Source of the DNA: Alicyclobacillus hesperidum
Lineage (GTDB): Bacteria > Bacillota > Bacilli > Alicyclobacillales > Alicyclobacillaceae
Direction: 5' to 3'
Assembly: GCF_900107035.1 (NCBI RefSeq)
Contig: NZ_FNOJ01000002.1
Location: 1-64,000 of the forward strand
Length of the DNA stretch: 64,000 nucleotides
In this document: positions 1 through 64,000 of the stretch, piece after piece
How the letters are laid out: each line of letters opens with the position of its first letter
Position numbering within the stretch: the first letter of the stretch is position 1
Program-made: the position numbers and the translations under genes
Notes under the pieces: model-generated
What the model was told of the DNA's origin: nothing
Databases searched by the model: none
Seen by the model: the letters and a program-made list of their open reading frames with translations, nothing else

Positions 1-132
1 ATATTTCCAAGTATCGAGAGCCAAGGCAAGCTGAGCGGGACAAAAGTAATCATATCAGGATATTAAAACTTGGAATTTCTCCGTTCTGGAGTGTCCACTA
101 TATTGACTTAATACCAATAAGATTCAAGCTCC

Positions 133-462
133 TTACAACAGAGTATCGAGTATTCGCTTTGCAAATTCCCAGTTCCGTTTGTTATTCGCATAAGTGTCCC
201 TACCCTTTTCGGTAATCCGAAAATACTTACGTCTCCCACCTTGGGACTCATCGCCCCAATACCATTCGATATCACCATCCGCCTCAAGCCGTCGAACACT
301 AGAATACATGGTCGCTTCCTTTAGCTCGTATTCGCCTCCTGAACGTTCGGCAATCAGCTTGACAATTTCGTACCCGTATCTGTCTCGTTCCATCAATAGC
401 CTCAATATCATCGTATCCGTGTGTCCTCTCAGCAGATCAGAGGTTATTTTGCTCTGGCTCAT
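133..462 (-). CDS. PadR family transcriptional regulator
   Basis: A 109-residue protein with the PadR winged-helix fold. It opens with the family pattern LLRGHTDTMILRLLMERDRYGYEIVKLI split over helices 1-2, continues with a recognition region (KEATMYSSVRRLEADGDIEWYW) and a wing carrying GGRRKYFRITEKGR. PadR proteins are small dimeric repressors, usually controlling their own gene and nearby membrane or efflux genes. The ATG at 462 has a GAGGTG ribosome site and a near-consensus sigma-A promoter behind it. PadR genes are often followed by a membrane-protein partner, but none is visible in the 132 bases left downstream. The length is typical of the short PadR class. The family call is firm; the ligand and targets are unknown. 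Confidence 0.93.
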   Translation of the reverse strand: MSQSKITSDLLRGHTDTMILRLLMERDRYGYEIVKLIAERSGGEYELKEATMYSSVRRLEADGDIEWYWGDESQGGRRKYFRITEKGRDTYANNKRNWEFAKRILDTLL

Positions 463-491
463 CTCTGCACCTCGCTTACCCCGTCCTGATC

Positions 492-520
492 ATCATATAT
501 CATATTACTGTGACTGTCAA
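492..520 (-). promoter_or_regulatory. Sigma-A promoter of the PadR gene
   Basis: On the minus strand, TTGACA (515-520) is followed by a 17-base spacer and TATGAT (492-497). The region of the -10 is an AT-rich near-palindrome (ATCATCATATATCAT), a plausible site for autorepression by PadR. The autorepression is inferred from family behaviour. Confidence 0.75.
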
Positions 521-863
521 AGTATTTGGTTCCAAAATGTAATGATTTGCGTGCACTTCACCGTTAACGAATCCTCACTCACTCGGAAAACGCGTGCTCC
601 ATGAAGTGGCCGCGAATATATCAAGAGACGTCGTTTTGAAAGAGCTCGAACTCAAACATGCACATGGGTATATCGTCAAATCGTCGGTATCAACCTTTTC
701 ACGCAGTTACTTGCAAAGCATCTGGCAGGGCCTATCGTAGCCACTCTGTTGACATGCGGAAAGTCTATGAGAAAATTGGTTGTCTCTACAGGCGGGAATG
801 TGGCTATAATTACGTGTAGAACAAACGAATGCTATTGACAAACTGCACTACGGAGGGATTGTC
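521..863. other. Intergenic stretch with a weak 48-codon reading frame
   Basis: No convincing gene lies between the PadR promoter and the membrane protein at 864. A plus-strand frame from GTG 594 to TAG 740 (48 codons) has a coding-like middle part rich in K, E and L (DVVLKELELKHAHGYIVK). It lacks a clear ribosome site and resembles nothing I recognise, so it may be a gene remnant or chance. Confidence 0.3.
780..810 (+). promoter_or_regulatory. Possible promoter of the 112-residue membrane protein gene
   Basis: A perfect TATAAT (805-810) lies about 54 bases before the start at 864. The best -35 candidate is TTGTCT (780-785) with a long 19-base spacer, so only the -10 is convincing. Confidence 0.45.
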
Positions 864-1202
864 ATGAAAAGGCCGATATCTATCGGTACATTCGGAGTTG
901 TTTATCTCATGCTTGCCGCCGTAATCCTCACAACTCTGATGGCCGGTTTCGCGACGCATCCCGGCGTGGTGTTAGGCATCATGACGCTTCTCTCGGCACT
1001 CGTCATGGTTCATCGATTGCGGTCATCCCGTGGTCCATCGTTTCATGTGCACCTAGCGTTACTCGTGCTCACCGTTCTTGTCGGTCTCCTGGTGATAAGT
1101 TTTGGCAGTGACAGAACAGAACTTTGGTTCGCAACCTGCTATGGCCTCTTCAACGTCCTGTATCTATTGGAACTCATGTTTTTGGCGAGGGCATATCGCT
1201 GA
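864..1202 (+). CDS. Small four-helix membrane protein, function unknown
   Basis: A 112-residue, very hydrophobic protein with about four membrane segments (near residues 8-28, 33-50, 60-78 and 85-108). A short basic loop (RLRSSRGP) after the second helix suggests orientation by the positive-inside rule. GGAGGG at 852-857 sits seven bases before the ATG. No catalytic motif is visible and I do not recognise the family. It stands alone between PadR and the HD-GYP gene; that it is PadR-controlled is possible but not shown. Confidence 0.7.
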   Translation: MKRPISIGTFGVVYLMLAAVILTTLMAGFATHPGVVLGIMTLLSALVMVHRLRSSRGPSFHVHLALLVLTVLVGLLVISFGSDRTELWFATCYGLFNVLYLLELMFLARAYR

Positions 1203-1253
1203 GGCACATCGACCCCGCTTTAAGTGACGATAACATATTCTCTTTTTTCTCTA

Positions 1254-1282
1254 TTGACTGCGCTGGTGACTGTCTTTACTGT
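1254..1282 (+). promoter_or_regulatory. Probable promoter of the HD-GYP gene
   Basis: TTGACT (1254-1259), a 17-base spacer and TACTGT (1277-1282). The spacing is ideal and the -35 good, with a weaker -10. It lies about 80 bases before the coding start. Confidence 0.55.
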
Positions 1283-1361
1283 TGATGTTGCAACGTGTCT
1301 ACAAATGTCGCTTTCGCCTATATGATGAAGAATACCATCCACCCAAAAGCAGGTGCTGAGC

Positions 1362-2303
1362 TTGTACGATTCATCGACACCACCGTCCCAATGGATAAGC
1401 ATCTTCTCTCGCGAAGAGGGTCTTGAAACGGCATATACGCATAACATGACAGCTACCCTAATCGCCAGCAAGAACGGTACAGAAATTATTCACCATCGTC
1501 TTGCCCGCATCGGAACTATGGGTATCACACCAGCAGCAGATTGGAATGAGCTTGAGTCATTTTATTTATTAACTGGCTCGCTCCGCGTGACATACGGAAA
1601 CGAGACGTCGATACTATATCCTGGTGACAAGCTTGTGGCCGCCCCTGTACATGAACATGTGTGCATCGTTGCAATCGAGGATAGCGAGTTTTTATATGTG
1701 TCATCAGCTCCAGTCTTTCAGACTTACCGGGAATCAATAGATGGATTTCATGAGCTGGCTGTACAAATCGCCCTCAAGGACGGATATACGGCGTCGCACT
1801 GTGAGCGCATACGGCGATATTCGCTGATGATTGGATGCGAACTAAACCTTAACGCGACCGACCTTCTCTCGCTTAGCTGTGGTGCGCTGTTTCACGATAT
1901 CGGGAAAATTCGCATTCCTGATGAAATTCTTATGAAACCTGGTAAGTTAACGCCAGAAGAATTTGATATAATCAAACAGCACACCATTTTTGGAAGGGAT
2001 ATCATGAACTCTCCAGAGAACCCCTTTCTGAACATTGGCAGTAAAGTGGCGGAACAACACCACGAACGATACGATGGAAGCGGGTATCCATACGGACTGA
2101 AGAGGGATGAAATCTATCTTCCGGCGGCAATCGTCGCAGTGGTGGACAGCTACGACGCAATGGTATCCAATCGGCCATATCAAACGGCTCGAAAGAAAGC
2201 CGATGCGGTTCGGGAGATTGTGTCGCTTAGCGGGAAGTTGTACGACCCGCGCGTCGTTGACGCGTTTCTTAAGGTCGTAGACACATTTGTAGACGAAGAC
2301 TAA
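1362..2303 (+). CDS. Cupin-like sensor fused to HD-GYP domain
   Basis: A 313-residue two-domain protein. Residues about 40-115 look like a small beta-barrel (cupin-type) sensor, with LLTGSLRVTYGNETSILYPG. Residues about 130-305 are a complete HD-GYP domain: HDIGK (178-182), then HHERYDGSGYP (233-243) and DSYDAM. HD-GYP domains with intact HD and GYP motifs usually hydrolyse cyclic di-GMP or related cyclic dinucleotides. I chose the TTG at 1362 because GCAGGTG sits six bases before it; GTG at 1353 and ATG at 1446 are alternatives. There is no membrane segment, so it is cytoplasmic. A secreted-peptide gene follows after 12 bases. The substrate and the signal sensed are not predictable from sequence. 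Confidence 0.9.
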   Translation: MYDSSTPPSQWISIFSREEGLETAYTHNMTATLIASKNGTEIIHHRLARIGTMGITPAADWNELESFYLLTGSLRVTYGNETSILYPGDKLVAAPVHEHVCIVAIEDSEFLYVSSAPVFQTYRESIDGFHELAVQIALKDGYTASHCERIRRYSLMIGCELNLNATDLLSLSCGALFHDIGKIRIPDEILMKPGKLTPEEFDIIKQHTIFGRDIMNSPENPFLNIGSKVAEQHHERYDGSGYPYGLKRDEIYLPAAIVAVVDSYDAMVSNRPYQTARKKADAVREIVSLSGKLYDPRVVDAFLKVVDTFVDED

Positions 2304-2315
2304 GGAGGAATGACG

Positions 2316-2483
2316 ATGAAACACGTAAAGAAGGTTCTCGTATTTGGCTCACTCGTTGCGGCTACGCTACTCAGCGTTGCTCCGGCTGCGGTTGAGGCGG
2401 CAACAACCTCGCACACATCCAGCACTGTCGGCGGCTATCAACCGATGCAACCTCCGTATCCCACTTCTTATCCGACACTGTGA
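2316..2483 (+). CDS. Short secreted peptide downstream of HD-GYP gene
   Basis: A 55-residue reading frame. The ATG at 2316 is preceded by a near-perfect AAGGAGGA (2302-2309) that begins inside the stop region of the HD-GYP gene. The N-terminus is a classic signal peptide: basic start MKHVKK, a hydrophobic core through LVAATLLSVAPAAV, and a predicted cut after VEA (residue about 28). The mature part would be only about 27 residues, rich in T, S, P and Y, ending PPYPTSYPTL. A strong terminator follows directly, so it is the last gene of a two-gene unit. I do not recognise the peptide. A signalling or surface role is speculation; that it is expressed is well supported by the ribosome site and terminator. 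Confidence 0.7.
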   Translation: MKHVKKVLVFGSLVAATLLSVAPAAVEAATTSHTSSTVGGYQPMQPPYPTSYPTL

Positions 2484-2499
2484 GTTGAACCTCTATGGC

Positions 2500-2523
2500 A
2501 TGGCCCTTCGGGGCCATGTTTTT
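2500..2523 (+). terminator. Rho-independent terminator after the secreted peptide gene
   Basis: ATGGCCC (2500-2506), TTCG tetraloop, GGGCCAT (2511-2517), then G and five T. The UUCG loop makes this a very stable hairpin. It abuts the stop of the convergent VanZ gene. Confidence 0.9.
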
Positions 2524-2929
2524 ATTCCACACTTCTTCTCTCTCTACTCCCCCACCTCTGAAGCCCGTACGATAGCGCGACGCCAAGTCCGTCTATCACC
2601 ATGTCATATAATCGCCCATCGCGACCAAAGTACAGTTGGAACAGTTCAGTACAAATGCCAAACAAAAGCGCGATCGCGGCAGACAAGCGAGGGCGCCGAA
2701 GAAGCAGAGTCAATAAAGATTCAAATATCATAAAGCCAAACAGGTGACAAAGCTTCGAAACGGTATATTTCCACGAACCAAAATGAAAGTCGAGCTGTAA
2801 CAGATCCCGAAAGTTCGCATTGGGGTGAAAGTGAAACGCACTTAAATAAAAATGGAATGGATCCATACTGCAGGTGCCGTAGGCGAGAACACACGTCCAA
2901 AACAACACGGCGAGCATTCGCCACCACAT
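2522..2929 (-). CDS. VanZ family membrane protein
   Basis: A 135-residue protein with about four membrane segments and the VanZ-type signature near the C-terminus: GICTELFQLYFGRDGRLYDM, then IDGLGVALSY (conserved E-x-x-Q, the R of GR, and D followed by N/D-x-x-G). VanZ relatives are integral membrane proteins; the founding member gives low-level teicoplanin resistance, but most homologues have no known role. The ATG at 2929 is preferred over an upstream in-frame TTG at 2956 because GGAGG followed by AAGGAGC lies just before it. It is transcribed divergently from the DUF2935 gene and convergently with the secreted peptide gene. The family call is good; the function is unknown. Confidence 0.8.
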   Translation of the reverse strand: MWWRMLAVLFWTCVLAYGTCSMDPFHFYLSAFHFHPNANFRDLLQLDFHFGSWKYTVSKLCHLFGFMIFESLLTLLLRRPRLSAAIALLFGICTELFQLYFGRDGRLYDMVIDGLGVALSYGLQRWGSRERRSVE

Positions 2930-3069
2930 GCTCCTTGCCCTCCTCCCCGACAACAAATCCGTATTACTCTACCACAACGCCTTCGCGCATACAAACGCCA
3001 CCTTTCACAATCACCACGCCTTATTTGGGCGCATACGCTGCCACATCGTGTGCAAGAGGAGGAAAGCAG

Positions 3070-3876
3070 ATGAGTTTCGTCCAGGCGGCCCAGTTTGAGC
3101 AGCGCTTCTGGCTGCAAGTATTGGGCGATCACGCTCGCTTCATCCACGACAGTCTATCGGTCGATGAAGAAAAAGAACTGACAACGTCGCAATACTTCAT
3201 TCAGGAATACGATGCGCTCCTGCATACCGTAAATACCATAGTCCCCGATCCGGCAGCACACATCCAGCTTAGTAAGGAAAGCCTCGCGCTGACGCGAAAG
3301 TTGCGCGCCTTTAAGCTTCATCTTCTGCGCCGACATCTAACCGGTAGGATCAAAACATATCTGCCACCAACTTTTATCAACCACATGCTGAACGAGCTCG
3401 ACGAATACCTGCGCATTTTGCACCATCTGCGCAAAGGGGAGGTTCCCGAAACGCAGCACCCACTCCACCACCACGTCCTGTGGCTACAAGATGCCATGGG
3501 CCATGCGGCGACGTTGCAGGACGATGTCGATCCGGCAGAATATCAGCTGGCAAAGCGTAGTTACGCGTTCCGTAAGCAGTTTGAGGCATACTATCTAAAG
3601 GCCATCGAACTCGCTGGCTACCTTCGTACCAAATTGCGAGAATTCCCTGCCCTCAACCGCTTCAACTTGGAAGTAGGCATGGAACTTACATTGTTTCAGG
3701 AATTTCTCAACGAACTTGAGGAGCTGCGTTTATCCGATCAAGCACTCGGCGTCCTTGCGCCCCTTTTGCCTGACCACATGGCGCGTGAGGAACTATATTA
3801 CCTGACCAAGCTCGCTGAGGTTACAGAACTCGCTGCACCTGTGGGGGACCCCACAAAACCGCGCGTAAACAGTTAA
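3070..3876 (+). CDS. DUF2935 family protein
   Basis: A 268-residue soluble, alpha-helical protein. It begins with FEQRFWLQVLGDHARFIHDS, a pattern I associate with DUF2935 proteins of Bacillales. A second, weaker copy starts near residue 135 (HHVLWLQDAMGHAATLQDDV), so the protein appears to be two related four-helix units with conserved H, E and D residues that could bind metal. The ATG at 3070 has GAGGAGG seven to thirteen bases upstream; the frame is open for 71 codons before it but that part is low-complexity and overlaps the divergent VanZ gene. The biochemical role of the family is not established. Position gives no clear functional hint. Confidence 0.82.
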   Translation: MSFVQAAQFEQRFWLQVLGDHARFIHDSLSVDEEKELTTSQYFIQEYDALLHTVNTIVPDPAAHIQLSKESLALTRKLRAFKLHLLRRHLTGRIKTYLPPTFINHMLNELDEYLRILHHLRKGEVPETQHPLHHHVLWLQDAMGHAATLQDDVDPAEYQLAKRSYAFRKQFEAYYLKAIELAGYLRTKLREFPALNRFNLEVGMELTLFQEFLNELEELRLSDQALGVLAPLLPDHMAREELYYLTKLAEVTELAAPVGDPTKPRVNS

Positions 3877-3898
3877 TTACCACAATCAACCAGGTACA

Positions 3899-3944
3899 GG
3901 AGGCAAGCTACCCGATTCAGACGAGCCGCAACAAACTTGCCTCC
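3899..3944 (+). terminator. Possible hairpin terminator after DUF2935 gene
   Basis: GGAGGCAAG (3899-3907) pairs perfectly with CTTGCCTCC (3936-3944) across a 28-base loop. No T tract follows, so termination is uncertain. Confidence 0.4.
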
Positions 3945-4056
3945 TATTGCCGAATAACAGTTTCCCATTGCTTTCCCACATCATTGCGGCGACAATGCAT
4001 ATACGAATATCATCGGCACAGCCGAACGACTACTGTGATAAAGGTATGAACTCATC

Positions 4057-6186
4057 ATGCAGCCCTTGGACCATAAATCGCACTTTATCAATCGCGAATT
4101 GAGCTGGTTGGCATTTAACGAACGCGTAGCTTCGGAAGCCATCAACACCGCTAATCCTTTGTTCGAAAGGCTAAAGTTTATGGCCATCTGCGCATCCAAC
4201 TTGGACGAATTCTTCATGGTTCGTGTAGCCGGACTCAAAGATCAGTTAAAACTTGGGATGGATCGCCGAGACGATAAAACGCAAATGTCTGCCGGACAGC
4301 AATTGCTCGAAATTTCAAAGCGCGTCCACACCGACGTCGAGCGCTTGTATGGCACATGGTCTCGCACCTTGTTACCTGCTTTGCGCCGAGAGGGTATCCA
4401 TTTCTTAACGTCCAAACAGTTGAACTCCCAACAGCAAGCGTATTTGGAAAGCTATTATCATGAACATATCTTCCCCGTGCTCACGCCACTTGCCATCGAT
4501 GCAAGTCACCCATTTCCTATGCTTGCAAATCGAACGCTAAACGTCGCCGTTCTCCTGCAACCCTTGGAAAGCCATTCCGAGGTCGATCCGCCTTTGTTTG
4601 CCGTCGTGCAAGTGCCGTCCGTGTTGCCGCGATACATCGAAATCTCCGGCGCCCATCACAAGCGAGCGTTCGTACTGCTCGAAACGGTGATTCAACTGTT
4701 TATCCACGCTTTGTTCCCCGGCCATGCCGTTGTCGAACAAGCTTGCTTTCGTATCACGCGCAACGCGGACATCAACGTGGACGAAGAAGGTGCGGAGGAT
4801 CTCCTTGAGGAGATCGAAAAGGAACTTAAAAAGCGAAACCGAGGGGCCGCAGTGCGCCTGGAAGTGGAGCAATCCATGTCTCCGGAACTCGTTGAAACAC
4901 TGCGCGACTGGCTCGAACTTGAGCACGAAGATGTATACTCGATTCTCGGGCCACTTGACCTGACGTTTCTTATGCGCTTTGCCGCCGAGCCGGAGTACGC
5001 ACATCTGCGCTTCCCCCCCATTTCGCCGCAGATTCCGCGCGACTTTATCGGTGAAAGCAACCTGTTTGATACCATTGCCAAGAAGGACATCCTGCTCTTT
5101 CACCCGTACGAATCATTCGATCCGGTTGTCCATTTCGTCAATCTCGCGGCCAACGATCCACAGGTGCTTGCTATCAAACAGACTCTGTACCGCGTCAGTG
5201 GCAATTCGCCAATCGTCTTGGCTTTGGCAAGAGCCGCGGAAAACGGCAAACAGGTCACGGTACTCGTGGAACTCAAAGCCCGCTTTGACGAGGAAAACAA
5301 CATTGTTTGGGCAAAGAAGCTAGAAGAGGCTGGGTGTCACGTCATCTACGGACTGGTCGGCCTCAAAACGCATAGTAAAATCACGCTGGTTGTTCGCCGG
5401 GAAGGCGACAATATCGTGCGCTATGTGCACTTGAGCACCGGCAACTACAACGACAACACAGCCAAATTGTATACCGACATCGGCATGTTCACGGCCCGTG
5501 CGGACTTCGGTGAGGATGCATCGTTATTTTTCAACCATCTTACGGGTTTTGCTGATCCGCCCGCGTGGAACCAGTTTGCCACGGCTCCACTCGGGTTAAA
5601 GCAAAAGTTTTTAGATTTGATCGATCGCGAGATTGAACACTGCAACGCAGGCCGTCCGGGGCGCATCATCGCCAAGATGAATGCGCTAACCGACAAAGAC
5701 CTCATTCTTGCGTTGTATCGAGCATCGAACGCAGGTGTCGAGATCGACCTACTGGTGCGTGGCATTTGTTGCTTGCGACCAGGCCTTGCGAATGTGAGCG
5801 AAAATATTCGCGTGTCGAGCATTGTTGGGCGGTTTCTCGAGCACAGCCGCATCTACTACTTTTACAACGGCGGTAACGAGGAACTCTTTTTAGCCAGCGC
5901 GGACTGGATGACGCGCAACATGGTAAGCCGGGTAGAAATTCTCTTTCCAGTGCTGCAGGAGAATTTGAAGGAGCGCCTGCAACATGTGCTCAACTTGCAG
6001 CTTGCAGACAATGTCAATCGCTGGCTCCTACTGCCCTCGGGCCGGTATCAAAAGGTTGCCCAAGGCACAGGTGATACACCCTGCGCATCGCAAATGCGGT
6101 TCTACGCAGAAGCGCGAGGTGCCGCGGACAAAACGGCTCGAGCCGTCGCCGAATCCATGATTCCCCGCACACCCCCGCGCCTCTGA
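4057..6186 (+). CDS. ppk: Polyphosphate kinase 1
   Basis: A 709-residue protein of the usual length for PPK1, which makes long-chain polyphosphate reversibly from ATP. It opens with FINRELSWLAFNERVASEA (N-terminal domain), has the middle head domain, and then the two phospholipase-D-like catalytic domains. The conserved RYVHLSTGNYN segment contains His458, the expected phosphohistidine; DIGMFTARADFGEDASLFFN follows, and IYYFYNGGNEELFLASADW supplies the second catalytic region. The ATG at 4057 has only a modest AAGGT site upstream. It is not in an operon with ppx. It ends 39 bases from a convergent gene with no obvious terminator between. Confidence 0.97.
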   Translation: MQPLDHKSHFINRELSWLAFNERVASEAINTANPLFERLKFMAICASNLDEFFMVRVAGLKDQLKLGMDRRDDKTQMSAGQQLLEISKRVHTDVERLYGTWSRTLLPALRREGIHFLTSKQLNSQQQAYLESYYHEHIFPVLTPLAIDASHPFPMLANRTLNVAVLLQPLESHSEVDPPLFAVVQVPSVLPRYIEISGAHHKRAFVLLETVIQLFIHALFPGHAVVEQACFRITRNADINVDEEGAEDLLEEIEKELKKRNRGAAVRLEVEQSMSPELVETLRDWLELEHEDVYSILGPLDLTFLMRFAAEPEYAHLRFPPISPQIPRDFIGESNLFDTIAKKDILLFHPYESFDPVVHFVNLAANDPQVLAIKQTLYRVSGNSPIVLALARAAENGKQVTVLVELKARFDEENNIVWAKKLEEAGCHVIYGLVGLKTHSKITLVVRREGDNIVRYVHLSTGNYNDNTAKLYTDIGMFTARADFGEDASLFFNHLTGFADPPAWNQFATAPLGLKQKFLDLIDREIEHCNAGRPGRIIAKMNALTDKDLILALYRASNAGVEIDLLVRGICCLRPGLANVSENIRVSSIVGRFLEHSRIYYFYNGGNEELFLASADWMTRNMVSRVEILFPVLQENLKERLQHVLNLQLADNVNRWLLLPSGRYQKVAQGTGDTPCASQMRFYAEARGAADKTARAVAESMIPRTPPRL

Positions 6187-6225
6187 CGATGCTCCTTGTT
6201 GCGAGGCATGGGACAACCGCTCCGA

Positions 6226-6741
6226 TTACGGCGTGGTACATTGTTGCAACAGCGCGTTGCGGCGAACGAGAATTGCTTCGATTTGATCGATTGTGGTCTC
6301 ATCCATCGACTGCATGGCTGTGGCGATCTCACCGTCCACCGCGAGCAGTTCGTAAAGCATCTGTTCGTTGTCCGCCGTGCCATGAAACACGTACTCGTCT
6401 GGTGGAATAGGAGCCGATAAGGCAATCGTCCGCACTTGCTCCACACGGCGAATGTATTGCTCCATCTCTTTCACCGCCGCCAGACCCTCCAAGGGCGGGT
6501 ATGGATTTTCGCGCGTTGGTTCAGGCAACGCCTGGCGAAGTTTTTTCAGATCCTGACGTAGTTGGGCCAAATACTGCCCGAGGGCATTGTCGATCGCGTT
6601 ATGGAGCGCACGGCTGCGCTCACGCAAGCGATACTTCGGATCTTTGACGTTGATAAACCACGCATTCATCCAACCTGTCAGCAGTTCGTTGACCACGCCG
6701 CGCGGCGCTAGGGCGATGCCGTACTTCATCAGATCGCTCAT
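6226..6741 (-). CDS. Uncharacterised helical protein, partner of SPFH protein
   Basis: A 171-residue soluble protein with no signal peptide or membrane helix, predicted largely alpha-helical. It has a K/R/Q-rich amphipathic stretch around residues 40-75 (ALGQYLAQLRQDLKKLRQA) that could form a coiled coil. AAAGGGGATGG lies before the ATG at 6741. It follows the SPFH gene by 21 bases on the same strand, so the two are very probably co-transcribed and may work together. I do not recognise the family and see no catalytic motif. Confidence 0.75.
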   Translation of the reverse strand: MSDLMKYGIALAPRGVVNELLTGWMNAWFINVKDPKYRLRERSRALHNAIDNALGQYLAQLRQDLKKLRQALPEPTRENPYPPLEGLAAVKEMEQYIRRVEQVRTIALSAPIPPDEYVFHGTADNEQMLYELLAVDGEIATAMQSMDETTIDQIEAILVRRNALLQQCTTP

Positions 6742-6762
6742 TCATCCATCCCCTTTGCGGCC

Positions 6763-7596
6763 TTACGACTCATTGCCGAGGAGTTTTGTCACGCGTTGTG
6801 CAGCCACCTGCGGGTTGCCGACAAAGAACGGTTCGCCAATGGCCATGTTCGGTGCCGACACGACGCCTTTGCTTGCCATGATCATCGCCGTATAGTAACG
6901 CACCGCATCGAGTTCAGAGAGGCCAAACGCTCGTAAGGCAATGAGTTCCTTCATGCGCTCGTCCTTCGGGTACACGAGCGCCTTTACATCGTTTAAAGTC
7001 AACCCGTAAACTGACAAAAAATCCTGAAGATGATCTTTCACGAGTTCCAGAATTTCAGGCATCTTTTCGTTCACCCGCTCCAACTCGGTCAGTTGAACGA
7101 TTTTATTAATAGACTGTTCGATCACTGGACCCGCGTACCAATTGACTTCTTTCATGCTGACGTAATGCCCCGCCATCGGCATGTGTTGCACCAGCTTCAA
7201 GGCGTCGTCCTTGGTGTCAACATGCACATAACAGCTTACGTGATAGCCCATTTCCGCCATTTCGCGCGAGTATGCAATTCCAGATACTTCGAGAATCAGT
7301 TTCGCGCGGTTGACATAGATGACCTCGTATTGCCACGGACTATTACCGCCAAAGAACGCCTGTTGAAAGGCTCCGATAATGGGTCGATCCGGCGTTTGAA
7401 TCACATATTGACCCGTGTCGTACACGTTCAAAATAGCGCCGCGCGACTTTAATACGGCGAAGTGATTCGATTCCACGGTGAGCAACGAACCGTTCAAGAT
7501 GTTGTTGTCGGGATAGTGGTACGCCAGAACGTCAGGGCCCATCAATTCCTTTCCATCCTGCGTAAGGGTGCTGATCACTTGGCGAATGGCTGGCAT
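6763..7596 (-). CDS. SPFH (band 7) family protein, virion-core-like
   Basis: A 277-residue protein. Residues about 25-200 match the soluble SPFH type often labelled SPFH domain or virion core protein (B. subtilis YdjI is a distant relative): ILNGSLLTVESNHFAVLKSRG, VYDTGQYVIQTPDRP, then FFGGNSPWQYEVIYVNRAK. Unlike flotillins it has no N-terminal membrane anchor, and unlike YdjI I see no C-terminal zinc ribbon. SPFH proteins form oligomeric scaffolds at membranes. The ATG at 7596 is chosen because GAGGAGG stands directly upstream; 18 in-frame codons before it look non-coding. It is the first gene of a two-gene unit with the unknown 171-residue protein. Confidence 0.82.
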   Translation of the reverse strand: MPAIRQVISTLTQDGKELMGPDVLAYHYPDNNILNGSLLTVESNHFAVLKSRGAILNVYDTGQYVIQTPDRPIIGAFQQAFFGGNSPWQYEVIYVNRAKLILEVSGIAYSREMAEMGYHVSCYVHVDTKDDALKLVQHMPMAGHYVSMKEVNWYAGPVIEQSINKIVQLTELERVNEKMPEILELVKDHLQDFLSVYGLTLNDVKALVYPKDERMKELIALRAFGLSELDAVRYYTAMIMASKGVVSAPNMAIGEPFFVGNPQVAAQRVTKLLGNES

Positions 7597-7750
7597 CGCA
7601 TATCCTCCTCGTTCCTTTGTATGCAAGAAACTCGTGTTTTTGGATGTCACAACCTTTGGAGTGTCTCTTTGGCCATCATATACCCATTGTGCAACAACTG
7701 TCTGCCAATTTTACGAGATCTGAAATTTTTCCGCTCCGATTATCAGAAAG

Positions 7751-7788
7751 AGGAGTAAGATGAAAGAAAAACGTTGGTGATCAGTATG
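7751..7788 (+). promoter_or_regulatory. Unusual translation start region of MFS gene
   Basis: AGGAG (7751-7755) precedes a complete 6-codon frame, ATG 7760 to TGA 7780, encoding MKEKRW. The stop overlaps GGTGATC (7776-7782), which matches the distal part of the anti-Shine-Dalgarno complement and is correctly spaced for the real ATG at 7786. So there is either a hidden but good ribosome site or a tiny upstream leader peptide coupled to the exporter gene. Confidence 0.5.
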
Positions 7789-9000
7789 GAAACCTGGCAG
7801 CGAAATCTTGTCGTCCTTTGGATTGGCACACTTCTGACATCCTCCAGCTACTCGATGGTCGTCCCCTTCTTGCCCTTGTTCCTTCTGAAAATTGGCGTGC
7901 ACTCGCACACCGAACTTTGGTCAGGTGCTTTATACAGCGCTGCATTCCTCGCCGGCGCTATTGCGGCGCCATATTGGGGTTCTGTGGGTGACAGATTCGG
8001 CCAAAAGCCGATGATCATCCGGGCAGGTATCGCGTTATTCATTACATACGGCTTAACCGCCTTCGTCCAAAATCCGTACGAACTCCTTGGCCTGCGCATC
8101 CTGCAAGGACTGCTGTCCGGATACATTCCCGGTTCTATTGCACTCATCGGCAGCAACACGCCGGAAGACAAGGTCGGGTACGCCCTCTCGATGATCTCCG
8201 CAGCAAGTTCGGGCGGCGGCATCGTGGGTCCACTCTTGGGGGGAACGATTGCAAGACTTGCGGGCAATCGCGTTGCGTTTGGCAGCGCTGCCATCCTCGT
8301 CTTGATATCAGCACTACTCGCCATCTTTTGGGTCAAAGAAGCGCAAATTCGTCGAGCCACTACGCGGCCATCCGTGGTGCGCGCTATCGGCGATGCCCTG
8401 CACAATCGCCAACTGGTCACCGCGCTTTTGTTAAATATGGTCGTCTCCTTTTCCATCATGACCATCGAACCAGTGCTCACCTTATACGTGACACAGCTCG
8501 ATCCGTCGACCCAAAACGCCTCATTTATCGCCGGACTCGTCTTCTCCCTCGCTGGCATTGCCAGCGTTTTATTCGCGCCGATTTGGGGCAAGTGGGCGGA
8601 CAAAGTTGGCTTCCCAAAGGTGATGATTGTCGGCCTTGTGGGCGGTGCAGTCTGGACACTGATGCAGATTCCGTTTCATAGCGTGATCGCCTTCGCTGCA
8701 ATTCGCTTCATATACGGCATGTTTTTCTGTGCTGTCTATCCGGCCATCAATGGTCTCATTGTGCGCTCGACTTCCCAATCGTTTCGCGGACGCGCATTTG
8801 GCCTGAATCAAACGGCGAATCAGATTGGCAATACACTAGGGCCTCTTGTCGGTGGCGCAATCGCAGATGTCACATCGATTCACGGCGTATTCTGGGTAAC
8901 CGGAGCGCTCCTTGCCAGTGTGACATGCACAGCGATCACGGTGGTGCGCAAACCTGGCATGCTGCCCAGTGTAAACGAAACACATCACACAGCCCAATAA
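7786..9000 (+). CDS. MFS multidrug-type exporter
   Basis: A 404-residue protein with 12 predicted membrane segments. The A-motif between helices 2 and 3 is clear (GSVGDRFGQKP), and a second copy lies between helices 8 and 9 (GKWADKVGFPK). Helix 5 carries SSGGGIVGPLLGG, similar to the antiporter C motif of drug/H+ exporters. It probably expels small hydrophobic compounds; the substrate cannot be told from sequence. The ATG at 7786 is used rather than TTG 7774 because GGTGATC lies at the right distance. It is divergent from the SPFH gene and followed by a hairpin terminator. Confidence 0.9.
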   Translation: METWQRNLVVLWIGTLLTSSSYSMVVPFLPLFLLKIGVHSHTELWSGALYSAAFLAGAIAAPYWGSVGDRFGQKPMIIRAGIALFITYGLTAFVQNPYELLGLRILQGLLSGYIPGSIALIGSNTPEDKVGYALSMISAASSGGGIVGPLLGGTIARLAGNRVAFGSAAILVLISALLAIFWVKEAQIRRATTRPSVVRAIGDALHNRQLVTALLLNMVVSFSIMTIEPVLTLYVTQLDPSTQNASFIAGLVFSLAGIASVLFAPIWGKWADKVGFPKVMIVGLVGGAVWTLMQIPFHSVIAFAAIRFIYGMFFCAVYPAINGLIVRSTSQSFRGRAFGLNQTANQIGNTLGPLVGGAIADVTSIHGVFWVTGALLASVTCTAITVVRKPGMLPSVNETHHTAQ

Positions 9001-9006
9001 AGAGCG

Positions 9007-9041
9007 AAGACCGCCGGTGCTATCGCAGGGCAGGCGGTCTT
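9007..9041. terminator. Hairpin terminator between convergent genes
   Basis: AAGACCGCC (9007-9015) pairs perfectly with GGCGGTCTT (9033-9041). It sits between the MFS stop and the convergent gene ending at 9048, and could act in both directions. Confidence 0.75.
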
Positions 9042-9047
9042 CTATGT

Positions 9048-10268
9048 TTATGAAAGCGAGCCGTCTCGCTCTGGAGAGGCATGCTTACGAGCAATTTGCA
9101 TCGCTTGTAACACCGTATCCATATCTTTCTGCAAGTCGTCATACTTTGCCTTCCATTGTTCGCATTCACTGCGCAAGCGGTCATACCGAGTATTCGCCGA
9201 CTCTAAAAGCGCCTCGAGTTCAATGCACCGTTGCTTCAAATCAGCGAGTTGACGCATTTGGTCACCAGATTCATCGACAATTTCGATCCGCTGCAAATAC
9301 GCAATGAGTTCCTTTTTCGAAATGCGATCGCGTTGATTTACAGCGAAATCTGCCGTTTCTGACACACTGTCCGCAACTTCCTCCAACGGTGTTGACGATA
9401 CGGCGTTCACGACCGGCTCCTGGCTCCACGACGTACTTGATGGAGCGCTGCTTACCGGCTCTTCGCGGCGCTGTTCAGCGCGTGCCGCCAACCGCGTCTG
9501 CTGCAGATCCTCCAGCGTTCGGTGCGGAACGGACAGCGTCGGCCAATCCGGATCCGACTCTATGGCACCGCGTTTGTCGCGATGTTTTTCCGCCTTGGTC
9601 ACGACGGCTTTACGTCTAGCTTTCCAAGCCTTTTGCAACTTCGACTTCGTCTCCGACACGCGCCGAGACCATTGCCCAAGATTCCCCTGAAACAATCGAC
9701 TGAGTGGAGTCACCCCTTCACCTAGCCGTTCTTCCGCAATGTCCTCAAACGTGAACTGACCACGACGAATGGCGTCGATCAAGGCATGCAGGCAGGTTTC
9801 ATGAAACGGCCCCGTCAGGTCCATATGTCTGCATTCGTCACATACGAACTCGGAGAGCTTACTTAAAAACTCCTGGGTTAAATAAGTCGTTTGTGGTACA
9901 TGGTAATAAACGCCATCGTCCTTATCCTCGACCTCGAGAATCCTGCGATCCGCCAGTCGTAGCGCAGCAAGCTCGGCAGCGGCAAGGTTGATTCGCGGCC
10001 CCGGTCCGCCTTCAAGCAACAAGTCGACGCGTCCACTGTGTATCTGACCTTCCTTGAGCGCCCGATAAATGTGCATTAGGAGCACATCTTCGGCTTCGCC
10101 CTCCGTGTCCGGCCAATCCTTCAGGATGAATGTCGATGGATCTCGCCTGCTTTCAATAAACTGGCGAGCTTCCGCAACGGTCACCTCATTCCCATAATAT
10201 GTATCATACAACGTAATCCCGTAGCGCGTCGCTACATCGAGTGCCTGCATCCCTTCTAGCGTCTTCAC
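9048..10268 (-). CDS. Uncharacterised protein with Cys cluster and coiled coil
   Basis: A 406-residue soluble protein of unknown family. The first 130 residues are acidic and mixed alpha/beta. Residues about 142-160 hold a CDECRHM...FHETCLHA cluster (C-x-x-C, H, H, C, H) that could bind zinc. Residues about 205-245 are very basic (KLQKAWKARRKAVVTKAEK). Residues about 270-320 are low-complexity S/E/T-rich, and residues about 340-395 form a likely coiled coil rich in E, L, R and K. The GTG at 10268 with GAGGGG upstream is chosen; an ATG six codons on is possible. It is monocistronic between terminators. I cannot name a function; the layout suggests a scaffold or nucleic-acid-binding role. Confidence 0.75.
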   Translation of the reverse strand: MKTLEGMQALDVATRYGITLYDTYYGNEVTVAEARQFIESRRDPSTFILKDWPDTEGEAEDVLLMHIYRALKEGQIHSGRVDLLLEGGPGPRINLAAAELAALRLADRRILEVEDKDDGVYYHVPQTTYLTQEFLSKLSEFVCDECRHMDLTGPFHETCLHALIDAIRRGQFTFEDIAEERLGEGVTPLSRLFQGNLGQWSRRVSETKSKLQKAWKARRKAVVTKAEKHRDKRGAIESDPDWPTLSVPHRTLEDLQQTRLAARAEQRREEPVSSAPSSTSWSQEPVVNAVSSTPLEEVADSVSETADFAVNQRDRISKKELIAYLQRIEIVDESGDQMRQLADLKQRCIELEALLESANTRYDRLRSECEQWKAKYDDLQKDMDTVLQAMQIARKHASPERDGSLS

Positions 10269-10390
10269 AAGCGTCCCCTCACGATCTTTGTGCTACATGA
10301 CGTTTCTCTCTACAAGATTCGATGCTATCCGATTGTATTCGTCATGCATAGTTGAAGACCTTGTGACATTTTCGGGCAAATACAAATGAT

Positions 10391-10411
10391 GCCCCAACCG
10401 TTGCTTGGGGC
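10391..10411 (-). terminator. Hairpin after the secreted Ig-like protein gene
   Basis: GCCCCAA (10391-10397), a 7-base loop, TTGGGGC (10405-10411). The minus strand then reads ATCATTTGT, a weak T-rich tail. Confidence 0.55.
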
Positions 10412-10458
10412 ACCTAACCAAAATGTTCGATTCCGTGCGTCACATCCGAGTAATTTTC

Positions 10459-11823
10459 TTAATTCGAACTGTTGCTCGAATTGGACGTCGTGTTATCGGA
10501 ACTCGCAGAGCTATTCGCTGCAACGGCGGTCGATACAGCAGTGTGATCAAGGAACGATACACTGTATTGCGGCGACGCACTGGATGTTGACGAACTTGAA
10601 CTCGAGGAAGAGCTGGAACTACTCGGTGCCGGCAAGGTTAGCGTCACGGTCTTGCCATCGCTGCTGAGCGACACACCCGACACGACAACTGGGATCGAGG
10701 TCGAACCATCCGTCTCAGTTACAATGAACTCGTCAGCCGTTGGTGCGGCGGTAAACGCTTGATCAAACGTGACAACGAGACTGTTGGAGTTTGCCGTCAC
10801 AGACTGGATAGTCGGATCGTTCGCGCCTTGCACATAGACGGTAAACGGCACCTTTGCTTGAAAGCCTTGTCCGTCCGTCGCTTGAATATGTGCGACACCT
10901 GGGGCAACAGCGGTCACGGTACCGTCGCTGGCCACCGTGGCCACAGACGTATTATCCGAGGTGAACGTCAAGCTTGGCATCGGCTTGCATTGGTCGCTCA
11001 CGCCGCTCACCGTAAGGGTCTTGCCAACCTGCAAGGCACCCGATGTCACGCCCGGTGTTCCATCGTTGACCGCCACAACGGGCTCATAACCGAGCACAGC
11101 GTTGCCACCCATATAGGACACACTGTAGTGTGGCACCGGACCTGGTGGTGTGATTTCAGGAATCGTGTATGTTACAGTCTTGCCATCCGAGCTCAATTGT
11201 GCTGCACTTGGGGTCACGGTCGTACCATCGCTGCCGGTGATGCTAATCTCACTGCCTGTTGGAGCAACCGTGAACGAATTCGCAAATTGGACGACAATCT
11301 GTCCGTTGTACGCGTCGACAGCCGTGATGGAATTTGGCGTGTTGATATCAAAAACACGTTGATTCGCGTTCCAACTGCCCGCATTCACTGCGCCGATGAT
11401 CGATTGTAGTACGGTAATAGGGATATACGTGGTTTTATTGTTGGTTGCTGGATCCGCTTCAACTGTGGTTGCCGTTTTCCCCACGACCTGGCCGTTGATG
11501 GAAATGGACGTGTTGCCTGAATCACTCCATTTAGCCGAGGCAACTGCGGATGCGAGATTCGCTGGAAGCTCGAGATCCCATACATGTTTCGCACCATTCC
11601 AGGTCGCCTTGTAACCAAGCTTTGTGAACGCATTGTCAACGTAGAAAACGGGCAAGTAGGTTTGATTGTTGAACGAAAAGGTTTCCGGCTGACTGAGCGT
11701 TTGCCCACCGACAGACACGGTGGCTTGAAACCACGATGGTAACGTCATTGCCATTGTCATGGGGACACCCGTACCAAGAACGACAGATGTTGCCGCCAAT
11801 CCTGCTAAAACTCGCTTGACCAT
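10459..11823 (-). CDS. Exported beta-rich protein with stalk-type N-domain and Big2-like domain
   Basis: A 454-residue exported protein. It has a signal peptide (MVKRVLAGLAATSVVLGTG, cut near residue 25). Residues about 30-170 resemble the copper-amine-oxidase N-terminal/stalk repeat of Firmicute exoproteins (SFNNQTYLPVFYVDNAF; IPITVLQSIIGA). Two similar beta repeats follow, near residues 175-245 and 345-435: each runs I..V.A....VVQFA/VVTFD..FT.APT..E and ends SSDGKTVT. Between them is a Big2-type Ig fold (TSVATVASDGTVTAVAPG). Near residue 400 is a run of twelve serines written with mixed codons. The C-terminus is N/S-rich with no LPXTG. It is probably a cell-surface or secreted matrix protein; no enzyme motif is visible. 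Confidence 0.78.
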   Translation of the reverse strand: MVKRVLAGLAATSVVLGTGVPMTMAMTLPSWFQATVSVGGQTLSQPETFSFNNQTYLPVFYVDNAFTKLGYKATWNGAKHVWDLELPANLASAVASAKWSDSGNTSISINGQVVGKTATTVEADPATNNKTTYIPITVLQSIIGAVNAGSWNANQRVFDINTPNSITAVDAYNGQIVVQFANSFTVAPTGSEISITGSDGTTVTPSAAQLSSDGKTVTYTIPEITPPGPVPHYSVSYMGGNAVLGYEPVVAVNDGTPGVTSGALQVGKTLTVSGVSDQCKPMPSLTFTSDNTSVATVASDGTVTAVAPGVAHIQATDGQGFQAKVPFTVYVQGANDPTIQSVTANSNSLVVTFDQAFTAAPTADEFIVTETDGSTSIPVVVSGVSLSSDGKTVTLTLPAPSSSSSSSSSSSSTSSASPQYSVSFLDHTAVSTAVAANSSASSDNTTSNSSNSSN

Positions 11824-12028
11824 TTGACTTCCCCTCTCTGACTAAAATCCGGGATCTTACTTGGCGCTACGGTTAAGCTGCGTGGTGTAAAAGCGCTATC
11901 ATACCCGTCTTGGAACAGTACGAATATACCAAATTCAACACTAGGCAGAAATGATACGCGAACAACTAAATCGTTTTGGGCAATGGATAGCCTATCCGTA
12001 CAATCGTTTATGCCAATGCGCATTGGTC

Positions 12029-13540
12029 TTACGATTTGACATCGATGACGAGGTGAAATGCAGGCTGTGCTTCCCCTGGATGATCCAGCTTATAAGTCAA
12101 CAAAGGCAGCACGTAGAGATTAGGAACCTTCTGATTACCTTGCTGAATCGTTGGGTAGAGATCGATGTAGTGGATGCCTGGCCCGCCAGTCGCGCGTATA
12201 TGAATTTGCATATCACCGTTTGTGTTAAAGCCGCAGGCATAGCCAATCGAACTGTTGTCGTAGAGCACGCTGTAGCAGTTGTCATAGGTATCCGGACCGC
12301 CACCCTGCAAGTGAATCGTGAAAACTTGACCTGCCTTTACAACCTTCGGTGCAGACACGAGACTTGGATAGATTTGATACGTCGTTGTACCGACGATAGT
12401 TCCCGCTGCATCGACCGCCTCTACGGTGTGTGGCGGCCCGCCCACATTAACGGGCACGGGAATCTTAACGGTAAACGTGCCCGTGCTACTCGTGGTCACA
12501 TGTCCCAGCACCGTCTGGGCTGAGTGGTAGCCAGCCGCTGTTACATGATTCCCAACCGTGTTCGACCATTCAAGCGTCAGTGATTCATTTGCGGGAAGTC
12601 CTTGGCCCGTGAGTGTAAAGGTACTACCGACAATACCATGTCCAGGCGACGCAATGAGGTGGTTCCCTGTGCTGATTGAAGGAGCAGGAATCGAATCCTT
12701 GACATCGACTGGATGTCCCTTTGTAACCGTCACAGGAATCGAAAATGTCGGCTTCCAGCTATAAGGAGATTGCTGTTCATTGAGGTATGGCGAACCAATA
12801 GAGCAGGGAGCAATTTCAATCCAATGGGATCCGATGCCCTCCGCTCGCACCTGGAAGACCGCTGTACCGTTGGTTGTCACAGCTGCGATATTGCCCATCA
12901 AATGATTGTCATACAAGACTTCGTATGCACTTGAATAGGCGCCATAGCCAATGCCTTGTACGCGGATGGTAAAAAAGCCTCCCTCCGACTCCCGCGTGCG
13001 ACTGATTGTGAAAGAAGGTTTAACCGTAACACTGCCTTGCGCCGCGACAATCCCGCTTGCATCCGCCAGCCCGATTTGATGAATATCGCCGTAGCCAGTG
13101 GGTATTCGTAGCACACCATGCACTTGCCCGTTTGCGTCCGCTGTCACTGTCCCCAATACCTTGACAAAAGGCGTAAAGGACTCGCCCACAAAGGTGTTCC
13201 CGTCCACGTCCCATGTCCCTTGGAATGCCTCCCACAGCAACCGATATGTTTGCTTAGGCACGAGCCCAGATGCACTATACGTCACGCGTTCACCGATTGT
13301 TGGATATGTATTGCTGACGTCGATCACAGAAGGCGTTGCGACAGTTTGCCCCAACACATCACTGCCCATCGGGCTCTGCCCACCTGCCTCACTTCCCGCA
13401 CCGGACGAGCTAATTGCGTTTGTATCCGCCGTACTGGAACCCGTCGTATCGGCGGATGCCATACCTCCACCAGCGGCCAAAACCGTTGCGATGATAGCGC
13501 TGCCAATGGCCCAAGATCCAAATCTCCGCGTTCGTTTCAC
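12029..13540 (-). CDS. Exported protein made of two homologous halves
   Basis: A 503-residue exported protein of unknown family. The GTG at 13540 with GGAGG upstream gives a proper signal peptide (VKRTRRFGSWAIGSAIIATV...ASA). After a short S/T/G linker the protein is an internal duplication. Copy A (about residues 65-230) and copy B (about residues 280-470) both contain a first Ig-like domain ending with VLG.VT....G....IP, and a second domain with VLYDN..G and an HWIEI/HYIDL-P motif. Copy B has two cysteines flanking its VLYDN element that copy A lacks. No catalytic residues or wall anchor are seen. It lies next to another exported Ig-like protein on the same strand, but a gap of over 200 bases argues for separate transcription. 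Confidence 0.75.
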   Translation of the reverse strand: MKRTRRFGSWAIGSAIIATVLAAGGGMASADTTGSSTADTNAISSSGAGSEAGGQSPMGSDVLGQTVATPSVIDVSNTYPTIGERVTYSASGLVPKQTYRLLWEAFQGTWDVDGNTFVGESFTPFVKVLGTVTADANGQVHGVLRIPTGYGDIHQIGLADASGIVAAQGSVTVKPSFTISRTRESEGGFFTIRVQGIGYGAYSSAYEVLYDNHLMGNIAAVTTNGTAVFQVRAEGIGSHWIEIAPCSIGSPYLNEQQSPYSWKPTFSIPVTVTKGHPVDVKDSIPAPSISTGNHLIASPGHGIVGSTFTLTGQGLPANESLTLEWSNTVGNHVTAAGYHSAQTVLGHVTTSSTGTFTVKIPVPVNVGGPPHTVEAVDAAGTIVGTTTYQIYPSLVSAPKVVKAGQVFTIHLQGGGPDTYDNCYSVLYDNSSIGYACGFNTNGDMQIHIRATGGPGIHYIDLYPTIQQGNQKVPNLYVLPLLTYKLDHPGEAQPAFHLVIDVKS

Positions 13541-13666
13541 GCACGTTCCTCCACATCGTCGATGATCTGAGCCAACTACAATCAAACGGTGATTGCACTC
13601 GCCCATACCAGACTATTTAGAGAAAAGTGCTGCGATTTCCTGCTGAACACTCCAAGCTAGGAGGCG

Positions 13667-14014
13667 TCATGCGCCCCTTCGCTTGGCCAACAACGCTCGC
13701 AATAAGCGCATTCGGCAATCGGCGTCGAGCCAAGGCAACTCTTCACCGACTTGAGTCAAAATGGCACTCTCATCTTGCAATTCGTAGACCTTGCCCTCCA
13801 TGCGTCCATCTTCGTGCGCATGCTTAAACCACAGGTACCAACGTTCTCCCCTTAATACAAGTCCAGCACTCTCGGATACTGTCCAGAGCAATTCGCCATC
13901 ATGTAACAGCTCGTCCACAGTCTGCTCAAAGTGATTAAACGTGTTTGACAAATCTTCGAGTCGACCAAAGCAATACGCAACCATCGTCTGCTCAACATTT
14001 GCATAGTACTGCAT
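13667..14014 (-). CDS. Small soluble protein of unknown function
   Basis: A 115-residue acidic protein. Start ATG 14014 is chosen because AAGGAG stands eight bases upstream; seven earlier in-frame codons are less likely. The sequence reads as an alpha/beta fold with many aromatic residues (SAGLVLRGERWYLWFKHAHE) and a basic tail (RLLRALLAKRRGA). No signal peptide, membrane helix or known motif is visible. It is separate from its neighbours. Confidence 0.65.
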   Translation of the reverse strand: MQYYANVEQTMVAYCFGRLEDLSNTFNHFEQTVDELLHDGELLWTVSESAGLVLRGERWYLWFKHAHEDGRMEGKVYELQDESAILTQVGEELPWLDADCRMRLLRALLAKRRGA

Positions 14015-14133
14015 AAACCAGACTCCTTGCCTCATCTGCTTTGGGTTGGATACACGTGGTGACCTTGCTAAATAGGATACCCATTCTGTCTCGAAGTTAT
14101 CTTGAATCTCGTTTTAGTCCCATATAACGCAAA

Positions 14134-14163
14134 GGGCGATCCGCGAAAGGTTGCGGATCGCCC
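14134..14163 (-). terminator. Strong hairpin after the CotF-like gene
   Basis: GGGCGATCCGC (14134-14144) and GCGGATCGCCC (14153-14163) form an 11-bp perfect stem; the minus strand continues TTTGCGTT. It lies just beyond the spore coat gene stop. Confidence 0.8.
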
Positions 14164-14184
14164 GTGGCTTTCTTCAACCGATCC

Positions 14185-14778
14185 TCACTGTATGTGTGGT
14201 TGTTGCATGGTTGGCTGTTGTGGCAGTTGATATGACTGAATCATCGTCTGCGTCGTGTTCTGTTGCAATGTAGGCACCTGATAATCGCCTTTTTGGTTCA
14301 TGAATGAGAAAATGTCGTATGCCATGCGATCGCACATGTTCGCGCCCGCCATGAGATAAGCACGGAACTGTGGATTCACACACTCTAGCGCAAAGCTTGT
14401 CCAAGCAGTTGCACCAAATTTATGAAGGTTCAGTGCGACCGTACAAATTGTGCGATCCGATAACGACTGTGCGTTCATATTCGGCGCCGGATGGCTTGGA
14501 TTGCGCAGGCCGAGCTTAGGCTGAACATGCATCGTCGGTTGGTAAGCCAACTGGTTGTTTGCGTTTGCAGATCCCTGCATGATCTGTACGCCCTGCACGT
14601 AGTGTTGTTCAATCATGTGCGCCTGTTGCTGAAGCAGATTGCGCAACTGCATATCTTGGGCTTGTTGGCTTAGAAAGGAAAACATTTCGACGTTGGCTGA
14701 CTTCGTGCTGAGGGCCTCGTGCATGCCGATGATTTCATGTGCACCGTATGGGGCGTTGGGCTGTTGTTGCTGTTGCAT
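14185..14778 (-). CDS. CotF-like spore coat protein
   Basis: A 197-residue protein with the layout of CotF/CotF-like coat proteins: a Q-rich start (MQQQQQPNAPYG), a helical ferritin-like core (residues about 15-75, EIIGMHEALSTKSANVEMF and LRNLLQQQAHMIEQHY), a linker with NPSHPAPNMNAQSLSDR, a second helical pair (residues about 115-170), and a Q-rich tail. CotF-type proteins are made in the mother cell and packed in the spore coat. The ATG at 14778 has GGAGG ten bases upstream; 17 earlier codons are spurious. It supports a spore-forming host. A typical mother-cell promoter was not identified with confidence. Confidence 0.85.
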   Translation of the reverse strand: MQQQQQPNAPYGAHEIIGMHEALSTKSANVEMFSFLSQQAQDMQLRNLLQQQAHMIEQHYVQGVQIMQGSANANNQLAYQPTMHVQPKLGLRNPSHPAPNMNAQSLSDRTICTVALNLHKFGATAWTSFALECVNPQFRAYLMAGANMCDRMAYDIFSFMNQKGDYQVPTLQQNTTQTMIQSYQLPQQPTMQQPHIQ

Positions 14779-14929
14779 CGATGAAAACCTCCACGCGAAA
14801 TGTAAATTGCAATTTCCGTTTTGCGACAATAGATTCCCCTTCTCTCACCAACTCCATTCACGCTTCAATGCAGGACCCACTTGCCAACTCCCATGAAAAT
14901 TCCATTCGAATTTCATTTATTATCACATG

Positions 14930-14959
14930 TTGATCATCATTTGATTATGGTATGATAAT
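14930..14959 (+). promoter_or_regulatory. Probable promoter/operator of the galactose operon
   Basis: TTGATC (14930-14935) and GATAAT (14954-14959) are separated by 18 bases; TATGAT at 14951 is an alternative -10. The stretch carries repeated TGAT/ATCA elements, compatible with a DeoR-family operator overlapping the promoter. Confidence 0.5.
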
Positions 14960-15001
14960 TCATGAACAACGCAGTCTAGTATCTGATATGGAGGCGTTTG
15001 C

Positions 15002-15790
15002 GTGTATCCGAAACAACGGCAGGAACTGTTGCTGCAGTTGCTCGCCCAACATGGCTTCGCGTCCTACCGACAACTGGCTGAACACCTAGGGGTTTCCGAA
15101 ATCACCGTGCGGCGCGATATGAAAGCGCTGCAGGCTCAAGGCTTGGTCGAAAAGTCGTTTGGCGGCGGACAAGTGGCGAAAGTCTCCAGTGAACTGCCCT
15201 ATATGCATAAGCGCATTATGCAGATTGGAGAAAAGTCGGCTATTGCAAGGGCGGCATTACAGTACATTGAGCCCGGAATGACCATCGGGATCGGTGCGGG
15301 AACCACCACCTGGATGCTGGCACAGGCCATCGTAGGGTTTCCAGCCTTGACCCTGTTGACCAACTCGGTCAACGTCGCTGGCGAATTGTGCCGTAACGGA
15401 TACGACGATATTCTGCTCACGGGCGGACTTTACCGAACGCCGTCGGACGCCTTAGTTGGCCCTGTTGCAGAGCGCATGGTTCGCCAATTCCGAACCGATG
15501 TCTTATTTTTGGGCACCAACGGCATGCATATCGATTACGGTTTATCGACACCCAATTTGCAGGAGGCTTCTATTAACAGGGCGCTCATGGAACGTGCCGC
15601 CAAGGTCGTTGTATTGGCGGATCACACCAAATGGGGTATCGAGGCGATGTGCAGCTTCGCCCATATGGATGAAGTGGATGTGCTGATTACCGACAGACTT
15701 CCAGGGGATGCGGAGCGACAGGCGCTGCAGGACATGGACGTAAATGTTGTCGAGACGCCGGTGCCTGTTGCATCGGATAGCCTATCCTGA
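15002..15790 (+). CDS. DeoR family regulator of galactose genes
   Basis: A 262-residue DeoR/GlpR-type repressor. The N-terminal helix-turn-helix (residues about 5-57) carries the family signature AEHLGVSEITVRRDMKALQA and GLVEKSFGGG. The effector-binding domain has IGIGAGTTTWMLA and LLTGGLYR, then the typical D-x-x-FLGTNG (VLFLGTNGMH) and VVLADHTKWG. Such proteins bind phosphorylated sugars. It starts at GTG 15002 with GGAGG eight bases upstream. It is the first gene of an operon with galT and galK, so it very likely controls galactose use and itself; the actual effector (perhaps galactose 1-phosphate) is inferred. Confidence 0.9.
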   Translation: MYPKQRQELLLQLLAQHGFASYRQLAEHLGVSEITVRRDMKALQAQGLVEKSFGGGQVAKVSSELPYMHKRIMQIGEKSAIARAALQYIEPGMTIGIGAGTTTWMLAQAIVGFPALTLLTNSVNVAGELCRNGYDDILLTGGLYRTPSDALVGPVAERMVRQFRTDVLFLGTNGMHIDYGLSTPNLQEASINRALMERAAKVVVLADHTKWGIEAMCSFAHMDEVDVLITDRLPGDAERQALQDMDVNVVETPVPVASDSLS

Positions 15791-15803
15791 AGAGGTGACA
15801 ACC

Positions 15804-16796
15804 ATGACTGAAATTCGCTATAACCCGTTGTTGCGCGACTGGACGATGGTCGCGTCCAATCGTCATAAACGTCCCAATCTCCCCAAGACCAATTGCCCAT
15901 TTTGCCCTGGCTCAGGCAAAGTTCCTGACAACTACGAAGTGCTGGCGTACGACAATGATTTTCCGGCGTTGTCGCAAGACCCACCAACACCGGACGACGT
16001 GGCGACTCGTTTGTATCAGGTGCAACCTGCATACGGAAAGTGCGAAGTGATCTTATATTCGAAAGAGCATACCACAAGTCTGCCACAACTTCCCGTCGCA
16101 CACATTCGCAAGTTGGTGGATCTATGGGCGGATCGTTTTCAAGCGCTGTCCGCAAACCCACGCCACAAATACGTGTTCATCTTCGAGAACCGTGGGCCGG
16201 AGGTCGGCGTGACGATGCCGCATCCGCATGGCCAGATCTACGCGTATCCGTACGTGCCACAAAAGCTGCGTGTCGAATTAGAATCTTTTCACTTACACCG
16301 GGAGCAAACCGGGCACTGCTTGATGTGTGACATCAATGCGGAAGAGCAGCGCGTTGGCGTGCGCATGTTGGATGAAACAGAGCACTTTCTCGCGTATATT
16401 CCGTTTTTCACCGACTATCCATATGGCGCGTTCATCTCAGCGAAGCGACACGTCGGAACGATCGCGGAATTTACGGATGAAGAGCGGACAGATCTCGCAC
16501 GCATCCTGAAACGTGTCACGAGTGGCATGGACGAACTGTTTCACCGCGAATTCCCGTATATGATGGCGATCCATCAAAGTCCGGTGAACCAGGAGGCAGG
16601 CGCGCCGGACTTCCACTTCCATATTGAGTTTTATCCGCCACTGCAAACGGAAACGCGGTTGAAATACCTCGCTTCCTCAGAAACCGGTGCCTGGGCGCCA
16701 TGTAATCCCATGGCCGTGGAACAGACGGCCCCTGTACTCAAAGCCGCCATCCAAACACGAAAGGAAGCGAATAAACATGTCGATCCGCTGGTCTGA
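15804..16796 (+). CDS. galT: Galactose-1-phosphate uridylyltransferase
   Basis: A 330-residue class I GalT of the HIT superfamily. It exchanges UMP between UDP-glucose and galactose 1-phosphate in the Leloir pathway. It shows RYNPLLRDWTMVASNRHKRP at the N-terminus, a zinc-type CPFC pair (near residue 33), and the active-site motif HPHGQIYAYP with the nucleophilic His. A C-terminal HFHIEFYPPL motif supplies further ligands. The ATG at 15804 lies 13 bases after the regulator stop, with AGAGGTGA upstream. It overlaps galK by 20 bases, indicating translational coupling. No galE is present in the window. Confidence 0.96.
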   Translation: MTEIRYNPLLRDWTMVASNRHKRPNLPKTNCPFCPGSGKVPDNYEVLAYDNDFPALSQDPPTPDDVATRLYQVQPAYGKCEVILYSKEHTTSLPQLPVAHIRKLVDLWADRFQALSANPRHKYVFIFENRGPEVGVTMPHPHGQIYAYPYVPQKLRVELESFHLHREQTGHCLMCDINAEEQRVGVRMLDETEHFLAYIPFFTDYPYGAFISAKRHVGTIAEFTDEERTDLARILKRVTSGMDELFHREFPYMMAIHQSPVNQEAGAPDFHFHIEFYPPLQTETRLKYLASSETGAWAPCNPMAVEQTAPVLKAAIQTRKEANKHVDPLV

Positions 16797-18006
16797 CATC
16801 CTTGAACAAGCTCTAACATTTTCACCAGGTTCACATACTGACTTGCGCGCGTTTTTCGCGCCCGGTCGGGTGAACTTGATCGGTGAGCACACCGATTACA
16901 ATGGCGGATATGTCCTGCCAGCAGCGCTTGGCATCGGCACATGGGTTCTGGTACGTCCACGTGCCGACAGACGGTTTCGTTTCGCATCGACGTTTTCCGA
17001 TCTCGTCGTCGATGTCGACGCCACCCATATCATCTACGATCCCGCGTATGAATACGCCAACTATCCGCTTGGCGTGATCGACATCCTGCGCAAAGAAGGC
17101 GTGGAAGTTGAAGGAGCCGACTTCTTTTTTCACGGCAATCTGCCGATTGGAGCGGGCCTTTCATCGAGTGCGTCTGTAGAGGTTGCGACTGCGGCGGCCA
17201 TCGACGCGCTCGCAGACGCTCGTCTAAGCAAAGAAAAGATGGCACTCTTATCACAACGGGCGGAAAATGAATTTGTGGGTGTCAACTGCGGTGTGATGGA
17301 CCAGTTTGCCGTCGCGATGGGTCAAGCTGACGCGGCACTCTCGCTCAACTGCCAGACGCTTGCGTACCAGTTGGTACCAATGCATGCAAGCGGCTACCAA
17401 CTTGTCATTGCCAACACGAATGTGCCGCGCAAGCTAGCTGGATCGAAATACAACGAGCGGCGTGCCGAATGCGAAGCAGCACTCGCCATTCTCCGTCAGG
17501 AGTGGCCGAGGCTACAAGCATTGGCGGATCTTTCGCCTGCACAATGGCCACAGGCTGCCGCGCTGTTGGAAAACGCACACTCTACAGGACATGATGCGCA
17601 GATTTTGCTGCGCCGGGCGCGTCACGTCGTCTTTGAAAACGATCGCGCGTATCATGCGGCAGACTTGCTACGAAGGGGCGATTTGAAAGCGTTCGGCAAA
17701 TCGATGAACGAGTCTCACCGATCCCTGCGTGATGATTACGAAGTGACGGGCGAGGCGTTAGATGCACTGGTGGAGGCCGCCTGGAATGCCGAAGGATGTA
17801 TTGGGTCTCGCATGACAGGCGCGGGATTTGGCGGCTGCACGGTAAGCCTTGTGGCGCGGGACAGCGTGTCCACATTTACAACATCCGTGGCAGAACAATA
17901 CAAACAACGTACGGGCAGAGAGCCTTCATTTTATATTACGGACATCGGCGAAGGCGTGCACGAGGTTAGCGTCGCTAACCTTTGGGACAATGTGATTACA
18001 TCTTGA
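16777..18006 (+). CDS. galK: Galactokinase
   Basis: A 409-residue GHMP kinase that phosphorylates galactose. It carries the galactokinase signature GRVNLIGEHTDYNGGYVLP near residue 29, the ATP-binding motif LPIGAGLSSSASVEVA, and the third GHMP motif MTGAGFGGCTVSLV near the C-terminus. The ATG at 16777 lies inside the end of galT, with AAGGAAG upstream, so the two are coupled. It is followed by a long hairpin terminator, ending the deoR-galT-galK unit. Confidence 0.97.
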   Translation: MSIRWSDILEQALTFSPGSHTDLRAFFAPGRVNLIGEHTDYNGGYVLPAALGIGTWVLVRPRADRRFRFASTFSDLVVDVDATHIIYDPAYEYANYPLGVIDILRKEGVEVEGADFFFHGNLPIGAGLSSSASVEVATAAAIDALADARLSKEKMALLSQRAENEFVGVNCGVMDQFAVAMGQADAALSLNCQTLAYQLVPMHASGYQLVIANTNVPRKLAGSKYNERRAECEAALAILRQEWPRLQALADLSPAQWPQAAALLENAHSTGHDAQILLRRARHVVFENDRAYHAADLLRRGDLKAFGKSMNESHRSLRDDYEVTGEALDALVEAAWNAEGCIGSRMTGAGFGGCTVSLVARDSVSTFTTSVAEQYKQRTGREPSFYITDIGEGVHEVSVANLWDNVITS

Positions 18007-18022
18007 TACAACCACGAACATG

Positions 18023-18066
18023 CGCAAGCCGGTCGCGCGGATACCCTGCACAGCGACCGACTTGCG
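18023..18066. terminator. Long hairpin terminator after galK
   Basis: CGCAAGCCGGTCGC (18023-18036) pairs with GCGACCGACTTGCG (18053-18066) with a single mismatch; TTT follows. It lies between convergent genes and may serve both. Confidence 0.75.
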
Positions 18067-18085
18067 TTTAACCCGCTCTTGCGTT

Positions 18086-18364
18086 TCAACTCGAAAGCAA
18101 CACGTCTACATATTCTGGATGGCGTTCGAACTGCACCTTGGCATAAGAGCACACCGGCTGAAGCTTTAGTCCTTCGTCGCGAGCCATGTTGACCAGTTCG
18201 CGAATCAACATCGCGGCCACCCCTTGGCCTTGGTAATCAGGTGAAACAACGGTATGGTCGATGGACCAGGCGTGTTCGCCAAGCGGCGAACAGGACACGT
18301 ACCCGACACGCACCCCGTCTTCACGCAATGCATGAACACCATCTTCTACTCGTTTTAGTTCCAT
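18086..18364 (-). CDS. YidJ-type small GNAT acetyltransferase
   Basis: A 92-residue protein of the short GNAT class (Acetyltransf_CG type). The core is IDHTVVSPDYQGQGVAAML, with the Q-G-Q-G acetyl-CoA loop, followed by ARDEGLKLQPVCSYAKVQFE and HPEY, typical of this family. ATG 18364 is chosen for its GGGGGAAGG upstream. Members probably acetylate small molecules or polyamines; none has a firm role. It stands alone. Confidence 0.9.
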   Translation of the reverse strand: MELKRVEDGVHALREDGVRVGYVSCSPLGEHAWSIDHTVVSPDYQGQGVAAMLIRELVNMARDEGLKLQPVCSYAKVQFERHPEYVDVLLSS

Positions 18365-18406
18365 CCGCCTTCCCCCTCGTAGCCGCAAAAAGGCAGTCCT
18401 TGTCGA

Positions 18407-19924
18407 TCACGGCGCTGAATTGCTGATGCCAGACACGTTTTCAGGCTGACCGTCAGAAGGGCTCGTTCCGTTGGCCGTAGAGGTGCCAGTCGCATTGGTT
18501 GCTGTAATATTCCCCGTTCCTGTGCCTGATACCCCATTGCCTGTCGAATTGGTAGTCGAATTGCCAGAACTGCTGGTTGAATTGCCAGTGCCGTTGCCCG
18601 CACTGTTGGACCAACCGGGTATAGACAATCCAGACGGCAATACCAGCGGTATATTTTGGTATGCAATGGTCGCATGTGCGGACATGACAACATCCATGGA
18701 CTGAATGACTTCTGAGACGCGTTTAGCCGAAGCGCCGGTTCCGCCCAAACGGCCGATCACGCTTTTCGGCAAGCGCATGAGCGTATGAACATCTTCAGCC
18801 GTCAACACGGGATTCCCATTCTGTAGCGAGATATGAAGGGTCACACTCGCCACTACTTGTTCCCCTATTTGATGGACAAGTGACTGCGATACGGTTGACG
18901 TATTCAATGCTGTCGACAAAAATCCTTGGATAAACGGCGCGTAGTAATCCTCCGCAACCTGCGATTTCAGTTGCCCGGTGAATACATCTTCACCAACGCC
19001 CTTCTGATATTTTACGTCCTGAAGGGCACCAGTCGTAAACACAGGAATTTGTACATTTTCGGGAGCCATCCAACCAAAGTTTGACTGTTTCGACCAGGTT
19101 CCGGAGCCATCGTTGAAATACACGTCGTCGTGATAGTTGACGTACGTCCACGTTCCGTCGGTCTTCGCCGAGTTGCTCCCTTGCTCACCCTCAACCAAAG
19201 TGGACTGTGCGATAGCGGCACTCTGTCCGTTTGCCGTACCGACATCGTACGTGCTTGTGTAGCGCTCATATTGATTCGCTTCTGATTGTAAAGCCGAAAC
19301 GAGCGACGCATCGGAGCGCCACTTCGGAGCAATTTGAAATTGCAGACGATCAGTCTCGACACAAGTGGTCTGACTGTACAGCGCATTGTCATAGTTGGCC
19401 AACGCGCTCGAGAATTCCTTGCGCTTCGTGCTCGAGAGCGTCCACGAGCCAGGAATCGATGCGATTGAAGAAGCAAAAGCCTTCAACTTCGCAATAAACT
19501 GCTTTCCTTCCGCCAACGTCAAATTCCCTGTGTTACTTGCCATCAACCCTTGCTTCACTGCCCATGTCAGAGGTGGCTGACCCGCGAGATCCATGTGGTA
19601 ATACTTCGCCACGACGCTCGTTGCAAACGCCGCAGAAACTGCATCGGATACACCAAATCTCGTCTTATTGTCCGGGGGCGCCAAACCCAACTCCAAGGAT
19701 TTATGCACATACCCCCACAGTGCGGTTTTGGATGACACGTCCTGAAAGGTTGACTTGCCAGATAAATCTGGTTTTATGTTGACCGATTCTAAAAACATGC
19801 TTAGAAATTGGCCCTTCGTTAAGGCGGTTTGCGCCGACACCGGCTCGGCCATAGCGGCCATCGGCATCGCCACTACAGCGGCCAAGGCCAGCGACGAGTA
19901 AAACTTTTTCGTTGTCTTCGACAT
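18407..19924 (-). CDS. Exported protein with SLH-like N-region and NGT-rich tail
   Basis: A 505-residue exported protein. The signal peptide is MSKTTKKFYSSLALAAVVAM, cut after AMA or VSA (near residue 30). Residues about 32-135 look like degenerate S-layer-homology repeats (LTKGQFLSMFLESVNI; TFQDVSSKTALWGYVHKSLE; GVSDAVSAAFATSVVAKYY). The middle is a large unknown domain. The last 75 residues are low-complexity N, G, T and S repeats, like a surface spacer. ATG 19924 has GGGGG upstream. It probably sits in the cell envelope; no enzyme motif is visible. Confidence 0.75.
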   Translation of the reverse strand: MSKTTKKFYSSLALAAVVAMPMAAMAEPVSAQTALTKGQFLSMFLESVNIKPDLSGKSTFQDVSSKTALWGYVHKSLELGLAPPDNKTRFGVSDAVSAAFATSVVAKYYHMDLAGQPPLTWAVKQGLMASNTGNLTLAEGKQFIAKLKAFASSIASIPGSWTLSSTKRKEFSSALANYDNALYSQTTCVETDRLQFQIAPKWRSDASLVSALQSEANQYERYTSTYDVGTANGQSAAIAQSTLVEGEQGSNSAKTDGTWTYVNYHDDVYFNDGSGTWSKQSNFGWMAPENVQIPVFTTGALQDVKYQKGVGEDVFTGQLKSQVAEDYYAPFIQGFLSTALNTSTVSQSLVHQIGEQVVASVTLHISLQNGNPVLTAEDVHTLMRLPKSVIGRLGGTGASAKRVSEVIQSMDVVMSAHATIAYQNIPLVLPSGLSIPGWSNSAGNGTGNSTSSSGNSTTNSTGNGVSGTGTGNITATNATGTSTANGTSPSDGQPENVSGISNSAP

Positions 19925-20025
19925 TTGTGGTCCCCCTGGATAGACTTCTGGTTTCTCACAGCCGTTTTGTCTACCCAATTCTACCACGCCTTCCAATGGA
20001 ATTGGAAGAAGTCATACGATTCTTG

Positions 20026-21042
20026 TCAAAATTCAACCACGCTCCAAAACGCCTGTTTCGGCCCGTGGTTCACGTCAAACAGAAGTGGCCAGTCTTTGCG
20101 TCCGCGAACAGGGAAGTTGTCCCGCCAGGTATCATCATCGGCAACCCCCCAGAACGTGACGCTTTCGATGACATCCTTGCGAGCGCGCAACAATGAAAAC
20201 AGAGAACGATAACGCTTGGCCAAACGTTTGGCAAGTTCATCGTCGTAGGGTAGAACTTCTTGCGATTGGCCGCCCGTTCCGTGGACATTGCCATAAACAC
20301 TCACGTCGAGTTCTGTGATATGAAGGCGCACACCGAGTGACGCGTAGCGGTCGATAGCTCGTTCAATTTCGTCCAGCGCCGGATCGTCCAACATCCAGTG
20401 CCCCTGCATACCAATCCCATGGATGGGGACACCTTCATCGAGCAGACCTGCAACAAGTTTGTAAATGCGCTCCGATTTATCGGGTTTGGTTTCATTGTAG
20501 TCGTTGTAGAAGAGCAGTGCGTCTGGTGCCGCTTGATGTGCGATGCGAAAAGCCTTCGCAATGTAATCATCGCCAAGGGTCTGCAGCCAGCGGCTGTCCC
20601 GTAAAAATCCTGTACCCGCGTCGACGACTGCCTCATTGACCACGTCCCAACAGCCGATGTCGTTGTGGTATCGACCAAGCACTGTTGCCACATGCTCTTC
20701 GAGTCGACGCTCGACAACGGCCGCTGTCGCTGTTTGACCGAGATCGTCCAGAAACACTGCGGCTGGCGTTTGATTGTGCCAGACCAACGTGTGGCCGCGG
20801 ACAAACATACCGTGCTCGCGGGCAAAATTCACGAGTGCATCCGCCTTTGCGAACTCGTATCGATCCTGTTCTGGATGAATCTCTTCCCACTTCATTTCGT
20901 TCTCTGCGGTCACGCTGTTAAAATGCGTGACCAACAAGTCACGGTGGGTATTCAGGGACTTGGCATTGACGGCAGCACCAATGCGAAAGTACGGGCGGTA
21001 GCGCTCACTCAAGGAAGGAATATTCCGATAAGTGTCAGTCAT
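20026..21042 (-). CDS. Intracellular GH10 endo-1,4-beta-xylanase
   Basis: A 338-residue single-domain GH10 enzyme with the family (beta/alpha)8 motifs: ENEMKWEEIHPEQ, GHTLVWHNQTP, WDVVNEAV (acid/base Glu137) and HITELDVS (nucleophile Glu244). It has no signal peptide or carbohydrate-binding module, so it should act in the cytoplasm on imported xylo-oligosaccharides, like the intracellular xylanases of Geobacillus. ATG 21042 has GGAGG seven bases upstream. The upstream DNA contains three AAACG..TTCACA repeats and a cre-like site. No xylosidase or transporter neighbours it in this window. Confidence 0.95.
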   Translation of the reverse strand: MTDTYRNIPSLSERYRPYFRIGAAVNAKSLNTHRDLLVTHFNSVTAENEMKWEEIHPEQDRYEFAKADALVNFAREHGMFVRGHTLVWHNQTPAAVFLDDLGQTATAAVVERRLEEHVATVLGRYHNDIGCWDVVNEAVVDAGTGFLRDSRWLQTLGDDYIAKAFRIAHQAAPDALLFYNDYNETKPDKSERIYKLVAGLLDEGVPIHGIGMQGHWMLDDPALDEIERAIDRYASLGVRLHITELDVSVYGNVHGTGGQSQEVLPYDDELAKRLAKRYRSLFSLLRARKDVIESVTFWGVADDDTWRDNFPVRGRKDWPLLFDVNHGPKQAFWSVVEF

Positions 21043-21090
21043 CGTGTGTCCTCCATTCACACTTCAAAGTGTAAGAAATCGGTTTCCGCT

Positions 21091-21148
21091 AAACGTTCAC
21101 AAAGCAAACGCTTCACATGAAACATTGTTCACATTGGAAGCGTTTCAA
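21091..21148 (-). promoter_or_regulatory. Repeated operator-like elements upstream of xylanase
   Basis: Within 58 bases are AAACGTTCACA (21091-21101), AAACGCTTCACA (21106-21117) and AAACATTGTTCACA (21120-21133), then TGGAAGCGTTTCAA (21135-21148), which fits the cre consensus TGNAANCGNWNNCW with one mismatch. This suggests catabolite repression plus a sugar-specific regulator. A clear -35/-10 pair was not identified. Confidence 0.55.
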
Positions 21149-21211
21149 TGATGATCCAACTGCAGAACGTCACCATATAATCGAGGCAGAAAAGGAAAGA
21201 GGTGCGTTGGA

Positions 21212-21358
21212 ATGGAACAATCGAGCTACATCGCCACTCGTTGTGTGTATGAAGCTGTGCTCCAGACATATAGCCAACGTCGCGTGTCGTTTGGCGGACG
21301 TTTTGCGACAAGCGAGTTCACTCGCAAGCTATGGAACAAGATTGCGCTACGCAAATAA
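21212..21358 (+). CDS. Possible 48-residue basic protein
   Basis: ATG 21212 is preceded by AGGAAAGAGGTG with proper spacing, and the frame runs 48 codons to TAA. The product is basic and looks protein-like (SYIATRCVYEAVLQTYSQRR; LWNKIALRK at the end). No family is recognised, no signal peptide. It sits in the otherwise empty region between the xylanase promoter and the VIT gene. Confidence 0.45.
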   Translation: MEQSSYIATRCVYEAVLQTYSQRRVSFGGRFATSEFTRKLWNKIALRK

Positions 21359-21534
21359 CCACGAATGTGCCGCACTCTTGTCTGACACACATCTCGCGTG
21401 GTAGTTGCAGCGACGAGCGCTGATAAACTGCCACGCTTTTCATTATGCAAGCCACCTCGCAAAAAGCCGAACGTCGAGTAACGGCTTGTCCCCTAACTGC
21501 CGCAGTAAGGTTACTCAAATCCCCTCGTTTAGGA

Positions 21535-21587
21535 TTGACTTATATTGCCATATCGCGTTACTGTGTTGATGCGCAGAACTCGCGCAT
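21535..21587 (+). promoter_or_regulatory. Promoter and inverted repeat upstream of VIT gene
   Basis: TTGACT (21535-21540), an 18-base spacer and TACTGT (21559-21564) form a plausible promoter. Just downstream is a perfect inverted repeat ATGCGC (21569-21574), 7 bases, GCGCAT (21582-21587), placed like an operator over the transcription start. The rest of 21359-21534 holds no feature I can support. Confidence 0.45.
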
Positions 21588-21618
21588 GATGACACTTTAT
21601 ATAGATAGGAAGATTACA

Positions 21619-22347
21619 TTGAGTACCATGTCGCCATCTGCACGACTCGATGAGCTATTAGGACACGAACAAAAACGAAAAGCCCCCGGTTGGATAGGAG
21701 ATGCGATTTACGGCGTAAACGATGGCTTGGGTGCTATCTTCGGCATTATCGCCGGCGTCGCCGGTTACACCCCAAACAGTCACACCATTCTCGTCTCCGG
21801 TTTCTTCGGCGCGCTTGCCAGCACATTATCCATGGGTGCAGGTGCTTGGCTGGCCACCAAGTCAGAAAATGAGTTGATGGAAAAGGCGATCCACGAAGCC
21901 GAGCAGAGCATCCGCCAGCACCGCGACAAGGAAATCGAGATTCTTTCGTTAATTTATGAAACCAAAGGCTTTACGGCAACCGAAGCGAACGAGATTGCAC
22001 ACCGCATTGCGGAGGACGACGAGTTGTTCGTAAAAACCATGGCACAAGAGAAGCATGGTATTCATGAAGCGAGCCGTGGAAACGTCTGGGGATCAGCGAT
22101 TTCTGGAGCCATCTCGACGTTTATCGGCGGCATCGTTCCTCTGATCCCTTTCTTTTTCATGCGCGGCATTGGAGCAGTCATTGCTGCCGCCATCGTCAGC
22201 TTGCTCGCCCACTTTGTCGTCGGTGCACTCAAAAGCCTGGTCACCGTGCGTTCCTGGTGGTCCAGCGGCATCGAAATGACGTTGGCCGGCGTGATCGTAG
22301 GCGTCATCTCGTACTTGCTCGGTGTGTTCGGCAGTCACATCTTATAG
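21619..22347 (+). CDS. VIT/CCC1 family iron or manganese transporter
   Basis: A 242-residue integral membrane protein of the VIT family. It shows GWIGDAIYGVNDGLGAIFGI in the first helix and MGAGAWLATKSENEL after the second, then a long acidic cytoplasmic helical arm (EAEQSIRQHRDKEIEIL; EIAHRIAEDDELF) typical of the metal-binding domain, and three C-terminal helices. Members move Fe2+ or Mn2+ out of the cytosol. The TTG at 21619 fits AGGAAG at 21607-21612 (six-base spacing); ATG 21628 is 15 bases away and less likely. It is convergent with the dehydrogenase gene, 19 bases apart. Confidence 0.88.
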   Translation: MSTMSPSARLDELLGHEQKRKAPGWIGDAIYGVNDGLGAIFGIIAGVAGYTPNSHTILVSGFFGALASTLSMGAGAWLATKSENELMEKAIHEAEQSIRQHRDKEIEILSLIYETKGFTATEANEIAHRIAEDDELFVKTMAQEKHGIHEASRGNVWGSAISGAISTFIGGIVPLIPFFFMRGIGAVIAAAIVSLLAHFVVGALKSLVTVRSWWSSGIEMTLAGVIVGVISYLLGVFGSHIL

Positions 22348-22366
22348 AACGCCGGCTATACCGCAC

Positions 22367-23437
22367 TTAACGCTGCGGGTAGACCATCACCTTGATGCTG
22401 CCCGCCTTGTTGGTTCGGGCGCGCTCCAGCGCCTCGCCCACTCTCGACAGCGGATACGCGTCCGTGATGAGCGACGACGTATCGATCCGGCGCAGCAAGG
22501 AGATGCCTGCAGGGTACGTGTTGGCATATCGGAAGACGCCACACATCTCGATCTCGTCGTCTACAAACTGCGTCACGTTGATGGTGTTTTCCGCGATCGG
22601 AGGCATCCCGACAAGTCCCATCCTGCCACCTCGGCGAACCATGGCAAACAGACTGGTCAGCGCAGCCGGATTGCCCGCCGTCTCGATGCCAACATCAACG
22701 CCTTCTCCGCCAAAGAGATCCTGTACGACCTCACCAACAGCCTGGGTGCCTACATGGATGGCGTGCGTAGCCCCCATTTGCAGTGCCACGTCCAATCGTC
22801 GCGGCTCGACGTCGCCGACGACAATCTCACTAGCCCCTTTCATCTTGGCTGCGATCACGCACATCAACCCGACCGGGCCCATGCCCATGATGGCCACGCG
22901 TTCGCCAGCCTGCAGTCGCACTCTATTCAATGCGTGCAAACCAACCGAGAACGGCTCAACGAGAGCTGCCTGCTCAAACGACATATCGTCCGGAATGCGA
23001 TACACGAAGTCCGCACGATGCGCCAGATATTGCGCAAAAGCCCCGTCAACTGGCGGTGTGGCAAGGAATTGAACATCTGGGCACAGGTTGTACCGACCTG
23101 ATTTGCACGCTGGGCAGCGTCCGCATGTGACGCCTGGCTCTACGGCAACTCGGTCCCCAACCCGCAGATGATGAACACCATCGCCAACGCGGACGACCGT
23201 CCCTGCACACTCATGTCCGAGAATCAACGGGCGCTCGACGACATAACGACCGATCCGCCCATGCTCGTAATAATGTACATCGGATCCACAAACGCCCACA
23301 GACTCCACGCGTATTAACACTTCGTCGTCCCGAATCTGGGGAACTGGTATTTGTCGCAGTTCGATTTGCATCGGATCCGTTAGATAGGCTGCCAACATCC
23401 GCTCTGGAATCGAATCCCCATCCTTAAGCGCTTTCAC
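22367..23437 (-). CDS. Zinc-dependent polyol dehydrogenase (sorbitol/xylitol type)
   Basis: A 356-residue medium-chain dehydrogenase. Catalytic zinc ligands are visible in VGVCGSDVHYYEHGRIG and GHECAGTV; structural zinc cysteines in CGRCPACKSGRYNLC; the cofactor loop is GMGPVGLM followed by VVGDVEPRR, an acidic end to strand 2 that favours NAD. This pattern matches sorbitol, iditol or xylitol dehydrogenase. GTG 23437 is chosen: AAGGAGG abuts the upstream ATG 23443 (zero spacing) but is six bases from the GTG. With the nearby xylanase a role in pentitol or pentose metabolism is possible but inferred. Confidence 0.88.
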   Translation of the reverse strand: MKALKDGDSIPERMLAAYLTDPMQIELRQIPVPQIRDDEVLIRVESVGVCGSDVHYYEHGRIGRYVVERPLILGHECAGTVVRVGDGVHHLRVGDRVAVEPGVTCGRCPACKSGRYNLCPDVQFLATPPVDGAFAQYLAHRADFVYRIPDDMSFEQAALVEPFSVGLHALNRVRLQAGERVAIMGMGPVGLMCVIAAKMKGASEIVVGDVEPRRLDVALQMGATHAIHVGTQAVGEVVQDLFGGEGVDVGIETAGNPAALTSLFAMVRRGGRMGLVGMPPIAENTINVTQFVDDEIEMCGVFRYANTYPAGISLLRRIDTSSLITDAYPLSRVGEALERARTNKAGSIKVMVYPQR

Positions 23438-23647
23438 CCGCATCCTCCTTCCCCTAAATCGATTTGAATCATACATCATTAGTATACCGTATGAATTCAT
23501 TGAAAAGATAGAAGCACACACGCCAGCGACAATTTACGCTCCACAACGCGATCGCGCTGACAATGGCCATCCGCCTTGAAACGGATGAACTTTTCTGGCG
23601 CGAATCTAGTCTTTAGCTTTGACACTCAAAATCAGGGGGAAAATACC

Positions 23648-24250
23648 GTGTCACATGCCATCATGTCCTTTTTGCAAGCGTCAGGATACCTTGGCGTATT
23701 GATTACCATGGCGTTGGAAAGTGCATGTGTTCCATTGCCTAGCGAGTTGATTATGCCGTTTGCGGGGTATCTGGCAGGATTGGGGCACCTTCAGTTCTGG
23801 GGCGTGGTGGCCTGTGGAACGCTTGGCAATGTACTTGGTGCGTCTATCGCGTACTCCATTGGCCGCTACGGCAGCATGCTCGCCATTATGCGTTACGCCC
23901 GCCTCACACGGCTTTCCGAAAGCCATCTTCAACTCGCGCAACGGTGGTTTGCCGGGCGCGGACAATCGGCCATCTTAGTCGCTCGTATGTTGCCCATCGT
24001 GCGCACCTTCATTTCGCTCCCCGCGGGCGTCTCGCGCATGCCTGCACGCCCCTTCGTCGCCTATACCTTGATTGGCTCCTTCCCATGGGTGTACATGCTC
24101 ACGTACGCTGGTAGTTTTCTCGGACGGCGATGGTTTGCGATCACGCACGAAATTCACGCTTTTACGTTCGGATTGATTGCCTTCGCCGCACTGTGGGCCA
24201 TCCTCTCCTTGAGCAGACGGTTTGTGAAAAGCTTGCCTCCCAACTCGTAA
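23648..24250 (+). CDS. DedA family membrane protein
   Basis: A 200-residue protein with the DedA/SNARE-associated signature ESACVPLPSELIMPFAGYLAG near residue 22, and the second half motif ARMLPIVRTFISLPAGVSRM containing the conserved arginine. DedA proteins are membrane proteins recently linked to lipid (undecaprenyl phosphate or phospholipid) translocation. GTG 23648 is preferred because CAGGGGG lies eight bases upstream; the 24 codons before it look spurious. It ends five bases before the convergent MscS gene. Confidence 0.9.
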   Translation: MSHAIMSFLQASGYLGVLITMALESACVPLPSELIMPFAGYLAGLGHLQFWGVVACGTLGNVLGASIAYSIGRYGSMLAIMRYARLTRLSESHLQLAQRWFAGRGQSAILVARMLPIVRTFISLPAGVSRMPARPFVAYTLIGSFPWVYMLTYAGSFLGRRWFAITHEIHAFTFGLIAFAALWAILSLSRRFVKSLPPNS

Positions 24251-24255
24251 TCCCC

Positions 24256-25092
24256 TTAACCTTCATCTTCCCGGCGAAAATCGGCGATTGCTTCGCGAAT
24301 CAATTCCAGGTCGAAGCGCGCCGGCAGTTGTACTTGTACCACGTAGGTATCACTCCCAAATTCCTTAATTGAGACGCTCGCTTGCCCCCCTGTCACCTCC
24401 GCAACCCGTTCTTCAAAAGCGCGAAACGGTGTGGTATAGGGCAAAGGCACGACACAAAGTTTGTTTCCAACATTGGCACCGACCGTAATGGCGGAGCCAA
24501 TAACGGATGAATTGGGTAAAATTCGACGAACATCGCCTTCCTGTAAGATCGTATGGTACCAATTGATGTCGACGACGGTTCCGCTATATTCGACGCCACC
24601 GAACAGGTATGTGCGCACAGTCACGTACTGACCAATTTGAAATGGGCGGAGCGTAAACAGCACCATGCTCGCAATGAGATTCGCGAGCGTCGATTGCGCA
24701 CCAACGCCGACGATCACGCCGGTCACCGCGCCACCTACAAGGATGCTTCCGATCTTCACCTGCACCAAGTGCAATCCGACCATCAGGACAAAGGCGTAAC
24801 CAACACCAGAGATGGCGCGATCGACAAGGCTCTGCACCCGCGCGTCTGCATTTGTGTGAACGCGCGTGACATAGGAGATCGTACGGCGCAACTGGCGAAT
24901 CAACAAAACGCCCACGATAAACCAGACGATGGCCAAGCCCCATTGGATAGACTCGCGCTCCACCTCAGGTAAAAGCCGCATTCTGGCTGAATCGCGTGCC
25001 ACTGAAAAGACGACGGCGACAACCACCAACAGTCCAAATAACACGAGTAAACGCCGCCAAGTTGCAGCTTGTCTTCGTTCTTGTTGCACCAT
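24256..25092 (-). CDS. Small-conductance mechanosensitive channel (MscS family)
   Basis: A 278-residue MscS-type channel. Three to four membrane helices lie in the first 155 residues, with the pore helix region GGAVTGVIVGVGAQSTLANL. The beta domain follows (QIGQYVTVRTYLFGGVEYSG, VVDINWYHTIL, LPNSSVIGSAI), as is typical. It protects cells from osmotic down-shock. ATG 25092 has AGAGGTG upstream. It lies alone between convergent dedA and upstream PBP2. Confidence 0.92.
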   Translation of the reverse strand: MVQQERRQAATWRRLLVLFGLLVVVAVVFSVARDSARMRLLPEVERESIQWGLAIVWFIVGVLLIRQLRRTISYVTRVHTNADARVQSLVDRAISGVGYAFVLMVGLHLVQVKIGSILVGGAVTGVIVGVGAQSTLANLIASMVLFTLRPFQIGQYVTVRTYLFGGVEYSGTVVDINWYHTILQEGDVRRILPNSSVIGSAITVGANVGNKLCVVPLPYTTPFRAFEERVAEVTGGQASVSIKEFGSDTYVVQVQLPARFDLELIREAIADFRREDEG

Positions 25093-25121
25093 CTCAACAC
25101 CTCTTCACTCGGGCAAGAAAT

Positions 25122-25157
25122 GGGCGAGCCTGCCGCGCTTGCGGCTCTTGCTCGCCC
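25122..25157. terminator. Terminator after PBP2 gene
   Basis: GGGCGAGC (25122-25129) pairs with GCTCGCCC (25150-25157), with an inner GCCGC/GCGGC stem. The minus strand continues ATTTCTTG. It lies between the PBP2 stop and the MscS start. Confidence 0.7.
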
Positions 25158-25198
25158 ACTTGATCATAATCCTTACGAATAAGCTTCACAATGGAGCA

Positions 25199-27313
25199 TC
25201 AGTGGCTTTGTTCCGGCACGAGATAGGCTGCAGACGTCTTCCAATTTGCAGGGATTGCTGTGCTTGTCCAGCCGCTTTTCGGCATCCATGGCTCGTGATG
25301 CTCGTTAAAATATGCATCGATCATTTGACGCGCGATGACAGCCGAGAACTGGGCTCCATAGCCGCCGCCAGGCGCCATGACGGCCACCGCCACCAGAGGG
25401 TGATTCAGTGGTGCATAACAGATAAAGACGGAGTTGTCGGTCGGCTTACCGTTGATATAAATCTGTGCGGTCCCGGTCTTGCCAGCTGCCTGATAGTGAG
25501 CACCCATAAATGCATAGTATGCGGTACCGCTTGGGTTGGAAGTCACACCATACATGCCCTGCTGAATAAGGTGCCACTGCCAAGGAGCCCCCTTGACCTG
25601 CCCCACGACTTGAGTTTTGAACGACCGTAAAGGCTTAGCCCCGGAACTCGGCGTGGCGTCAGGGCCAAAGACGTTCTCCAATAAGTGTGGCTTGAGGCGT
25701 AGCCCCTCGTCCGCCAACGTCATCGCGTACTCCGCCAATTCCATTGGCGTAAACATCTGCGATTGGCCGATGGCCGCATCCGCCAGACTCGCCGGAGAGC
25801 CATAGTTCACATACTTTCCAGTCTTCGCAATCGATTGCTCACTTGCCTTCAAATTATAAGGAACCTGGATGTTGCCTTTGCGATAGTTTTCAATATAGAA
25901 CTTTCCTGACGATTCATAAGGTAGATCGATACCTGTCGGAAGCCCGAGACCGAAATTCTCTTCGCCCTGAAACAGCGCGTTGATGCCCTTTGCAAAATCG
26001 GTATCCAGATAGTTTTGGTAACTGCCATCCGAACTTGGGTAACCACCACCGCTTGTCGTGGTACTGCCAAACCACTTGCCCAAATGAAGACCCACTTCGT
26101 ACAAAAACACGTCACTTGATACGGTCAAAGCCTCAATCGGATTGACAAGGCCAAACACGAAGCCCTCGTCTTCATTTTTGCGCTGCGTCCCAATGTAAAT
26201 ATACCCGTCGTCTTCAATCAATGTCTTCGGCGTCACGACGCCTGCTTTGAGCGCCGTTAGCATATTGGCCGGTTTGACCGTCGACCCCGGATAATTGTAG
26301 GTGTCAATCGCATTGTTCAACTGCGCACCAGAAGTCTCTAGGTAATGAACGTGATGAATATACGATCCGTTCGTATACCAGTTGGGATCTAGATAGGGAT
26401 AGCTGACCATCGCGATGACGCCGCCTGTCTTTACGTTGAGCATGACTGCCGCAGCGTCGGTAATATTATTTTTATTTGCACTGTTACTATCGATCATGTT
26501 TTGCATAATCATCTGCGCTTCGGCCTGCTCGCGCCCATCGAGGGTCAATTGAATATTGTCGCCGTCGACAGGTGCAATATCGCCGACGCTTCCCACCGCA
26601 TTGCCTGCACTGTCGATGGTGACGAGGTCATATCCAGGCTTGCCCTGCAAAATGTGTTCGTATTCATATTCAATGCCGGTTTCGCCAACCTTTTGGCTGT
26701 ATAGATAACCTTTGTACTGGTTGACGTTCTGCGCGGTGATCGCGCCGACGTAGCCAAGTACCTGGCCGGCGAGATCGCCATACGGATATTGGCGTTCATA
26801 ATCTTGTACGACCTGGACACCAGGCAATTCGGTCTGATGTTCTACGACAAACGCAACCTGCGCGTCGGTCACGTTCGACGCTAAGGTCACCTGCAAAGCA
26901 CCAGGTTGACTTTGCATGGTTTGATACAGCGAGCTTGCTGTCGTCTCCAATACTGGCGCCAGAATCGCAGCCAATTGGTGCAACTGGGCGTCGGTCATCG
27001 GCGTGTAGCGATCCAATTCGATGGCGAGAACCGGCTTGTCCCACGCCAGCACCTGACCATTCGCATCGTAAATCCATCCGCGTTGTGGAAGAATGGGGAC
27101 GCGGGCGTACTGAGTGGTCATCTCCGACTGGCGGAATGTCTTTCCTTGTGCGACCTGAACATAGGCCATACGCAAAATGAGCGATGAAAACGAAAGAAAT
27201 ACTAGACCATACACAACACGTACACGAAATGCCCGACGCTTTCTCGCTCTTTGCTTGTCAGGCGCCACATTTTTGGGGCGGCTTTTTCTCTTCCGCAGTT
27301 TCACGCGCCTCAT
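25199..27313 (-). CDS. Penicillin-binding protein 2 (class B transpeptidase)
   Basis: A 704-residue class B PBP of the MrdA/PBP2 type. A very basic cytoplasmic N-terminus is followed by one membrane anchor (VYGLVFLSFSSLILRMAYV), the dimerisation domain with RGWIYDANGQVLA, and the transpeptidase domain. The three active-site motifs are visible: STVK (in YPGSTVKP), SSD, and KTGTA. It cross-links peptidoglycan during elongation and is a beta-lactam target. ATG 27313 with GGAGTAGGG upstream is chosen over a GTG eight codons earlier. It is divergent from the polysaccharide cassette and unaccompanied by rodA. Confidence 0.94.
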   Translation of the reverse strand: MRRVKLRKRKSRPKNVAPDKQRARKRRAFRVRVVYGLVFLSFSSLILRMAYVQVAQGKTFRQSEMTTQYARVPILPQRGWIYDANGQVLAWDKPVLAIELDRYTPMTDAQLHQLAAILAPVLETTASSLYQTMQSQPGALQVTLASNVTDAQVAFVVEHQTELPGVQVVQDYERQYPYGDLAGQVLGYVGAITAQNVNQYKGYLYSQKVGETGIEYEYEHILQGKPGYDLVTIDSAGNAVGSVGDIAPVDGDNIQLTLDGREQAEAQMIMQNMIDSNSANKNNITDAAAVMLNVKTGGVIAMVSYPYLDPNWYTNGSYIHHVHYLETSGAQLNNAIDTYNYPGSTVKPANMLTALKAGVVTPKTLIEDDGYIYIGTQRKNEDEGFVFGLVNPIEALTVSSDVFLYEVGLHLGKWFGSTTTSGGGYPSSDGSYQNYLDTDFAKGINALFQGEENFGLGLPTGIDLPYESSGKFYIENYRKGNIQVPYNLKASEQSIAKTGKYVNYGSPASLADAAIGQSQMFTPMELAEYAMTLADEGLRLKPHLLENVFGPDATPSSGAKPLRSFKTQVVGQVKGAPWQWHLIQQGMYGVTSNPSGTAYYAFMGAHYQAAGKTGTAQIYINGKPTDNSVFICYAPLNHPLVAVAVMAPGGGYGAQFSAVIARQMIDAYFNEHHEPWMPKSGWTSTAIPANWKTSAAYLVPEQSH

Positions 27314-27414
27314 CCCTACTCCATGAATTTTGCACACTTGAAACGACTCGTCATTTCCACCGTAGGTTCAACCTCTTTGGCGACTGTCACAATTTCAACA
27401 AATGTGCGAGGCGG

Positions 27415-27452
27415 GTCGAAAAATTCGACAACGTGTCGGAAACCTGTAGTAT
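27415..27452 (+). promoter_or_regulatory. Promoter of the polysaccharide cassette with palindrome
   Basis: TTCGAC (27424-27429), 17 bases, TAGTAT (27447-27452). The -35 is the right arm of the perfect palindrome GTCGAA-AAA-TTCGAC (27415-27429), so a repressor or activator could bind over it. The remaining 230-base divergent region shows nothing else certain. Confidence 0.5.
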
Positions 27453-27542
27453 GGTATCCGGGGAATTTCGGGTAGAATTGATATAGTGAAGTGGGACGAG
27501 CCTGCTTATAAAAGGCTTAATCAAGCTTATAGGAGTTTTGCC

Positions 27543-28838
27543 ATGGTGCAAACGTCTGTGCCGACAGCGGAAGACCACTCGTCCAGTGCGCAATCGAACT
27601 ATGGCGACGCACTTGCCCGATGGTGCGTCTACACTCTCGGCGCATTTGCAATTGTCAACCAAGGGCTTGACATATCTGTCTTGTCCGGGTTAGGAAACCT
27701 ATGGGGAACCATCGCGATCGCGTGCTTGGCGGTTATCGCCTTGGTTCGAGTCGCATACGGATTGCGCCGCCAAGGTTTTCGCTGGAGTCGCTACGCAGGT
27801 TGGTATATCCTGTACTGTGCAACGCTTATTCTGTATGGCTTGAAACATCCGCTCCTCGCGTTCAACGGTTTCAGTGTCGATGTCGAATACATCGTTATTG
27901 CCCTATTGCTACCTTGGGTCGTGGAATCTAGAGATGTACCCCGACTATTGTATGGCGTGATCGCAGTATCGATGCTGCTTGGGGTGGACGGAGTGTTTCA
28001 GTACGCCATCAAAGTGCCGATTCCGGATACGTGGTTGGATGTCGGCGAAGTTGTCCGGACCCGGGTCTTTTCCGTCATGAAGTCGCCAGCTGAATTGGGC
28101 GCTAATTTGGAAATGACCATTCCCATGATGTTTGGACTGTTTGCCGTCGACCGCCACCCGGCTAGACGGTTTGTCTACATCGCCGGCGGGATGTGCTCAC
28201 TTGCTGCTTTATTTTTCACGTATGACCGCGGCTCTTGGCTCGGCCTGGGTGCAGCCGTGCTCATCGTGGCGGTTGTTTACGAACGGCGCGTCTTGCCGAT
28301 CCTGTTAGTGCTAGGCGTCATCGCCTTTTTCATTCCGTCGATCCACATGCGGGTGATGGATTTGTTCAACCCGGTGTACGCAGTCAAGTCGTCTGCCGGT
28401 GGACGGATGCTGCTCTGGCAGCAGGCGTTCGATACGATGGCCAAAAACCCTCTGTTCGGAGCAGGACTGGGTCAGTATGGCGGTTACGTGGCAACTTCGC
28501 ACAGTCTGTCGTCGTTTTCGGATAACTACTATGCGAAAGTTCTCGGCGAGACGGGACTGGTCGGGCTTGTCCTGTTCATGGCAATGCACGTCGCGATTCT
28601 CCGCGAGATCGCAACCAGCGTCGTGCGGCGAGCGAAGGGGCGCAATCGTTGGCTGGCCTTGGCGGGATTGACCAGCGTCCTTGCTATCTTGATTCATAGC
28701 TTTGTCGAAAATCTGTTTGAGTACAACTACACCGCAAGCCTTTATTTCGTGATTGTCGGACTTATCTTGCTCTGGGGACGCACCTTGCCGGAATCATCCG
28801 CAGAGATGCCCGGCAGAAAGCGAGGAACTTTGAAATGA
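27543..28838 (+). CDS. O-antigen ligase / polymerase family membrane protein
   Basis: A 431-residue protein with about eleven membrane segments and the Wzy_C/O-antigen-ligase pattern: YDRGSWLGLGAAVLIVAVVY, a large external loop, then NPLFGAGLGQYGGYVATSHS and SDNYYAKVLGETGLVGLVLF. Such proteins join or polymerise undecaprenyl-linked sugar chains outside the membrane. ATG 27543 has AGGAG eight bases upstream. The stop overlaps the GT2 start by four bases (ATGA), so the two are coupled. Ligase versus polymerase cannot be told from sequence. Confidence 0.87.
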   Translation: MVQTSVPTAEDHSSSAQSNYGDALARWCVYTLGAFAIVNQGLDISVLSGLGNLWGTIAIACLAVIALVRVAYGLRRQGFRWSRYAGWYILYCATLILYGLKHPLLAFNGFSVDVEYIVIALLLPWVVESRDVPRLLYGVIAVSMLLGVDGVFQYAIKVPIPDTWLDVGEVVRTRVFSVMKSPAELGANLEMTIPMMFGLFAVDRHPARRFVYIAGGMCSLAALFFTYDRGSWLGLGAAVLIVAVVYERRVLPILLVLGVIAFFIPSIHMRVMDLFNPVYAVKSSAGGRMLLWQQAFDTMAKNPLFGAGLGQYGGYVATSHSLSSFSDNYYAKVLGETGLVGLVLFMAMHVAILREIATSVVRRAKGRNRWLALAGLTSVLAILIHSFVENLFEYNYTASLYFVIVGLILLWGRTLPESSAEMPGRKRGTLK

Positions 28839-30085
28839 CGCTGATGTACGCGTTGTTTAATACATTCTATGGGGCGCTCAAACTGATCACTGGTATCGTG
28901 GCCGTGTATCAGCTTGTGTTGTCACTGTATGGACTGTGGCACCGCAAACAGGCCGTCAGCCATGCGCCGAAGAAACGGTTTGCCGTCATTATTCCGGCGC
29001 ATAACGAAGAACGCGTGGTTGGTCCGCTGATCGACAGCATCAAGCAACAGACATATCCGGACCATTTATTCGACATACACTTAATTGCCGACAACTGCAC
29101 CGACCACACCGCAGAAGTCGCAAGGATGCACGGCGCGACTGTCCACCTGCGCGAGAATGCGTCCGACCAAGGCAAGGGATACGCGATCGAATGGATGCTC
29201 AACCGCCTGAAAGAGATGAAGGCCGAGTACGACGCGATTGTTATGTTCGATGCCGACAACTTGGTCGATCCAGAATTTCTGGCGATGATGAACGACCACC
29301 TGTGTCGCGGCGACCGCGTCATCCAAGGATACTTAGATACAAAGAATCCTTTCGACACCTGGATCAGTGTTTCACTTGCCCTTTCATATTGGTTCGATAA
29401 TCGCCTGTGGCAATATGCTCGGCGTAAACTCGGGCTTTCCTGCACGCTCGGGGGCACTGGGCTGTGTATCGATTACACACTGCTTCAGGAGATGGGCTGG
29501 AAAGCGACAGGACTGACAGAGGATCTGGAGTTTGGAATTCGTTGCGTGCGTCGCGGCATTATTCCGGTGTGGGCTCACGATGCGAAGGTGTATGACGAAA
29601 AGCCAACCGGTTTTCACGCTTCATTCCGGCAGCGTCTGCGCTGGCAACAAGGTCATTTTCAGTGTGCCAAAGAGCACATGATACCCATGTTCATTCAGGG
29701 AATCCGCGAGCGAAATCTAGCCAAGATCGATATGGCGGTATATCTCTTTCAACCGATGCGGTCTATGCTTTTGTTTGTTGGTGCGATGCTGATGTTCGCC
29801 TTGCAATATGCAGCGCCAGAACAGACGGGTACGGTCAGTGCAGCCGCAACGTTTGCCACAGATTTGTGGGTCGCCGTCAACTTGCTTTTGTTCTTGGAAA
29901 TCCCACTCGCGCTTATCCTGGAACGCGTGAATTGGCGAGCCTATTTTGGGCTAGCACTCCTGCCGTTCTTCCTTTGGACATGGGGACCGGTTACACTGCA
30001 AGCGTACTTCACGCGGAGCAATCGCAAATGGTACCATACGGTGCATAAGCGGGCGATCCGCCTGGATCAATTGCGGGAGCGGTGA
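28835..30085 (+). CDS. Processive family 2 glycosyltransferase
   Basis: A 416-residue membrane GT2. One N-terminal membrane helix is followed by a cytoplasmic catalytic domain with VIIPAHNEERVV, VMFDADNLVDPEF (D-x-D), GLTEDLEFGIRC (T-E-D) and QRLRWQQGHFQC (Q-x-x-R-W), then several C-terminal helices. This D, D, D, QxxRW set with a membrane channel is that of cellulose, chitin, hyaluronan or poly-GlcNAc synthase-like enzymes, which make and export a polymer. There is no PilZ domain, so no sign of direct c-di-GMP control. Sugar specificity cannot be told. Confidence 0.92.
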   Translation: MTLMYALFNTFYGALKLITGIVAVYQLVLSLYGLWHRKQAVSHAPKKRFAVIIPAHNEERVVGPLIDSIKQQTYPDHLFDIHLIADNCTDHTAEVARMHGATVHLRENASDQGKGYAIEWMLNRLKEMKAEYDAIVMFDADNLVDPEFLAMMNDHLCRGDRVIQGYLDTKNPFDTWISVSLALSYWFDNRLWQYARRKLGLSCTLGGTGLCIDYTLLQEMGWKATGLTEDLEFGIRCVRRGIIPVWAHDAKVYDEKPTGFHASFRQRLRWQQGHFQCAKEHMIPMFIQGIRERNLAKIDMAVYLFQPMRSMLLFVGAMLMFALQYAAPEQTGTVSAAATFATDLWVAVNLLLFLEIPLALILERVNWRAYFGLALLPFFLWTWGPVTLQAYFTRSNRKWYHTVHKRAIRLDQLRER

Positions 30086-30113
30086 GCCGCTCTCACGCTA
30101 TAAGGGGTACACG

Positions 30114-30818
30114 ATGGAAGAACATCGTCAAAAAAATGGGTTCCATCATTCTCAGCTTGAATCGTTGGTAGAAACAGAAGTTGAACAACTGGCGCGGTAC
30201 GCCATGCGGGTGCCGCGCACGTCATTTTTCCTCGCCATCCTTGTCATCGGCGCACTGCTCACCACGCTGTCCCTCACCTTGCACATCCTCCCGTGGTGGG
30301 CAGTTGTCAGTGCGATTGCAACACTCCTGATCCCCCTCCTATCATCGGTATTGCGCAAGCGCGATATATGGACACGCAGGATTGCACTGACCACCATCAC
30401 AGTATTAACTGCTGGCCTTTTGATAAGTGTCTTTTACCTAGTCGATGCGCTGTTTCACCACACGGAATCGGCGCTTTCGCTGTTTCGGGACGCTATACTT
30501 CTGTGGACGACAAACATTCTTGTATTTGCAGTATGGTACTGGGAAGTCGATCAAGGCGGCCCATTAAAACGCCATGCTCAAGTACCAGAAGCACCAGACC
30601 TGCTGTTTCCGCAGATGGTATCGAGCATCCCCGAGTGGGAAACGTGGCATCCGGCATTTGTGGATTATTTGTTCCTTGCCTTCAATACAAGCACAGCCTT
30701 CAGTCCAACCGACACCGCCGCTTTATCCAGACGGATTAAAGTATTGATGATGACACAATCGTCGATCTCGCTGATTGTTGTCGCCGTGATCGCAGCAAGA
30801 GCGATTAATATTGCGTAA
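30114..30818 (+). CDS. Membrane protein, possibly DUF1345-like
   Basis: A 234-residue protein with about six membrane segments after a 35-residue polar N-terminus. The C-terminal half has striking conserved-looking motifs: AVWYWEVDQGGP, LLFPQMVSS, DYLFLAFNTSTAFSPTDT and QSSISLIVVAVIAARAINI. This resembles DUF1345-type proteins, whose role is unknown; the FNTSTAFSPTDT loop loosely recalls pore-type segments. AAGGGG precedes ATG 30114. It follows the GT2 gene by 28 bases and is the last gene of the cassette. Confidence 0.7.
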   Translation: MEEHRQKNGFHHSQLESLVETEVEQLARYAMRVPRTSFFLAILVIGALLTTLSLTLHILPWWAVVSAIATLLIPLLSSVLRKRDIWTRRIALTTITVLTAGLLISVFYLVDALFHHTESALSLFRDAILLWTTNILVFAVWYWEVDQGGPLKRHAQVPEAPDLLFPQMVSSIPEWETWHPAFVDYLFLAFNTSTAFSPTDTAALSRRIKVLMMTQSSISLIVVAVIAARAINIA

Positions 30819-30850
30819 ACGGACGCACGAGCGCGAGACCGCCCGTGACG

Positions 30851-31744
30851 TCACGACACTGTAACGAATCGCTCGGTTCCCGCCGGAACCCTGCCCGACC
30901 CAGGTGTGAAATCGAGGGAAAGGGTGACTGGAGGTAGCACTTCAAGAGCCGTCACTTTACCCTTTTCCAGCCTAAGAGCTGGCTGAAACACGAGTCCACG
31001 CTGAATACTTTCTGGCCGCATGGACAGCTTGTATAACAAGGTTATTGCTTGGCCTGGCTGCACAACGACCGGTGCCTTCAAGACACGTGTATCATCCGGG
31101 CGCGGCGACGAAAGAGCCTTAAGCGAATAATGAATATCTCCTATCCAATCGTCGCCGGCTTGCTCAAGTCCCAATATGGAAACCGGATCAGGTGAATGGT
31201 TTGTCAGCGTCATCGTCAACCATTGACTTGATAAAATGATAGGTCCAGAAGCGCCTCCAGCATACGCATCCACGTCTAACCAAGTTGCAGCATGCGAAAT
31301 GACGCGGCATGTCAGTGAGCCATAGGGGAGAACCTTCTGCCAAAGATTTGTGGACAAATACAAATTCAAGGGTTGATTATACAAGCTGTGTGTCGGCATG
31401 ACGTCGAACACAAAATGATAGGCGCCGTACGAAGGCCGTCCGTCCTGTGAGCCGATGTGCGCAAGCCAGTAGTTGCGCAGCGTAACGCCCCTGGTGTGAT
31501 TCAATAGCCTAGCGCTCGTCAGCGAAGCCGAATCTGTCGTCCACACGTCGTATCTGAGCGTTAAAGGATGAGCGCGATCCACGATGGCATTCACCCGCCA
31601 ACCGCCGCCTGCCCACCAGCGCGAGCTTTTGCTCACGGCATGCTGCATGACCGGTTGCCGCGACCATATGGCACCGATGCCAAACAGTATAACAATGGCT
31701 ACTATGGCGGAGATCCCCCATATCCGACGCATCCACTCACCCAT
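30851..31744 (-). CDS. Membrane-anchored extracytoplasmic protein, unknown family
   Basis: A 297-residue protein with one N-terminal membrane helix (WGISAIVAIVILFGIGAIW), so most of it lies outside the cell. The rest is beta-rich with no cysteine pair or catalytic motif recognised (WLTMTLTNHSPDPVSILGLE; VVQPGQAITLLYKLSM resemble Ig or transglutaminase-partner folds). Start is uncertain: ATG 31744 lacks a good ribosome site, ATG 31732 has GGGTGAG nearby. It is convergent with the polysaccharide cassette. Confidence 0.68.
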   Translation of the reverse strand: MGEWMRRIWGISAIVAIVILFGIGAIWSRQPVMQHAVSKSSRWWAGGGWRVNAIVDRAHPLTLRYDVWTTDSASLTSARLLNHTRGVTLRNYWLAHIGSQDGRPSYGAYHFVFDVMPTHSLYNQPLNLYLSTNLWQKVLPYGSLTCRVISHAATWLDVDAYAGGASGPIILSSQWLTMTLTNHSPDPVSILGLEQAGDDWIGDIHYSLKALSSPRPDDTRVLKAPVVVQPGQAITLLYKLSMRPESIQRGLVFQPALRLEKGKVTALEVLPPVTLSLDFTPGSGRVPAGTERFVTVS

Positions 31745-31774
31745 TCTGTTGAATGTTATTCTGTTACAAGGAGT

Positions 31775-32272
31775 CTACAGTCGCTTGATCAGTTCAATTT
31801 CATCATGAATCGGTATGTCATCGTATCCGATGAGCGGAATTGACGGCTTCGTCGCTCGTGCCTCGTCAATTGCCCCTGGGTAAACCGCGTAGATGCGGTA
31901 CCCTCGACGTTGGTAAAAGCGAAGCGCGTGCAGATTGTCATTGGACGTAATCACCTCCACCGCTTCGCAGCCGAGTGCTTTCGCCTTATCTTCGACGGCT
32001 CGAAGCAGTGCACCGCCTACACCCGTTCCTTCCAAGGTGGCGTTGATGCTTAACAGCTCACACCTGTTCCCATGTTGCACGTAGGTGGCAGCACCCACAC
32101 GCTGTCCGTTTTGAAAGGCGACGAACGCCCCAACGTCTTGCAGACAATAGACCCTGCCTTTGGAGACCATCGTATCTCCGCCCCATTCGCGGGCCCACAA
32201 CGCGCGCAACCACGACCAATCTTCAAGCGAGATAGGTTCCTTGACCAACGTACGATTTGTCACTCTGTTCAT
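31775..32272 (-). CDS. GNAT family N-acetyltransferase
   Basis: A 165-residue GNAT enzyme. Motifs: QNGQRVGAATYV, ELLSINATLEGTGVGGALLR (acetyl-CoA loop with G-x-G-x-G) and NDNLHALRFYQRRGYRIYAV, the classic motif B. Acceptor unknown. GTGAGGAAGT precedes ATG 32272. It lies on the same strand as the anchored protein, 30 bases upstream of it. Confidence 0.93.
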   Translation of the reverse strand: MNRVTNRTLVKEPISLEDWSWLRALWAREWGGDTMVSKGRVYCLQDVGAFVAFQNGQRVGAATYVQHGNRCELLSINATLEGTGVGGALLRAVEDKAKALGCEAVEVITSNDNLHALRFYQRRGYRIYAVYPGAIDEARATKPSIPLIGYDDIPIHDEIELIKRL

Positions 32273-32317
32273 ACTTCCTCACTCAATTAGGGTCATATCC
32301 ATGAAAACATACGAAAC

Positions 32318-32360
32318 AAAAAAGAACTCGTCAACAGATTCATCTCTGCTAACGAGTTCT
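32318..32360 (-). terminator. Rho-independent terminator of tRNA-Leu
   Basis: On the minus strand AGAACTCGT, a 20-base loop, ACGAGTTCT, then six T. A perfect 9-bp stem immediately after the tRNA. Confidence 0.9.
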
Positions 32361-32371
32361 GGTGCATGATT

Positions 32372-32456
32372 TGGTGTCGAGAGCGGGACTTGAACCCGCA
32401 CGGGTTTCCCCACACGCCCCTCAAACGTGCGCGTCTGCCAATTCCGCCATCCCGAC
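32372..32456 (-). tRNA. tRNA-Leu (anticodon GAG)
   Basis: An 85-base class II tRNA. The acceptor arms GTCGGGA and TCTCGAC pair (one G-T). The anticodon stem CACGT/GCGTG closes the loop TTGAGGG, with anticodon GAG reading CUC and CUU. A long variable arm (TGGGGAAACCC) and T arm GCGGG-TTCAAGT-CCCGC follow. The CCA end is encoded. It has its own promoter and terminator. Confidence 0.96.
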
Positions 32457-32485
32457 ATGCGGTGTAAACCGAATCAACGCTTTTG

Positions 32486-32514
32486 ATTATACTGGGCAAA
32501 ACTCTGTATGTCAA
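32486..32514 (-). promoter_or_regulatory. Consensus sigma-A promoter of tRNA-Leu
   Basis: TTGACA (32509-32514), exactly 17 bases, TATAAT (32486-32491), reading on the minus strand. A perfect-consensus promoter about 30 bases before the tRNA. Confidence 0.95.
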
Positions 32515-32576
32515 GGACAATGCTCCATTTTATTTCGTCTGCAAATTCCAAAGACGCAGCCAGGAATCCAGGAAGG

Positions 32577-33842
32577 CTATGCACTCTTTTGCGATCTTGC
32601 TGTATCCAAATGCCGAAACATATAGCCGTACAACAATGACGAAACCAATTGCAACCCACCAGCAAAGACGAAAGGTAAAGCGAAGCTGCCACTGTCCAAA
32701 AGCGTTCCAGATAGGGAAGGCCCGATGGCCGACGCCAGGCGAGTGAAGAACGAGTTCATGCTGAGTGAGAAACCGCGCCGCTGATCCCTGGTCAAACTAC
32801 TTCCAAGCGCGGAGCGGGCACCTTGTGTACCGCGACTGAGGGCAGAGCGAACCGCATACACCACGGACGCCAGCGAAAATGTCGGCATAAAGGGCAGGAT
32901 AAGCATTAAGGCGACGCCCACCAACCGCAGCCAAACTACAGACCGCACCATGCCAAACCGCTGGGCAAGCACTCCTGATAATACTGCCGCAAGCCCTGTT
33001 ACAACAAAGGAAACCGCAAGTGTGGCACCAATTTGGGCGGAATTCGCACCAAAGCGAGCGGCAAACCAGTATGTCATCATCGGTCCGACGAAGCCCACAC
33101 CAAGTCCGTTGAGTAGATTGACGAAGGCCAATTTGGCCATATTCCGATTTTCCTGTCGGCGAATGGTGTGCTCCGCAAGCTGTGCCGCGCCTTTAGCATC
33201 CACTGGATCAACATCCGGACGGCCTTTTGTATCTGCTCGTTCTGGAGCCTTTCCGCCAGGAGCCCGCCAAATCACGATAGCACATCCAAGTGAAATCACG
33301 CACAAGCCGTAAAACAGTGGTCGGTAGGCGGCAGCTCCCGGCAACGAATGTATCCACAGGCGCGGCAGTCCACCCAGAACAGCTCCCAAAGCCATGCCGA
33401 AAAAACCCAATGCAGTATTGATACTAAATACTTGGCTTCGACGTTCGCTCGATACCACACTTGCCAACCAGGCTTGCTCTGCTGGTGTAAATGGCCCTGC
33501 AGCTCCATTCTGACCTCTTCCAAATCCAGTGAGAATTACAGCCAAAGCGAGAACATATGGATTTCTACACAGTCCTACGACCAATGCCGCACACGCGGTC
33601 ATGCACTCATAGGTGAGCAAAAACGGTTTACGGCCGATCCGGTCGCTCAAGACGCCGACCAGCAGGATAAGCGCCGCCCCGCAAACACCCGCGGCCGACA
33701 TGACGCCTCCAATTTCCGTCGCACTCCAGTGAAGGTCGCGCAAATACAACGTCATATCAACAATCGCGACACCTTGTGACACGCTTCGGAGTGCGCGAGC
33801 TGTCTGCAAATAACGCACCGCTTGCAACCTATTGACAGTCAA
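32577..33842 (-). CDS. MFS transporter
   Basis: A 421-residue protein with 12 predicted membrane segments. The A motif is GVLSDRIGRKPF, and the central loop (residues about 200-235) is long and charged (KAPERADTKGRPDVDPVDAK). The family exports or imports small molecules; the substrate is unknown. The TTG at 33842 is used with AGGTGA upstream; no nearer ATG or GTG fits. It lies 21 bases after the lytic transglycosylase gene on the same strand and may be read with it. Confidence 0.88.
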   Translation of the reverse strand: MTVNRLQAVRYLQTARALRSVSQGVAIVDMTLYLRDLHWSATEIGGVMSAAGVCGAALILLVGVLSDRIGRKPFLLTYECMTACAALVVGLCRNPYVLALAVILTGFGRGQNGAAGPFTPAEQAWLASVVSSERRSQVFSINTALGFFGMALGAVLGGLPRLWIHSLPGAAAYRPLFYGLCVISLGCAIVIWRAPGGKAPERADTKGRPDVDPVDAKGAAQLAEHTIRRQENRNMAKLAFVNLLNGLGVGFVGPMMTYWFAARFGANSAQIGATLAVSFVVTGLAAVLSGVLAQRFGMVRSVVWLRLVGVALMLILPFMPTFSLASVVYAVRSALSRGTQGARSALGSSLTRDQRRGFSLSMNSFFTRLASAIGPSLSGTLLDSGSFALPFVFAGGLQLVSSLLYGYMFRHLDTARSQKSA

Positions 33843-33863
33843 TCCTCTTCACCTGGTTTCTCG

Positions 33864-34532
33864 TCATGACGTTGTCGAATTTGCGGTTGAGACAGGCTTC
33901 CATGCAGGATCGCGCCCATAAATCTTGCGATACAACTCGTAATTGTAAAAGACGCGATCGACAAAGTGCCGCGTTTCACCAACTGGAATTTCGTCGATGT
34001 CGTCGAGCTTACCGTTCCATACACCACCCTTTAGCCACGTGGAAACGCGGCGCGGACCTGCGTTGTAGGCGGCTATGGCGGCCACCTCATTGCCTTGAAA
34101 CTGCTGAATCAAGCTCTTCACGTACCAACTGCCAATCAGGATATTATACTCGGGGCTGGCCAATTTCTTCGCGTCCTTAGGCAAGCGGTTCACAGCGGCT
34201 CCAGACCCAGTCTTTTGATTGCGGATCATTTCTGCGATCCACTCCGCCGTCTGCGGCATCAACTGCATAAGTCCCACAGCTCCGGCATGGGACACGTCCT
34301 GCGTATGAAATTTACTCTCGACTCGGATGACACTTGCAATCAGCAGTGGATCGACATTTGCAGATGCGGCCGCCTGCTGAATGTTCTTTTGATAGTGGAT
34401 TGGGTACATCATCCGCCAAAACGCGTTCGTAGAAATGACGATAAGCACTGCGATGAGCAGTATCGCCGCGATCATCGAACGCCGGTTCAGGACGATGAAG
34501 CGGGGCCGTCGCCCTTGCGAATCTCGCTCCAT
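33864..34532 (-). CDS. Membrane-anchored lytic transglycosylase (SLT domain)
   Basis: A 222-residue protein. A basic start is followed by one membrane anchor (AAILLIAVLIVISTNAFW, residues about 22-39) and a family 1 SLT domain: SVIRVESKFH with catalytic Glu72, GAVGLMQLMPQTA, and AIAAYNAGP. It cleaves peptidoglycan outside the membrane. Its first 46 bases overlap the end of coaE, an arrangement often seen for this gene in Firmicutes. Confidence 0.94.
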   Translation of the reverse strand: MERDSQGRRPRFIVLNRRSMIAAILLIAVLIVISTNAFWRMMYPIHYQKNIQQAAASANVDPLLIASVIRVESKFHTQDVSHAGAVGLMQLMPQTAEWIAEMIRNQKTGSGAAVNRLPKDAKKLASPEYNILIGSWYVKSLIQQFQGNEVAAIAAYNAGPRRVSTWLKGGVWNGKLDDIDEIPVGETRHFVDRVFYNYELYRKIYGRDPAWKPVSTANSTTS

Positions 34533-35113
34533 ACCTGCAACACCTGCTCCCGAGTGTTTTCGATGGATCCGTCGTTATCAATCACGTATGTCGCCAACTT
34601 GCACTTTTCTTCGAGGGGCATCTGTGCGTGAATACGTGCGAGCGCCGAGTCCCTGTCTAACCCATCGCGGACCATCACGCGTTGGATTTGCGTTTCAAGG
34701 CTGGCGTAGACCACAATCGTCGCATCGACGAAGCGCTTCGCCGTTCCTTCAAACAGCAGCGGCACATCCCAGATCACCGTTTCACCAGGGCGTTGACGCC
34801 AGTATGCATTCGTTTCCTCGACCATGCCCTGCTGAACGCGCGGGTGTGTAATGGCGTTGAGCCGCATGCGTTTTGCCGCGTCTTGAAAGACGATTTCACC
34901 AAGTTGCTTGCGATTGAGAGAACCATCTGGCAACAAGACAGCTTGCCCGAACTCGCGCACAATTTCGGCTAGACCATCGCTACCTACGGCAACCACACGA
35001 CGCGCCCATACGTCTGCATCCACCACATAGGCACCGAGATCGCGCAGCATACCGGTCACGGTACTCTTGCCGCTGCCGATCCCACCCGTTAACCCGACGA
35101 TTCTTCCTTTCAT
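34487..35113 (-). CDS. coaE: Dephospho-CoA kinase
   Basis: A 208-residue P-loop kinase that performs the last step of coenzyme A synthesis. It shows GLTGGIGSGKST at residues about 6-17, then DADVWARRV, and WDVPLLFE in the CoA-binding region. The ATG at 35113 overlaps the mutM stop (ATGA). It follows polA and mutM, as in B. subtilis. Confidence 0.97.
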   Translation of the reverse strand: MKGRIVGLTGGIGSGKSTVTGMLRDLGAYVVDADVWARRVVAVGSDGLAEIVREFGQAVLLPDGSLNRKQLGEIVFQDAAKRMRLNAITHPRVQQGMVEETNAYWRQRPGETVIWDVPLLFEGTAKRFVDATIVVYASLETQIQRVMVRDGLDRDSALARIHAQMPLEEKCKLATYVIDNDGSIENTREQVLQVWSEIRKGDGPASSS

Positions 35114-35979
35114 CCGCCGACCTCCCGTTCCGGCTGCACCCGTGTCCTCGGGATCCGACCGCGGCGCTGGCACTGCGGGCAATAATGGGTTCCCCTTCCA
35201 GATACACGCGTCCGCTGAATCTCACTACCACATTGGCGGCAAGCCTCGCCTGTTCGGCCATATACGTTCAATTGAATCTGAAAGCCGCCATGTCGTCCAT
35301 AGCCGTCCTGATATGTGCGAATGGACGATCCGCCCGCCTCAATGGCGCGTCCCAGCACGTCCCGTATCGAAGATAGCAAGCGGGCAAGTCGCTTTGGGCC
35401 AAGGCGATTGGCGGGTTCCAAAGGATGAATGCCACTTAAGAAGAGCGCCTCGTCCACATAAATATTGCCAAGCCCTGCGATGATCGTCTGGTCGAGAAGC
35501 ACCGCCTTCACTGGCCCCGTTCGCCTTTGTAACGATGATCGCAAAAGGGTTGGCGTTAGATTTGAGTCAAATGGCTCAGGTCCGAGCGTCTGTAAGCCGC
35601 TTGGCCGTGACTCGTCCGGCAACAACAAATCCATGGTTCCAAACTGCCGCACGTCGCGATATCTTAGGTCCCGTCCGCTTGCGAGCCGGAATATGACATG
35701 CGTGTGCAAAGCCAAAGGTTCACTTGTTGGAACAACTCGATACTGGCCCTCCATCCGAAGATGCGAAACCAATGTGTACGGAGCCAAGTCAAATAGAAGA
35801 TATTTGCCCCTGCGGCCGATTGCGCGAATGGTTCGTCCAGTGGCGCGATCGACAAAATCAGCGACGGAAGGGTAGCGAATGATTCGTGGCAAGCTCACCT
35901 GTACATCGACGATCACATCGCCTGACACGAGCTCGGCGAGGCCTCGGCGAACCGTCTCCACTTCCGGTAGTTCCGGCAC
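35110..35979 (-). CDS. mutM: Formamidopyrimidine-DNA glycosylase
   Basis: A 289-residue Fpg/MutM, removing oxidised purines. The mature N-terminus PELPEVETVRRGL with catalytic Pro and Glu appears only if translation starts at GTG 35979, which fixes the start. LDQTIIAGLGNIYVDEALF is the helix-two-turn-helix, and CRQCG...CPQCQR at the C-terminus is the zinc finger. A G-rich ribosome site (GGAGGAGAGGGG) precedes. It lies 28 bases after polA. Confidence 0.97.
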   Translation of the reverse strand: MPELPEVETVRRGLAELVSGDVIVDVQVSLPRIIRYPSVADFVDRATGRTIRAIGRRGKYLLFDLAPYTLVSHLRMEGQYRVVPTSEPLALHTHVIFRLASGRDLRYRDVRQFGTMDLLLPDESRPSGLQTLGPEPFDSNLTPTLLRSSLQRRTGPVKAVLLDQTIIAGLGNIYVDEALFLSGIHPLEPANRLGPKRLARLLSSIRDVLGRAIEAGGSSIRTYQDGYGRHGGFQIQLNVYGRTGEACRQCGSEIQRTRVSGRGTHYCPQCQRRGRIPRTRVQPEREVGG

Positions 35980-36007
35980 ACGACCCCCCCCTCTCCTCCA
36001 ACCGAAT

Positions 36008-38656
36008 TCACTTTGCATCGTACCAAGTCCGCCCGTACGCGGTATCCACCCGAAGCGGCACGTTTAACGTCATCGCGTTCTCCATGTTGTCACGAACCAA
36101 CTGTTGTAGCTCGCTTAATTCATCCTGCGGACACTCAAAAATCAATTCGTCGTGCACCTGGAGCAACATGCGGGCATCCATCTGTGCCTCACGCAAAGCC
36201 CGATCGATCCGCACCATGGCGAGTTTAATCAGATCGGCTGCCGTTCCCTGGATCGGCGTATTCATCGCGGTTCGCTCTGCAAAGCTGCGCAGGTGAAAAT
36301 TGCGGCTCCGAATGTCAGGTAGATAGCGCCGTCGGTTCATCAACGTCGTAACAAAGCCCTTCTCTTTCGCTTGCTCTACGATCTCGTCCATATACTTGCG
36401 CACTCCAGGGAATTTGCGAAAGTACTCCTCGATAAACCGTTTTGCATCCTTTTGCGGAATGTTCAAGTTCTGGGCCAGACCAAAATCACTAATACCATAA
36501 ACAATCCCGAAATTAACAGCTTTCGCCTGGCGCCGCATCAAAGGTGTAACCTCGTCAGGCGAAACCTCAAAGACGTCACTCGCGGTCCGCGTATGAATAT
36601 CCATGCCACTGCGAAACGCATCGATGAGCGCCTCATCGCCAGAAAGATGGGCCAAAATGCGGAGTTCGATCTGCGAGTAGTCAGCCGCAAAAATCAGCCA
36701 GTCCTGATATGTCGGCTCGAAAACCTGGCGCAGACGTCTCCCTTCCTCCAACCGAATAGGGATATTTTGCAGATTCGGTTCACTGCTCGACAAACGACCG
36801 GTCGCAGTCAAAGCCTGATGAAAACGGGTGTGAATCCGCCCTGTCTCCTTGCGAATCATTTTCAACAACCCGTCGACATAGGTGGACTGCAACTTGGATA
36901 GTTGGCGGTAATCGAGTATTTTTGCGACGACCTCGTGATAAGGCGCCAGTTTTTCAAGCACGTCCGCACTCGTCGAGTATCCAGTCTTCGTCTTTTTCAC
37001 GGCCGGCAAGTTGAGCTTTTCAAACAAGATCTCTCCAAGTTGCTTAGGCGAATTGATATTGAACGAAACTCCGGACAGTTCATAAATTTCCTGTGTTAGG
37101 CGGTCGATGCGCGCCGACAAATCCGTCCCAAACGCACGCAGTTTGTCCTCGTTCACGTGAAAGCCGGTGATCTCCATCTTCGCCAGAACGAACGCCAGTG
37201 GCAGTTCGACCTTGCTGTACAAGTCATCTAACTCCTGCGCAGCTAATGCATACTGAAGCGATTGATATAATTCCGGGAGTTTGGCCGCAACGTATGTGAG
37301 CAGTGCTTCACGGCGTTCTGTGACTTTCGTCACGCTGGGCACCTCGACGCGTAACTCACGGCTAAGAATATCTTCCAATTCCACCTCACCGTCAGTCGGA
37401 TTTAATAAATACGCTGCCAACTTAACATCGTCCCAGTGTCCATCGGAAGACAGTCCAATTCCATGTGCGTCGAGGGCGAAGGCCATGGACTTCAAATCGA
37501 ACACAACTTTTGGACTGTCTCCAAGCAGCCAAGAGCGGATATCACTCATCTCAAGGTCATCATCAAAGCATAAGTAGTACGCCTGGCTCGCCGTGGCCAA
37601 AGCCATGCCACGAATCTCCGCATCATGGTAGTCGGGCGGTTGCAAGTCCAGAATACAGCCCACAGGCCCAGTTAGACCACTCCAGACTCGCTCCAAATCT
37701 GCCACCCGAACAATCCGTTCATATGAAAACGATAACCACGCATCCTTTAGCTGTTGCAACTCGTCATCCGTCGACGCCGGACTCATTTCCTCGGAAATTT
37801 TGTCGATGAGCGAATGGAAGGCCAATTCCCGAAACCACTCGATTGCTTGCTTTGCGTCGTACCCACGGTAGGAGAGATCATCCAGTTCGACTTCCAGTGG
37901 CGCATTGCGATGAATCGTGGCCAACCTTTTCGAAAGCAACGCCTGCTCACGATGTTCCGCCAATCGTTCACGCAACTTGGCGCCTGGAACTTCATCGACA
38001 TGATCCAGTACGGATTCGACCGTGTCAAAGCTCGTAAGCAACTTGATGGCGGTCTTCTCCCCTACACCAGGGACACCTGGAATATTGTCCGACGTATCGC
38101 CCATTAAACCTTTTAGATCTACGATTTGCATGGGGCGAAGGCCATATCGCGCAGCGACCGCAGCTTCATCGTAATATTCGACATCCGTGATGCCGCGGCG
38201 CGTGAGCAGGGCGTGTACCCGTGGAGAAACCAATTGTAGTAAATCTTTATCTCCCGATACAATTTTAACATCCCATCCAGCCTCTTCAGCACGCTTCGAC
38301 AACGTGCCAATCAAGTCGTCCGCTTCATAGTTTTGCAGTTCGACAACGGGTATCGACAAGGCCTCTAGAGTTTGGCGTGCCAAGGGGAATTGTTGCACGA
38401 GATCATCCGGCGTCTGCTGACGTGTCCCTTTATACTCGGCGTATTCCGCATGGCGAAATGTTGTTTTGGATTTATCGAAAGCGACTGCAAGATGCGTCGG
38501 ATGTTCCGATGCAAGCAGGCGCAAAAGCATCATGGTGAATCCATATACCGCGTTCGTCGGAACCCCTTGCTGATTAGACAGTGGAGGTAGCGCAAAAAAC
38601 GCACGGTAAAGGATGCTGTTACCATCGATGAGCAGTAACTTCGGATTACTTGACAT
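36008..38656 (-). CDS. polA: DNA polymerase I
   Basis: An 882-residue family A polymerase. The N-terminal 5'-3' exonuclease is complete (LLLIDGNSILYRAFF, DDLIGTLSKRAEEAG, GDKDLLQLV, GVPGVGEKTAIKLL). The 3'-5' proofreading domain is present in length, but its metal-binding DxE motif reads LDLQ and other exo motifs are absent, so it should be inactive, as in Bacillus-type Pol I. Polymerase motifs A (DYSQIELRILAHLSGD), B (RRQAKAVNFGIVYG) and C (LQVHDELIFE) are intact. It is the first gene of polA-mutM-coaE. Confidence 0.98.
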   Translation of the reverse strand: MSSNPKLLLIDGNSILYRAFFALPPLSNQQGVPTNAVYGFTMMLLRLLASEHPTHLAVAFDKSKTTFRHAEYAEYKGTRQQTPDDLVQQFPLARQTLEALSIPVVELQNYEADDLIGTLSKRAEEAGWDVKIVSGDKDLLQLVSPRVHALLTRRGITDVEYYDEAAVAARYGLRPMQIVDLKGLMGDTSDNIPGVPGVGEKTAIKLLTSFDTVESVLDHVDEVPGAKLRERLAEHREQALLSKRLATIHRNAPLEVELDDLSYRGYDAKQAIEWFRELAFHSLIDKISEEMSPASTDDELQQLKDAWLSFSYERIVRVADLERVWSGLTGPVGCILDLQPPDYHDAEIRGMALATASQAYYLCFDDDLEMSDIRSWLLGDSPKVVFDLKSMAFALDAHGIGLSSDGHWDDVKLAAYLLNPTDGEVELEDILSRELRVEVPSVTKVTERREALLTYVAAKLPELYQSLQYALAAQELDDLYSKVELPLAFVLAKMEITGFHVNEDKLRAFGTDLSARIDRLTQEIYELSGVSFNINSPKQLGEILFEKLNLPAVKKTKTGYSTSADVLEKLAPYHEVVAKILDYRQLSKLQSTYVDGLLKMIRKETGRIHTRFHQALTATGRLSSSEPNLQNIPIRLEEGRRLRQVFEPTYQDWLIFAADYSQIELRILAHLSGDEALIDAFRSGMDIHTRTASDVFEVSPDEVTPLMRRQAKAVNFGIVYGISDFGLAQNLNIPQKDAKRFIEEYFRKFPGVRKYMDEIVEQAKEKGFVTTLMNRRRYLPDIRSRNFHLRSFAERTAMNTPIQGTAADLIKLAMVRIDRALREAQMDARMLLQVHDELIFECPQDELSELQQLVRDNMENAMTLNVPLRVDTAYGRTWYDAK

Positions 38657-38773
38657 AAAACACCTCTAATTCCGGACACATCCCGGAAAATCAAGAAAGC
38701 AATTGACCTCGTTTTATTCTATCACATTCGGGTTGCGACTCGATTTCCATGTCACTGCATGGCGGCTTCAACG

Positions 38774-38811
38774 CAAAAACAGCCAAAGGAAGACAATCGT
38801 CTTCCTTTGGC
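38774..38811 (-). terminator. Strong terminator after mdh
   Basis: GCCAAAGGAAGAC (38782-38794), loop AATC, GTCTTCCTTTGGC (38799-38811): a perfect 13-bp stem, with TGTTTTTGC following on the minus strand. Confidence 0.92.
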
Positions 38812-38830
38812 CCTGTTGGACACACACCGA

Positions 38831-39766
38831 TTACTGCAGTAAGGCAATAACATTTCGAACAGAGTCAGCAGATCTGTCGAGCGCCGCCTTTTCCTCCGGC
38901 TGTAATTCGATTTCAACAATTCGTTCGATACCGTTTGCACCGAGTATGGTAGGTACACCGAGGAACAAATCCTCGTAACCATATTCACCTTCCAAATAGG
39001 CTATAGCCGGGAGCAAACGCCTTTTGTCCTTCAAAATCGACTCAGCCATTTGCGCAAGGGACGCAGCAGGTGCATAATACGCGCTGCCGGTGCCGAGCAA
39101 ACCGACGATTTCACCGCCTCCGGTTCGCGTACGCTGCACAATCTGTTCTATCTTCTCAGCAGGCAAAAGCTGCGTGAGCGGTACCCCGCCAACGTTCGAG
39201 TAGCGGACGAGCGGAACCATATCGTCACCGTGCACGCCGAGGACGAAACCATGCACGTCCTCGACGGAGACGCCGAGTTCCGCGGCGACAAACGCATTGA
39301 AACGCGCGGTATCGAGCACCCCCGCCTGGCCGATGACTCGCTGTTTGGGAAAGCCACTTGCTTTGTAGGCGACATATGTCATCGCATCGACAGGGTTCGA
39401 TAATACGACAATAACGGTATTGGGAGAGTATTGTACAACCTGCTCCGTTACAGCTTTCACAATACCGGCATTCGTCGTCACCAGATCATCACGGCTCATT
39501 CCCGGCTTGCGTGCAACACCAGCCGTGATGATGACGAGGTCCGAGTCAGCCGTGTCCTTGTAGTCGCTAGTTCCTATTACCTGCACATCACTGCCGACAA
39601 CTGGCATCGCCTCAAGCATATCTAAAGCTTTGCCCTTGGTCGGATTCTCGAGCTGCGCAATGTCGAGCAGAACGATATCTCCCAACTCTTGCAACGCAAG
39701 CATGAAAGCCGTAGTCGCCCCGGTAAATCCAGCGCCGATGACCGAAATCTTCTTTCGCTTAAGCAT
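38831..39766 (-). CDS. mdh: Malate dehydrogenase
   Basis: A 311-residue NAD-dependent, LDH-like malate dehydrogenase of the TCA cycle. It has the Rossmann start [15 protein letters not shown], the active-site loop [14 protein letters not shown] with the malate-specific arginine, substrate-binding [10 protein letters not shown], and catalytic His in [13 protein letters not shown]. It lies 12 bases downstream of icd, the last gene of the pair, and is followed by a strong terminator. Confidence 0.97.
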
Positions 39767-39778
39767 GTGGGGTGCCCC

Positions 39779-41077
39779 TCACTCCATGTTCTTGATGATT
39801 TGGTCGCCGAACTCGGAGCACTTGACCTCTGTAGCCCCATCCATCAAACGAGCGAAGTCATAGGTGACAACCTTTTGTTCGATGGCCTTTTCCATCGCGC
39901 GCGTAATCATGTCGGCAGCTTCTTGCCAACCAAGGTATTCAAACATCATAACGCCGGAAAGGATGACGGAGCCGGGATTCACTTTATCGAGTCCCGCATA
40001 CTTCGGTGCTGTTCCGTGCGTCGCCTCGAACACGGCGTGCCCCGTTTCGTAGTTGATGTTCGCCCCCGGGGCAATGCCGATGCCGCCGACCTGGGCAGCT
40101 AAAGCATCCGAAATGTAGTCACCATTCAAATTCAACGTGGCAATCACGTCGTATTCTGCTGGGCGCGTCAGAATCTGTTGTAGGAACGCGTCAGCAATGA
40201 CGTCTTTGACGATGATTTTTCCTGCCTGGACAGCTTCACTCTGCGCCCGATCTGCGGCTTCTGCACCTTGCTCAGCCTTGATTCGATCATACTGTGCCCA
40301 AGTGAAGACGCGATCCGAAAACTCGCGCTCAGCCAATGCGTAACCCCAATTTTTGAAAGCGCCTTCCGTAAACTTCATAATATTTCCTTTATGAACAAGC
40401 GTGACGCTCTTGCGCTTATGGCGCAGTGCATATTCAATTGCAGCGCGCACCAGACGCTCCGTACCCTCCCGAGATACCGGTTTAATGCCAATACCCGATG
40501 TCTCAGGGAAACGAATCTTCTTCACGCCCATCTCATTTTGAAGGAATTGGATCACCTTTTGAACTTCGGCTGTTCCCTCCTGCCACTCGACACCTGCATA
40601 GATATCCTCGGAGTTCTCGCGGAAGATCACCATATCGACCAACTCGGGGTGTTTCACAGGTGAGGGCACGCCTTGAAAATAGCGGACCGGTCGTTGGCAG
40701 ACATAGAGATCTAACTCTTGGCGAACCGCCACGTTGAGCGAACGAATACCGCCACCCACAGGCGTCGTCAAAGGTCCTTTAATGCTCACGATGTACTCCG
40801 AAAAAGCCGTGAGGGTATCTTGTGGAAGCCATTCCTGAAACTTATCGTACGCTTTTTCACCGGCATACACTTCATACCATGCGATTTTCCGCTTGCCGCC
40901 ATAGGCTTTTTCAACGGCGGCGTCAAACACACGCTGCGAAGCACGCCAGATGTCAGGACCTGTTCCATCTCCTTCGACAAACGGAATAATGGGGTGATCC
41001 GGAACTTGTAAACGTCCATCTTTGAGCGTGATGGGCTCCCCTGAAGTCGGTAGCGAATACTGTTGAAAGCTCGGCAT
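39779..41077 (-). CDS. icd: NADP-dependent isocitrate dehydrogenase
   Basis: A 432-residue enzyme oxidising isocitrate to 2-oxoglutarate. Motifs: [34 protein letters not shown] with the substrate-site serine and arginines, [11 protein letters not shown], and [17 protein letters not shown]. The length and motifs match bacterial NADP-ICDH. ATG 41077 has GAGGAGG seven bases upstream; 50 earlier in-frame codons are spurious. In B. subtilis citZ precedes icd; here a two-component system does. Confidence 0.97.
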
Positions 41078-41223
41078 GGCAGGCCCTCCTCGTATGTAGT
41101 GAACCAACTCTGGCGGTCGCGGCGCGACACCCTCGCGCAGGTGCAGAACATGGAAGTAGGTGGGTGTGCTCTGCAATCCATCCCATTCCATAATAGCACA
41201 ACCGGTCTCGTCTGCAATCGCTA

Positions 41224-42450
41224 TCAATGGGGGCGTAGTGCCGGAACGTTGATTTCGACAAGAAAGCGTGAGGTCGTCGTCTCGATACGCGCAACGCCGC
41301 GCATACGTTGTGCCAAGCGCTCGACAATTTTCAGCCCGACTCCCCGTTCTGGCGCCTGCCGCCGATCGCCGTCAACGCGACTTCCGACGGCATTCTCCAC
41401 GAGAAACACAATCCGCCGTCCTTCGCCATAAAGCGACCATGACGCCGTGGAGGGCCTCGCCGCGTGATCGATCACGTTTTTGAACAGCGTGCTAATCAGG
41501 CGCTCCCATTCTCCTGCAGTTGTCTCGACGAACAGCCCTTCGTCCGCAGCGCCAGACACTGCAATGCCAACGCCAGCAGCCACGGCCGTAAAGCGGTCAG
41601 CTAATTCATTTGTAATGTCGGAGACGGCCACCGGTTCCGTCGGCTGATCCGCGACACCGGATCGGAGCTTGGACAAATAGAGGATGTCAGATACCATTTT
41701 TGAAGCTCGCTCCAATTCACGCCTTATGTCCGCTGCCGTGTGTGGATCGACCCCACGGCTGGCTAACATGGCGTTCGCGGTGGCAATGGGCGTCTGCAAT
41801 TCATGCGACAGTTCGAGCACCGATTCATTATAAGCGGACCAGGTGCGAAACGCCGGTTGCACAAGCCTGCGAGCCAATACTAAGTCACCCGCGACGGCGA
41901 GCAAAAATCCCGCGCCGCCGACAACTTCCATCAGGCGAAGCGTGTGGTGAAGCATGGAGCGCTCTTGTGTGATCAAACTGTACATGTACAGGACCACGGT
42001 CGTCTTCGATGGAGAAGCTAAAGGGTTGTACGCCGTCTCCACGACATCGCTTGGCAGCGCGTCAGGGTCGGGAACCGTCAAGGTGTAAAGACGGTACGGC
42101 TCGCCATTATAGGCAAAGGTGGCGAACTTACGCAGTACGGCGACACCGTGAATCACCTCAAACGGCACAGGTGCGTGCGGCGAATGTGCGATCTCGGCAC
42201 TGCTGCCGACGGCATAGTAATAGATACTGTTGCCGAGGCTGTCGCGCACTGGAGGTCCTTCGCCTTCGCGATACGCGCTGCGGGCTAAGGCCGCTTCTAC
42301 GGCGGGGACGCTGTTCTCCATCGCCAATTCTCCGTCGCGAACCAGATCGCTTTGCAATTCGTGATACACGACAATCCCCAACAACACAAGTAAAAGGCCT
42401 GTGCTCATGATGAGCAGGCCCGATATCGTGACGTACATCCGTCGAAACAT
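41224..42450 (-). CDS. Sensor histidine kinase
   Basis: A 408-residue membrane kinase. Two membrane helices (residues about 7-29 and 176-193) bracket an external sensor domain of about 145 residues. The H-box is [12 protein letters not shown] (His216), and there is no obvious HAMP domain. The ATPase part has a good N-box ([11 protein letters not shown]) and G2 box ([11 protein letters not shown]), but the G1 box reads VENAVG without the usual Asp, and no F-box is visible. ATG 42450 with GGAGGG is two bases after the regulator stop. It is the partner of the upstream response regulator. The signal is unknown. Confidence 0.88.
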
Positions 42451-42452
42451 CT

Positions 42453-43133
42453 TTATTCGCCCTCCGGCTGCAAGGCGTAACCTCGTCCACGCACGGTGAC
42501 AATCGCGTTCTTCCAGCCAATGTTCGCGCACTTTCGCCGCAGAAAGTAGATATAGGTGTCAAGGGCACTGTCGGCAACCTCTGCATCCGGCCCCCAGACT
42601 TTGGCGATGAGTTGATCTCGCGTCATCAACTGGTGTTTATGCCGCATCAAGGCCTCCATAAGTGCGAATTCCTTGCTGGTCAACTCAAGGGTCCGTCCGT
42701 CGTATTCCAGGCTTCGCGACTTGGTGCGTAAGGTTGCCTTGCCATGCGTCAGCACTTCCTCATCGGACAGTGAGGGGGTTCTCCGCACCAACGCACCCAC
42801 ACGCGCCAGTAGTTCATCGGGATGAAACGGTTTGCCGAGGTAGTCGTCCGCACCCTTATTGAGACCAAACACGCGGTCTTTCGGGTCATTTTTCACAGTC
42901 AACATCAAAATCGGCGTCGGGCAACCAGCCTCGCGCAGTTGGGTGAGGGCTTCAATCCCATCACCATCTGGCAACATGTAATCGAGCACAATACAGTCAT
43001 ACGCCATGCTCATCCCATGTTCCACCGCGTCAAACACCGTTTCGACGGCATCGACCAAATAACCGTGCCGCTCGAATAGTGCAACAAGTTCCCGGCGAAG
43101 CTGCGGCTCATCTTCGACAACCAACAGCCTCAT
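42453..43133 (-). CDS. OmpR family response regulator
   Basis: A 226-residue regulator. The receiver domain has acidic pocket VVEDE, phospho-acceptor Asp51 (CIVLDYMLPDGDG), and conserved Lys in LGKPFHPDEL. The C-terminal winged helix (residues about 130-222) has the typical LTSKEFALMEALM and RDQLIAKVWG, then VTVRGRGYAL. GAGGAGG precedes ATG 43133. Co-transcribed with the kinase. In B. subtilis phoPR lies between mdh and polA; here the pair lies on the other side of icd, so orthology to PhoPR is not assured. Confidence 0.93.
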   Translation of the reverse strand: MRLLVVEDEPQLRRELVALFERHGYLVDAVETVFDAVEHGMSMAYDCIVLDYMLPDGDGIEALTQLREAGCPTPILMLTVKNDPKDRVFGLNKGADDYLGKPFHPDELLARVGALVRRTPSLSDEEVLTHGKATLRTKSRSLEYDGRTLELTSKEFALMEALMRHKHQLMTRDQLIAKVWGPDAEVADSALDTYIYFLRRKCANIGWKNAIVTVRGRGYALQPEGE

Positions 43134-43192
43134 GGCGTTCCCTCCTCGTCCTTACCTGCGAGTCGGTACGCAACCGGGATCGCAGGCTGGAT

Positions 43193-44194
<1,002 letters not shown>

Positions 44195-44292
44195 TCAAAA
44201 TTGGCTCAAACAGGCCACCACACACATTCATATGGTAGGCACTAATCAATGTAAACGACTGCTTATCGTATGCATAAACCCGAGTATGGCAA

Positions 44293-44328
44293 CGCGGAAT
44301 CCCACTTCCGTCGAAGAGGAATTCCGCG
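44293..44328 (-). terminator. Possible hairpin terminator after pyk
   Basis: CGCGGAAT (44293-44300) pairs with ATTCCGCG (44321-44328), with a second small stem CTTC/GAAG inside. No T tract follows on either strand. Confidence 0.4.
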
Positions 44329-44378
44329 CAATGATTGGTGGCTCATGACGGCCTCGCGCCCAAAAGGATGTAGATCCG

Positions 44379-45797
44379 TTACACGGTATGGACCTTCAGG
44401 AAGTTGGTCGTCCCGGAGGTGCCTGCCGGAATGCCACCCATGATGATGACCCGATCCCCGGTGTGCACACAGCCTGTTGACAAGGCCCCCTGGATGGAGC
44501 CTTCCAGGAGTTCATCGGTGGTCTCGGCAATGTCCGGCGCAACGACGGGGTGTACACCCCAGAACACGGTCAGCCTGCGCGCAACGTGATCGTACGGTGT
44601 TACTGCAATGATAGGAGACATTGGGCGGTATTTGGATACCGAGCGAGCTGTGTGCCCCGATGTCGTTGCTGTGACGATTGCAACGACGTCGAGATCAGCC
44701 GCCAAGGTGCGCACCGCATGTGCGAGAGAATCAGACACCGATTTGGTGACCTCTGTGCGGTGACGGTAGGTCACTTCCTCGTGCGCCAAGGCGGCTTCCG
44801 CACGCTCGGCGATTTGCGCCATCGTGCGCACAGATTCAAGCGGATAGCGGCCGGCGGCCGTCTCACCGCTAAGCATCACAGCGTCTGTGCCATCAAAAAT
44901 GGCGTTTGCAACGTCACTCGCTTCTGCTCGCGTCGGCCGCGGGTTACGCTGCATGGAATCGAGCATCTGCGTGGCGGTAATGACAGGCTTGCCGTACTTG
45001 TTACAAAGCGAAATAATACGCTTTTGCGCCAGCGGTACTTCTTCAGTCGGAATCTCAACGCCAAGATCACCGCGAGCAACCATCATGCCATCGCTCACTT
45101 GGGCGATTTCGTCGAGCCGATCCATACCTTCCTGTGTCTCGATCTTGGAAATAATGTCCGCTTGGTAATTGTGTTGCTCGAGGATTTTGCGCACTTCGAG
45201 AACGTCAGCCGCCTTGCGGACAAACGATGCGGCAATCATGTCGACCCCTTGTTGAATACCGAATACAATATCCGCTTTGTCTTTCTCTGTAACGCCAGGA
45301 ATGCGCAAGGTCACGCCCGGCACGTTAATGCCTTTATTGTCCTTAAGCGTACCGCCATTCGTCACTCGGCAATGAATGTCATGGCCTTTGACAGCCGTGA
45401 CTTCAAGTCCGATAAGGCCATCGTCGATGCGGATGGGTGCGCCCGGATAAACATCATCAACAAGGCCTTCGTACGAAATCCAAACGCGTTCCTTCGTCCC
45501 GATTTCAACAGGGTCAATCGTCAGTACGATCTCGTCGCCGTCCGCCAATTCCACCTGGCCGCCTTGGATTTTACCCGTCCGGATTTTGGGCCCTTTGATG
45601 TCCAGCATAATGCCGACATGCTTTCCGACCTTTGCGGAGGCTTCGCGAATGCGGCGAATCCGTTCAGCGTGTTCATCGTATGTACCGTGAGAGAAGTTCA
45701 AACGAGCGACGTCCAGACCAGCCTCGATCAACTTTGTCAGCGTTTCAAGCGATTCGCTCGCAGGACCAATCGTTGCAACAATCTTGGTTTTTCGCAT
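44379..45797 (-). CDS. pyk: Pyruvate kinase
   Basis: A 472-residue glycolytic enzyme making pyruvate and ATP from PEP. It has TKIVATIGPAS, LDVARLNFSHGTYDEH, MLDIKGPKIRTG, catalytic-lysine region DIISKIETQEGMDRLDEI, MVARGDLGVEIP and DAVMLSGETAAGRYP. The protein ends after the C-domain (NFLKVHTV) and lacks the extra PEP-utiliser-like C-terminal domain found in Bacillus and Geobacillus pyruvate kinases of about 585 residues. AGAGAGGG precedes the ATG. It follows accA by 133 bases. Confidence 0.97.
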   Translation of the reverse strand: MRKTKIVATIGPASESLETLTKLIEAGLDVARLNFSHGTYDEHAERIRRIREASAKVGKHVGIMLDIKGPKIRTGKIQGGQVELADGDEIVLTIDPVEIGTKERVWISYEGLVDDVYPGAPIRIDDGLIGLEVTAVKGHDIHCRVTNGGTLKDNKGINVPGVTLRIPGVTEKDKADIVFGIQQGVDMIAASFVRKAADVLEVRKILEQHNYQADIISKIETQEGMDRLDEIAQVSDGMMVARGDLGVEIPTEEVPLAQKRIISLCNKYGKPVITATQMLDSMQRNPRPTRAEASDVANAIFDGTDAVMLSGETAAGRYPLESVRTMAQIAERAEAALAHEEVTYRHRTEVTKSVSDSLAHAVRTLAADLDVVAIVTATTSGHTARSVSKYRPMSPIIAVTPYDHVARRLTVFWGVHPVVAPDIAETTDELLEGSIQGALSTGCVHTGDRVIIMGGIPAGTSGTTNFLKVHTV

Positions 45798-45832
45798 GTG
45801 AAACCCTCTCTTTGCAGCAAGGTTGTCCGCCT

Positions 45833-45860
45833 CGACCTCAGGTGAGGTCGCAGCTCACCT
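45833..45860 (-). promoter_or_regulatory. Overlapping inverted repeats in the pyk leader
   Basis: Plus-strand CGACCTCA (45833-45840) and TGAGGTCG (45843-45850) form one palindrome; AGGTGAG (45840-45846) and CTCACCT (45854-45860) form another sharing its bases. They lie between accA and pyk. They could be a regulator-binding site or a pair of alternative RNA hairpins. Confidence 0.4.
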
Positions 45861-45888
45861 AAAAATGGCCGAATGCGGAGTCGACAAC

Positions 45889-45931
45889 AAAGGAAGAAGC
45901 GGAATGTCCAGCTACAGGCTGGACACCGCTT
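45889..45931 (-). terminator. Terminator after accA
   Basis: On the minus strand AAGCGG..GTCCAGC, a 5-base loop, GCTGGAC..CCGCTT (45897-45931), then TTCTTCCTTTG. The stem reaches into the accA stop codon. Confidence 0.7.
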
Positions 45932-46890
45932 CACTGCCGTTCGATGTATTCTCCCATATCCCGATACTTATGGTATCGCGCGGCCAGAAGTTCATCAATA
46001 GGAATCTGCGAAAGTTCACGTAAAGTTGCCACGACCTTTTCGCGCACCGACTGCACCATAGCCTTAGGATCTTTTTGAGCGCCGCCGCGCGGTTCGGCGA
46101 TCACGCCATCGACAATGCCGAGATCGAGCAAATCGGCCGCAGTCAAACGCATAACCTCAGCAGCCTTCGGACCGAGTTTACTGTCTTTCCACAGAATGGC
46201 AGCCGCGGATTCGGGGGCAATGACTGAATACCAGGCATAGTCAAGCATGAAGATGCGGTCTGTGATGCCGAGTCCCAGTGCGCCCCCACTGCCTCCTTCG
46301 CCGGTCACGATGGAGATGGTCGGCGTCCGCAACCCAGACATTTCCAGAAGGTTTTCCGCGATGGCGACGCTTTGTCCGCGTTCCTCCGCCGACATCCCCG
46401 CATATGCACCGGGCGTATCGATAAAAAACACCACGGGGCGACCAAATTTCTCAGCCTGACGCATCAAGCGCAGAGCCTTCCGGTAGCCCTCCGGGTTTGC
46501 CATACCAAAATTGCGGCGAATGTTTTCCTTCGTATCGCGGCCCTTTTGATGCCCAATCACCGTGATGGGATGGCCCGCGACGAGACCGATGCCGCCTACG
46601 ATGGTTGGGTCGTCCGCAAAATGCCTGTCGCCGTGCAACTCGAGGAACTCGTCGCAAATCCCCTTGATATAGTCGAGCGTCGTCGGACGGCCAATTTGCC
46701 TGGCCAATTGTACGCGCTGCCAGGCGGTCAAATTGGCATACGTGGTCTCCGTCAACTCTTCGAGCCGCTCTTCCAGCTTCCTTAATTCGCCGTGTAAATC
46801 TAAGCCATTCTTCTCCATGAACGACTTCAGCTCTGCGATTTTACCTTGAAGTTCGGCTATCGGTTTTTCAAAGTCGAGTTCAGTCGGCAT
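45931..46890 (-). CDS. accA: Acetyl-CoA carboxylase carboxyltransferase subunit alpha
   Basis: A 319-residue subunit that with AccD moves the carboxyl group from biotin to acetyl-CoA, starting fatty acid synthesis. Motifs: LDFEKPIAELQGKIAELK at the start, GHQKGRDTKENIRRNFGM, PVVFFIDTPGAYAG, and VTGEGGSGGALGLG. ATG 46890 lies inside the end of accD (11-base overlap), indicating coupled, stoichiometric translation. Confidence 0.97.
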   Translation of the reverse strand: MPTELDFEKPIAELQGKIAELKSFMEKNGLDLHGELRKLEERLEELTETTYANLTAWQRVQLARQIGRPTTLDYIKGICDEFLELHGDRHFADDPTIVGGIGLVAGHPITVIGHQKGRDTKENIRRNFGMANPEGYRKALRLMRQAEKFGRPVVFFIDTPGAYAGMSAEERGQSVAIAENLLEMSGLRTPTISIVTGEGGSGGALGLGITDRIFMLDYAWYSVIAPESAAAILWKDSKLGPKAAEVMRLTAADLLDLGIVDGVIAEPRGGAQKDPKAMVQSVREKVVATLRELSQIPIDELLAARYHKYRDMGEYIERQ

Positions 46891-47779
46891 CGGCCCACCC
46901 CCGAGCTGTATGGATGCGGACGATGGCCGCCAACGCATCGCGCATTTGCTTGCGGTGCACGACTTTGTCAACCATGCCGTGCTTCAAATTGAATTCGGCT
47001 GTCTGAAAGTCATCTGGTAGCTTCTGGCGCATGGTCTGCTCGACGACACGGCGTCCGGCAAATCCAAACATAGCCCCAGGCTCGGCGATGATGATATCGC
47101 CAAGGCTCGCGAAGCTAGCACTGACGCCACCCGTGGTCGGATGTGTGATAACTGAGACAAACAGCACACCACTATCGTGCATCCGGCGCAAAGCGACGCT
47201 TGTTTTGGCCATTTGCATCAACGACAAAATGGCCTCTTGCATGCGCGCGCCGCCTGAAGCCGTAAACAAAATCAACGGCTTGCGCTCGACACACGCCCGT
47301 TCCATCGCGCGCGTCAGTTTTTCACCGACAGCCGCTCCCATACTCCCCATCATAAAGCCGGGATCCATGACAGCCATCAAGACTGGCATGCCGTCGATCT
47401 CGCCTCTCCCTGTCAGTGCACCTTCCACCATTCCTGTCGCACTTTGAGCCTTCGCCAATTTCGACTCGTATTCAGGAAAACCTAGCGGATTGGTCGACGT
47501 GATTCCCGCGTCGAGTTCAATGAATGTACCTGTGTCCAGCGTCAACTCGACGCGTGTTCGCGCATCGACGCGAAAATGAAAATTGCACTCCGGACAAGTG
47601 TACACGTGCTTTTGTAGCTCTTTGGCCATCAATAGATTGCCGCACGCCTCACACTTTTGCACAAGCCCTTTGGGCACGTCGCGCTCGACGACTTCAGGCG
47701 GTTTCTGAACAGGTTTGGGTTCGGCAGCCGTCCCTAGGGTGGCATATTGGCGCCGCCTGTAAAACAGGTCCTTTAACAC
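46880..47779 (-). CDS. accD: Acetyl-CoA carboxylase carboxyltransferase subunit beta
   Basis: A 299-residue subunit with the N-terminal zinc ribbon (KCEACGNLL and YTCPECNFH) and the crotonase-like core (FTASGGARMQEAILSLMQMA, THPTTGGVSASFASLGD). It starts at GTG 47779 with AGGTGG upstream. It follows a 64-residue gene and dnaE, as commonly seen in Firmicutes. Confidence 0.97.
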   Translation of the reverse strand: MLKDLFYRRRQYATLGTAAEPKPVQKPPEVVERDVPKGLVQKCEACGNLLMAKELQKHVYTCPECNFHFRVDARTRVELTLDTGTFIELDAGITSTNPLGFPEYESKLAKAQSATGMVEGALTGRGEIDGMPVLMAVMDPGFMMGSMGAAVGEKLTRAMERACVERKPLILFTASGGARMQEAILSLMQMAKTSVALRRMHDSGVLFVSVITHPTTGGVSASFASLGDIIIAEPGAMFGFAGRRVVEQTMRQKLPDDFQTAEFNLKHGMVDKVVHRKQMRDALAAIVRIHTARGWADAD

Positions 47780-47807
47780 GACTCCACCTCGTTTTGCAGT
47801 GGTTCCA

Positions 47808-48002
47808 TCACAAAGAAGAGTGCAGAATCTCCTTCAGGATTTCCTGCCCCTCATCCAATTCGCTCTCGGGTATCAAAATTTCGAACTGCTCTTTCGCGCC
47901 ACGCGCTTGCCTCACTTTGACTAGGAAGCCCTCTTCCGTCAACTTGTTCCGAATCTGGTCAGCCTGGCGGGCTGTCGGTGCGATGTAGATGACCGTCCAC
48001 AT
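47808..48002 (-). CDS. Small DUF2007-like protein between dnaE and accD
   Basis: A 64-residue protein: MWTVIYIAPTARQADQI, then LTEEGFLVKVRQARG and a C-terminal EILIPESELDEGQEIL. The pattern (a strand, a helix with A-x-x-I, two strands, helix) is that of DUF2007-type putative signal-transducing or regulatory proteins; genes in this position are sometimes misnamed glutamate decarboxylase. ATG 48002 has AGGAGCG eight bases upstream. Role unknown. Confidence 0.75.
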   Translation of the reverse strand: MWTVIYIAPTARQADQIRNKLTEEGFLVKVRQARGAKEQFEILIPESELDEGQEILKEILHSSL

Positions 48003-48167
48003 TCGATCTTCGCTCCTAGCAAGCAAAATGAGAATTCTTGCAAGCATTATATCACGATCAGACAGAGTGGGCTGGCCCCACTCCTTGTCTCTACCATAGC
48101 ACAATTAGACAAGAGGGCAAGCACGGCCCGTTTCTACCCTACGACAGTCGACCTCAGCGTATGCCCC

Positions 48168-51100
48168 TTAACGCGATTTCTTCGGCGCTTCACGCACACG
48201 CACGTTGCCGATGCCCACGACCTCTTCAAGCAGTGTCACAAGTTCAGGCGTCACCTCGACACACCAACGCTCGCCGAGCAGGCGTGTCCGCCTTGCCGTC
48301 GCGTCGTATAGCGCCACAGGCGTCGCGCCCGGGAATGCAGACAAGGCCGCCTGCACGCGGCGCAGAGTCGATCCGCCCTTGTTTCCCGCGTAGCGAATAT
48401 ACAGGATTTTGGTTCCCTCGTCAGATGTTGACGACCGCAAAGGCGGATCGTCCGCTGGGAATCCAAATTCCAGTGTGAGGCCCGCAAATTGACGAGCTTC
48501 CTCGGCGCGTTTCCACGCTTCTTCGAACATTTGTTGTTTGGCCGACGGCGCGGCAGCGTCCGGAAAGAATTCATCAAAAGCTCCCGCCAAGAGCAGGCTG
48601 TCTAACGCCTTGCGGTTGACCAGGCGCGATTGTATGCGCTGAAGAAAATCGACAAGCGACGAAAATGGACGCTCGCGGCGCAGAGAGAGAATGTGTTCGA
48701 CCGCCGCCTCTCCGACATTGCGAATGGCGAGCAAACCTGTACGAATGGCGCCGTCGGCATCCACTGCATAACCGCGCTCACTGTGCACGACCGACGGCGG
48801 CAAGACCGCGATGCGATGCCTGCGCGCATCCTGCTCATACGTTCGAATCTTGTCTGGTGCACCCATGGCCATGGTCATCAAGGCAGCCAGAAATTCCGGC
48901 AGATGGTGAGCTCGTAGGTAGGCCGTGCGATACGCCAGCACCGCATAGGCGGCGGCATGTGAGCGATTGAAACCGTAGTCGGCAAAACGGACGATTAAGT
49001 CGTAAACATCATGGGCCGTCGCGGCGTCGTAACCGTTGCGCAAGCATCCGTCGACAAAGCGCGATCGCTCTTCATCGAGGATGTCCCGCTTTTTCTTGGA
49101 TACAGCCCGCCGCAACAGATCGGCCTGGCCGAGGGAGAAACCCGCCATCAAGCTGGCAATTTGCATAATTTGTTCCTGGTAGACGATCACGCCGTACGTA
49201 TCCTGCAAAATGGGTTTCAAATCCGGATGCGGATAGCTTACCGCGACGCGCCCGTGCTTAGCGTCACAAAACGCAGGAATGTTTTCCATGGGCCCTGGTC
49301 GGTTCAACGAGATCACGGCGACGATGTCGTCGAGCGTCGTCGGCCGCAGCTGCTTAAGAACCCGACGCATGCCTGGCGACTCCAATTGAAACACGCCGTT
49401 GGTCTCCGCGCGCGTCAGCATGTCGTAGGTCGCGGGATCGTCTGTCGGTATCTGCCGCCAATCGACCATTTCACCTGTGCGCTCGCGGATGGAACGGATA
49501 CAGGCGTCGACGAGCGTCAGCGTCCGCAACCCGAGAAAATCCATTTTCACGAGCCCCAGAGCCTCGATGTCGTCCATGGCGTACTGCGTCACAGGCGCGC
49601 CATCGCCGCCAGGATCGAGCGGAACCCAGTCGACAAGCGGCCCCGGTGCAATGACCACGCCCGCCGCGTGAATCGAAGTATGATGAGGCAATCCTTCAAG
49701 CCGCACCGCGGCGTCGTACAGGCGCAAGGCCGCCTCCGCCCCCTCGATGATCCGCTCAAATGAAGGGACCTGTGCGCGTACCGCCGAAAGCGTCACTCCC
49801 GGCTGCCCTGGCACCAACTTGCTTAATTGATCCACCAGTTGCGGATCAGCCCCCAGCATTCGGCCTGCATCGCGCAAGGCTGCGCGGGCGGCGAGTGTGC
49901 CAAACGTACCAATTTGGGCGACGCGATCCCGTCCGTACTTGTCGACCACATACGAGATGACTTCGCCCCGCCGCTCGTATTCGAAGTCAGTATCAATATC
50001 GGGGAGCGAGACTCGCTCGGGGTTTAGAAACCGCTCGAAGAGCAATTGGTTAGCCATCGGGTCGACATCTGTAATGCGCAGTGCGTAGGCGACAAGACTG
50101 CCTGCCGCCGAACCGCGGCCAGGCCCTGTCGAGATACCTCGTTGATGCGCATAGCGAATGAAATCTGCGACAACTAAGAAATAATCCGCATACCCCATGT
50201 TGCAGATGACGTCCAACTCGTACTGCAAACGCCGTTCAATCTCGCCGGTCACATCGCCGTAGCGTGAGGTCGCACCGACGCGCGCAGCCTCCCGCAAAAC
50301 GATTTCGCTCGGGCGCCCGTCTTTGGTCTGGTAACGCGGCATCTGTACTTGGTACAAAGGGAGGTGCAACTTACACTCGTCCGCGATCGCAACGGTGTTT
50401 TGCAGAGCCTCAGGCAAATTGGCAAACCGCCTGGACATCTCGTCAGCGCCGACCAAAGCAAACCGATCGGTCGGCCAAATATCCTCGGCATCGGGGCGGT
50501 CGAGAGCGGCATAGGCGCGATGCAACTTTGCGTCCTCCGGAAAGCGATAACGGGCGTCGTTTGTAGCGACCAAAGGCACATCCCAAAGCCTCGCTGCGCG
50601 CAGCAAGCCCGGCAACCCCTGGCGCTCGACCATTTTTTGGTGGTCTTGTACATCGATGTACACTTGCCCTGCCGGGCAGGCGCCGAGCAAGGTCTGTAAC
50701 GACCGCTGTGCCGCTTGTTCGTCGCCTGCTGCATATTGCGCCAGCAAGCGGGATTCCCCACCACCGATGAGACAGATCAAATCTGTCGCATGCATAGCGA
50801 GTTCGTCCACCCGAATGAACGGGACGGGTCCATTCGCCCTCGCGCATGTGACGAGCCGCGTCAAAGCCCGATACCCGGCCAGCCCACGCGCAAGCAGCAC
50901 AACCGTTTCCAACTCTCGCCGCCATTCGCTGCGCGCGCGCGCTACAGGTTCCTCTACCCCTTGTGTCCGCAAGTCGATTTGCAGCTGACAGCCAATCACC
51001 GGTTCGACGCCTCGCGCCTTCGCCTGGCGGTAGAACGAGACCGCGCCGTACATCCCGTTTGTGTCCGTCAGCGCGATTGCCGGCATCTCATACAGGGCAG

Positions 51101-51185
51101 CCGCCTCGACGAGATCCTCGATGCGCAACAGGCTCTCGCGAAACGAATAGGCACTGTGCACGTGCAGGTGGACGAAATCAGCCAA
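48168..51185 (-). CDS. dnaE: DNA polymerase III alpha subunit DnaE, short form
   Basis: A 1005-residue C-family polymerase. It has the PHP domain (FVHLHVHSAYSFRESLLRI), palm with GPGRGSAAGSLVAYAL and PDIDTDFEYERR, MDFLGLRTLTL, and FQLESPGMRRVL, then the tandem helix-hairpin-helix (GLLAIRNVGEAAVEHIL). After residue about 890 the usual segment with LG-x-Y-x-S-x-HP and the OB-fold is missing; the chain goes from a short acidic linker straight to the C-terminal domain (LYIRYAGNKGGSTLRRVQAAL). Bacillus DnaE is about 1115 residues. The start is TTG 51185 with AGAGGTGA upstream, six bases after ytoI. Confidence 0.94.
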   Translation of the reverse strand: MADFVHLHVHSAYSFRESLLRIEDLVEAAALYEMPAIALTDTNGMYGAVSFYRQAKARGVEPVIGCQLQIDLRTQGVEEPVARARSEWRRELETVVLLARGLAGYRALTRLVTCARANGPVPFIRVDELAMHATDLICLIGGGESRLLAQYAAGDEQAAQRSLQTLLGACPAGQVYIDVQDHQKMVERQGLPGLLRAARLWDVPLVATNDARYRFPEDAKLHRAYAALDRPDAEDIWPTDRFALVGADEMSRRFANLPEALQNTVAIADECKLHLPLYQVQMPRYQTKDGRPSEIVLREAARVGATSRYGDVTGEIERRLQYELDVICNMGYADYFLVVADFIRYAHQRGISTGPGRGSAAGSLVAYALRITDVDPMANQLLFERFLNPERVSLPDIDTDFEYERRGEVISYVVDKYGRDRVAQIGTFGTLAARAALRDAGRMLGADPQLVDQLSKLVPGQPGVTLSAVRAQVPSFERIIEGAEAALRLYDAAVRLEGLPHHTSIHAAGVVIAPGPLVDWVPLDPGGDGAPVTQYAMDDIEALGLVKMDFLGLRTLTLVDACIRSIRERTGEMVDWRQIPTDDPATYDMLTRAETNGVFQLESPGMRRVLKQLRPTTLDDIVAVISLNRPGPMENIPAFCDAKHGRVAVSYPHPDLKPILQDTYGVIVYQEQIMQIASLMAGFSLGQADLLRRAVSKKKRDILDEERSRFVDGCLRNGYDAATAHDVYDLIVRFADYGFNRSHAAAYAVLAYRTAYLRAHHLPEFLAALMTMAMGAPDKIRTYEQDARRHRIAVLPPSVVHSERGYAVDADGAIRTGLLAIRNVGEAAVEHILSLRRERPFSSLVDFLQRIQSRLVNRKALDSLLLAGAFDEFFPDAAAPSAKQQMFEEAWKRAEEARQFAGLTLEFGFPADDPPLRSSTSDEGTKILYIRYAGNKGGSTLRRVQAALSAFPGATPVALYDATARRTRLLGERWCVEVTPELVTLLEEVVGIGNVRVREAPKKSR

Positions 51186-51191
51186 CGCGAT

Positions 51192-52499
51192 TCACCTCTC
51201 GATCCATTGTGCAGTCAACAAGGCCTTGGCGAACGCATCCGCCTCATCCTCGATGACGACCTCCACTTTCGCGTAGCGCCTACCATAATCGAGTACCTTT
51301 GCGCGCGCGTCGATGGTACTATCGACCGGTACCGGTCGCAGCATATACAGCGTCATGTTTTCGACCACCATGTCGGCGTGACGCACACGCCGCAAGCAAA
51401 CGCGTGCCGCCTCTTGAATGATGGTCGTCAGCGGCCCGCTCGCGAGCGTCCCGCCGCTTGTCGTCATCTGCGGCGTCACCTGTCCGCGCAAGAGCACCTG
51501 GCCATCCCCAGACTCCACCGACGTGAAATCGCGAACTACTAAATCTTCCACCGTTTCTGCCACCTGTGGCTGCCGACTCATAATTTGTAGAGCCCGAATC
51601 ACATCCTGACGAGTCAAGACGCCGACGAGATTGCGATCACGCACGACCGGCATCATCTCAATGCCTTCAAACGCCATGCGATGAGACGCCGAGGCAATCG
51701 TCGTCTTTGGCGTGACCGTCACCGGATGGCGAGTCATAAAGCGCGCGATGGGCGCAGATGATTCGGCTTCCGCGACGTCGCGTGGGCTGATGATGCCGAC
51801 AAGTCGGCCGTTGCGATCCACCACAGGCACGCGCGAGTGCCCCGTCGCTTCAACCAAGTGGTAATAATCGCGAACCGTATCTACTGGCGTCAGCGTCGAT
51901 AGCGACTGTTCCTGAACGACATCCTCCACGTAGAGAATGTCTTTTTTAATCATTTGATCATACAATGCGCGGTTGATCAGCGTCGCCGTCGTAAACGTGT
52001 CGTACGAACATGAGATGAGCGGCAACTGATATTCGTTGGCAAGTCGCTCGACCATCGGCGACGCCGTAAAGCCACCCGTGATGAGGACGGCTGCCCCACT
52101 CTTGAGCGACATGCGTTGTACTTGCTCGCGGTTGCCGACAATCATCAGGCTACCAGGGTTCAGGTAGCGACTGATGGACTCCGTTTTCATGGCACCGATG
52201 ACGAGGCGCCCCAGCGATTTGTGCAATCCTTCGCGCCCTCCAAGCACCGTCCCTTCGACAATGCGCACCACTTCGGCAAACGTCAGGCGCTCAATCTGTG
52301 CCTTTTCTTTGCGTTCTACACGAACGGTGCCAATGCGGTCGAGCGTCGAGACAAACCCCTCTCGCTCGGCATCTTTGATGGCCCGATAAGCCGTTCCCTC
52401 GGAGACATGCAACACACGGGCAATTTTTCGAACAGAAATCTGCGCGCCAAGCGGCAACGACCGAATGTAGTCGAGAATTTGCTGGTGCTTGGTAACCAC
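51192..52499 (-). CDS. YtoI family HTH-DRTGG-CBS-hotdog protein
   Basis: A 435-residue multidomain regulator. Order: winged helix-turn-helix (residues about 5-60, ISVRKIARVLHVSEGTAYRA), DRTGG domain (residues about 70-180), two CBS domains (residues about 195-305, HSRVPVVDRNGRLVGIIS and MMPVVRDRNLVGVLTRQDV), and a C-terminal hotdog domain (residues about 320-430). This is the architecture of B. subtilis YtoI, also next to dnaE. CBS domains bind adenine nucleotides; the target is unknown. GTG 52499 is chosen because family members start at the matching M-x-TKH-x-QIL. Confidence 0.9.
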   Translation of the reverse strand: MVTKHQQILDYIRSLPLGAQISVRKIARVLHVSEGTAYRAIKDAEREGFVSTLDRIGTVRVERKEKAQIERLTFAEVVRIVEGTVLGGREGLHKSLGRLVIGAMKTESISRYLNPGSLMIVGNREQVQRMSLKSGAAVLITGGFTASPMVERLANEYQLPLISCSYDTFTTATLINRALYDQMIKKDILYVEDVVQEQSLSTLTPVDTVRDYYHLVEATGHSRVPVVDRNGRLVGIISPRDVAEAESSAPIARFMTRHPVTVTPKTTIASASHRMAFEGIEMMPVVRDRNLVGVLTRQDVIRALQIMSRQPQVAETVEDLVVRDFTSVESGDGQVLLRGQVTPQMTTSGGTLASGPLTTIIQEAARVCLRRVRHADMVVENMTLYMLRPVPVDSTIDARAKVLDYGRRYAKVEVVIEDEADAFAKALLTAQWIER

Positions 52500-52630
52500 T
52501 GTCTTCCCTCGCCCAAGGCCGGATGCAAGTCCGCCGATATCTATCTCCATATTACCGAAGAAGCTGGCATCGATCACGCCGCACACAGTGTACAATGTGA
52601 GGTGAGCTTACGAACAGGAGACGTGGACAC

Positions 52631-53521
52631 ATGAACATGTACGACGGCATGCGGCGCGTAGTAGGCATGAAAGGAACTGGGCACCCAGTGCTAGACTGGA
52701 CATGGAGGATCGCGGTCATTCTCTTTTGCGATTTAATTGGCGCTATTTCCGTCAACAACTTTTTGACACCCGCCCGGATTTTGGCCGGCGGCGTCACGGG
52801 CGTTGCGCAGATCATTCACCATTACGTACACATCCTTGGTGTCGGCACGCTGTTTTTCGTCTTTAACATTCCGCTGTTTCTCATTGGATACAAGTATCTG
52901 GGCAGACGGTTTATTTTGCAGACCGGGATTGCCATTCTAGGATTCTCGGTCATTGCCGACGCCGTTCACATTCAATTTCAAACCCCGAAAGACCCTCTTC
53001 TTATGGGCTTGTATGGCGGCGTCTTAAGCGGCCTATCATCCGGTCTCGTGATTCGGGTCGGCGGCTCCATGGGCGGTACGGACATCTTGAGCCTTGTTAT
53101 CAATCGGCTGACGGGCCGCAGCGTCGGGTCCATCGGCTTTGTGATGAACGCCGTCATCGTCATCCTCTCGATGTTCGTCTTTGGCGTGCCGGCGGGACTA
53201 TACACGCTCGTCAGCATGTATGCGGCATCGCGTGTCGTCAGCGGCCTCATGCATTTCCAACAGCGTAAAACGGCGCTCATTGTCACCGAAAAGCCGGCAG
53301 AAGTCAGCAGTGAAATCGGTCAAAAACTCGTACGCGGCAGCACCATCATGCGCGCCTACGGGGCGTATACACAGCGCGAGCGCGGTGTGCTTTTGTGTGC
53401 CATGACCCATCTCGAAATGTCGGACCTGCGAGATTTAGTACAGTCTATCGATCCCAATGCGTTTATCACGATTCTCGATACCACCGAGGTGATTGGCCGC
53501 TTTCGGCAAAACCATCCATAA
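52631..53521 (+). CDS. YitT family membrane protein
   Basis: A 296-residue protein of the YitT/DUF161 family. Five to six membrane helices include FLTPARILAGGVTGVAQIIH and VIRVGGSMGGTDILSLVINR; the C-terminal soluble DUF2179 domain (residues about 215-290) has KTALIVTEKPAEVSSEI, RGSTIMRAYGAYTQRERGVL and ITILDTTEVIGRF. The role in vivo is unclear. AGGAG precedes ATG 52631. It is divergent from ytoI. Confidence 0.92.
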   Translation: MNMYDGMRRVVGMKGTGHPVLDWTWRIAVILFCDLIGAISVNNFLTPARILAGGVTGVAQIIHHYVHILGVGTLFFVFNIPLFLIGYKYLGRRFILQTGIAILGFSVIADAVHIQFQTPKDPLLMGLYGGVLSGLSSGLVIRVGGSMGGTDILSLVINRLTGRSVGSIGFVMNAVIVILSMFVFGVPAGLYTLVSMYAASRVVSGLMHFQQRKTALIVTEKPAEVSSEIGQKLVRGSTIMRAYGAYTQRERGVLLCAMTHLEMSDLRDLVQSIDPNAFITILDTTEVIGRFRQNHP

Positions 53522-53522
53522 C

Positions 53523-53559
53523 AACCTATTCTCATCATTGTTCTTGCAATAGGTTTAAT
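53523..53559 (+). terminator. Possible terminator after yitT
   Basis: AACCTATT (53523-53530) pairs with AATAGGTT (53548-53555), then TAATTCTT. The AT-rich stem is weak. Confidence 0.45.
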
Positions 53560-53628
53560 TCTTACACACCCTGTCCAAACTTCTTCATAGTGATGGAATT
53601 TGCAAGTTGGACAAGGAGTGTGAGATTC

Positions 53629-53859
53629 GTGGCACAAATTCCGCTTCCGTTGGTATTAGCGATGATTGCCATTGGCATTGGCGAGTGGCCGACGGTCAAT
53701 GCTTGGTCAGAAGTGAGCATCTTACATCATGCACTTGTGCATGGTCTCTTTGCGTTCGCAGGTGCATTGGCGGGCTTTCAGACGGCCTGGTGGACTCGGC
53801 GCGCGGAGGATTCTGCATTTGCACAGCATGAAGACAGCGATAGTGAGGTGATATCGTGA
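53629..53859 (+). CDS. Tiny two-helix membrane protein A
   Basis: A 76-residue protein with two membrane helices (IPLPLVLAMIAIGIGEW and VHGLFAFAGALAGFQTAWW), joined by a short loop with His-His (LHHALVHG), and an acidic tail. GTG 53629 has AAGGAG ten bases upstream; an ATG at 53593 is in frame but has no ribosome site. Its stop overlaps the next start (GTGA). Not recognised; the helix-edge histidines are notable. Confidence 0.65.
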   Translation: MAQIPLPLVLAMIAIGIGEWPTVNAWSEVSILHHALVHGLFAFAGALAGFQTAWWTRRAEDSAFAQHEDSDSEVIS

Positions 53860-54056
53860 AACAAAATCCTTTGCTGTACGTTGTCACGCTCTACGTATCC
53901 GCGGCGGTCCTGGTACTCGTGTTCCTACCTGGACTGATCAACGAGGAAGGACATTTCTCTCATTTCGTTCAGCATTTGTTGATTATCGCAGGCGCAGCCA
54001 CATTCGCTTACGCAGCAGAGCGCTTGCGACAACTGGCCGGACAGCGCAAGGCGTGA
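53856..54056 (+). CDS. Tiny two-helix membrane protein B
   Basis: A 66-residue protein with two membrane helices (LLYVVTLYVSAAVLVLVFLP and LLIIAGAATFAYAAERL) and a His-bearing loop EEGHFSHFVQHL between them. GTG 53856 has GAGGTGATATC upstream, inside the end of protein A. The coupling and matched design suggest the two form one complex. The F-V-Q-H-L segment loosely recalls CtaG-type membrane proteins, but the similarity is too short to name. Confidence 0.65.
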   Translation: MKQNPLLYVVTLYVSAAVLVLVFLPGLINEEGHFSHFVQHLLIIAGAATFAYAAERLRQLAGQRKA

Positions 54057-54148
54057 TCGTAAAATACGACGTAGAACAAGAAAAGTACCCCCACAGATAC
54101 GCCTCATCGCGGCGAATGTTATGGTAGCACGCAAATGAGGTGAATTAC

Positions 54149-54859
54149 GTGGCAAGAGGCTTGTTTGTCGCAATGTTTTCGACCGCTGCGGCGCTCGTCG
54201 TCACAGCATACGGATCAAACGTTCTCGCGGCATCGAACCCGGTTCCGCTGCTTACTGCGTACAGCAACGCGATAGACAACGGAACCGGAAACGCGACCAT
54301 GCCATCGCGCCCCTCGTCGAACAAGTCCAACAAGTCGGACATTAACCACATCATCACAGAATTTGAGCAGGCTATCGCACCCTATCAGCACATTCAACCC
54401 AAGAAAATTCCACATCCTGATAAAAACAACGACACGGCACCGGAACTGACATCGCCAAACGACATGGCCTTGGCACTTGAGCAGACACTGAATGCGTATC
54501 AGGCGGCCACGCACAATGACGTGGTGGCACAAGCCCAACTACAAATCGCTGTCAATGCCTATATCGCGGCCTTGCAGGAGGCCGTCTCGACATCCCAGAC
54601 CGTCCTCTTGACCGCACAAGAGCCGCAGTCAACAAACGTGATTTCCTATTTGGAAGATGCACTCGTCAATCAGAATGCAGTAGAAGCCGGAGTGAAAAAT
54701 TTACGGCAGGCTGCAGCCGAAAAAGATTCATCGGCGATACTCTCCATTTTGACAGACATGACCCAAGAGGAAGAACAAAAAGTAGCTGATATTCGAACGG
54801 CGTCGCGTATCTTGGAAAAGTCGACAAGCTCGTTGCTTGCTAAACTGCCAAATAACTAG
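54149..54859 (+). CDS. Exported helical protein of unknown function
   Basis: A 236-residue exported protein. The signal peptide (VARGLFVAMFSTAAALVVTAYG, cut after VLA) starts at GTG 54149, which has GAGGTG upstream. The mature part has a polar P/N/K-rich region (residues about 30-95) and a C-terminal alpha-helical half (residues about 100-236, with MALALEQTLNAYQAATHND and ALQEAVSTSQ). No cysteine, no anchor, no catalytic motif. It lies 92 bases after the two tiny membrane proteins on the same strand, with a terminator behind. Confidence 0.7.
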   Translation: MARGLFVAMFSTAAALVVTAYGSNVLAASNPVPLLTAYSNAIDNGTGNATMPSRPSSNKSNKSDINHIITEFEQAIAPYQHIQPKKIPHPDKNNDTAPELTSPNDMALALEQTLNAYQAATHNDVVAQAQLQIAVNAYIAALQEAVSTSQTVLLTAQEPQSTNVISYLEDALVNQNAVEAGVKNLRQAAAEKDSSAILSILTDMTQEEEQKVADIRTASRILEKSTSSLLAKLPNN

Positions 54860-54941
54860 AACCAGATCCCTTCATGTGTGCGTTGTTTTTACATGAGGCC
54901 TCCCCACAGGGGCATTCCATGATGGGCCGCCTCTCACACAT

Positions 54942-54973
54942 ATGGCCGGATCAGGCCATGGAAGGTCTTTTTT
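54942..54973 (+). terminator. Terminator after the exported helical protein
   Basis: ATGGCC (54942-54947), 6-base loop, GGCCAT (54954-54959), GGAAGGTC, then six T (54968-54973). An upstream TTCCATG can extend the stem with CATGGAA. Confidence 0.75.
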
Positions 54974-55115
54974 GTGTTTGCAACGCATCTAAACATGGCT
55001 AATCGCTCCTCGTCCAAATCTTAGGCGGGATCGTTGGCAGTCTGTCTGATAATAAAGGGCGACACAGAACTATGGGGTGCGTAAACATCGGCAACTACTC
55101 TCCTATAACAAAATG
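54974..55115. other. Intergenic stretch between convergent units
   Basis: This 142-base stretch lies between the terminator of the exported protein and that of nagB. I see no open frame with a ribosome site and no further structure. Confidence 0.6.
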
Positions 55116-55148
55116 CCCGATGCTTGACGACTGGGTTCAAGCATCGGG
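55116..55148 (-). terminator. Terminator after nagB
   Basis: CCCGATGCTTG (55116-55126) and CAAGCATCGGG (55138-55148) form a perfect 11-bp stem with an 11-base loop; the minus strand continues CATTTTGTT. Confidence 0.85.
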
Positions 55149-55176
55149 AGACAGCCTTGTTGATGGATTCCTCAAC

Positions 55177-55902
55177 TTAAAGACCAAGGCGTGCCGCACT
55201 TTGACGATCCAGGATGACCGTAACGTCCTTATGAAGTTGCAATATACTCGCTGGAACATCTGTGCGAATGCCATCTTTCAGTGCTCGGTAGATAATATCA
55301 GCCTTGTGCTCCCCGAACGCCAAAAGCATAATTTGCTTGGCTTGCAGTATGGATTGTATGCCCATCGTAATGGCCTGCCGAGGGACATCCTCCTTTCTGG
55401 AAAAGAATCTTGCATTCATCGCTATCGTTTCAGGTGTTAAGTTGACCACGTGTGTACCCGTGATCAAGGCATGGGAAGGCTCATTAAAACCGATGTGTCC
55501 ATTTACGCCGATCCCGAGTACTTGCATATCGATTGGATGATTCCTTATCACCTCGTTGTATCGTTCACATTCCGCCGCGAGGTCGGGGGCGACTCCATTC
55601 GGTAAATGCGTAGACTGCATGCGAATGCCGATTCTTGAGAACAAATGCTCATCCATAAACTGGTGATAACTTTGCGGATGGTCAGGTGCGAGACCGACAT
55701 ACTCGTCGAGGTTTATCGTCGTCACATGAGAAACGTTCAGCCCGCAACGAACGAAATTGACCAATGCATCATAAACCGGAATGACAGTCTCGCCTGTTGC
55801 CAGACCGATGACCGGTCGCTCCGAAGACGTAATAACCCTTTCAAGCATTGAAGCAGCGTAAATGCCAGCATCGGAAGGCGTGCGAAATACGCGAATGTTC
55901 AT
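55177..55902 (-). CDS. nagB: Glucosamine-6-phosphate deaminase
   Basis: A 241-residue deaminase turning glucosamine 6-phosphate into fructose 6-phosphate and ammonia. Motifs: IGLATGETVIPVYDAL (phosphate loop), TINLDEYVGL with the catalytic Asp, and GIGVNGHIGFNEP with the catalytic His and Glu, then FFSRKEDVPRQAITMGI. The length matches B. subtilis NagB. GGAGAGG precedes ATG 55902. It is the last gene of the ROK-permease-nagB operon. There is no nagA, so the operon handles a sugar that reaches glucosamine 6-phosphate without this locus deacetylating it, or nagA is elsewhere. Confidence 0.96.
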   Translation of the reverse strand: MNIRVFRTPSDAGIYAASMLERVITSSERPVIGLATGETVIPVYDALVNFVRCGLNVSHVTTINLDEYVGLAPDHPQSYHQFMDEHLFSRIGIRMQSTHLPNGVAPDLAAECERYNEVIRNHPIDMQVLGIGVNGHIGFNEPSHALITGTHVVNLTPETIAMNARFFSRKEDVPRQAITMGIQSILQAKQIMLLAFGEHKADIIYRALKDGIRTDVPASILQLHKDVTVILDRQSAARLGL

Positions 55903-55948
55903 AACCTCTCCACCATCCTTCAGGTCTTCTCCGACGTTGCCTGTCTAT

Positions 55949-57352
55949 CTAATCCACAGAGAGCTGTTCAACCGACTCCATATGTTGTACCAAATATGCT
56001 TCTTGAATAACCTTTTGACCAAACGGCCATTCTCGCTTCCGGTAGGCCCATACCAAAAAGGCAATAATACCCAAGGCCGTCCACACAATCGCCAAACGAA
56101 TCGCTGCCCAACCTGAAGAATAAAACACATACGCCCACCCGACGAAGGCAAGAATGCTCGGAATGGGATAGAGCCACTGACGGAACGGGCGTTTCAGATT
56201 CGGTTGTCGCTTTCTAAGGATTGTGAGGGCGACAATCTGTCCCATGAATTGAATGACAATCGCCATCGCCATGAGTGCGTTAATGATTTCTGTCAAATTG
56301 AAGAAACAACAAATCGCCATGATCACGCCCATGACAAGCAGGCCGACATAGGGAAACTTGAGCCTTGGATGCAGGTTCGCAAACGATTTAAAAAACAGGC
56401 CGTCACGTGCCGCGTTATACGGAAGTCTGGAAGCCCCTAGAAGCCCCGTGTACACCGATGCAAAACAAGTCCATATGATGAGCAGGGTAATCACGATGGC
56501 GCCAGGACGGCCCCATACACTTTCAACCAACTGAGTGCCAATATCTGTGCTTTTCATCGCCGCTTGCCATGGTATATTTCCAATCATTCCAATGTTCATA
56601 CACAGATATATAATAGCCACGAATAGAATAGATAATAAGATTGCACGCGGAATCGTTTTACCCGGATTCGAAACTTCGTCGCCAAGGTATGAAGCTGTAT
56701 AGTACCCCATGTAATCGTAGATAGAAATGAGCATGCCACTTCCGAGCCCAAGTAAAAATTTTGAAGGCGCGAAAGCGTTAGGTGGAAACGAAAAAGCTAG
56801 GTGTGCGTTAAAATGTATGGAAGCCGCCACAATCACCATGACTACTGTTAAGATAGCACCGATCCATAATACGGTTGTCAGCCTTGCAATAGATGTGATC
56901 CTTCTCCACAAAAGCACCATCGTGATGATGGTGACAAGCACGGCAACCAACTTCGATTCCAAACCCGTCATATGCGGAAAGAAATAAGCCAAATACTGCG
57001 TCAAGCCAATCGCACCAGTAGACATAATGAGAGGGGTGACAATCAGTGTTGACCAGACGAAGAGGAATGGCATAAGTTTTCCCGTCCGATACTGGAACGC
57101 CTCTCGCAAATACACATAAGTTCCGCCTTCGCCCGGCATCGCAGCACCCAACTCACTCCAAACCAATCCATCGAGGGCGGCCAAAAGCGCGCCAACCATC
57201 CATCCAAAAATGGCTTGCGGCCCACCCATGGCTGACAAAATGATGGGTACGGTAATGAATGGACCAGCCCCCATCATCTGCGACATATTTGTAGCGGTGG
57301 CTTGGAACAGCCCGATGCCACGCTCCAACCGTTGTCCTTCCTGAAGTGCCAT
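55949..57352 (-). CDS. APC superfamily permease in amino-sugar operon
   Basis: A 467-residue protein with 12 predicted membrane helices and typical APC features: ATATNMSQMMGAGPFITVP in helix 1 and SELGAAMPGEGGTYVYLREA after helix 2, then DYMGYYTASYLGDEVSNPGK in helix 6. The usual APC substrates are amino acids and amines. Its place between a ROK sugar regulator and nagB makes an amino sugar or a related amine the likely substrate (inference). ATG 57352 has GAGGTGA eight bases upstream; 31 earlier codons are spurious. Confidence 0.9.
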   Translation of the reverse strand: MALQEGQRLERGIGLFQATATNMSQMMGAGPFITVPIILSAMGGPQAIFGWMVGALLAALDGLVWSELGAAMPGEGGTYVYLREAFQYRTGKLMPFLFVWSTLIVTPLIMSTGAIGLTQYLAYFFPHMTGLESKLVAVLVTIITMVLLWRRITSIARLTTVLWIGAILTVVMVIVAASIHFNAHLAFSFPPNAFAPSKFLLGLGSGMLISIYDYMGYYTASYLGDEVSNPGKTIPRAILLSILFVAIIYLCMNIGMIGNIPWQAAMKSTDIGTQLVESVWGRPGAIVITLLIIWTCFASVYTGLLGASRLPYNAARDGLFFKSFANLHPRLKFPYVGLLVMGVIMAICCFFNLTEIINALMAMAIVIQFMGQIVALTILRKRQPNLKRPFRQWLYPIPSILAFVGWAYVFYSSGWAAIRLAIVWTALGIIAFLVWAYRKREWPFGQKVIQEAYLVQHMESVEQLSVD

Positions 57353-57383
57353 GCTATGTTCACCTCGCGAGAAAGAGTTCATA

Positions 57384-58550
57384 TTAGATTCTGTACATCT
57401 CCATAATTGGGCTTGCCGCAGCTCCATACGCACCTGCCAATTCACCCAACTGGGCCAATGTTAAACGCGCTCGTATCGGCATGATTTGCTTCAAACGCTG
57501 ATCAATTTGCTTAAGGAGTGTATCCCCAACCCGCATCACGCCTCCCCCTAAAATGATTTTCGCAGGGTTTACTAGGGCAACCATATGAGCCAAAGCAAAG
57601 GCTAAATATTTGACTGTCCTATCCACCACATATTGGCCCAATTCATCGCCATGTCGTGCGGCTTCAAACACTTCCTCAGTGCGAATCTCTCTGCCCTGAA
57701 GCATTGATTGAGGAAATAGATTCATATTTGCTTTGGCCTCTAATCGAATTCCAGTACCCGATGCTACGTTCTCGAGCGGTCCAAATCGGGTCACATCACT
57801 TTGTGCATCCGTAAACGGATCAACTGGAGCATATCCGACCTCACCCGCATATCCTGCCGAGCCACGGTGAATTTGGCCACCAATCATAAGTGCAGCCCCA
57901 ATGCCAGTACCAATGGCGACAAAAATGACGTCCTCATCGTCCCCACCAGATCCAACCCATTTTTCTCCAACGAGTGCCATGTTTACATCGTTGTCTACAA
58001 TAATTGGACCCGGCAGATATGAATGGAAGGCCTCTCGCAAATTGACGTTTATCCAATTCAACCCTGGTGCAGCGATGACCGTGCCATCCTCATAATTGAT
58101 AAGCCCTGGTGCACCAATTCCGGATCCGACAATTTTATCTTTCGGAACGCCAGACTCCTGGAGAAACATTTGCGCTTGCCTGCGCAAATGCTCGACAATA
58201 CTAGCCCCGTCGCGATGCGATGCTATCTTTCGATGCGCGATGACGGTTCCAGCGAGATCCGTTAACATCAATATCGTCTTTGTTCCGCCTATATCCATTC
58301 CAAATGAGTATCGTGCCGTTGGGACGAACTTCAGTCGAACAGAAGGGCGCCCGCCTTTGGATGTTGATCTTCCCGTCCCAACTTCACGCACAAAACCATC
58401 CGTAAGTAGGGAGTCGACGATCTCGGAGACAACCGATCGACTTAGACCTAAGCGTTTCGCGATGTCAGCTCTGGAAATGGGCTGATGCAGTCTCACCTCC
58501 CTTAAAACGTTTGCACGATTCAGGTTGCGCACGACGGTCCCCATACGCAC
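57384..58550 (-). CDS. ROK family transcriptional regulator
   Basis: A 388-residue ROK regulator (NagC/XylR class). The N-terminal winged helix (residues about 10-70) has QPISRADIAKRLGLSRSVVS. The sugar-binding domain has MDIGGTKT, GIGAPGLINYEDGTV, IIVDNDVNMALVGEKW and FVAIGTGIGAALM. The usual ROK zinc signature (C-x-C-G-x-x-G-C-x-E) is not there; that place reads TDAQSDVTRFGPLENVAS. GTG 58550 suits AGGGAG upstream; ATG 58544 is close. It has its own promoter, a perfect operator-like repeat and cre sites, so it probably represses itself and the two downstream genes. Confidence 0.92.
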   Translation of the reverse strand: MRMGTVVRNLNRANVLREVRLHQPISRADIAKRLGLSRSVVSEIVDSLLTDGFVREVGTGRSTSKGGRPSVRLKFVPTARYSFGMDIGGTKTILMLTDLAGTVIAHRKIASHRDGASIVEHLRRQAQMFLQESGVPKDKIVGSGIGAPGLINYEDGTVIAAPGLNWINVNLREAFHSYLPGPIIVDNDVNMALVGEKWVGSGGDDEDVIFVAIGTGIGAALMIGGQIHRGSAGYAGEVGYAPVDPFTDAQSDVTRFGPLENVASGTGIRLEAKANMNLFPQSMLQGREIRTEEVFEAARHGDELGQYVVDRTVKYLAFALAHMVALVNPAKIILGGGVMRVGDTLLKQIDQRLKQIMPIRARLTLAQLGELAGAYGAAASPIMEMYRI

Positions 58551-58569
58551 TTCTGCACACTCCCTAGCA

Positions 58570-58598
58570 GGTTTGTTTGCTCTAATACCAAACAAACC
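58570..58598 (-). promoter_or_regulatory. Perfect inverted-repeat operator of the ROK operon
   Basis: GGTTTGTTTG (58570-58579), nine bases, CAAACAAACC (58589-58598): a perfect 10-bp inverted repeat 12 bases downstream of the -10. It resembles the GTTTGTTT/AACAAAC half-sites of XylR-type ROK operators. Bound protein would block the start of transcription. Confidence 0.85.
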
Positions 58599-58610
58599 TC
58601 TTTTGCAGGC

Positions 58611-58639
58611 ATTATATATCGAAACAACACAACTGTAAA
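58611..58639 (-). promoter_or_regulatory. Sigma-A promoter of the ROK-APC-nagB operon
   Basis: On the minus strand TTTACA (58634-58639), 17 bases, TATAAT (58611-58616). One mismatch to consensus in total. Confidence 0.88.
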
Positions 58640-58681
58640 CGCATTCACACGGAGCCAATTGCGAGTCTGTAAACGTACCGA
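58634..58681. promoter_or_regulatory. Two cre-like sites at the ROK operon promoter
   Basis: TGTAAACGCATTCA (58634-58647) fits the CcpA consensus TGNAANCGNWNNCW fully and covers the -35. TGTAAACGTACCGA (58668-58681) fits with one mismatch. Their starts are 34 bases apart. Catabolite repression by CcpA is inferred. Confidence 0.7.
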
Positions 58682-58792
58682 CTGCGAGTTTCCTTATCAA
58701 TTCGGTTTTGCGCACGGTCGCATCAGAACATATCCCAACCCCAATGACCCAAACTTGGGAAAGCACAGGATTTCTTGATCAAAGACACACAC

Positions 58793-58827
58793 AAAAAAAG
58801 ACTCATCAGCATACTGCCGATGAGTCT
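58793..58827 (-). terminator. Terminator downstream of cysK
   Basis: On the minus strand AGACTCATC, an 11-base loop, GATGAGTCT, then a run of T opposite seven A (58793-58799). It lies about 170 bases past the cysK stop. Confidence 0.85.
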
Positions 58828-58998
58828 GCCCGCAGACCGGGAAATTCGGGTTTAGGTACAGTGTAGAACAGTTCGTCTACACTACACCATGTAGTATACT
58901 GGCCCTTCATGCCGGATACATGAGTCCTGAGACCTATCTTTTGCGAAAAAAATTCTCCCTTACGCAATGCCCTTCCGCCCGCCAGGCCAACCAAGCAC
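58828..58998 (-). other. Long 3' region of cysK with inverted repeat and tiny frame
   Basis: This stretch between the cysK stop and its terminator holds an 8-bp inverted repeat AGTGTAGA (58860-58867) / TCTACACT (58876-58883). A 34-codon minus-strand frame runs from ATG 58910 to a stop inside the terminator stem; it has no good ribosome site and is not called as a gene. Confidence 0.4.
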
Positions 58999-59922
58999 CT
59001 ACATCTGGTATAAATCCGATGATAGATAGCGCTCTCCAGTGTCAGGCGCCAAGCAGAGTACTCGTGCATCCTTCGGCAGTTTGCTGGCAATTTGCAAACC
59101 ATGAAACACAGAAGCCGCCCCCGATGCACCAAGCAAAATACCTTCTTCTGCAGCCAAGCGCCGTGCCGTGTTTTGTGCTTCTTTGTCTTCGATCAGCAGA
59201 ATTTCATCGAAAGCCTTGCGATTCAAGATGCTTGGAACAAAGCCTGGGCCGGTGCCAGGAATTTTATGCGGCCCTGGTTGCCCGCCCGACAACACGGGAG
59301 ACCCTTTGGGCTCGACGACATAAATTTTGAGGCCTGGGATCCTTTTCTTTAATTCTTCACCCGTGCCCGTAACGGTGCCTCCCGTGCCTGCCGTCAGCAC
59401 GAAAGCGTCGAGCTTACCCTCAAAATCCTCATAAATTTCAACCGCCGTCGTGCCACGATGGGCGTCTGGGTTGGCCGGATTATCGAACTGTTGGGCAATA
59501 AAGCTGTGCGGAATACTTGCCGCCAGTTGTTCAGCCTCTTTAATGGCTCCTGTCATGCGCTGGCCTTCTGGTGTGAGGTACACCTCTGCCCCGTAGGCCT
59601 TTAGCAACTTGACACGCTCCTCGGTGGCGTTCTCCGGCATTGTGATGATACAGCGATACCCTCTGGCAGCACAAACCATCGCCAAGCCGATACCGGTGTT
59701 CCCCGATGTCGCTTCAATCACGGTGCTCTTGCCCGGAATCAGCTTACCCTCTTTCTCGGCTTGCAGAATCATGTTTAAAGCAGGCCGATCCTTTACGCTA
59801 CCGGCTGGATTTTTCCCTTCTAATTTCACGTAAACCTGTGCACCATTCGGATCTGGAAGTCGGTTAAGGCGAACTGTGGGCGTATGGCCGACGAGTTCGA
59901 GAATCGAGTTGTACAATGGCAT
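58999..59922 (-). CDS. cysK: Cysteine synthase A
   Basis: A 307-residue PLP enzyme making cysteine from O-acetylserine and sulfide. Motifs: LEGKNPAGSVKDRPAL with PLP lysine Lys44, EATSGNTGIGLAMVCA, the phosphate cup TAGTGGTVTGTGEELK, and GERYLSSDLY at the end. AAGGAG precedes ATG 59922. It is monocistronic, with TATACT as a possible -10 in the upstream region. Confidence 0.97.
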   Translation of the reverse strand: MPLYNSILELVGHTPTVRLNRLPDPNGAQVYVKLEGKNPAGSVKDRPALNMILQAEKEGKLIPGKSTVIEATSGNTGIGLAMVCAARGYRCIITMPENATEERVKLLKAYGAEVYLTPEGQRMTGAIKEAEQLAASIPHSFIAQQFDNPANPDAHRGTTAVEIYEDFEGKLDAFVLTAGTGGTVTGTGEELKKRIPGLKIYVVEPKGSPVLSGGQPGPHKIPGTGPGFVPSILNRKAFDEILLIEDKEAQNTARRLAAEEGILLGASGAASVFHGLQIASKLPKDARVLCLAPDTGERYLSSDLYQM

Positions 59923-60061
59923 GGCATTTACTCCTTATTCTCGTTGAGCTAAGTGCTTTGACCCAGCACAGCACTGAGCATCACCAAAATGAATTCAACT
60001 CTTATAGTATAACTCGGAAAAAGTGAAATTTCAGTCGTGGCCTCAGCCGAACCCGTTTCCT

Positions 60062-60508
60062 TTAGCCCACATCCAATACATCGTTCAGCAAATCGATGGC
60101 GCTTTGCTCGTCCTGACACACGAGCAACATCGTGTCATCTCCACAAATCGTCCCCAAAAGACCAGGGGGATTCAGCGCATCCATCAATGCCCCAATTGCG
60201 TGTGCGTTTCCTGGCGCCACCTTGATGATAATGAGGTTACTGGCACGCGCCTGAGAGATAAACACGTCAGCCAGTCGCCTGCGCAAAGCGTCTAGCGATA
60301 CCGTATTGGTCGCCGTCGGAATTGCGTATTTGTATTTTCCATTGGACCCGACGATTTTAATCAGCTGCAGTTCCTTAATATCGCGTGAGATGGTCGCCTG
60401 CGTCACCTGAAAACCAGCTTCCTCAAGTGCACGAACCAGCTCTTCCTGTGTTTCGATTTCCTGTTGGCTCACCAGTTCCCGTATCCGCAACAACCGTTGC
60501 TCTTTCAC
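60062..60508 (-). CDS. argR: Arginine repressor
   Basis: A 148-residue ArgR/AhrC. The N-terminal winged helix has ETQEELVRALEEAGFQVTQ followed by TISRDIKELQLIKI (the SR of recognition helix), and the C-terminal hexamer domain has APGNAHAIGALMDAL and GTICGDDTMLLVC for arginine binding. It represses arginine synthesis and activates breakdown. GTG 60508 with AGGAGG eight bases upstream is chosen. Divergent from dinB, unlike the usual Firmicute location next to recN. Confidence 0.96.
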   Translation of the reverse strand: MKEQRLLRIRELVSQQEIETQEELVRALEEAGFQVTQATISRDIKELQLIKIVGSNGKYKYAIPTATNTVSLDALRRRLADVFISQARASNLIIIKVAPGNAHAIGALMDALNPPGLLGTICGDDTMLLVCQDEQSAIDLLNDVLDVG

Positions 60509-60611
60509 ATGCGTTGCCTCCTGCCATTTGATACATCCGTCCACCGTTGACCTTGCTGCGTTCCCTTTTTGGACGCCGTCCGTTACACTAGTTACGAGAG
60601 GTGGGTCAACG

Positions 60612-61910
60612 ATGGACCGGGAGCGACAAATTCTCCACATCGACATGAACGCGTTTTACGCGTCGTGCCACGTTGCCCAGTCACCTGATCGTTATCGCGG
60701 CAAACCCATTGCCGTCGCCGGCAATCCCGAAACCCGCCACGGCATTGTCGTCACAGCGAGCTATGAGGCGCGGGCGCGCGGCGTGCGCACGACGATGACC
60801 GTTGCCGAGGCCATGCGCGCTTGTCCCGAATTGCTTGTCATTCGCCCTGACTTTCCACTGTACCGAACATTCGCACGCCAAGTATTCGACATTGTGCGTA
60901 GATTTACGCCTGCTGTCGAAATTGTCAGCATCGACGAGTGCTACGCGGACGTGACCGGCAGTGGGCAATTCGGTGACGCCATGGAGATCGCCCGTAGGAT
61001 TCAATCTATCCTTCGCGCTGAATTGCAGCTTCCCTGCTCCATCGGCGTTGCCACGAACAAGTTTTTTGCGAAGATGGGAAGCGATCTGCGCAAACCAATG
61101 GCCATCACGCGCATCGACGATGCGAATTATCAAAGTCTACTTTGGCCGTTACCCGTCTCCGCAATGTATGGTGTGGGACGTCGCACCGCGCTGGCCTTAT
61201 ACAAGGCTGGCATTCGCACGATTGGCGATCTCGCCGTTGCTCCTTTGGAGGTTCTCGAGCGCACCTGTGGCAGTCGCGGAGCCGTACTTCAGCAACATGC
61301 AAACGGACTGGATGAACGGCCCGTCGTCAGTGAACGTCCCTCGCCAAAAAGTGTGGGCCATTCTGTCACACTGCCCGTCGATGCCACAGACCAGGAAATC
61401 ATCCGACGGACACTTCTGCAACTCGCGGACCAAGTGGGCCGACGCCTACGCAAGCACGGAAAAGCTGGGCGCGTCGTCACACTGACCATCCGCGACAAGT
61501 TTATGCATACCATTTCACGCCAAAGCAAACGCGCAATGGCCTCCAATTTGACGGAAGACATCTATGGCGATGCTCTAGCCTTGCTCAATGCGAATTGGCC
61601 TGAACAAAAACCAATTCGTCTGCTTGGTATTAGTGTCAGCGAGCTAGTGGATGTCAATGAGGTGGACATCTCGTGGCAGCTTGGGTTGTTCGACAGCCCA
61701 CGCGATCGCGCTGCCTTTGACAAACGGCTGCGCCTGCAAAAGTTGACGGAGGTCACCGATTCGTTGCGCAATCGATTTGGTGAGCATGTCGTCGTCCGCG
61801 GCCGGATGCTTGACCACGACGGCCGGGCCGCTGAAGATCAGCACGCTCGCGGCACGTCGTTGCAGACAGACAACCTACACGAAGAGGAGTCTAACAGATG
61901 GAAGTCATGA
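60612..61910 (+). CDS. dinB: DNA polymerase IV (Y family)
   Basis: A 432-residue translesion polymerase. The palm has HIDMNAFYASC and VSIDECYADVTG with the three metal-binding acids; AYEAR-type finger SYEARARGVRTTM; the little-finger region has SPKSVGHSVTLP. Near residue 356 QLGLF is a sliding-clamp binding motif. The last 50 residues are polar. ATG 60612 with AGAGGTGG is chosen; 28 earlier codons overlap the argR leader. No LexA-type box (GAAC-N4-GTTC) was seen upstream. Confidence 0.96.
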   Translation: MDRERQILHIDMNAFYASCHVAQSPDRYRGKPIAVAGNPETRHGIVVTASYEARARGVRTTMTVAEAMRACPELLVIRPDFPLYRTFARQVFDIVRRFTPAVEIVSIDECYADVTGSGQFGDAMEIARRIQSILRAELQLPCSIGVATNKFFAKMGSDLRKPMAITRIDDANYQSLLWPLPVSAMYGVGRRTALALYKAGIRTIGDLAVAPLEVLERTCGSRGAVLQQHANGLDERPVVSERPSPKSVGHSVTLPVDATDQEIIRRTLLQLADQVGRRLRKHGKAGRVVTLTIRDKFMHTISRQSKRAMASNLTEDIYGDALALLNANWPEQKPIRLLGISVSELVDVNEVDISWQLGLFDSPRDRAAFDKRLRLQKLTEVTDSLRNRFGEHVVVRGRMLDHDGRAAEDQHARGTSLQTDNLHEEESNRWKS

Positions 61911-61996
61911 ATGGAAATCTAGATCCAATCGTTGCGATTTTAACCTGCTTTGTTTTGGCCATTGGGCTTGTGGCTTGGACGAGCAAACGCGAATAG
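61898..61996 (+). CDS. 32-residue single-helix membrane peptide
   Basis: ATG 61898 lies inside the last codons of dinB in another frame, with AGAGGAG eight bases upstream. The product is a short polar start, one membrane helix (IVAILTCFVLAIGLVAW) and a basic end TSKRE, so N-out, C-in by charge. The overlap suggests translational coupling with dinB. No family is recognised. Confidence 0.6.
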   Translation: MEVMNGNLDPIVAILTCFVLAIGLVAWTSKRE

Positions 61997-62022
61997 GCGA
62001 GCTTCGTGGGCAGCGGAGGTGC

Positions 62023-62316
62023 TCACCCACGCGCACGTGCGCGCACATGTGAGAACGGCGCCTCCGCTTCCGTGCGATACTGCTGCTCTTCGAGAAGCCG
62101 CTTGCGCTCCTTGTCCGCCCCCAAGACAAAATACAGATTGGCGCAGATCGACAAGGCTAAGACCAGCATCCACGCTGCAGTAAATGTACCCGCTATGCCG
62201 TGCGACATCCGCGGCAGCCGCGGAATGCCGTAAGCGCCAAGTGCTATTGCGGCGCACGTGTAGATGATGGATTGGCGCCGAATTTGGCGTGGAACCCCGA
62301 CTTTCCTTCGCACCAC
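62023..62316 (-). CDS. Small two-helix membrane protein, unknown
   Basis: A 97-residue protein: very basic N-terminus (RRKVGVPRQIRRQ), two membrane helices (SIIYTCAAIALGAYGI and FTAAWMLVLALSICANLYFV), then a charged cytoplasmic tail (DKERKRLLEEQQYRTEAE). AAGGAG (62323-62328) is six bases from GTG 62316 and touches the upstream TTG 62322, so GTG is chosen. No family is recognised. Confidence 0.65.
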   Translation of the reverse strand: MVRRKVGVPRQIRRQSIIYTCAAIALGAYGIPRLPRMSHGIAGTFTAAWMLVLALSICANLYFVLGADKERKRLLEEQQYRTEAEAPFSHVRARARG

Positions 62317-62431
62317 AACCAACTCCTTTTTTCCACCTTGTCCACGTATATGTATGTTTCCGATGAAGTATGACCATCTGCCGCATGGGGAACATTGAGT
62401 CCGAAATCACTTATGTGGAGGAGGAGAACGC

Positions 62432-62683
62432 ATGAGCGTACTCGACAGCTTCGACAAGTGGCGCGAGTTTCTGGGGGAACACGTCGACAAGGCACAAGCG
62501 ATGGGATTTAGCGACGAGCAGATCTCGAACGTAGCGAAAAAGATGGGTGAATTCTTGGCGGATAAAGTTGATCCGAAAAATGACGAACAGCGCTTGCTTA
62601 AAGAGATGTGGGACAGCGCAAACGAGCAGGAGCGCAACGCGATTGCCAGTGTGATGGTCAAAATGGCCGATAAGGCGCACTAA
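62432..62683 (+). CDS. DUF3243 family protein
   Basis: An 83-residue acidic helical protein: WREFLGEHVDKAQAMGFSDE then VAKKMGEFLADKVDPKNDEQ and LLKEMWDSANEQERNAIASV. This is the DUF3243 (YmfJ-like) pattern common in Bacillales. Function unknown. GGAGGAGG precedes ATG 62432, and a terminator follows. Confidence 0.9.
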   Translation: MSVLDSFDKWREFLGEHVDKAQAMGFSDEQISNVAKKMGEFLADKVDPKNDEQRLLKEMWDSANEQERNAIASVMVKMADKAH

Positions 62684-62689
62684 AAAGCG

Positions 62690-62716
62690 CGGGCGGGCCG
62701 CGCGGCTCGCCCGTTT
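62690..62716 (+). terminator. GC-rich terminator after DUF3243 gene
   Basis: CGGGCG (62690-62695) with inner GCC/GGC pairs and CGCCCG (62708-62713), then TTT. It may also serve the convergent gene. Confidence 0.75.
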
Positions 62717-62732
62717 CTATTGCTACCCTTGG

Positions 62733-63416
62733 TTACAGCTCGTACGTTTCGCCAATTTTCAATTCGACACCTTGAATTCCGCGCGTCTTAAGGTCCTGCA
62801 CAAATTGCGCACCATCCTGAGCGATGAGTGGGAACGTATTGTAGTGCATGGGAATGACCGTTTTTGCCCGCAACCACTCGCTTGCAATCAAAGCGTCCTC
62901 TGGCCCCATCGTAAAATTGTCGCCAATCGGAAGCAAAGCGAGATCGATCTGGTTCAGTTCACCAAGAATTTTCATATCACCGAACAAACCCGTATCGCCA
63001 GCATGATAAATCGTCTTTCCTTCAATGGTCAGCAAATAACCGACCGGCGGGCCCACATACACCAGACCTTGCTCCGTCTCGACCCCGGATCCGTGGAATG
63101 CCAATGTAACCTTGACACGCCCAAACGGAAAATCAGCCTTGCCGCCGATGCCCAGTGGGTGAATCTTCAACCCTTTGCGTGCATAGTACACCGCCAACTC
63201 ATTGGCCGCGATAATCGTCGCATCGTTGTTGCGAGCGATAGCTTCCGCGTCAAGGACGTGATCGGCATGGCCATGCGTCAAGACAACGTATGAAACCTTA
63301 ACGTCCTCAGGCTTGATGACAGCCTTCTCGTTACCGCTGAGAAACGGGTCAATAATCAGTCGATGCTCGCCGCTCTCGATGACAAAGCACGATTGCCCAT
63401 GATATGTAATCTTCAT
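62733..63416 (-). CDS. UPF0173 metallo-beta-lactamase-fold hydrolase
   Basis: A 227-residue MBL-fold protein of the UPF0173 (YtkL) family. Metal ligands: VVLTHGHADHVLD (HxHxDH), the His in FHGSGV, the Asp in HAGDTGLFGDM, and the terminal MHYNTFPLI His. The natural substrate is not known. ATG 63416 overlaps the ylbF stop (ATGA), so the two are co-translated. Confidence 0.93.
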   Translation of the reverse strand: MKITYHGQSCFVIESGEHRLIIDPFLSGNEKAVIKPEDVKVSYVVLTHGHADHVLDAEAIARNNDATIIAANELAVYYARKGLKIHPLGIGGKADFPFGRVKVTLAFHGSGVETEQGLVYVGPPVGYLLTIEGKTIYHAGDTGLFGDMKILGELNQIDLALLPIGDNFTMGPEDALIASEWLRAKTVIPMHYNTFPLIAQDGAQFVQDLKTRGIQGVELKIGETYEL

Positions 63417-63790
63417 TTGTCACGCCCCATTTCTTCAAATATCTCGGCTGCCGATACGACGTGCACGTCGGCCAATGTCGTCGACAAAATGGTGTGTACG
63501 TCCATCATCAATGTGTGCAGTTCTCGATCCGCCTGCAAATACTTTTGAACACTGGGGTTTAATTGCACGACTTCCGCAAGCTTTTGCATCGTCGATCTTT
63601 CTTCGTCCGTCAGTGCTTCCCCGCGGAGCTGTTTAGCTTCCATTCTCCATTGCCGGCGAAGATAATCGACCAACATGTCTTTTGCCGCTGGCTCCTGGTC
63701 CAAGGCGCGTATTGCGTCGAGTGCTCGCTGAAAAGGTTCCCATTCACGAATCGCCCTGGCTAAGGCATGCGCATGGTCATACGGATTCAC
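63413..63790 (-). CDS. YlbF/YmcA family protein
   Basis: A 125-residue helical protein of the YlbF/YmcA (DUF964) family: NPYDHAHALARAIREWEPFQ, then LDYLRRQWRMEAKQ-type basic helix and VVQLNPSVQKYLQADRELHT. In B. subtilis YlbF works with YmcA and YaaT in a complex acting on RNase Y, affecting competence and sporulation. GTG 63790 with GGGAGGGAG upstream is chosen; 16 earlier codons look spurious. Confidence 0.88.
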   Translation of the reverse strand: MNPYDHAHALARAIREWEPFQRALDAIRALDQEPAAKDMLVDYLRRQWRMEAKQLRGEALTDEERSTMQKLAEVVQLNPSVQKYLQADRELHTLMMDVHTILSTTLADVHVVSAAEIFEEMGRDK

Positions 63791-63930
63791 CGAACTCCCT
63801 CCCCCAAGCATTATAATTCGTGCGAATCCATCGGCCAAATCCCATTCTCACCGTTTGGTCTTCATCAAGGTCGTACAAGACTTGCTATGTCCGTTTGGTT
63901 ATACTGTCATCGTGGAAAGGACGTGAACAA

Positions 63931-64000
63931 ATGAGTGCCTTGACCGTATATGAAGCCATCGGTGGGGAGGCGACGATGCGCAAACTGGTAGAATCGTTCT
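63931..64000 (+). CDS. Truncated haemoglobin, start only (cut by window end)
   Basis: The first 23 codons are visible: MSALTVYEAIGGEATMRKLV, then ESF. The YE-x-IGGEAT-x-RKLV-x-x-F start is typical of group II truncated haemoglobins (YjbI type). GGAAAGGA precedes ATG 63931. The gene runs out of the window, so the haem-binding residues cannot be checked. Confidence 0.72.
   Translation, partial: MSALTVYEAIGGEATMRKLVESF

Follow-up and report, generated by a model that had tools for sequence, protein, structure and literature searches.

The question raised by this locus is how an amino sugar would enter the cell and be phosphorylated in an operon that consists of genes for a ROK-type regulator, an APC-family permease and the glucosamine-6-phosphate deaminase NagB. 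The window, i.e., the whole analyzed stretch of 64,000 nucleotides from Alicyclobacillus hesperidum, contains this operon as three intact ORFs on the minus strand, separated by gaps of 31 and 46 bp (Table 1). The gene content named in the original prediction, which included the absence of nagA, any PTS component and a stand-alone sugar kinase from the locus, was thus borne out, and the end coordinate given there (58550) is the GTG start codon of the regulator, for which an in-frame ATG at 58544 is the alternative start. We consider it probable that the operon is an inducible unit for amino-sugar uptake and catabolism. In this scheme, for which we infer the substrate, the transport direction, the repression and the kinase activity, the HTH-ROK protein would repress the operon from a palindrome between promoter and start codon, and the permease would import an amino sugar in its free form. 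In the window genome this sugar is most likely glucosamine, and in relatives with a longer gene set likely galactosamine. Phosphorylation would then fall to a ROK-family kinase, which may be the regulator or a glucokinase encoded on another contig, and NagB would convert glucosamine-6-phosphate to fructose-6-phosphate and ammonia.

Table 1. Genes and candidate control elements of the operon (window coordinates).
Feature	Position	Strand	Basis
Sigma-70-like promoter, TTTACA-N17-TATAAT	58611..58639	-	11/12 consensus bases
Operator-like palindrome, 11-bp arms, 9-nt spacer	58569..58599	none	core GTTTGTTTG-N9-CAAACAAAC at 58571-58597
HTH-ROK regulator, intact kinase motifs	57384..58550	-	Pfam ROK 187.3 bits; Pfam MarR_2 HTH 31.5 bits (cut-off 27)
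APC-family permease, 467 aa	55949..57352	-	Pfam AA_permease_2 159.5 bits (gathering score 27)
nagB, glucosamine-6-phosphate deaminase, 241 aa	55177..55902	-	TIGR00502 245.3 bits (equivalog cut-off 236.9)
Inverted repeat directly after nagB, possible terminator	55119..55145	-	perfect 9-9-9 palindrome

Gene products and control region

The nagB product exceeds the equivalog cut-off for glucosamine-6-phosphate deaminase, stays under the cut-offs of the narrower PRK00443 models, and has its nearest solved relative in 2ri0 (E 1.1e-61). It reaches 148 of the 271 bits set for the AgaI galactosamine-6-phosphate isomerase model (NF007291), and the regulator reaches 170.9 of the 650 bits set for the NagC regulator model (NF047937). 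Nothing scored at the Rfam gathering score within 54000-60000.

As a set, promoter-like sites in the region of the candidate promoter are not above shuffles (7 vs 5.5 ± 2.5); TTTACA and a TATAAT-like hexamer are found upstream of 9/10 HTH-ROK genes examined, Sporolactobacillus being the exception. The operator-like palindrome sits between the promoter-like site and the start codon. Its core lies upstream of all 10 HTH-ROK genes, perfect in six and with one base changed in four, and the upstream regions of four HTH-ROK genes of a sister clade (L213-L216) yielded no such palindrome. The genome has a single copy of the exact core, and the 64 kb contain just one other perfect 9-9-9 palindrome. The terminator call is weak because the inverted repeat behind nagB is missing from the terminator-prediction list.

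The permease and its genomic partners

APC proteins usually transport amino acids or amines. The permease clearly belongs to the APC family (2.A.3; Table 1), and its AlphaFold2 model (pLDDT 69.9, pTM 0.74) shows the LeuT-type fold of this family: the best 20 structure matches are APC-family amino-acid transporters, headed by SLC7A10 (Z 38.3, rmsd 3.0, 423 residues aligned), and KimA and NKCC1 rank lower. We claim no binding-site geometry because the model is weak at residues 215-230. The motifs G30-P31-F32 and Y212-D213-Y214 are invariant across 21 permease homologs, and D213, which according to the alignments presumably lies in helix TM6, is replaced by alanine in xCT and in the CAT homologue 5oqt. 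An argument from charge, with the aspartate binding the amine, is weakened because D213 is also retained in homologs from sphingomonads, where the partners show no clear sign of amino-sugar specificity. These homologs (40% identity) adjoin genes for a PfkB kinase and a GH4 protein, and the permease clade therefore need not be restricted to amino sugars.

The comparison set of 121 genomes contains 16 permease loci. A window-type regulator is present in nine of them, a separate ROK kinase in seven, and both in none. The latter seven encode an AgaR-like repressor, the ROK kinase, and SIS, aldolase and PfkB proteins, as in a galactosamine-type pathway; the families of this long gene set were tested on L033, with the other loci assigned by similarity. 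Pairing of permease and kinase also occurs in Sporolactobacillus and on two Embleya megaplasmids. In four further loci of the 121 genomes the same ROK kinase (E 1e-45) is accompanied by ABC importer genes and no APC gene within the 14-19 kb read. The ABC importers found in the slot of the permease have SBP_bac_1 binding proteins, and one genome (G015) has the layout ROK-HTH, ABC, nagB, nagB. Because a ROK kinase accompanies the permease orthologs and ABC importer genes stand in their place elsewhere, the permease is likely an importer of free glucosamine or a close relative. An APC permease as the entry route of an amino sugar, as originally proposed, is thus the best reading of its association with ROK kinases and amino-sugar-phosphate enzymes and of its replacement by ABC genes.

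The proposed conservation of the order ROK-APC-nagB held in part. ROK-APC recurs in 9/16 permease loci of the 121 genomes, but the full trio in only five of these nine; the other four showed nothing resembling nagB within 6.5 kb. Within the genus, nagB occurs in all nine genomes with the APC gene and in none of the six without it. Of the 25 nagB-bearing genomes compared in all, 13 are without this permease. No ROK neighbor was detected for homologs in Hydrogenedentes, a planctomycete (3.4 kb contig), Gemmatirosa and a Streptomyces plasmid. Among 398 genomes drawn from the phylum, no ortholog at 1e-90 turned up outside the own genome.

The permease might instead transport amino acids or amines, such as one released together with amino sugars during cell-wall turnover, and merely be co-regulated with nagB. 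This would agree with its relatives: the solved structures that a sequence search retrieves belong to amino-acid or amine carriers, and the top-scoring NCBIfam models describe subfamilies of amino-acid transporters, albeit all far under cut-off. We regard such a substrate as improbable in view of the pairing with a kinase, the ABC importers with SBP_bac_1 proteins in the same slot, and the invariant D213; moreover, no amino-acid enzyme was present among the L033 neighbors tested. An N-acetylated or neutral sugar such as N-acetylglucosamine, with a nagA on another contig providing the deacetylation, is conceivable because the window genome (G000) has a nagA, the only one over cut-off, on contig C18. 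In addition, one relative (G001) has a nagA close to its APC gene, and A. tolerans and G034 have nagA-like genes there that miss the model cut-off narrowly or clearly. However, the stretches of Ferroacidibacillus and G053 gave no nagA match and the operator core was not found at the genome's own nagA, so that this substrate, too, appears improbable.

For free glucosamine, the preferred substrate, the genome offers a single deaminase, as the nagB of the window is its only match at E 0.001. A NagE-type EIIC elsewhere in the genome was sought with the PTS EIIC model PF02378, which gave two weak matches over the Pfam cut-off (3.3e-19 and 1.7e-18); the EIICs encoded next to nagA in five related genomes of the genus reach about 1e-57 to 1e-58. 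A galactosamine route via AgaS is ruled out in the window genome, which has no AgaS-type SIS protein: the sole match at E 1e-20 falls within a 611-aa ORF, whose size is that of GlmS.

The kinase step

According to the original prediction, a kinase elsewhere must act on a free amino sugar that enters the cell. The necessity is questionable, since the regulator itself keeps kinase motifs, and a glucokinase elsewhere is indeed a candidate as well. In the regulator, the D-GGT motif, the catalytic Asp and the GTG and GGG motifs are all intact, and with them the phosphate-1, catalytic Asp and phosphate-2 motifs of ROK sugar kinases. The zinc motif, presumably formed by a His and CxCGxxGC, is absent (GEVGY, no Cys), and is also missing in all 10 dedicated ROK kinases examined. 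The kinase motifs are kept in 9/9 window-type regulators, down to about 52% identity, versus 6/76 other HTH-ROK proteins, three of these six being sisters of the window clade. Because of this difference, the HTH-ROK regulator may be the kinase that the operon seems to lack.

That it is a bifunctional repressor and kinase, which both senses and phosphorylates the sugar imported by the APC permease, is nevertheless a tentative and rather unlikely reading of these motifs. There are fair grounds to expect, instead, that the housekeeping ROK glucokinase encoded on contig C30 acts alone and that the HTH-ROK protein is a plain repressor whose motifs are kept for a sugar-sensing fold. The C30 protein is the only ROK protein without an HTH domain in the genome and just passes the ROK glucokinase model TIGR00744 (260.7 vs 260.35 bits), which the regulator fails (199.6 bits). 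Window-type regulators and dedicated kinases form separate clades, and the six motif-keeping proteins outside the window type also fit a plain repressor. Two observations speak against it: the motifs are unbroken in all nine regulators, and an HTH protein that has a dedicated kinase as its partner (Sporolactobacillus, Embleya L085) carries them in broken form. In the genome search, which covered the ROK and BadF kinase families, the only BadF-type match was below cut-off and inside the C30 kinase. A glucokinase acting alone would bear on phosphorylation alone and fits the uptake and catabolism scheme.

If the regulator were a kinase, each of the 16 APC permeases would be accompanied by a working ROK kinase, fused to a DNA-binding domain in one lineage (nine loci) and free in the other (seven loci), and the permease clade would represent sugar carriers within an amino-acid permease family. 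A ROK repressor as the kinase of its own pathway is testable because related loci have either a motif-intact regulator or a separate kinase.

Comparison with known systems

Among the matches listed, titles and abstract openings of the transporter and pathway literature gave no report of an APC-family amino-sugar carrier, and those of the ROK-protein literature none of an HTH-ROK repressor doubling as a kinase. A sugar-carrying clade would extend a transporter family whose members are read as amino-acid permeases, and genes annotated as such in several phyla could be misassigned.

The predicted fold of the permease is shared with LAT, xCT, BasC and bacterial CAT-type amino-acid transporters, but the permease clade differs from xCT and 5oqt at two motifs: its G-P-F is matched there by G-I-F, and the Asp of its Y-D-Y by an alanine. 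The fructoselysine transporter FrlA (NF008466) is likewise an APC-family member, by name in a sugar-amine pathway. However, the permease scores 105.8 bits against a cut-off of 800, and the SIS and PfkB partners at L033 are not FrlB- or FrlD-like (21.9 and 33.2 bits); with all three models far under cut-off, the Frl system is ruled out. The oxidized amino-sugar (ong) pathway is also ruled out, as its importer is reported to belong to the SSS family (PMC9537276). In the relatives, the long gene set resembles the AgaS-type deaminase, tagatose-6-phosphate kinase and tagatose-bisphosphate aldolase steps of the E. coli aga/gam pathway, in which uptake proceeds via a PTS (PMC3668189, PMC12118421); unlike E. 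coli, the window genome has no AgaS-type protein. Closest in logic are the NagP/NagK and AgaP/AgaK routes of Shewanella, Xanthomonas and Stenotrophomonas, which likewise combine a non-PTS permease and a cytoplasmic sugar kinase with nag or aga enzymes (PMC2996990, PMC13055268, PMC12118421). Their permeases are named there as GGP, MFS or MurT-like NagF proteins, whereas that of the window is of the APC family and its operon has no separate kinase. The permease-plus-kinase entry route is thus already known, and an APC permease without a separate kinase in the operon would be a variation on it.

The operon and its genomic background

An operon uniting nagB with a ROK regulator and an APC permease, as claimed in the original prediction, is borne out: the three genes adjoin on the minus strand and models support their families. 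Separated by gaps of 31 and 46 bp, regulator, permease and nagB form a single tight unit, and AGGTGA lies 5' of the permease ATG in the window sequence. NagB scores 245.3 bits against TIGR00502 (cut-off 236.9) and stays below the AgaI model (148 versus 271 bits). The regulator is above the cut-offs of the Pfam ROK and MarR-type HTH models and below that of NagC. No NCBIfam cut-off is reached by the permease (FrlA model, 105.8 versus 800 bits), whose nearest named relative, from A. tengchongensis, is 98% identical. Its AlphaFold2 model (pLDDT 69.9) resembles APC transporters, most closely SLC7A10 (Z 38.3). At E 0.001, neither Pfam nor NCBIfam gave a match to a predicted 239-aa protein that is also conserved close to the operon of A. 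tengchongensis and that of A. sacchari.

Features of the operon region in the window
Feature	Position	Strand	Remarks
HTH-ROK regulator	57384-58550	minus	GTG start; alternative ATG at 58544
APC-family permease	55949-57352	minus	passes Pfam AA_permease_2
nagB	55177-55902	minus	passes TIGR00502
Predicted 239-aa protein	54140-54859		
Promoter-like TTTACA-N17-TATAAT	58639-58611	minus	11/12 consensus bases

As a set, promoter-like sites in the region upstream of the operon are not above shuffles. Between the tabulated site and the regulator start codon lies a palindrome with the core GTTTGTTTG-N9-CAAACAAAC, whose exact form occurs once in the genome. Comparison of ten upstream regions (the window and homologous loci L018, L019, L020, L021, L022, L026, L029, L030 and L032) found the core before all ten HTH-ROK genes, perfect in six and with one base changed in four; no palindrome of this kind was present upstream of four more distant sister regulators. 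We infer that the ROK protein represses its own operon from this candidate operator.

The A. hesperidum assembly (2.86 Mb, 98.98% complete) contains no nagB besides that of the window. Its one nagA above cut-off is on contig C18 and, judged by similarity, has no neighbour of the types present in the operon. In a near relative, a nagA match is truncated at the end of its contig; by eye, transposase-like ORFs lie upstream. Searched with the EIIC model PF02378, the genome gave two weak PTS matches (3.3e-19 and 1.7e-18, above the Pfam cut-off); for five relatives of the genus, the values of the EIICs adjoining nagA are 1e-57 to 1e-58. The sole match to an AgaS-type SIS query at E 1e-20 is a 611-aa ORF, by size GlmS. 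Because NagB is present and no AgaS-type protein was found, glucosamine is the favoured candidate substrate in this genome.

The permease and its substitutes

Permease orthologs of at least 68% identity number 16, in 14 of 121 genomes (A. hesperidum included). The gene order is conserved in part: a regulator of the window type lies directly upstream of the permease at nine of the 16 loci. Five of these have the full ROK-APC-nagB trio (window, A. tengchongensis, A. sacchari, A. suci, G012); A. acidiphilus, G001 and the first copies of A. fastidiosus and G003 have no nagB after the pair. In G001, similarity and inspection by eye place a nagA-PTS operon on one side of the pair and an ABC/BadF-kinase/GH4 operon on the other. 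Within the genus, where related genomes are not independent, nagB occurs in 9/9 genomes with the permease and 0/6 without; across 37 genomes searched, 25 have nagB, 13 of them without the permease.

At the other seven loci, a ROK kinase without HTH replaces the regulator, together with an AgaR-like repressor, a SIS protein, a class II aldolase and a PfkB kinase; at three of them nagB is present too, sharing about 60% identity with the window gene. A. fastidiosus copy 2 and the corresponding G003 locus have the set less tightly arranged. Models were applied to one such locus, L033. Its SIS protein (top models GlmS C-terminal, GlmD and AgaS) is below all cut-offs, the aldolase is above two tagatose-bisphosphate aldolase subfamily cut-offs and below the equivalog, the PfkB protein is above the 1-PFK subfamily cut-off and below the 1-PFK and LacC equivalogs, and the repressor is below AgaR (214 versus 260). 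In A. fastidiosus copy 2 (L023), two ORFs (11735-12546) make up a split PfkB gene adjoining the APC gene; a second PfkB-like gene lies at 18081-19016 and an IS110-type transposase upstream at 5938-7071.

A search of the 121 genomes with one of these kinases, c3, gave 11 loci at E 1e-45, spread over 10 genomes; seven are the APC loci. The other four (G018, G050, G016 and a second G003 locus) have a solute-binding protein and two ABC permease genes with SIS, aldolase and PfkB, and no APC gene within the 14-19 kb read; conversely, the seven APC stretches contain no match to these ABC proteins. The ABC assignment rests on Pfam for G050 and the G003 binding protein, and on similarity for G018 and G016 (27-39% identity for the latter). 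In G015, a sister of the window regulator heads ROK-ABC-nagB-nagB. Import of the pathway's sugar by the APC protein is most strongly supported by this occupation of one slot by two importer types, and the window permease probably carries an amino sugar. The G050 set includes a sulfatase (PF00884, SGSH_C; L220, 13174-14688), a hint of sulfated amino sugars.

Farther afield, Sporolactobacillus combines an HTH-ROK protein, an APC homolog (72%) and a ROK kinase (37% to c3), and two Embleya megaplasmids encode an APC homolog (51%), a divergent HTH-ROK protein and a kinase that shares 40-41% identity with c3. On Sphingomonas and Novosphingobium megaplasmids, genes for a TonB receptor, an RpiR regulator, GH4 and a PfkB kinase accompany that of the APC homolog (40%), as if it carried a glycoside; one of the two regions, L088, also contains Qat defence genes. 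No ROK neighbour was detected beside the homologs of Hydrogenedentes, a planctomycete (3.4 kb contig), Gemmatirosa and a Streptomyces plasmid. Only six of 72,556 plasmid records reach 1e-35, which marks a clear boundary of the permease clade in that collection. G30-P31-F32 and Y212-D213-Y214 are invariant across 21 aligned homologs, whereas xCT and the CAT homologue 5oqt have alanine at D213.

Candidates for the sugar kinase

All nine window-type regulators, like the ten dedicated kinases examined, have intact ROK kinase motifs (D-GGT, catalytic Asp, GTG); 6 of 76 other HTH-ROK proteins from 25 genomes (A. hesperidum included) keep them. Hence each of the 16 APC loci has a ROK protein with intact motifs, nine HTH-fused and seven free. 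The phosphate-1 motif is lost in the HTH-ROK partners of Sporolactobacillus and Embleya L085, both of which have a separate kinase. This motif pattern is suggestive of the regulator as the missing kinase but does not prove it. Sister HTH-ROK regulators with intact motifs also head the ABC-nagB sets of G015 and G003 (L213, L214), where no separate kinase was recognised either.

Alternatively, the ROK protein on contig C30, the only one of four in the genome without HTH, could phosphorylate the sugar. It is narrowly above the glucokinase model (260.7 versus 260.35), which the regulator does not reach (199.6), and the nine motif-intact regulators are one lineage. In the tree, their clade (88/86 among all rows) joins five other HTH-ROK proteins (100/99 for all 14), three of which retain all motifs; the wider clade as such therefore accounts for part of the retention. 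A separate clade (100/100) holds the free kinases; neither these nor the window-type regulators have the zinc motif, Tyr replacing its His. The single BadF-type match in the genome is below cut-off and lies inside the C30 protein. Overall, a second role of the regulator as amino-sugar kinase seems possible but less likely than not.

Comparison with known uptake routes

Among the papers listed in literature searches on transporters, pathways and ROK proteins, none was seen to describe an amino-sugar carrier of the APC family. Known non-PTS routes pair GGP or MFS permeases with NagK/AgaK (PMC2996990, PMC13055268). The window operon has an APC-family permease instead and would thus represent a variation on the known permease-plus-kinase route.
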